From: Ochromonas danica
Taxonomy: Eukaryota; Sar; Chrysophyceae; Chromulinales; Chromulinaceae
Assembly: GCA_015146655.1 (NCBI GenBank)
Contig: VKHL01000245.1
Location: forward strand, 1-27,424
DNA length: 27,424 nucleotides
Direction of reading: 5' to 3'
The first letter of the stretch is position 1. Every line of letters begins with the position of its first letter. This document shows, one piece after another, positions 1-27,424 of this stretch. Under the pieces are notes generated by a model, which searched no databases, was not told the origin of the DNA, and worked only from the letters and a program-made list of their open reading frames with translations. A program made the position numbers and the translations under genes.

Positions 1-117
1 AATGCCAATGTTACATCATCGTATCATCAGTCAACACAACAAGGAGCGACGTTTACACCACAAGCTTATAATGCCAATGTTACATCATCGTATCATTCAA
101 CACAACAAGGAGCGACG
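1..117 (+). repeat. 69-bp coding tandem repeat
   Basis: A 69-bp unit starting AATGCCAATGTTACATCATC at position 1 starts again at 70. The second copy lacks one in-frame CAG triplet and is otherwise identical up to the ...GAGCGACG end of the shared part at about 115. The unit encodes 23 residues, so copy-number change keeps the frame. More copies may lie to the left of the window. Confidence 0.85.
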
Positions 118-612
118 TGTTTTGAGCCGAGTGATGTAGTTCGTTCGCATTGTGGGAAGCATGACTTAATTAGGTCTTTTGTCCTTCAAGAACTTGGTAT
201 TAGATTGTTAACATCTGATGCAGTTAGAAAGCTATATTTCGCAAATAAGAAGGTAATGGGAACGTTTGAAAAATTGCCTTCCAATGATGAAGTTCGTAAT
301 TGTTTTAGAGAGGTAGTAGAGCAAACGTTTTCGATAACTGATGGCAAGTTGCTGCAGAAGAATTCGAACCATATTACAAATTTGGTCGACGCAGTATTAG
401 AAGATAAAAGACGCTTGTTTTCTTTGACAAAAGAAAGTAGTGAGCAAAAGACACGGATAGATAAGCTTATCAAAACTTTTCAAGAACCTCAACAACAATT
501 ATCCACTTCAACGACTACTGGTGGAGTGTATCTGTCGGCACCTGGCAGACAGATAGAAATCGGCTTCAATAATCTTGAGAAGGTTTTAAAAAAAAAAAAA
601 AGTATGTTTTAA
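1..612 (+). CDS. Unrecognised protein, 5'-partial
   Basis: Frame 1 is open from the first base, so the start lies outside the window. The stop is at 610-612. The N-terminal part is a Ser/Thr/Gln-rich tandem repeat of about 23 residues. It is followed by about 160 residues of charged, probably helical sequence with no motif I recognise, ending in a Lys run encoded by a 14-A tract. A second open frame follows at once in another frame (627-1787). The two may belong to one gene, may be separate genes, or the A-tract length may be wrong in the assembly. The AT-rich coding style differs by eye from the genes further right. No function is proposed. Confidence 0.5.
   Translation, partial: NANVTSSYHQSTQQGATFTPQAYNANVTSSYHSTQQGATCFEPSDVVRSHCGKHDLIRSFVLQELGIRLLTSDAVRKLYFANKKVMGTFEKLPSNDEVRNCFREVVEQTFSITDGKLLQKNSNHITNLVDAVLEDKRRLFSLTKESSEQKTRIDKLIKTFQEPQQQLSTSTTTGGVYLSAPGRQIEIGFNNLEKVLKKKKSMF
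588..601 (+). repeat. A14 homopolymer between two open frames
   Basis: A run of 14 A residues lies at the end of the first open frame. It coincides with the place where the readable frame changes to that of the next ORF. Runs of this length are prone to sequencing, replication and transcription slippage. Confidence 0.8.
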
Positions 613-626
613 CCCCCCAAAAGGGC

Positions 627-1787
627 TTGGTATCTGCAAGTAAAGATGTGAAATCTGCAGTAGACAGTCATTTAAAAACAAAAGACTATTGGAGTGTTTA
701 TGAAGAAGCACTGTTTATTGCATATATGGAATTAAAAGAATGTTGTTCAGTGAATGCTCTTATAGAAAGTGCTTTAGCTAAACTTCCCAAAGTAAAACTA
801 CAAAGAAGCACAAAAGGAAATGGAGATCCTGCTGGAGAGGATCATCATCCTGTTGGAGAGGATCATCATGCTCGTTTTGTTCATTTCGTGGAAACTGAGG
901 TGTCCAAAATACAAAGAGCTTTAATTCGTCCTGTTTTATCTTACTCGACAACTTTCTCTGCAAAAGATATTACTCCAAGCGGAGAATATACAGGTGTGGA
1001 AGTTTTATTTTGCTATATCAGGCTAATTCATTGTTCAGCAAAGAGGAGTATGAAAAATGCGAAAGACAAAGATGACTTTGATGGTGCATGTTTCAGCAGA
1101 GGCTGGAAATTTGATCCAGAAAGAGAATTTGCTGTTATTGAAAATCAGAGCATTTCTCAACAATTTGTTTTAACGAGTTTGGTGGCATATCCACATAATA
1201 GCAGTTACACTGATTTGCTTAATAAATTAGAAGCTTTCAAGACGAAAGCAAAAATTATCAATGCTGACATAGTTAGCAGCATGAAGTCATTATTAAAAAC
1301 TGGAAAACTGCCCAACGGATTGAATTTTAGTCAAGCTTTCGAGCAGTTTTTAACGACTTTTACATATCATTTATTTGGTACAGAAGTAGAAAGACATCCT
1401 GCTGCGGCTATACATAATATCATGGCCCTAGATCTACTAAAGAGTGATGAAAAAGAGCTTTCATGGGTATTCAGCCATTTGCCCATGGCCATTGAGGGCG
1501 CCGTCGGTGCAGCAAGGCAAATTCAAATTTCTTCACATAGAGAATTAAAAGTTCCATATCATTATGACAAAGCTCATGCAAAAGCTGCTGATCTTAAATC
1601 GGATGCTCTTCGAGACTTCGTAATGACAGAAGAGAAGTTAGTCTTGGCTTGGCTGAAGTCTAGAAACTTGTTGGGCGAAGGGCTAAATGATAATGTTCTA
1701 GCTGAAATAAATAACTTATGCAGGGAGTTTTACGGACTTAGCTTAACTGCAGCCCAGAATAGTGGTAATGCAAAGTGTGGAATTTGA
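627..1787 (+). CDS. Unrecognised protein
   Basis: An open frame of about 386 codons ends at 1785-1787. It is open upstream to the A14 tract. The first in-frame ATG is at 726, so the shown left edge is the open part and not a chosen start. The product is a mainly helical, soluble-looking protein with no membrane segment or catalytic motif that I recognise. A 21-bp tandem duplication (828-848 and 849-869) encodes P-A/V-G-E-D-H-H twice. The C-terminal half is rich in alternating charged and hydrophobic residues. It may be the continuation of the preceding frame. Its length and lack of stops argue for real coding, but the family is unknown to me. Confidence 0.5.
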   Translation: MVSASKDVKSAVDSHLKTKDYWSVYEEALFIAYMELKECCSVNALIESALAKLPKVKLQRSTKGNGDPAGEDHHPVGEDHHARFVHFVETEVSKIQRALIRPVLSYSTTFSAKDITPSGEYTGVEVLFCYIRLIHCSAKRSMKNAKDKDDFDGACFSRGWKFDPEREFAVIENQSISQQFVLTSLVAYPHNSSYTDLLNKLEAFKTKAKIINADIVSSMKSLLKTGKLPNGLNFSQAFEQFLTTFTYHLFGTEVERHPAAAIHNIMALDLLKSDEKELSWVFSHLPMAIEGAVGAARQIQISSHRELKVPYHYDKAHAKAADLKSDALRDFVMTEEKLVLAWLKSRNLLGEGLNDNVLAEINNLCREFYGLSLTAAQNSGNAKCGI

Positions 1788-3313
1788 AGTGCCCTTTCTT
1801 AGTAGTTGCTATATAAATAGCAAAAATATATTTTTTGAGAATAATATCAAAGCTGGGACCAATAATCAAGAGTGTAGGTCTCAAGATATCCTACCAGACG
1901 GAGAGGAGGTGCTTAGCGGAATTAGTTACAGGTGCCTATCTCTTAATTATCAATTGAACGTTGCGGTCTACCGGAGAGTGGATATTCTCTTTGTGATGAT
2001 GCTGTGATTCAACCGGACGCCTTATTGCGCTTTACAAGGATGAGACGACTTATTCTCCATTGCATGAAATGAAGGGAAGAAGGAAGTCTTATGTCTATTA
2101 ATGAACGGTGTTTAAATCCCACTGTGCTTTTAATAAATAAAATTTACCTTGTCCAAACTATTCGCCGTTTGTCAACAGCAATAAGACTCGCAACTTACAT
2201 TCCATACCCGTTAAATCACTGCTTAGCTCAAGTACCACAGCCGACAAGATGTGGGCGTAAGAGCCATGAAAACACAAAATGTTCTCGGCGTACTTGCGCA
2301 TTGCACAGCATGAATTATTATCTTTTACATGTCAACAGTTCGCAGCAATGCTCTTAGGTAGGCGTACGATCTTCTCATCGCGATGACAATGACAATGCCT
2401 ACACAGACTGTTCATTATTAATTGCAAACCAAAGAAAAAACACAGACATTAGGCAACAAGTGAGCCAGTTGAGACCTCCATGCACAACCTGCATCATCTG
2501 CAAGGACAAGGACATGCTGTCTCCTCATGAGCTCAATCATACTAACCCCTCACAGCTTATTTCACGTCTGGAAAGTTCCACATGCTTCTTTCCACTCTTC
2601 ATCACAATCACAATCAATAAACCAATACCTCATACAGGAAAGAAGAAATCAATGACATTCTTTCACCGACCACTTCCTGAAAAAAGCATGCGGCAATACA
2701 AAGTGTCCAGCAGCCGATTAGCACATTAACAAAATGAGAAACAACGAAAACAAATACACACACTAATAGAAGAGTGCGAGGAGAGAAGAGAACCGCCACC
2801 AACAACATCTTGTACAGGATTCGACGCTACAATCTATTATACCTCCAGTGGGCATTAGATGTGCTATGCATGCAAGGTTTACCAGCTTTATCTGTTCTTC
2901 TTGATTTTAATTCTATCGACTCCCCTAACCCTTTAATTCTTCTTGGGGTATCATCCGCGGAGCTGTGATCAACATATAACATATACTACAATTGCTAAGA
3001 AAAAGAAACCGCGAGCATGGAAGTGAATAATCTCCTCTCTTCCTATGACTCTTCATATAGATCTTCCTCTTTATATACCTCTCTTTATATTTTCATCGTG
3101 CCAGAAATGCACAACAGCTTAGTTCAATAGCTAGACAAAAGGAGAAAACAATCACTACTGCTAACACCATTGTCACCACAGGGAGGACCATGCATACCTC
3201 ATACCACAATATGAACAACAACTGTCCATTCTATTTACAATAAGATACCAAAGATGATTGTGTGGAGAACATATTCTAATTGGAGTGGACTAATCACAAC
3301 AGAAAATGTATTA
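1788..3313. other. Gene-free stretch
   Basis: I see no convincing gene. The open frames here are short, overlapping and of low-complexity translation. The right end should hold the 3' untranslated region of the minus-strand histidine kinase gene that stops at 3314. No RNA gene, terminal repeat or transposon signature was recognised. Confidence 0.5.
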
Positions 3314-6300
3314 TTATAGAGCAGCAAAAGGAGTTGCGAACACATTCTCTGGAATTTTACTCAATCCATCATGAGTCTCTCCACTATTGCTGGCAGAAAG
3401 ATGGTAGAAGGGAGAAGGACAGGAAGACAAGCGATCACGTTCATCATCGCCATCGCTGTCCAGTTCATTCCCTTCTTCCTCCTTCACACCAATCAGGTTC
3501 TTCCCAGGTTGTTCATTTGCGCTGCTCGTGCTTTTGGAATGAGGTCGTTGCAGCGACGCGGAGCTGCTGTTGTGACTATCATGGGTGCTGCAGCTTGGAC
3601 TAGATTCCCCTTCCAGCACAGTCTCCATCACATCCATACCTCCTTTCACCGTCAAATTCCCTTCCACTTGATTGAAGTTACAGTCACCCATGTTACTATT
3701 GTCCACGGGATTCACTGTCTTGCAACTTGTCTGGACGGGCCACTGGAAACGATAATGCTTGCTTAAGGCTGTCAGGAAGCGCTGCAGATCAAAAGGTTTG
3801 ATCAGCACAGCCGAGGCTCCTGCTGACATCAATTTCTCCTTTTCTTCATTGTTGTTCGCTCCAGTCAGTGCAAAGATACATCCTTTGTAGCCAATAGAGC
3901 GCAGCTGACGAATGGCCTGTTCGCCATCCAAGACAGGCATGTAGTAGTCAATCAGAATCACATCGTAAAGGTTCCCTTCCGCAGTGTTGGAATCCAACGA
4001 CTTCAAGCTTTGCGCCACTTTGTCGACACAGACTTGTCCATTTGTGGCATGATCGATACGAATGGACAGTTTATCCGCAACGGAGTTTGTCACATCACTT
4101 CCATAGCTTTCACAACGTGCCCGTTGCTGCTGCTGCGGTGCAGAAGTTACACAAGGAGGTGGAGAACGAGGTGTTGACATCAAGCTGCTACAAGCACTGC
4201 TCATTTCAGAGCAATTGCCATTCAAAGTTAGGGAAATATGTGCACGATCACGATTGAAATCATCCTCTGTTGCTGCATTTGTAGAAGGATAAAGCATCAT
4301 TGGAGGAACTGATAGTGAGCGAAGTCCCTGGCATGATTCATTGATTCCGCCCTCACACTCACTACGCGCATGCAGAATGCAATGACCACCACTATTGGGC
4401 AACATAACCCCTTCCTCATGCTCCGTATCACTGTTTCTATTGGACGCTTGGGCCGAACCCTCCGTTCCAAAAGAAGCTTCGCCGTCACTGTGAGCTCGAA
4501 CGAGCATGGGCGGTCTAATAGGAATGGGAACATTCAAACCTTGATGCGGCCGTTGCAGAGAAGACTCTTCCGCATTCCAGTCACGATGAATAGCAATCCC
4601 AGCAACTGTGTTTCCACGATTCGGACTCAGTCCAGCAGTAGCACTGCTTTTTCTCAAATCACCCAGAGTGAACAACGCCTTCTCCCTGGAACTCTCAGCA
4701 GGATGAGCACTTGCAGATCGTGCTAGGGGGTCTCTGCTAGGTTGGAGTGGAGATACTCTGTTAGTCCAGATCGTTCGACCACGTCTTCTTTCCATATTTG
4801 AATCATCCGATTCTCCGCCAAGTATTCCCATGATTGTTGAAGGGGTCACACAAGCACTGGAGTTCGAACTACTGCTACGATATCCTCCAGAACGACGACT
4901 CTTTGTTCGAGAAACTGAGGTCACAAGCCCTTCGGGCATTTGCACAAACAGCTGAGCTTGAAGTAGCAATCGCTCCACAATTTTCCTGGCCAACGGCGCA
5001 TCGTCGGCAATCAAAATCTTCAAACAGGGCGAAGAGGAGGAAGAGTTGGGGACGCCTTTGAATCCATTGGGTTCTCTATTCAGGCTGCGAACTTCCGATC
5101 TTTCAGCGCCTCCAGCAATCCCACTAAATGGTACCACAGGGAAGTGATGAAAGCTGGTGATAGTCGAGGTTCTAGCACGAGTCGGTGAGGTAGGTGGTGG
5201 TAAAGAAGGAAGTGGTAATACTTCTCCACTTGAAGGAAGCGAACTAGGAGCTGGTTCCAACTGGGTGAGAGTTGGCGAGAGCAGATCACTAATATCCTCT
5301 TCATCAGCAACTGCAGCAGTCAGAATGCTACTGCCATCATCCTTTTCAATCAGACGATCGTCTGCTACAGCTTCAACACCCGACACAACAGTAGGAACGA
5401 GCATAGTCTTGACAGGCAACTCGAAGTAAAAAGTCGACCCCTTGCCCAAACCTGCCGACCGAGCACCTACTCGACCTCCATGAGCTTCCACTATTGCCTT
5501 CGACACTAACATCACACACAAACACAAACGCATAGAAGACAAACCATAACCTTTGTTAATAACTTCCAATCTCCATGATAGGAAATCATAGATCATCATC
5601 ATCATCATCATCATCATCACTTACGCCAAAGACCCAAACCCGACCCTCCTCCTTTCTGCAGCTTGTTGGCATCGAACTGCACATATTGCCCAAACAACTT
5701 CTGGACATTCTCCTGCATAGACAACAAACAGAAACACAAACACAAACACAACAAAGCAAACATCTTGTTATCAGAATCATGTCAAGGGAGGAAGTAATAT
5801 CATCTCGTCACTCACCGGAGCAATGCCTGGACCTGTATCAGAGACCTCCACTCTCACCCAGAACTGCTCTTGTGGATTTGCTGTGACACTATTGGCGACA
5901 GTGCTTCGTTCTTCTCCCTCTGCATTAGGGACAACAGGTATGCCTTCATCTACAGCACCATAATTAGCGTCAACACCGTCCAAACTATCCGCCAAATTAC
6001 TATCACCCAGCTCTGCTTCTTTCTTAGCAGATGCGATATTATCATCGTTTGAAAAGGACAAAGAAGATGAAGATGACAAAGATTCAGTGCTGGCTAAAGA
6101 CTTGGGCGTGGTGGCGGAGCTACTGTCAGGGGTATAAACTGAAGCCCTAAGACTGATACGACCTCCTGCACATGTGAACTTGATAGCATTCGAAATAAAG
6201 TTGCGTAACACCTGCTCTAACTTTACTTGATCTGCACATACCACTGCTTCTTGAATGCGCTCATCCAGATGAGCTTCCCAAATCAAACCCGACAGTTTGA

Positions 6301-7660
6301 TCTGCTTCTCTAGTGGATGCACACAATGATCCAGAAAGTCCAGACAAACCAGATCCGTGCACTCTAACTGAAGCATCTTGCTCTCTACTTTGTCATAGAG
6401 AAGCAGATCACTCAGAGTTGAGATGGCAGTCACACAGGTCGTCTTGCAATCTTGTGCTAATTCCAGTAGGTCTGAAACAAATGTATGTATATTACAGTCT
6501 GGGCTGTTTGATGATTGCTTTTGTTCAAGCAAGTCGATCATGCAGTCCAGACCCAAACTCGTCGTTGACAATGGCGATCTATCAAGCGCAATTACGACAC
6601 GTCATAACGCTATCATGTCTAACACTAAGCCATCACAAAACTCCTTACTTACCTCACTTCATGAGAAATGTAGCGAACAAATGTCTTCTTGTAGTTCATC
6701 TCACGCTAAACACACAAAACCAAAACAAAACACATACACAACAACATCAGATTCACACCCACAACAAACCATACAATTACTTTATACTCCACAACTCACC
6801 AGAATGGAGTCTTTCTCCTCAGCAGCCAATAGTCCTCGGCGAGTCAATCGACCAGGCAGGACTGCTGTGAGGAGCACGAATACGATATGACCGAGAATAC
6901 GTTGGCCAAGCAGTGAAGAAGAAGCAGTTGTTGAGGATGATACCCAACCGCCATTACCATTTCCGATGAGTCTGAAGACATACGCACTGTCCCAAAACAC
7001 GAGGAACACCACAGCTACAAGGTAAACTGAGTTGCTGTATCTTCTGTCAGTGAACAAGCTTGTTGGGTTCTCTTCATTCTTGAATAATGTTAAAGCAAGC
7101 AGTTCTCGTGAAAATAAAATCATAGCAAATAACAGAACTTTACTCACTAACGCTACAATCAAATAAATCAATTTTTGTTGTTGCCAACCCATAATTAAGG
7201 AGATTTCAGATAAGATATAAAAGATCACCATCGCAGAAGCATTTGTTAGGCGGAATATATCTTGATTCAATGTCTCCAGTCTCCTCACTATGGTGTAAAT
7301 GATAGTAATTTGTCCCAAGGACAGGAAGACCATCCTCGTGAAAATGTCAATATTCCCCAACAGCCACCATGGGGCATAGGAAGAAGGAATCAAGGACATG
7401 ATGATTAACCAATAGCTGATAGGATCTTCTAACCGCCTCGAAGTGGAGGTTCTGGGAAAGACAATCCATGCAAAGTCATCAATGCAATATTCCATCCACA
7501 AGGGAGTAAAAACAGATGAAGCGACAATTCTCCATTGTTCTTCATTATCACCCATTTCATTGAAATTGGTGACAGTGGCTTTCAAGGTTCCTAAGAAAAG
7601 CGCCACGGAGACGAAGGAGACGAAGAGAAGTAGATGATGTTTGACGAAGAACTCGATCAT
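3314..7660 (-). CDS. Membrane hybrid histidine kinase (HK1)
   Basis: Five exons: complement(3314..5505, 5625..5712, 5816..6578, 6653..6705, 6800..7660), 3957 nt, 1318 aa. All introns are GT-AG (119, 103, 74 and 94 bp). Residues 1-287 hold about seven hydrophobic segments with no sensor family I recognise. The H-box FVRYISHEVR has its phospho-acceptor at H302. The ATPase follows with N-box NAIKF (N435), G1 box DTGPG (D552), F-box LFGQYVQF and G2 box GSGLGL. A Ser-rich linker of about 80 residues interrupts the ATPase between N and G1 boxes. The receiver has acidic pair D756/D757, phospho-acceptor D1108 in LIDYYMPV and K1158. About 290 disordered residues lie between its first helix and second strand. 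All residues for autophosphorylation and phosphotransfer are present, so it should be active. Its mirror-image partner starts at 8374. The start is the first ATG of the open frame before the membrane segments. Confidence 0.9.
5414..5904 (-). repeat. Inverted tract B, left arm
   Basis: On the minus strand this 491-bp tract matches 10079-10560. It covers the end of exon 3, intron 3, exon 4, intron 4 and the first 92 nt of exon 5 of HK1. By eye I count two substitutions and one length change, a 9-bp difference in a GAT repeat. Intron 3 (103 bp) is identical in both genes. Confidence 0.9.
5592..5618. repeat. (CAT)n microsatellite in HK1 intron 4
   Basis: An uninterrupted trinucleotide run (GAT on the gene's strand) directly follows the intron 4 donor. 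It is three units longer than the matching run in HK2 (10365-10382). That accounts for the whole 119 versus 110 bp difference between the two introns. Confidence 0.85.
6117..6463 (-). repeat. Inverted kinase-core match, left arm
   Basis: This 347-bp coding segment of HK1 exon 3 (kinase dimer end to just past the N-box) matches 9628-9974 without a gap. It has visibly more substitutions than tracts A and B, roughly one in ten bases by eye. It is flanked on both sides by sequence that no longer aligns. Confidence 0.75.
6609..6928 (-). repeat. Inverted tract A, left arm
   Basis: On the minus strand this 320-bp tract matches 9118-9437 with no gap. It covers the last 129 nt of exon 1, all of intron 1 (94 bp, identical), all of exon 2 (53 nt, identical) and the first 44 nt of intron 2. 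I count about six differences, nearly all in the exon 1 part. Upstream of it the two exon 1 sequences are unrelated at the DNA level. Confidence 0.9.
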
Positions 7661-8373
7661 CTTCCAGCCTCGAAACCCGTGTAATCAAGACAATGAGTGG
7701 AATGGCAGGCAAAGACGCAAAAGCTAATGGGCTTCGTTCTGTCGGCAAAGGCGAAGTTCGCTTCAAGTCCATTGACAAGCCAGCAAGGCAAGCCAAGGCG
7801 AGGCGAGGCGAGGTGGCAGAGAATCTCTGTGGGAAGAAGGCCAGTGACGAAGTGCGACTTTCCTCAGTGCTTTACACGACTTTCAAACCTCTCTTTTCAA
7901 GTCAGGCGTTGGCACAGCAACGGTGCGCGGCGGTGCGGTGTGAACACTACCACTTCAACTGCAGTGCCGAAGACATCGAAAAGTCACTCTTTACTAATAC
8001 AAAATCTCTCTTTATGCAGTTACAAACCTATAAAAAGAGCTCATCACCCAAATGAGTGCTCGTCAAAAAGTCGATATTCTCACTTATCAATCTAGTAAAT
8101 TCAGGCTTTGGAACGGAACTTCCGTTTGGAACAGCTGTACAGTACAGTTGGCATACTGTAAGAGAAGACCAGCCAAGCCAGCAGGGATTGGATGGAATCT
8201 GCTCGGCCATTCAATTTCCTCTCCTGAGAAATTCCTTTTCCCCCTAAGAGACTCTTCTCATCAATATTAATTTACTAGGATTTCATCCCCTGTCAGTCGT
8301 GACCTGGGAGTGAAATTCGAGAGGGAGATCATTCATCCTCATCGAGAAGGTTGGACCTATTAGTCTAGGCGAA
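7661..8373. promoter_or_regulatory. Shared spacer of the divergent kinase pair
   Basis: These 713 bp lie between the start codons of HK1 (left, minus) and HK2 (right, plus) and must hold both promoters. TATAAAAA at 8029-8036 could serve HK2, although 338 bp then separate it from the ATG. A GGCGA-type short tandem run lies near 7795-7813. Short open frames here look like chance. Unlike the coding parts, the two halves of the spacer show no mirror symmetry that I can see. Confidence 0.5.
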
Positions 8374-11300
8374 ATGAATTCGATCTCTTCTTTGCGAGAG
8401 TCGGTGGTCACTTTCATCTCAAACTATGGCAACACTCTTTGCTTGGTTGGAAATGGAAGTCTTCTTGTCTTCTGGCTCTTCTCGATTGGCCAATTGTTCT
8501 CGACGGGTCTGTCCCAGAAAGACGATGACGATCCCTCCCTGCGCACGCTGGAAGATCACGCTCGAACTGCCGCCACCATCTTGCTCACCACTTTGATTAT
8601 ACAGCACAGTATTGATGACCTAGCATGGAGTAAATACCCGCGGCTTCAGTTCTCCTCACTGTGGAAGCTGACGGCGCACTGGCTGATCATCTTCTCCCTG
8701 CTGCCCAACACACACTTATTAGTCCTTTCTTCGAAGGTGGTGCGGGAGATAGGAATGAGCCTGAGTCATATCTTGATGTTCCTAGGGTTCTATTGTGAAG
8801 TTCAATCTCGATATAGTCGACAGAATACCCTGCCGCGTGTGACTTTCTTCCTGACCTGCTCTATGCTTTCCGAGACCTTTTACATCTCTGGACTCAAGCC
8901 TAAGAATGATCATCATCACGATATCAGTCTAATATTGAATATGCTTCTTATGGTTGAGCCAGTTTTTCATTTCATTCAAGGTCATTTCCAGCATATGTGG
9001 AAACAACAGAAATACCCAGCGTTAATTATTTATTTATCATTCTATCTCCATCCGCTATTGGATGGTTTGAATATTGTCCTCTTATCAAGAGGCAGTATGG
9101 AGTGGAGGACGTGTACGACTGCTTCTTCTTCACTGCTTGGCCAACGTATTCTTGGTCATATCGTCTTTGTGGTCCTCACAGCAGTCCTGCCTGGTCGATT
9201 GACTCGCCGAGGACTATTGGTTGCTGAGGAGAAAGACTCCATTCTGGTGAGTTGTGGAGTATAAAGTAATTGTATGGTTTGTTGTGGGTGTGAATCTGAT
9301 GTTGTTGTGTATGTGTTTTGTTTTGGTTTTGTGTGTTTAGCGTGAGATGAACTACAAGAAGACATTTGTTCGCTACATTTCTCATGAAGTGAGGTAAGTA
9401 AGGAGTTTTATGATGGCTTAGTGTTAGACATGATAGCATTGTGACTTGACGTACTGATACCTGATAGATCGCCACTGTCAACGACGAGTTTGGGTCTGGA
9501 CTGCATGATCGACATGCTGGATAAACAACATAAACAGTTGCTGCAACAAAATGCTGATACGACCTTTTCCATGACATCGTTTGCTTCTATGCCACAACAA
9601 AACTCGAATCTCCTCGCAGAGCTTCTAGAATTGGCACAAGATTGCAAGACGACCTGTGTCACAGCCATTCAAACGCTAAGTGATCTGCTTCTCTATGACA
9701 AAGTAGAGAGCAAGATGCTTCAATTAGAGTGCACGGATCTGGGCTGTCTAGACTTTTTGGATCATTGTGTGCATCCACTGGAGAAGCATATCAAGTTATC
9801 CGGCTTGATTTGGGAGTCTCATCTGGATGAGCGCATTCAAGAAGCAGTGGTATGTGCAGATCAAGTAAAGTTAGAGCAGGTGTTACGCAACTTTATTTCG
9901 AATGCTATCAAGTTCACATGTTCAGGAGGTCGGATCAGTCTTAGGGCTTCAGTTTATATCCCTGACAATAGCTCTGTCCTCCCTTCCCCATCACCTCCCA
10001 CTGTTGAAATCACTTCAGCAAATAGCAGCAGTAGTGATATATCGTCTTCCGCCGTTGATAAGCAGGGAAACATGCGAGGCACTGCCGCCAATAGTGCCAC
10101 AGCAAATCCACAAGAGCAGTTCTGGGTGAGAGTGGAGGTCTCTGATACAGGTCCAGGCATTGCTCCGGTGAGTGACGAGATGATATTACTTCCTCCCTTG
10201 ACATGATTCTGATAACAAGATGTTTGCTTTGTTGTGTTTGTGTTTGTGTTTCTGTTTGTTGTCTATGCAGGAGAATGTCCAGAAGTTGTTTGGGCAATAT
10301 GTGCAGTTCGATGCCAACAAGCTGCAGAAAGGAGGAGGGTCGGGTTTGGGTCTTTGGCGTAAGTGATGATGATGATGATGATCTATGATTTCCTATCATG
10401 GAGATTGGAAGTTATTAACAAAGGTTATGGTTTGTCTTCTATGCGTTTGTGTTTGTGTGTGATGTTAGTGTCGAAGGCAATAGTGGAAGCTCATGGAGGT
10501 CGAGTAGGTGCTCGGTCGGCAGGTTTGGGCAAGGGGTCGACTTTTTACTTCGAGTTGCCTATCAAGGAAATGATTATTGCCGCACCGCCTGCAGACTCTC
10601 AGTCAGACGTTGCTGGAGTTGTGGGGTTGATGGAAGACGAGGAAGAGGTCCATCAAATCTGCGACGATGACTTCATTGCTCTGTCTTCTTCCAGCTCTCC
10701 TGGCAGCTCAATGAAACGCGATCATTCTTTCTTATGGCCTTCCATGAGCACAGAAATTGTGGATTATGTCAGTTTGGAGCCTGAAGTACTAACTGCTGGT
10801 GGAGTGGATGGTCGGGCAGAGGGTAAGAATGGTGGCGAGATGGTTCGTGTGGATACTTTGTCATCAATTACAGCCACTCCTGCCTTGGCTTCCTCCAAGA
10901 ATGTCGACCCTGTAGTGGAATGGTCATGGGCAGTAATCGACGGTGTCGATCCTGCTCGTCCTGTCTTAAATTTCTTGCTGGCGGATGATTCACCGTTGGC
11001 CAGAAAAATGGTGGACAAGCTGCTTCAAAGTAACACATTCACAGTCCGCGTAGCCAAGCCGCCCAAGGAGGAGAAAGCCAAGCAAACCAAAAGTGAGAAG
11101 AGGAGCCGTAAGAGTAAGAAGAACGGTGCTGATCGCCCTCCAAAAGGTGCGTCTACTCCTGGTCAAACACTTACGAACTCAGGCAAGCCACCTATCCCTC
11201 CAAGCTCTCCAGCAGTTGTTCCAGAAGGAGAAGAAAAAGTTGAATGGATGGCTAACGTCTCTTCGCCAGATCATTCCGTCCCTTCTCGGTCGTCTTCTCG

Positions 11301-12054
11301 CACTTCTGTATCCAGCAACTCGGCACCAACATCAAGGAAGCGGTTCAACAGTGCCCAAGCGAGTGCTCGGAGTTCTCTGCTCTTCCCTTCTCCCGTTTCT
11401 TCGGCCTGTAACTCACCTGCGGCACAGCGCCCTAAAATACTGTCTTTGTCTATTCCTTCCCCATCCTCTGCTTTACCAGCAAGTGCGATGTCGAAAGGAA
11501 CAGAAAGTGGGAAGTGTCAGTCTGTATCTCCTTCCCCTTCTTCTTCTTCTTCTTCTTCTTCTTCCAACCCTGGAGTTATCGCAATCAGCATTGAAGTTGA
11601 CCATGCGGCTAATGGCCAGATTTGCGTCGATTTGGTCAATCGCAGTTTGCTGCCTTGGCGGAAAGCTTATGATGTGATTCTGATTGATTACTACATGCCT
11701 GTCATGGATGGCGAGCAAGCCATTCGTCAACTGCGCTCTATTGGGTACAAAGGGTGTATCTTTGCGCTCACTGCTGTTTCTAATGATTGCAAGGAAGATT
11801 CTGAGCGATTAGTGAAAGCTGGAGCCACGGCAGTGCTGACCAAACCTTTCGACGTTCAAGTTTTCCAACGGCTGCTTCATCAACATTATCAATTCGTCCC
11901 TCCTCCGCCGGCGCCTAATTCATCCTCAGGCTCATTGGATCGGTCTATGGAGATTTGGTTGCAACAACAACAACTTTCCACACCTTTCCATAGCCCTTCG
12001 CGAAGAAGGGAAGAAGATGATAGGCCGGCGGAAGGCGCGGTTCTCTTGGAGTAA
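8374..12054 (+). CDS. Membrane hybrid histidine kinase (HK2)
   Basis: Five exons: 8374..9246, 9341..9393, 9468..10167, 10271..10358, 10469..12054, 3300 nt, 1099 aa. Intron sites and phases equal those of HK1. Residues 1-291 have about seven hydrophobic segments but only scattered similarity to the HK1 sensor, such as IDD-AW and YWLII/HWLII. H306 lies in the H-box, N454 in the N-box, D535 in the G1 box, followed by the same F- and G2-boxes. The receiver has D744/D745, phospho-acceptor D978, T1006 and K1030. A Ser/Pro/Lys-rich insertion of about 185 residues, including a Ser run from a TCT repeat at 11536-11565, splits the receiver after its first helix. All catalytic residues are present. The intracellular part should autophosphorylate and pass phosphate to its own receiver. 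No HPt partner is visible here, and the stimulus is unknown. Confidence 0.9.
9118..9437 (+). repeat. Inverted tract A, right arm
   Basis: Partner of 6609-6928. It ends within intron 2, after which the two introns differ although both are 74 bp long. It sits at the junction between the membrane sensor and the H-box. Confidence 0.9.
9628..9974 (+). repeat. Inverted kinase-core match, right arm
   Basis: Partner of 6117-6463: the conserved coding core of exon 3, equal in length but less similar than tracts A and B. Confidence 0.75.
10079..10560 (+). repeat. Inverted tract B, right arm
   Basis: Partner of 5414-5904. It ends abruptly after GAGTTGCCT, the last strand of the ATPase domain. Beyond it the HK1 and HK2 linkers to the receiver do not align. 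Confidence 0.9.
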
Positions 12055-13392
12055 TGGTTTAGTGGTTTGGCACAGAGTATTGCAACTTATCAAAGAGCAT
12101 GTGGTTATGGTTGTGGTGTTGATCAGGGTGGTGCTAATGGTATGATAAGGTTGGGGTTGTTGGCGGCGATTTTGTGATGGTATGTTATAGTGCGTGTGTA
12201 CTCGGTTCTATTTTTCTCTCTTTTATATGGCCAATGTTAAATAGAGTAGTCTAAACCCAATTTGAGTGGTATTAGTATTGGTGATTAAATGAGTCTAGCA
12301 TATGAACGATGCGGCGGGGAGTGTGATGCTACTGGAGCTAATGAGTTGAGTATTATGACTCAGAGTCCAGTACAATTCAATTCAACACTTCCCTGCTACT
12401 TTACGTTATCGCACAGAGGGGTGCACATGACCCATCTGATGCACAGAGAATGAGTTCTTCCTTAGAGAGTTATAATAGTCTGTATTCGTGGTGATCATGA
12501 TTGGTAGTAATTGCAATTACTTGTAATGATATGACGACGATTCAGCTGGACCATTGGAGAGGATGCGTGCATGCAATGATGCCCTACGCAGTCATTGCCA
12601 GTGGTTTCATCATGGCACTATGGTGACTAACCTCTCGTTTATTTCCTGCTGTTGTCTTAGTGCTGCTGTTTCTTTTTCTATTTCTTTTGTTTGTTAGCTA
12701 GTTTGTTAGTTTGTTAGGGCAGAAGCCCGCCTCCTCCTCGCCTTCTTCCTCCTTCTTCTTGTCTTTCTTCCCCTACTGAAAAAGAGGGCTTCGATTTTTC
12801 TTCGCGATACTATATCTTCGTTCATTTCTTCTCATTCATTGTTGATATGAATCACTAAACTTGTACTTGGCTACGCCATGCATGTACTTGGAGAAGAGGA
12901 AGGAGGAGAAGAGGAGGCGGTTCTTTGATATGTTGCTATGGTAATGTATGACATAGTGAGATGAGAACCTTCTATTGAACAGAATAGACTAATGGTGAGA
13001 TGATTTACGTGTAAACATTTATATGTGGAACATTAGCAGAGAGCAAAAGGAAGTGAACATTTCTTGTGTAACATCTAAAAGCTTCCTTGAACTTTCCCTT
13101 CTATTCTTTATGTTTTACAGTCATTATCATGCATGCCCACTGAGTTCTTCTGGCTATGCTATTCGGACATCATCCCTTACCATCTAGCCATGCATTGTTT
13201 TGTTGTTAATTGGGAAGTTAAAGCGAAGATGTTGTTGTGTGGAAGAAGGCGAAAATTTCACTGCGAGGGAAAGATGCAAAAGTAGAGTTATAACTGCACT
13301 TTACCTCCTCCGAAAGCCGTATCTCCTTGAACAAGGTTTTAGATCTCTTCTATCAGATTGATACTAACAGACAAGCCGAGGAGACGACGATC
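12055..13392. other. Gene-free stretch between HK2 and the Sel1 kinase
   Basis: It should contain the 3' end of HK2 transcripts and the promoter and leader of the kinase at 13393. Stretches at 12640-12780 are pyrimidine-rich on the plus strand. I found no further gene or RNA. The last part, from about 13294, is the segment copied at 17950-18075. Confidence 0.5.
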
Positions 13393-16300
13393 ATGGCAGA
13401 CCCTGTGTCTATAATTTTCACTACCATTACCATGGTCCGGAAAGCGATCGAGATCTCTAAAGAAGTCAGTGCTAATAAAGAATCTTGTCTTCTCTTGGGT
13501 GATCGTCTGCAAGCATTAGATCCCGCACTGCTCGCCCTTTTGCGAAATCCTTCTGACAAAGAGAAAGAAATGGCCTTTGCCATCCAACAGACTATCGATA
13601 GTGCAACTTCGCTCATGGAGCGCTGCAAGTCCTCCGCGGCTACAGACCTCCTCGCCTTGACCAACAAGCCTGCCAATAGGACGACATTAAAGAAAGCTAC
13701 GACCTTCATGAAGCGTCTGGGAGATCAGATCTTACATCGCAAAGATATCGCCGATCAATTCCTGGATATCAACAGTCGCATCACCCAGCATCTGCAGGAC
13801 CTCTCTGTGCTGAAGTTGTACCAGATCGAAGAGGCCGTGGCTTCCCAACGCACTGCCATGGAAGCTATCTTGAAGGACTATCTGGACGTCATAGTCCAGG
13901 CAGGGAACAATGTTCATTCAGCTATTCTACAAGGTGCACCTTTGCCAGAGAATCTGTCGGATCTGACCAAAGCGTCGACTGCTTTCCACGATGACATGAC
14001 AGAGATTGTCCACAAGCACCAACCACTCATTTCCAATGACAAGAAGCTTCTGGAAGAGATCGCGACTACTAGCAGCCATTTGGAACACTTTCTGACTGGG
14101 CAAGTACAAGAGATGATTCGTGCCTCACAGGCTTTCCAGCCACCCCTTGCCTTGCCAGCCTTCCCTCTCTCATGGGACCAGGACATCCTACACGATTTCG
14201 AAGGAGAGACAGTCTTAGGACAGCCTGGCACCTTTGGTGTTACTTACAAGCGAAGATATCGTCCTCACAAGAACATGTTCTATGCAGTGAAGGCCATTCA
14301 ACTTCCAATGGCCAGGCGACACGGTGTCTCGGAGGAAAGACTCGTGCAAGAGGCGACCATATTGAAGTCCATCCAACACCATCATATTGTTGAATGCCTA
14401 CATGCCTTCTTCAGTGAGGACCATCTCTATTTCCATATCGTGATGGAGTACATCGATGGTGTCACTTTGTTTGAGAAAATTGGTCAGCCGATTGGTCGAG
14501 AAGTTCTATTGAAATGGTCCAAGCAGATCCTCAGCGCCTTGCTCTTCATTCATAGCGAGCTCAACCTCATCCATCGTGATCTAAAGCCTCAGAATGTTAT
14601 GATAACCAAGGGCATGGAGGATGTCAAACTGATTGACTTTGGTCTTGCTCGCTCTTTGGCTGGCAATGGCATTGGCGTGGGGGCAGAGCAGAACATGACA
14701 CAAGGTGTGGGCACATCACTCTATGCAAGTCCTGAGAAGCTGACGAGCTCTTATTATGATGACCGAGATGATATCTGGGCGGTGGGATGCATGCTGGTCG
14801 AGCTGCTCCTGCAAGACCATCTCACGGGGGGATATCTGCGCAATGCTGGGGATGACAAGCGACACAGTTTGTTGGGACGATGTCAGGTGATGGACAAGGC
14901 ATTGACCACCTTGCTAATTGAGAAGATGGTGGTGATTAAGATGCAAGATCGTTATCGAGCGTGTGACTGTCTGTTGGCCATCGATGCCATTGCAAGTGGA
15001 CCTCAAGAATCACTTCCTCCTCCCTCTTCAACTATCCGCAACAGTCCTCCTTCTATTGAACTCACTACCATTACCACCACCAACAGTGGTAGTGGTAAAG
15101 GCAGTGGTAAAGGCAGGACGACGGAAGAGATGAAGAAAGAGTTGAGCGAAGGCCTGCACGATCTTTTGGGCGAGACTGCGGCAATTGAAGACGTCGAAGG
15201 CTATGTCTGTGCCTTGTGGAAGGAAGGCATTCGCAGACTGTCAGAACTCGCGGACGAGTTACAGGGAGAGGAAGCTGACCTGTACTTGCAGTGCATCGAC
15301 AACAAACGCCATCAGAAGACCATCAAAGCGAAGTTGACTGTAACTGCTGAGAAGAAAGCCGCGGGAGGCACAAGTAACAGTAACAGTAGCAGTGGCAGTG
15401 GCAATGACGATGAAGCTCTTGCAGAGTATTTCGCTGCAGCTGAACGACATTATCTCTCTGCTCGGTTAGGGAAGAAAGAAGATTTGGACTGGTTGGAGGC
15501 AGAGAAGAGCCAACCTGCTGCTGCAGCTTATTTGGCCTGTTTGAAGGGATTCGGAGACTATGCCAAACAAGGCAAAGACGAGGCAGAGGCAGAGGAACTG
15601 TCCAAGGCAGTCACTGTCTACTTGATGACGAAGCAACTCTCTCCTTCTCCCCTTACACGACGACAAGTCTTCTTTCTCTTGGGACAGTTCTCCTTGATTG
15701 GAATCGGTAACAATGGTATGGGAGATGAAAAAGCAGCCTTTGAGTTCTTCCTCAAGGCAGTGGATTTAGGCTCTGCCTCGGCTTTAGTCAGACTTGGTTA
15801 CTGTTATTATCATGGCAAAGGAACTGTTTTGAATTATGGATTAGCCGTGTCATGTTTCAAACGAGGCTGTGAGGAGGGAGTTCTGTCTTCCTTCTATAGC
15901 TTGAGTCAATGCTACAAGTTAGGCCTCGGTGTACCACAAGACTATAAAGAAGCGTTGTCTCTATGTCGCTATGCTGCCGAACAAGGCCATGGCTATGCCC
16001 AGCATAGCTTAGCACAGTTCTATAAGCAAGGCGAGGGAGTGGCTGTGGACTACAAAGAAGCCGTTGAATGGTTTGTGAAAGCAGCTCAGCAAGGTGTTGT
16101 AGAGGCACAATACAGCCTGGCCATGTGTTACAAGAAAGGTGAAGGGGTAGCGAAGAATCTGGACACTGCAGCACTGTGGTGTCGTAAAGCAGCACAGCAC
16201 GGCTATGCTAATGCTCAATACAGTCTGGGCTTGTGCTATAAGAATGGCGAAGGAGTCCAACAGAGCTTTCAGCAGGCTGCTGTGTGGTTCACCAAAGCTG

Positions 16301-16683
16301 CTGAACAAGGAAACATATACGCGCAACATAGTCTGGGTTTGAGCTATAAGAATGGTCAAGGCGTCAATCAAGATGATACAGAGGCTGTGGAATGGTATCG
16401 TAAAGCAGCAGAGCAAGGCTATGCCCCTGCCCAATACAGTCTGGGCTTGTGCTTCAAGGGAGAGAATGGTGGTGTTGCAGATTACGCAGAGGCAGTGGTT
16501 TGGTTTACTAAAGCAGCTAATCAAGGACATGCAGCTGCACAATATAGTCTTGGATTGCGCTATCAACTTGGTCAAGGGGTTGTGAAGAGTGTAGATCAAG
16601 CAATGGAATGGTATAAGAAAGCAGCGGATCAAGGGGATGAAAAGGCAAAGGAAGCTCTCAAGAAGCTCACAGAACGCAAATGA
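13393..16683 (+). CDS. MLKL-like bundle, Ser/Thr kinase and Sel1 repeats
   Basis: Single exon, 1096 aa. The frame is open further left, but the first ATG is at 13393. Residues 1 to about 260 are all-helical. The start, a short hydrophobic helix followed by a Cys/Leu/Arg-patterned one (C-LLGDRLQAL), resembles the MLKL four-helix domain and its brace; this call is by pattern only. The kinase (about 268-550) has a glycine loop G276-QPGTFG, lysine K300, HRDLKPQN with D396, DFG at 415-417 and an SPE motif, so it should be active, unlike animal MLKL. A linker with Ser/Gly repeats and a SAM-like helical stretch (about 580-650) follows. Eight Sel1 repeats of 36 residues fill 795-1082, the last six on an exact 108-bp period. 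Sel1 repeats usually bind partner proteins. A role in regulated cell death or defence is inference. Alternatively it is an ordinary Sel1 scaffold kinase. Confidence 0.85.
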   Translation: MADPVSIIFTTITMVRKAIEISKEVSANKESCLLLGDRLQALDPALLALLRNPSDKEKEMAFAIQQTIDSATSLMERCKSSAATDLLALTNKPANRTTLKKATTFMKRLGDQILHRKDIADQFLDINSRITQHLQDLSVLKLYQIEEAVASQRTAMEAILKDYLDVIVQAGNNVHSAILQGAPLPENLSDLTKASTAFHDDMTEIVHKHQPLISNDKKLLEEIATTSSHLEHFLTGQVQEMIRASQAFQPPLALPAFPLSWDQDILHDFEGETVLGQPGTFGVTYKRRYRPHKNMFYAVKAIQLPMARRHGVSEERLVQEATILKSIQHHHIVECLHAFFSEDHLYFHIVMEYIDGVTLFEKIGQPIGREVLLKWSKQILSALLFIHSELNLIHRDLKPQNVMITKGMEDVKLIDFGLARSLAGNGIGVGAEQNMTQGVGTSLYASPEKLTSSYYDDRDDIWAVGCMLVELLLQDHLTGGYLRNAGDDKRHSLLGRCQVMDKALTTLLIEKMVVIKMQDRYRACDCLLAIDAIASGPQESLPPPSSTIRNSPPSIELTTITTTNSGSGKGSGKGRTTEEMKKELSEGLHDLLGETAAIEDVEGYVCALWKEGIRRLSELADELQGEEADLYLQCIDNKRHQKTIKAKLTVTAEKKAAGGTSNSNSSSGSGNDDEALAEYFAAAERHYLSARLGKKEDLDWLEAEKSQPAAAAYLACLKGFGDYAKQGKDEAEAEELSKAVTVYLMTKQLSPSPLTRRQVFFLLGQFSLIGIGNNGMGDEKAAFEFFLKAVDLGSASALVRLGYCYYHGKGTVLNYGLAVSCFKRGCEEGVLSSFYSLSQCYKLGLGVPQDYKEALSLCRYAAEQGHGYAQHSLAQFYKQGEGVAVDYKEAVEWFVKAAQQGVVEAQYSLAMCYKKGEGVAKNLDTAALWCRKAAQHGYANAQYSLGLCYKNGEGVQQSFQQAAVWFTKAAEQGNIYAQHSLGLSYKNGQGVNQDDTEAVEWYRKAAEQGYAPAQYSLGLCFKGENGGVADYAEAVVWFTKAANQGHAAAQYSLGLRYQLGQGVVKSVDQAMEWYKKAADQGDEKAKEALKKLTERK
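15775..16638 (+). repeat. Eight Sel1 repeats, 108-bp period
   Basis: Repeat units begin at 15775, 15883, 15991, 16099, 16207, 16315, 16423 and 16531. The consensus is A-AQYSLGLCYK-GEGV with a second helix W--KAAEQG. Later units are more alike than the first two, which fits tandem growth at the 3' end of the gene. Confidence 0.85.
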
Positions 16684-17001
16684 AGTAGACTAGTACTACA
16701 ATAGTAGACTAGTAGTAGTTGGTATTGGAATAACGTATTATATTGTATTAGAGCTGCGGCTTGCTACAGGTCATTACCAACAAGTTAGTCTACGATATGA
16801 ACTGCTTGGCTAACAGAGAATAATGCACTGCTGACACGGTGCGTATTGCAATACACCAGATTGCAAGATGAAACACTGTCACATTAGCGATCATCTACAG
16901 TAGGTTAGTAAGTTTAGTCAGTAGTGAGATATCAAATTTAATAACTTTACAAGGAGTTACAAACAAGCATATTGACTTCCCAAGGCTGCTACTTCAATAC
17001 A
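16684..17001. other. Short gene-free stretch
   Basis: These 318 bp lie between the convergent kinase and small minus-strand gene. Just after the kinase stop, the motif TAGACTAGTA occurs twice (about 16686-16715) among TAGTA repeats, which makes weak self-complementarity. Nothing else was seen. Confidence 0.4.
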
Positions 17002-17641
17002 CTAACTAATATACACTAAGAAAGAGGCGATTCGTTGAGCGAGATTAGTACCAGCGGTACAGCCCTCACCATAGAACTCCTCAAGTGCATCCAAATGAGC
17101 ATTGTTCAGCATCTCAAAGGCATTCTTGCGAGAGTCAGGGAAGAAGAGACTAGCAGGAGGTTCTTGACCGAAGCTCATGCTGCCAGCCTTTTGGCAGAGA
17201 AGCCTATTAAGGGGGTGGCTTGTCCTTTGATTACCCAACTTCCTGTTGAAATTTGCTGTGGTGACACGAAGAGTCTCTTCGAGACGATCAAATCGCGCGT
17301 TGATCTGCTGGCTCATTTGGTCCATCTGCTGGCTCATTTCGTTCATGGCATTTGTAAACCATGCTGGAGCTTGGTCGGCTGCTCCGTTGTACCCTCTTAG
17401 ACGCTACCAAGAGATATACCAAGATGTTACTTATCCTAGAGAGTGATGAAGCAACCACAAGCTGACTTCCCTTTTGCAACTCCACTTCAGCCTCTACTGG
17501 GTCAGCATCGGGCACAAGAGTGTTGGCCTTCCGCTTCCAAAGCTTGCCTGCCCACTCCTTCTGTGCCACAATCTCTGCCGCAGTGACATTTAGATCATTA
17601 TCAACCGGTGGTGGGGCTTCCTCATCAGTAAATATTGGCAT
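17002..17641 (-). CDS. Small coiled-coil protein, probably two exons
   Basis: The first frame begins with an ATG at 17641 and encodes an acidic start (MPIFTDEEAPPPVD) and an amphipathic stretch. The second, ending at 17002, has a coiled coil (NEMSQQMDQMSQQINARFDR) and an ALEEFYG-type end. The frames differ, so an intron is needed. One fit in frame is exons 17467-17641 and 17393-17466 removed up to 17394, giving 188 aa, but the donor (GTCAGC) is weak and other sites are possible. The order coiled coil, then Asn/Arg-rich segment, then a short F-P and leucine-rich end recalls small uncharacterised proteins common in basidiomycete genomes. That is a memory-based comparison. No function is known. 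Confidence 0.4.
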
Positions 17642-17700
17642 GATTCCTCTTTTTTAATCAAATGGATTACTCTACTTGATCCCTTACAGCACACCAACAA

Positions 17701-17744
17701 GTGGTTTAACTTCCCATTTCACTGGTTTTGACAAGTTAAACCAC
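17701..17744. repeat. Perfect 12-bp inverted repeat
   Basis: GTGGTTTAACTT (17701-17712) and AAGTTAAACCAC (17733-17744) are exact reverse complements around a 20-nt loop. It lies about 60 bp upstream of the minus-strand ATG at 17641, so it could be a hairpin or paired binding sites in that promoter. It is not followed by any mobile-element gene. Confidence 0.75.
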
Positions 17745-17949
17745 ACGTAAAGGAAAGCAAAATAGTCTACATGAAATGTAATGTAATGTAGCTACCTCTT
17801 TTGACTTGCTCTCTGAAGTATTTTTATGTAGGTTTACAAAAATAACCTTTAGAAGAGCTCCTAGATGAACCTTTCAAACTTTGTATAGCCAGCAACACTA
17901 TCAATCACAGTCTGACATGATCGAAACAATCCATTAAAGGCATGTTTTA

Positions 17950-18075
17950 CAGCACTTCGCCTCCTATCAGATCTCACAGGTTTTGGATCTCTTCTATCAG
18001 ATTGATATTACTGTAATAGACAGACGATCATGGCATACCCTATGTCTATAATTTTCACGGTCATTATCATCGTTG
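17950..18075 (+). pseudogene. Decayed copy of the Sel1 kinase gene start
   Basis: It aligns with 13294-13433, which is about 100 bp of leader plus the first codons of the kinase. Shared runs include GATCTCTTCTATCAGATTGA and GTCTATAATTTTCAC around an ATG at 18030 that matches the kinase ATG at 13393. A short indel lies before the ATG. After about 15 codons similarity ends, and the frame stops after 28 codons. It is a 5' fragment only, lying 1.3 kb beyond the parent gene's stop and in the same orientation. Confidence 0.75.
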
Positions 18076-18582
18076 CAATCAATAGTCAAGTGACCGATCA
18101 TGTGCTACGTTTGTGAGGCTACATGCTCTCATTTCATGGTCATCATCACCGATCTACTCTATCCACCACTGACACATCTCATGGGCTTTAAATTACACTT
18201 ACGGAGAACTACAGATCTCCCATACACATCAAATTGTATTCGCTACCTCTACAAAGAAAGAAAGATGTTGAAAGACAACCAGGCTGGCACTATCCACTAC
18301 CAGCAAATGACTAAACTGCACGCTTGCGCTCTTCACTCAACAAAGCAATACTATCACCAATCATATGTCTTAGCGCACTACTACAACTACCAACAGCAAG
18401 CAATCATGATACATGGAATATCACTGCCATGAATACAAACCTACCGTCCTGTCGAGGTGTACTACAGATTTCTATTCTGTCCACAGAGCCACCGTCCACA
18501 GTTCTTCCTTTTGATCTGATATTATGTAATTCTATACGAAAGGTAACTATATGTATTATGTACCCGAATTCTCGCACCGAAC

Positions 18583-21498
18583 TCAATCGTTTTGATTGAA
18601 TGGATGAACTTGACCAAAATCTTCTTCATCTTCTTGCTCTTCTTCCCCCTCTGCCACCGATTCCATCATACTGCCATTCTCCAATCCACTCATAACACTT
18701 CCTCCTTCCACACCTACTCTTCCTAAGTCAGCCACGGGATTGGCTGTAATGCTACCAATATCATCAAAACTCCCAGTTTGACTTGCCAATGGCACAACTC
18801 GACTGAGATTTCCTCCGCGATAAAAGCTACCTCCTCCTCCACCTCCCCCTCCACCACCAACTTCTTGACTTCTATCGCTATCAGAGGACGCAAAGGGGTC
18901 AAGCACTTGCATTTGATGAGCTGAGCTGTAATTGTTCTGCTTGATTCGATTCAGAATCGCAGACATTCCTCCAGAACTTCCCAGCTTGCCTCCCACTTTC
19001 AGACCACTTGATGATGATTTCGATTCCTTCCCTCTCTTTGCTTCTTTCACATTCTCAGTAGGAATAACTCTTGGAGAAATAACCATTTCCACAGCTACAG
19101 GCGCTAGAGCAGCACCAGGTGTTCGTGGCGAAATGTCAGCAGCTCCTTCTATTCTTTGATCCTTCTCCTCCACCGCACTTAGTGACAGTCCAGCTCGGCC
19201 AAACATTCTCGCATCTGCTTCAGCTTTCTCTCTATTCTCTCCTGCCCTTCCTCCTCTATTGCTCTTTGTCTCTGGACCAGTCAATACAGATTTAATTCCT
19301 CCTCTCACTTTGGTGTTACTTCCTGACGAAGTGACAGAAATATCATCTGCTAGACTAAAATCACCTCCTTCCGAGTTACGACGAGGCGGAACAAGCACTG
19401 CAATCTGCTTTGACAGATGCTGGACTTGTTTTGATAGTGCAGTGATCATTTTGGTCTGATTCTCCATAATCCCTCTCATCTCAATCATGCTTGACATTAA
19501 AGCACGATTGTCTCCCAGAGCATGCATTCCAAACTGACTAGCAGTTGCAGCACTTCCTCCTGCTCCTCCCATACGATGTAAGAGATTACGACTTGATTTA
19601 TTTGGAATAGGTCGATTGGCACCGTTTCCACCCACAGCGAACATATTGGCAAACCCTCCAGGGGCAACTGAAGGCTTGGGTCGAAGGATCTTGTTGGGCA
19701 GGATCTCTTCATTGGATGAAGAGTTTGCATTGAGGTCAGCAGGTTGTTGGCGAGAGCGCTGATCGCGAGCATTGGCAGCCACTAATCGAGCAATATCACG
19801 CATAGTGGGTCTGCCCGCCCCACTCCCTCCACCTCCAGCAGAATAATTGGCAGCAGGTCGAAAGAGCGCTGCTAAGCCAGCATTCCCAGTTCCACCACCA
19901 CCACTACTACCAGAGTTGTTGTTGTTACCATTTCCCCCTTCGTCACCGCCTCCTGCTTGCTTGGTGAAGTGCTCAATAGCGAATCGAGAAGACTTTCCTC
20001 GCAGCAGACTCTTCAAGTTTTTCCTGACATGGTCTGGTACAGTTGGAGAAGAATTGCCTTGCCGTGCAGCAGCGTTAACTATTGAGGCGAATTTTGGAGC
20101 TGCTGGAGGACTATCTTCTGCACGATAGACCTCTACCTCTTCTTCCTCGTCGTCATCATCTCCTGCCCCTGCCGCAGCTTCTACATCACTTCCTATCTCT
20201 TGATAAGCAGCTTTTCCACCAGCAGGCACCGAGAATTTCCTTGGCATAGCTCTGCCATTATCCTCATTTCGACCAGCTGGGTCCTGGCCATCATCATGGT
20301 CGTCGTCGTCATCGTCTATGGAAGAGTCTCCCCCGTCTTCCTCTTCATAATCCTCATCGTCCTCCTCGAAGGCAAGATGAGACGCTCGGGCCAAAGCGGT
20401 ACCGAACACGCCAACTAATCCATTGAGAATACCAAAGGCAGTGATGCAGAGGTAGACCATGATAATGAAGAAGAGGATGCGATGCTTCTTAGTGAGATAG
20501 GCAGCGAAATCAAGTCCATTTCCATCAAAGAAGGTGAGGCGGATGAGAGTCCAGCTGCACTGGCTGATGCCCAGCTTGCAGCCTTCATACTCACCATTAG
20601 TCTCGACGTAGAGAGCTGCCCCGAGGACATAAGCCGAGTAGAAGAAGATCATAATGAGCAGCAAGCCACCTCGCGTCTCGTTGGTCAGACGGAACATCTC
20701 ATTGCCCAGCGCTGTGAGGGCATTGATAGCGAACTTGAGCACTTTGAAGCCACGAATGATGAAGTCACGACCCAAGAGAGGACTGAAGAGTTTCATTGTC
20801 GTCACGCGGAAGACTTCAACTTCATAGAACCTAATGCAACAGACAACCACACAGTAACAGCAAAGGTTAATCCCTCTAAGAGAACACACACTGACTTCAT
20901 GGAATGAAAACTGAAGATACGCTTACCAGAGTATGCGAAAGACACGGAAGCACCTCAGAGTGGCGAGGCCTGGCCGCCAGAAGAGCAGAATCCATCCCGC
21001 GAGAAGCATGACACCTTCTAAGACATACTCTCCTTCGGCTGCGAAGAAGACAAGCAGCTTGAGAGGAGTGAAGTCCTTCAAAGGGTTCTTGATATTAATC
21101 GTGCCTAGTCGACTCATAGCCTCGATCACAACAATCTTTTCCCATTCTCTGGTTGCTACACCAATAATCTGAATCATATACAGTAATGTGCTGATGCCAA
21201 GCACTATACTCTGACTTATAATAACCGGTCGCACTGGCTTTTGACTGCAAAGGATGGGCTCCAAACACGTAAACACTGCTACTAACAGCCAGAAGATATA
21301 TGTCCTCGAACAATACTGACAAAAGCGAGTGAACTTCTCTAAGACTTTGAATCGCAGAGAGGAGAAAGATGTGGAACGTGGTCGAGGGAAGAAGGCCTTG
21401 TCATCCAAGCCTGCCAGACCCATTCTCTGCTTGATAACAAGAATAAACTGTTCGATCTGTAGGCCTCTGAAGCTGCCTGGGCTAATCAAAAGTACCAA
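18583..21498 (-). CDS. Six-segment cation channel with long disordered tail
   Basis: Two clear exons, complement(18583..20830, 20927..21498 or less), with a 96-bp GT-AG intron splitting a Trp codon. The right edge is the open frame. The first in-frame ATG is at 21423 (914 aa), or a short upstream exon may begin with the ATG at 21583. Hydrophobic segments fit S1-S6 of the Ion_trans family. S4 has arginines every third residue (LRCFRVFRIL). A pore helix and loop reads TLIRLTFFDGNGLDF, and S6 ends near GVFGTALA. That pore sequence does not match a Na+, K+ or Ca2+ filter I can name. The last 500-odd residues are low-complexity: an Asp/Glu block, Asn/Gly runs and a short coiled coil (TALSKQVQHLSKQIAVL). 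It is a single-domain channel and so would assemble as a tetramer. Its gene is divergent from MUS81. Confidence 0.8.
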
Positions 21499-21615
21499 TT
21501 GCTGTACTGCTGTAAATGTTGCTGTAGCTAACTTGACTTAGCCTCTTCGTTATACTGTACCGACTTTTATGGCCGGGCAACATGAAAGAGGAGAGTGAAA
21601 CGTCAACAGGATTCC
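21499..21615. promoter_or_regulatory. Very short channel/MUS81 divergent spacer
   Basis: Fewer than 200 bp separate the plausible starts of the channel (minus) and MUS81 (plus). Overlapping ATGs on opposite strands occur at 21581-21584. The plus-strand ATG at 21582 is out of frame with MUS81 and closes after 25 codons, so it would act as an upstream ORF. Confidence 0.4.
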
Positions 21616-23914
21616 ATGAATTCCATGGATTCCATTTATTGCTTCACTACCGTTGATTGCCAAGAGTGGAAGATATTAGCTATGGACGATTTCATCATTG
21701 ATCTGACTCAGAGAAGTGATGATTCTGGGCCGAGTCAAAGCCCAAAATGCTGTAGCAAGGGAGAGGAGGTGATCGATCTCACCTCCCCACCCGTGACCAA
21801 GAATCCGAGGCCGGTCTCTCTCTTCGACATGGTGATAAATGGCAGCAGTCAGCAGAGACCCTGCACAGCTTCGACTCTCTCTGATGGCCAACGCAATTCG
21901 CGAGATGTGGCTAAGATGGGGACTTCATCTATTGACGCCATGGGCGACTGCTCCGATTCCATGCACAGTCTGGCCAGTGAGGGAAGTGTGGGGTCCTCCC
22001 TGCTGGCCATGCTGGACTTGAAGGAGCAGGAAGTCTTTCCTCTTCTACCTCCTTGTTCTCTACCTTCTCAACGACAACCAGACCAAGTTTCGTCAGCTAC
22101 AATCAGCAGAAGAAGGAAGACAGAACAGACATGTCCTTGTCCATGTCCATCCACCTCATCCTCCCTTTCCACATCTATTATCCACACTTCAGATTACCTC
22201 CTCTCGAACCCTTCCAGTTCTAGTAGTGCTTCGGGATCTACTTCAACTTCCTTTCTCTCCCTCTCTGCCGCTATTATATCCTCGACTTCCTCTGCAATTG
22301 CTTCTTCTCCGCCTTCAAATGGCTCTTCCAACGTTGGAACCATCGCAAACAAACCCCAGAACAACAAGAGTAAAAAGGAAAAACAGCCAAAGCAAAGCCT
22401 TGGAAGTCGAGCTGTGCTTCACAAATTCCTCAACTTGCCTCCTCCCTCTTCTTCTTCCTCTGAAGAAGGAGCCTGCCATTCTCATCTCCGAGCCGAAGAA
22501 TATGATGTGATCTTGTTAGTTGATCAGAGGGAGAGAGCGCATGATCAAGTGGTGGCGGGGCTGCTGGGGGAAGGAATTCCTTGCCGACTGGCCACTTTGG
22601 CAGTGGGCGATTTCCTTTGGATTGCTCGTCCTCGCCCGTCTGCCAATTCTAGAGGCGTGCCGCATGGCATTAGTGGTAATAATATCACTACGGAATCGTC
22701 TTCTTCGACCTGCTCTTCTGAGCTGGACTGCTCCGATACGGAAGGAGATATCGAGGTGTCCACCTCTTCCACCATCAGTGAGAGGAGGACAGCTCTTCCT
22801 ATGACAAAGAAGACGAAAAAGAAAGCGACGCCTAATAGAGAAGATGAAGGCGACGACCTACACGCAGAGAGTTGTCTGATCTTGGATACCATCGCTGAAA
22901 GAAAGACTGTGGCTGATCTGGCAAGCAGTCTGTGCGATGGGCGGTATTACGACCAAAAGCAACGCCTTCATCACACTATGATCCCCATTTGCTGGTACGT
23001 TGTTGAGGCGGAGTCCATGGTACTCCCTTCTCAACAAAAGAATATTAGTGTGGACCATATTAAGTCCGCCATGGTATCTACCTTTGTAAGCCTCCACCCT
23101 GACAAACTGTTCCACCCCTAGACTAATGCCTCACTACCATTGCCTCACTACCATTGCCTCTTCATACCTCACTATAATAGATTGAGAGCAAGATGCATGT
23201 TCTCAAGACCAGAGGGTTTGATCATACCATACGATCGTTAGCACAAATTCACAGGTAAGCCTTGCGGTTTCTTCCGTCCATTGCTATTCTCCTCATGGAC
23301 ACTTTGAACAGGCAAGTTCAAAGAAGGTTTCAGGAGAAATGCAAGGGAGGAGCTCTGCTTTCTTCTTTCCAACGCTTTTCGGTATTTCAAGAGTCCTACA
23401 CACGCAAGCAATGCTCAACCTACGGTGAACTATTTCTCTGCCAACTGAGGCAAATCCAAGGTTGTTCCATGGGCACTGCGAATGCCATATGCAAGCACTT
23501 CCAAACATGCGGGCAGTTCATGGACTTCCTGCGCCAAACAGATCGAGCGTTTGCTGTGGTAAGGATTCGTTTGTTAGTTTGAGAGAGATATCATATCATC
23601 TATCTTGTCTTTAGAACTTCTTGGCGAACTTGTACAAAGTAGAGAGCCTTGTCAACACCCAGGAGACTGCAGCTTCAATGGAGGACTCTCCATCTGATCA
23701 TGACAAGGAAAACGATCACCCTTCTCACACCAATACCATGCCAACATCTTTGATGCTCCCCGTGGAGAAGGATCGATGGGCCCAGAATAACCAATCTATT
23801 GGCTCGATGCCTGCGAAACAAACATCTGCTAGCTGTAAAGGAGGTCGAAGGAAAATGAGGATTGGGCCAAGTTTGGCTCAAGAAATCTATCGCGTCTTTG
23901 CAGAGGATTACTAA
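21616..23914 (+). CDS. MUS81: MUS81-type structure-specific endonuclease
   Basis: Exons 21616..23085, 23181..23254, 23312..23558 and 23615..23914 give 2091 nt, 696 aa, with GT-AG introns of 95, 57 and 56 bp. The ERCC4 nuclease has LVDQRER (D303), GDFLWIAR (D332) and the catalytic ERKTVAD (E428, K430, D434), followed by DGRYYDQKQRL. A tandem HhH segment (QLRQIQGCSMGTANAICKHF) and the family's terminal IGPSLAQEIY follow. MUS81 with an EME partner cuts branched recombination intermediates in the nucleus. Oddities: a Ser/Asp/Glu-rich insertion of about 80 residues lies inside the nuclease between the GDF and ERK motifs, and the usual N-terminal HhH domain is not seen. In its place are a Ser-rich region and two SUMO-interaction-like motifs, FIIDLT (26-31) and EVIDLT (51-56). 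The start could instead be the ATG at 21682, which keeps both motifs. EME1 is excluded by the intact ERK-D motif. Confidence 0.9.
23127..23160 (+). repeat. 14-bp tandem repeat in MUS81 intron 1
   Basis: TGCCTCACTACCAT occurs twice in a row, then TGCCTC begins a third copy. It fills the middle of the 95-bp intron. Confidence 0.8.
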
Positions 23915-24086
23915 TATCATTAGACTGATAGAGATCATACAAGGAAAGACTGGATGTAAGGAAGTCAGTGGGTCTGATAACAGAACGGTGATATTGATGC
24001 CTGCATTACACCACCTAACTACAACTACGTTCCTTACACACACTTGGCAGAAGAGAAATACATGTTCTTGCAATTGGGTTCCATAC

Positions 24087-24957
24087 TCACTTCTTCTTCT
24101 CATTAGCCTCTTGAGCATCTTGTGCAGCCAAGGCCTCCATAGCAGAAGTCAACTGCACCACATTGACTAGTTGCTTCAACACACAGGCTGGTAGACAGCC
24201 CACGAAGCAAAGCGACCGCAGCAGAGGATACCATGAAGCAGCCTCAGAAGAAGAGGCAAGGAAGTGCAGAACATAGAGCAAGACGTAGAAGACCTCAGTG
24301 CCCACACAGCAATAGCCAAAGAGCGGGTAGATGGAGTAGTACCACTGCAGCAGAGCATTGCGATGTTCCAGAGCTTCTTTAGACTTGTGATGCGATGTTA
24401 CACTGTGTCACATGCAAAGACAGAGAAGATACAGCATAGTGAGGTATAGACTAGACCAACAAGACACACAGCACTGAACTATCACTACCACTGCTACCAC
24501 TACCCAGCAGACACTACACTACACTACCCACCCCATACTATACTAGCTCTGTCCTACCTCATGACATGAAACCAGTGACTGGTGATATCCAAGACAATAA
24601 GAAAGGTAAAGGCCAAGAGATAGTCAGGATACAATCTGGAGAGAATGACGAGCAGTCCACAGGTAGACACTCGATCAGTCACCATGTCCAGCACTCCTCC
24701 AAAGCGAGAGCCTACAGTATCTCACCATGAGAACACAGAGGGGGAGGAGGAAAGAAAGGACCTGACTCACACTGTTGGAAAGCTCGAGCCACATATCCAT
24801 CGACCACGTCACCTCCAAAGGCCAACAGGTAGGCCAACACAGAGACTTTCCAATTACTCAATGCAGTAGCAAAGGAGATAACCATGAAGAGGAAGCGCAA
24901 GTAACCAATAAGGTTAGGATAGAATAACAAGACATCTCGAGTAGTGAGATTGGCCAT
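24087..24957 (-). CDS. PIS1: Phosphatidylinositol synthase
   Basis: Three exons, complement(24087..24402, 24558..24711, 24771..24957), give 657 nt, 218 aa, the usual size. Introns are 155 and 59 bp. It joins CDP-diacylglycerol and myo-inositol to make phosphatidylinositol in the ER membrane. The CDP-alcohol phosphotransferase motif is complete across the first splice junction: D50-VV-D53-G54-YV-A57-R58, eight residues, G67, D71, D75. Family-specific features are FYPNLIGYLR at the start, CSRFGGVLDMVTDR, the LDITSHWFHVM segment and a helical C-terminal end with AALAAQDA-like spacing and a Lys tail. Start at 24957 fits the family's short N-terminus. The gene is convergent with MUS81 (172 bp between stops) and divergent from SWS1. 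Confidence 0.95.
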
Positions 24958-25167
24958 GACGGGATTTCTCTCCAAGACAAACAAGATCAGGAAATAAGGC
25001 CAAAGGTGGGAAGGGCAAGGGGTCCAGACCCAGATCTGGCTTTCTGAGAGTTCTCACACCCAGAACACGAGCATGAGCGAGCATAACTATTATTGTGTTG
25101 CGTGGAATCATTCATTCTGCCCGCGCATCGAATAATACTCGACCCCCACAGTCAGTCAACTTGAAAG
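24958..25167. promoter_or_regulatory. PI synthase/SWS1 divergent spacer
   Basis: These 210 bp between two start codons must hold both promoters. No TATA box or repeat stands out. Confidence 0.4.
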
Positions 25168-25704
25168 ATGATCTCATCAGAGCAATGGGAACTATTAAAT
25201 CTCCTTATGGATAAAGGTAAACATATTACCATGGAGATAGAGGAGGTTCTCACAGCAGCACATTGGATCCTCTCACAGGAAAGCAAGTTGTTGGAGAGCA
25301 GTCTGGAGATCCTGGATTCCATGGAAGACAGCAGCACTAGTCCTACCATAGAGGCCATCTACCACGAAGAGACTAATCGCCACTATTGGAAGGTGCAGAG
25401 CAGATCCCAAGATAGCGGGTATTATCTCTGTCTGCAGGAGAGCTGCTCCTGCCCCTTCTTCATGACCTCTCTGCGCCAGGGAGGACTGCCTGACAATCAG
25501 CAGAAGATCGTCTGCAAGCACCTCGTGGCTATTCGTCTGGCCACTGCATTGCGGCGTGTTAAGATGCAAAGGGTGCCATTGGAGAGATTCCTCGTTCTAA
25601 TGGAGCAAATGCTCTCTGGAAGAGCAGCAGCAGCAGTAGGTGGAGGAGGAGGTCTCACTCCAAGCTCTTCATTCTCTACCCCTCATTACCCGAGAAGAAA
25701 ATAG
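25168..25704 (+). CDS. SWS1/ZSWIM7-like SWIM zinc-finger protein
   Basis: Single exon, 178 aa. The N-terminal half is helical (MISSEQWELLNLL...). The SWIM finger has C93-S-C95, then C116-K-H118, in the setting YLCLQESCSCPFF ... CKHLVAIRLATAL. That spacing and the short length match SWS1/ZSWIM7, the Shu-complex subunit that helps RAD51 load at damaged forks together with RAD51 paralogs in the nucleus. The C-terminus adds a low-complexity Ala/Gly/Ser tail of about 30 residues. The start is the first ATG. A transposase-derived SWIM protein is less likely because nothing else of a transposon is present. Confidence 0.8.
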   Translation: MISSEQWELLNLLMDKGKHITMEIEEVLTAAHWILSQESKLLESSLEILDSMEDSSTSPTIEAIYHEETNRHYWKVQSRSQDSGYYLCLQESCSCPFFMTSLRQGGLPDNQQKIVCKHLVAIRLATALRRVKMQRVPLERFLVLMEQMLSGRAAAAVGGGGGLTPSSSFSTPHYPRRK

Positions 25705-26033
25705 CCTGCTCGATGATACTCGATGCTTGTTGTCCCCTGCTTTGGCTTTGGCTTTGGCTGTACTCCTGACAATGTGCTACGATCTACAGTAGCTGTACTC
25801 CTGGTACTACTCGCAATTGTTTTCTTTGGAGTCGATTGGTGACAAGACCATTACCTGTGACTCTCATGGTTAATGTATGTATCCTGTGAGAAGACGAGAC
25901 AGTCACATTCTCTATGAAGACTACCAGAGACAGCACGGCGCAATAGGGGTAACCGAATACACTCATTAGACTTTACAGAGAGCTTGACAGTCGTTCAACT
26001 ACAGTTAAGATTCAAGAAGACAATCGAGATTCT
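25705..26033. other. Convergent 3' regions of SWS1 and the GH18-like gene
   Basis: These 329 bp lie between two stop codons. They contain a short TTGGCT hexamer run (25741-25760) and the repeated phrase AGCTGTACTCCTG/GGCTGTACTCCTG (about 25756-25803). No gene was seen. Confidence 0.5.
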
Positions 26034-26993
26034 TTAATTCCATTGGATGTAACCTTCCACCTCTACTCCTTGAGATGAGAAGTAGCTTTGAGCTGAATCG
26101 TAAAGAGAGGATGTGATGATACTCGGTACAATGGCAGCCTGTGCATTTCCATATTCAGACCAGGGAATTTCCCCAATGGGAGAGAAGTCATTGCCTTCTT
26201 CATCTGGATTCTCGCCATTGGTGAATAGATTGGGAGAGATGAAGTCAATATTGCTATTAGCAAGGAAACCACGAAGAAGATCAATGAAATCAAAGAAGTA
26301 AATAGGTGCAAACTTCGCAACATTAATCCCGATAACGAGACCAAGGGCCTTTGCTGCCGCGAAGACTTGAGCAAAGGCTCCTTGCAAGTTGCTTGCTCCT
26401 CTTCCCAGGGAGAATACTATTCCATCATACTGCGAGAACTTGCCTTGATTGATGTCTGCTTCTAATTGAGCCAGTGAAGAGTCTGTAAAGTAGCCTTCAT
26501 CTCCATATCCTCCAATGGAGATGAACTTCTTGTGAGGTAGAAGAGATAGAATGTCTGCGCTGTCCTTTAACGCTTTGTCTGAGTCAGTCCATCCACTCAA
26601 GGCTATCCCTGTTAGCACATGATTTTCATGCAAAACCTATTACTGTACGCTGTTAGTATCAGAAGATAGGGGCAGAGATTCTTCACCAATATTGCTGTCC
26701 GCAGGGATTGTTTGAGTGGTCCATGTCTTCACCCAGACTCCTTTGACAGAAGCTATTCATCCAGGAACCACATGCTGTTGGACCAGGTACACTTGAAGAG
26801 GTCTAGGGGAAGGCTTACCGGTAGTGGTGGTATTGGCATTGGACCCCTTATTTCTGACTGTTGAGCGCAGGTTGGCAGCCTGTACTGAGTTGGTCCTCAG
26901 ACCATTCACTAGGAATAAGAGCACGACCATTATCAGAGCAGTGTGAGATAGTTTGAGGACTTGTCTCTTCTTCCTTGCCATCCTACTCATCAT
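26034..26993 (-). CDS. Secreted or anchored GH18-like barrel protein
   Basis: Three exons, complement(26034..26608, 26687..26752, 26819..26993), 816 nt, 271 aa. Introns are 78 and 66 bp, both GT-AG in phase 1, and the first-spliced junction reads SNIGIALSGW. A TACTAAC-like branch site (ATACTAACAG) lies in intron 2. Residues 12-35 form a basic start plus hydrophobic helix (LIMVVLLFLVNGL), a signal peptide or anchor. The rest alternates strands and helices like a TIM barrel: KFISIGGYGD, YDGIVFSLG, LGLVIGINVAKFAP, NIDFISPNLFT, AAIVPSI and the end GYIQW. These fit chitinase-like GH18 relatives. The strand that carries DxxDxDxE in active GH18 enzymes reads DGIVFSLGRG here, so chitinase activity is doubtful. 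The protein may bind glycan without cutting it. The fold call is from pattern only. Confidence 0.6.
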
Positions 26994-27424
26994 CGTTCTC
27001 TCTCTCTATAGTTTAGGTAATAATTATGACCAAGATGATCATAACTTTCACTGACCATCTTTGACCCATAATAACTGAAAGATACCGTATTCTGCTGTGA
27101 AGAAAACTGAAAGATACCAGTGGCAGAGCTGAAAGGTTGAACTAGAAGCCTTTGCACTTTGTAAGATTTAACATTTCATGTATCACTACCTTGACTTTAC
27201 ATACTAACCTAGCTAGTCTAATACTGCACAAGTCTACTACTATTTAATTGGTTTCATACGCAATCAGATTAGCTTAGCCTTGTAGTGCTGCGTTACGACA
27301 CTACAAAGCTGCAGTGTCCAGATTCTTCGCTACTCCTTCACCTTTCTTGTAACACATGGCCGGGCTGCACTGTATAGCGCACACTACCCCTCTGAAATCT
27401 CTTGCGCCTCCTCATTCCTCTGCC
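26994..27424. other. Upstream region of the GH18-like gene, window end
   Basis: No gene is seen. AACTGAAAGATACC occurs at 27073-27086 and again at 27105-27118, with a related CTGAAAGG just after. These lie 80-125 bp upstream of the start codon at 26993 and could be promoter elements. Confidence 0.4.
27073..27118. repeat. 14-bp direct repeat upstream of the GH18-like gene
   Basis: Two exact copies of AACTGAAAGATACC have a 32-bp period, about three helical turns, so proteins bound to them would lie on one face. Confidence 0.7.

What the first reader, a model, noticed from the sequence alone, without database searches (positions are those of the whole stretch)
5414..10560. Introns more conserved than exons in the inverted histidine kinase pair
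Introns 1 and 3 are identical in HK1 and HK2 (94 and 103 bp), and intron 4 differs only by three GAT units. The exons for the membrane sensor and the linkers cannot be aligned at the DNA level. Purifying selection on protein cannot keep introns identical while exons diverge. Recent patchy gene conversion between the inverted copies explains it, with tract edges at 6609/6928 and 5414/5904. A functional RNA in the introns is a less likely alternative.
Basis: partly seen in the sequence, partly recalled or inferred. Interest (0 to 1): 0.8.

Follow-up and report, generated by a model that had tools for sequence, protein, structure and literature searches.

The report
Gene conversion between two inverted kinases
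Two neighbouring, oppositely oriented sensor-kinase genes in an unnamed, probably eukaryotic organism are old and very different, but recent copying of DNA between them seems to have made patches of their kinase core, introns included, identical; the process is well known, and the introns are no more conserved than the exon pieces beside them.

Summary
Two divergently transcribed hybrid histidine kinase genes (HK1, minus strand, 7660-3314; HK2, plus strand, 8374-12054) share intron 1 (94/94 bp), intron 3 (103/103) and intron 4 (110/110 plus a 9-nt GAT difference). Sensor, linker and receiver are near or beyond silent-site saturation. The title misleads: inside the identical tracts the exons are just as identical at silent sites. 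Runs of 49 and 30 identical fourfold-degenerate sites span HK2 10068-10560 and 9171-9498; shuffling fourfold sites reached 49 in 0 and 30 in 1 of 10,000 trials. This fits recent, patchy gene conversion between inverted paralogs, with patches of more than one age. No Rfam match and no unusual intron folding were found. Donor, direction and timing stay open: no genome or relative was available. A bolder, untested reading is that crossover between the arms would invert the centre and swap sensors between kinases, perhaps seeded by GT-rich intron ends; a rotation control (259 of 1452) gave that seeding no support.

The parts
3314..7660 (-). HK1, hybrid histidine kinase gene: exons 7660-6800, 6705-6653, 6578-5816, 5712-5625, 5505-3314; 1318 aa
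   Evidence: open spliced frame; Pfam HATPase_c 5.7e-24, Response_reg 3e-14; HisKA 17.1 bits, below its cut-off of 26.9
8374..12054 (+). HK2, its inverted paralog: exons 8374-9246, 9341-9393, 9468-10167, 10271-10358, 10469-12054; 1099 aa
   Evidence: (HATPase_c 8.4e-24, Response_reg 2.4e-14; HisKA 20.7 bits, below its cut-off)
6637..6873 (-). Recent tract A in HK1 (matches HK2 9173-9409), 237 columns, 0.996 identical; end of exon 1, intron 1, exon 2, start of intron 2
   Evidence: segmentation with hand-set parameters
9173..9409 (+). Recent tract A in HK2
6170..6273 (-). Recent tract B in HK1 (matches HK2 9818-9921), 104 bp exact, exon 3; not significant alone by the fourfold shuffle
9818..9921 (+). 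Recent tract B in HK2
5408..5885 (-). Recent tract C in HK1 (matches HK2 10098-10566), one mismatch and a 9-nt GAT indel; end of exon 3, intron 3, exon 4, intron 4, start of exon 5
10098..10566 (+). Recent tract C in HK2
6706..6799 (-). Intron 1 of HK1, 94 bp, identical to 9247-9340
9247..9340 (+). Intron 1 of HK2
6579..6652 (-). Intron 2 of HK1, 74 bp; tract edge inside it: 43 of 44 match from 6652 to 6609, then 10 of 24 differ from 6608 to 6585
9394..9467 (+). Intron 2 of HK2; edge after 9437
5713..5815 (-). Intron 3 of HK1, 103 bp, identical to 10168-10270
10168..10270 (+). Intron 3 of HK2
5506..5624 (-). Intron 4 of HK1, 119 bp, three more GAT units than HK2
10359..10468 (+). Intron 4 of HK2, 110 bp
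7661..8373 (.). 713 bp between the two proposed start codons; BLASTN found no similarity between its two halves at E <= 0.01

Best explanation
HK1 and HK2 come from an old duplication: the parts outside the core are still collinear and in part detectably homologous, but near or beyond saturation at silent sites (shown). Later, DNA was copied between the two inverted genes in patches by homologous recombination, which made introns, synonymous sites and amino acids alike together in parts of the kinase core (tracts shown; the mechanism is inferred). The core can exchange because protein constraint keeps enough matching sequence there, while sensor and linker are too different to pair (inferred). 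Patches of intermediate identity (0.87-0.93) lie between the fresh ones, so it probably happened more than once (inferred). Direction, donor, and whether crossovers went with it are unknown.
For: Silent-site shuffles: runs of 262 and 133 against a maximum of 85 in 10,000; fourfold sites alone, run of 49 reached in 0 and run of 30 in 1 of 10,000. dS 0 in exon 2, exon 4 and exon 5 start, 0.027 at exon 3 end, 0.11 at exon 1 end, 0.18 at exon 3 start, 0.33 in the DHp-HATPase stretch, and 1.4 or more or not computable (saturated) in sensor, the two loops of exon 3, linker, receiver and tail. Fourfold sites outside HK2 9115-10566: 37 of 95 identical. Tract edges fall inside exon 1 and inside intron 2. 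Homology of unconverted parts: sensor E = 4e-9 over 56 aa, receiver 64% over 110 aa, E = 2e-40. With no change in 262 silent sites, the 95% upper bound on silent divergence of tract C is 1.1%.
Against: Two sequences only: no outgroup, strain or sister species (searches gave no relative). Conversion from a third paralog would look the same. The shuffle treats silent sites as exchangeable, and counts fourfold sites only where the first two codon bases agree. Tract B and the receiver patch are not significant alone (runs of 14 and 10 fourfold sites are reached in 0.22 and 0.79 of shuffles). Exon 3 end, in tract C's rim, has more replacement than silent change (dN 0.10, dS 0.03). No read data to exclude local misassembly.
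Confidence: 0.88

Rival explanations
1. Crossover between the inverted arms: the centre of the locus has been inverted, swapping the sensor halves between the two kinase tails, with the identical tracts as exchange sites.
For: Inverted alignable arms 2.2 kb apart (6931 and 9115) with exact runs of 188, 285 and 197 bp; by geometry the centre is invertible.
Against: A crossover alone does not make arms identical; conversion is still needed. No second orientation was seen, and no population data exist here.
Confidence: 0.08
2. Assembly artefact: near-identical inverted arms were collapsed and copied into both places.
For: Runs of up to 285 bp may exceed short reads; the sequencing method is unknown.
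Against: The copies differ inside and at the rims of the tracts (HK2 9221, 9410, 10085, 10097, the GAT indel, 10561), and patches of intermediate identity are not expected from collapse. No N in the window.
Confidence: 0.06
3. Functional RNA or regulatory elements in the introns keep them identical.
For: Three of four introns are identical; introns 1 and 3 have the most G+T-skewed stretches of the window.
Against: Fourfold exon sites in the same tracts are equally identical; 0 Rfam matches at gathering score in the window; folding z-scores from -1.28 to 0.99 for the 6 intron sequences folded; intron 2 is cut in two by a tract edge.
Confidence: 0.02
4. Recent duplication followed by very fast divergence of sensor and linkers under positive selection.
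For: A precedent recalled, from no call: snake venom phospholipase A2 genes.
Against: Silent sites of sensor, linker and receiver are near or beyond saturation, not only replacement sites.
Confidence: 0.01

Closest known systems
Primate L/M opsin genes (Hiwatashi 2011, PMC3213168, passages seen; Shyue 1994 seen only as an entry in its reference list)
   Same: Adjacent paralogs homogenised by gene conversion, with introns alike while functionally distinct exons differ.
   Different: There, intron divergence is below both synonymous and non-synonymous divergence and selection acts against conversion of the central exons. Here exons inside tracts are homogenised with the introns; and the copies are inverted, not tandem.
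Trichomonas transmembrane adenylyl cyclases (PMC2914791, passages seen)
   Same: Protist membrane signalling proteins with a conserved catalytic domain; strong evidence for one gene conversion or crossover event and indirect evidence for more.
   Different: A large family, mostly one gene per contig, without introns and with many pseudogenes; here one inverted neighbouring pair with open frames.
Chromosome palindromes with arm-to-arm gene conversion ('Why Chromosome Palindromes?', PMC3403216; search listing and start of abstract only)
   Same: Inverted duplicates that undergo intrachromosomal conversion.
   Different: Here only patches of the arms are alike and the rest has diverged to near saturation.

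Membership tests
Interlocus gene conversion between paralogs | Sharp tracts of identity inside otherwise diverged paralogs | tested here: met
Interlocus gene conversion between paralogs | Silent and intronic sites alike together, beyond a shuffle control | tested here: met
   49 fourfold sites in a row, reached in 0 of 10,000 shuffles
Interlocus gene conversion between paralogs | Paralogs within a genome closer than orthologs between species | not testable with these tools
   no genome held; no relatives found
Interlocus gene conversion between paralogs | Non-reciprocal transfer with a known donor | not testable with these tools
   needs an outgroup or the products of one event
Opsin-type intron-biased homogenisation | Introns less diverged than synonymous exon sites of the same region | tested here: not met
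   runs of 49 and 30 identical fourfold sites in the tracts that hold the identical introns
Hybrid histidine kinase | ATPase domain and receiver domain in one chain | tested here: met
   HATPase_c and Response_reg above cut-off in 2 of 2 spliced proteins
Hybrid histidine kinase | Phospho-acceptor His (HisKA) domain | tested here: inconclusive
   HisKA 17.1 and 20.7 bits, below the 26.9 cut-off; the SHEVRSPL motif was read by eye and recognised from recall
Introner (mobile intron copies) | Near-identical introns at non-homologous places | tested here: not met
   at E <= 1e-3 introns match only their counterpart in the window (weak cross-match of GT-rich pieces of introns 1 and 3 at E = 0.003); three exact intron patterns found nothing, two in viral contigs and one in genome contigs

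The most novel reading that the evidence does not exclude
The locus is a recombinational switch: the inverted kinase cores, kept alike by exchange that starts at GT-rich intron ends favoured by Rad51, let the central segment with both sensors and promoters flip, so that each sensor can be coupled to either kinase-receiver tail.
Probability: 0.04. Interest if true: 0.75.

Novelty: new member of a known kind. Interest (0 to 1): 0.3.

Why it matters
It is a clear case in which parts of the signalling core of two receptors are alike while their sensors and linkers have diverged, and it warns that intron identity between neighbouring paralogs is not by itself evidence of intron function. If the arms also cross over, sensors would be reshuffled between output domains, which long reads could test directly.

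Tried and rejected
Functional intron RNA: 0 Rfam matches at gathering score in the window; folding z-scores -1.28 to 0.99 in the 6 intron sequences folded (HK1 introns 1 and 3 were not folded, being identical to HK2's). ARAGORN found no tRNA (bacterial code). Introners: at E <= 1e-3 introns have no other copy in the window; GT-rich pieces of introns 1 and 3 match each other weakly (E = 0.003). Relatives: four viral-contig scans and two genome-contig scans gave none; there were 4, 40 and 8 pattern matches, of which none was confirmed by tblastn. Solved structures: 4 weak histidine-kinase-type matches, best E = 3.2e-4. Flanks: the downstream flanks share only a 54-base match of 66.7% (E = 0.003), the two halves of the intergenic region nothing.

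GT-rich tracts as conversion seeds: of non-overlapping 40-base stretches the four most G+T-skewed are in introns 1 and 3 of both genes (0.95 in the sense direction); intron 4 (0.85, both copies) ties with three other places; the maximum in 30 simulated sequences was 0.85. With 60-base stretches introns 1 and 3 lead and intron 4 is at ranks 9 and 10. Six other introns, delimited by hand, have best 40-base values of 0.40 to 0.85, one of them equal to intron 4. Rotating the three tracts within the core puts the starts of all three in recent segments in 259 of 1452 positions, so the coincidence is not significant; it stays an idea. The sensor model (two-sequence alignment) had mean pLDDT 45.7 and was not used. 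Hydropathy gave 6 and 5 peaks above threshold, which is no topology. Literature: 'gene conversion' with 'introns more conserved' and 'exons', 0 papers; histidine kinase with gene conversion, 1 and 3 papers listed, none on this subject by title; of the latter, passages of two were looked at, one of which served as a parallel. Inverted repeats with concerted evolution and head-to-head: 3 papers listed, not read. These searches cover open-licence PubMed Central only.

Full report
What was claimed.

Gene models. Reading both strands with GT-AG introns at matching places gives two open spliced frames: HK1 on the minus strand (7660 to 3314, 1318 aa) and HK2 on the plus strand (8374 to 12054, 1099 aa), five exons each. 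Pfam finds HATPase_c and Response_reg above cut-off in both and HisKA below cut-off in both. The genes point away from each other across 713 bp. No whole genome is held for the window; the introns and gene content point to a eukaryote (inference), otherwise unnamed.

The observation. Sensor and linker have codon-aligned DNA identities of 0.396 and 0.392 and gave no BLASTN alignment at E <= 1e-3.

The title needs correction. Exons in the same tracts are as identical at silent sites as the introns. Fourfold-degenerate sites (counted only where the first two codon bases agree): 17/17 at HK2 10064-10167, 12/12 in exon 4, 20/20 at 10469-10566, 6/6 in exon 2, 27/30 at 9115-9246, 7/8 at 9468-9519. 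Longest runs of identical fourfold sites, introns left out: 49 (10068-10560) and 30 (9171-9498); in 10,000 shuffles of the order of the 237 fourfold sites the longest run never reached 49 and reached 30 once. With introns added (618 silent sites in all) the runs are 262 and 133 against a shuffle maximum of 85. The next runs (27 in the full set; 14 and 10 among fourfold sites) are not significant. A tract limit is visible in intron 2, where HK1 6652-6609 matches HK2 9394-9437 at 43 of 44 bases and then 10 of 24 differ from 6608 to 6585. An intron element under selection would not be expected to be cut there, and protein constraint would not hold synonymous sites.

Mosaic of ages. A three-state segmentation with parameters set by hand (identities 0.35, 0.88, 0.998) marks three recent segments, HK2 9173-9409, 9818-9921 and 10098-10566, with segments of 0.87-0.93 identity around them and two diverged loops. 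These limits were drawn from identity, so the count of 79/79 fourfold sites inside them is circular and is not used as evidence; the shuffle test is. Fourfold sites outside 9115-10566 are 37/95 identical, those inside it but outside the recent segments 43/63. NG86 dS is 0 in exon 2, exon 4 and exon 5 start, 0.027 at the end of exon 3, 0.108 at the end of exon 1, 0.180 at the start of exon 3, 0.326 in the DHp-HATPase stretch, and 1.4 or more or not computable in the sensor, the two loops of exon 3, the linker, the receiver and the tail. The end of exon 3, at the rim of tract C, has more replacement than silent change (dN 0.102). With no silent change in 262 sites, divergence in tract C is below 1.1% at 95%.

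Old duplication. The unconverted parts are still homologous: sensor 38% over 56 aa (E = 4e-9), receiver 64% over 110 aa (E = 2e-40). So a recent duplication with only a fast sensor is disfavoured.

Mechanism. Most likely, homologous recombination between the two inverted genes copied segments of the core from one to the other, probably more than once. Constraint on the kinase boxes keeps seed identity; sensor and linker have drifted too far to pair. Shown: tracts, edges, silent identity, patches of differing identity. Inferred: conversion as the cause, repeated events, seeding by conserved boxes. Not known: direction, donor, crossover, timing in years.

GT-rich introns. The 3' parts of introns 1 and 3 are the most G+T-skewed 40-base stretches of the window (0.95; maximum 0.85 in 30 simulated sequences); intron 4 at 0.85 ties with three other places. 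Yeast Rad51 is reported to prefer GT-rich DNA (Tracy 1997, seen as a reference title only), and frequent recombination at GT microsatellites is reported in goldfish (PMC5948810, abstract and two passages seen). This suggests seeding, but a rotation control (259 of 1452) does not support it, and one locus cannot prove it.

Inverted geometry. Because the arms are inverted, a crossover in tract A would flip the centre with both promoters and sensors and swap which sensor is joined to which tail. The same geometry means that a short-read assembly could have the centre in the wrong orientation. Neither could be tested here.

Compared with the known. In gibbon L/M opsins introns are homogenised while exon conversion is selected against, and intron divergence is below synonymous divergence (PMC3213168, passages). 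That feature is not met here. Trichomonas membrane cyclases offer a protist signalling family with gene conversion (PMC2914791, passages). The case is a new member of a known kind.

Noticed in passing
HK2 10950-11895; HK1 5038-3746: The receiver domain of both kinases looks split: the N-terminal piece (LLADDSPLARK in HK2) is separated from the rest by about 180 aa in HK2 and 290 aa in HK1; Pfam matches only the later part.
   Followed up: partly
13334-13436 with 17978-18073; 16107-16212 with 27268-27373: Two pieces of the kinase-Sel1 frame at 13294-16683 have partial copies elsewhere in the window, the first direct (79% over 104 bases), the second inverted (89% over 106 bases); perhaps remnants of further copies.
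   Followed up: no
9300-9339 and 10222-10261, with HK1 6709-6748 and 5723-5762: The 3' parts of introns 1 and 3 are 95% G+T, above six other introns read by hand in the window (0.40 to 0.85).
   Followed up: partly
HK2 11667-11773 with HK1 3968-3862: A short stretch of the receiver is 91% identical over 107 bases; fourfold sites 16/22 at 11661-11895. It may be a further, older conversion patch; not significant alone.
   Followed up: partly
13294-16683: Large single frame with a protein kinase domain followed by Sel1 repeats.
   Followed up: no
HK1 sensor, within 7660-6800: A weak match to the Pfam domain DUF7027 (E = 0.033, below cut-off) in the HK1 sensor only.
   Followed up: no
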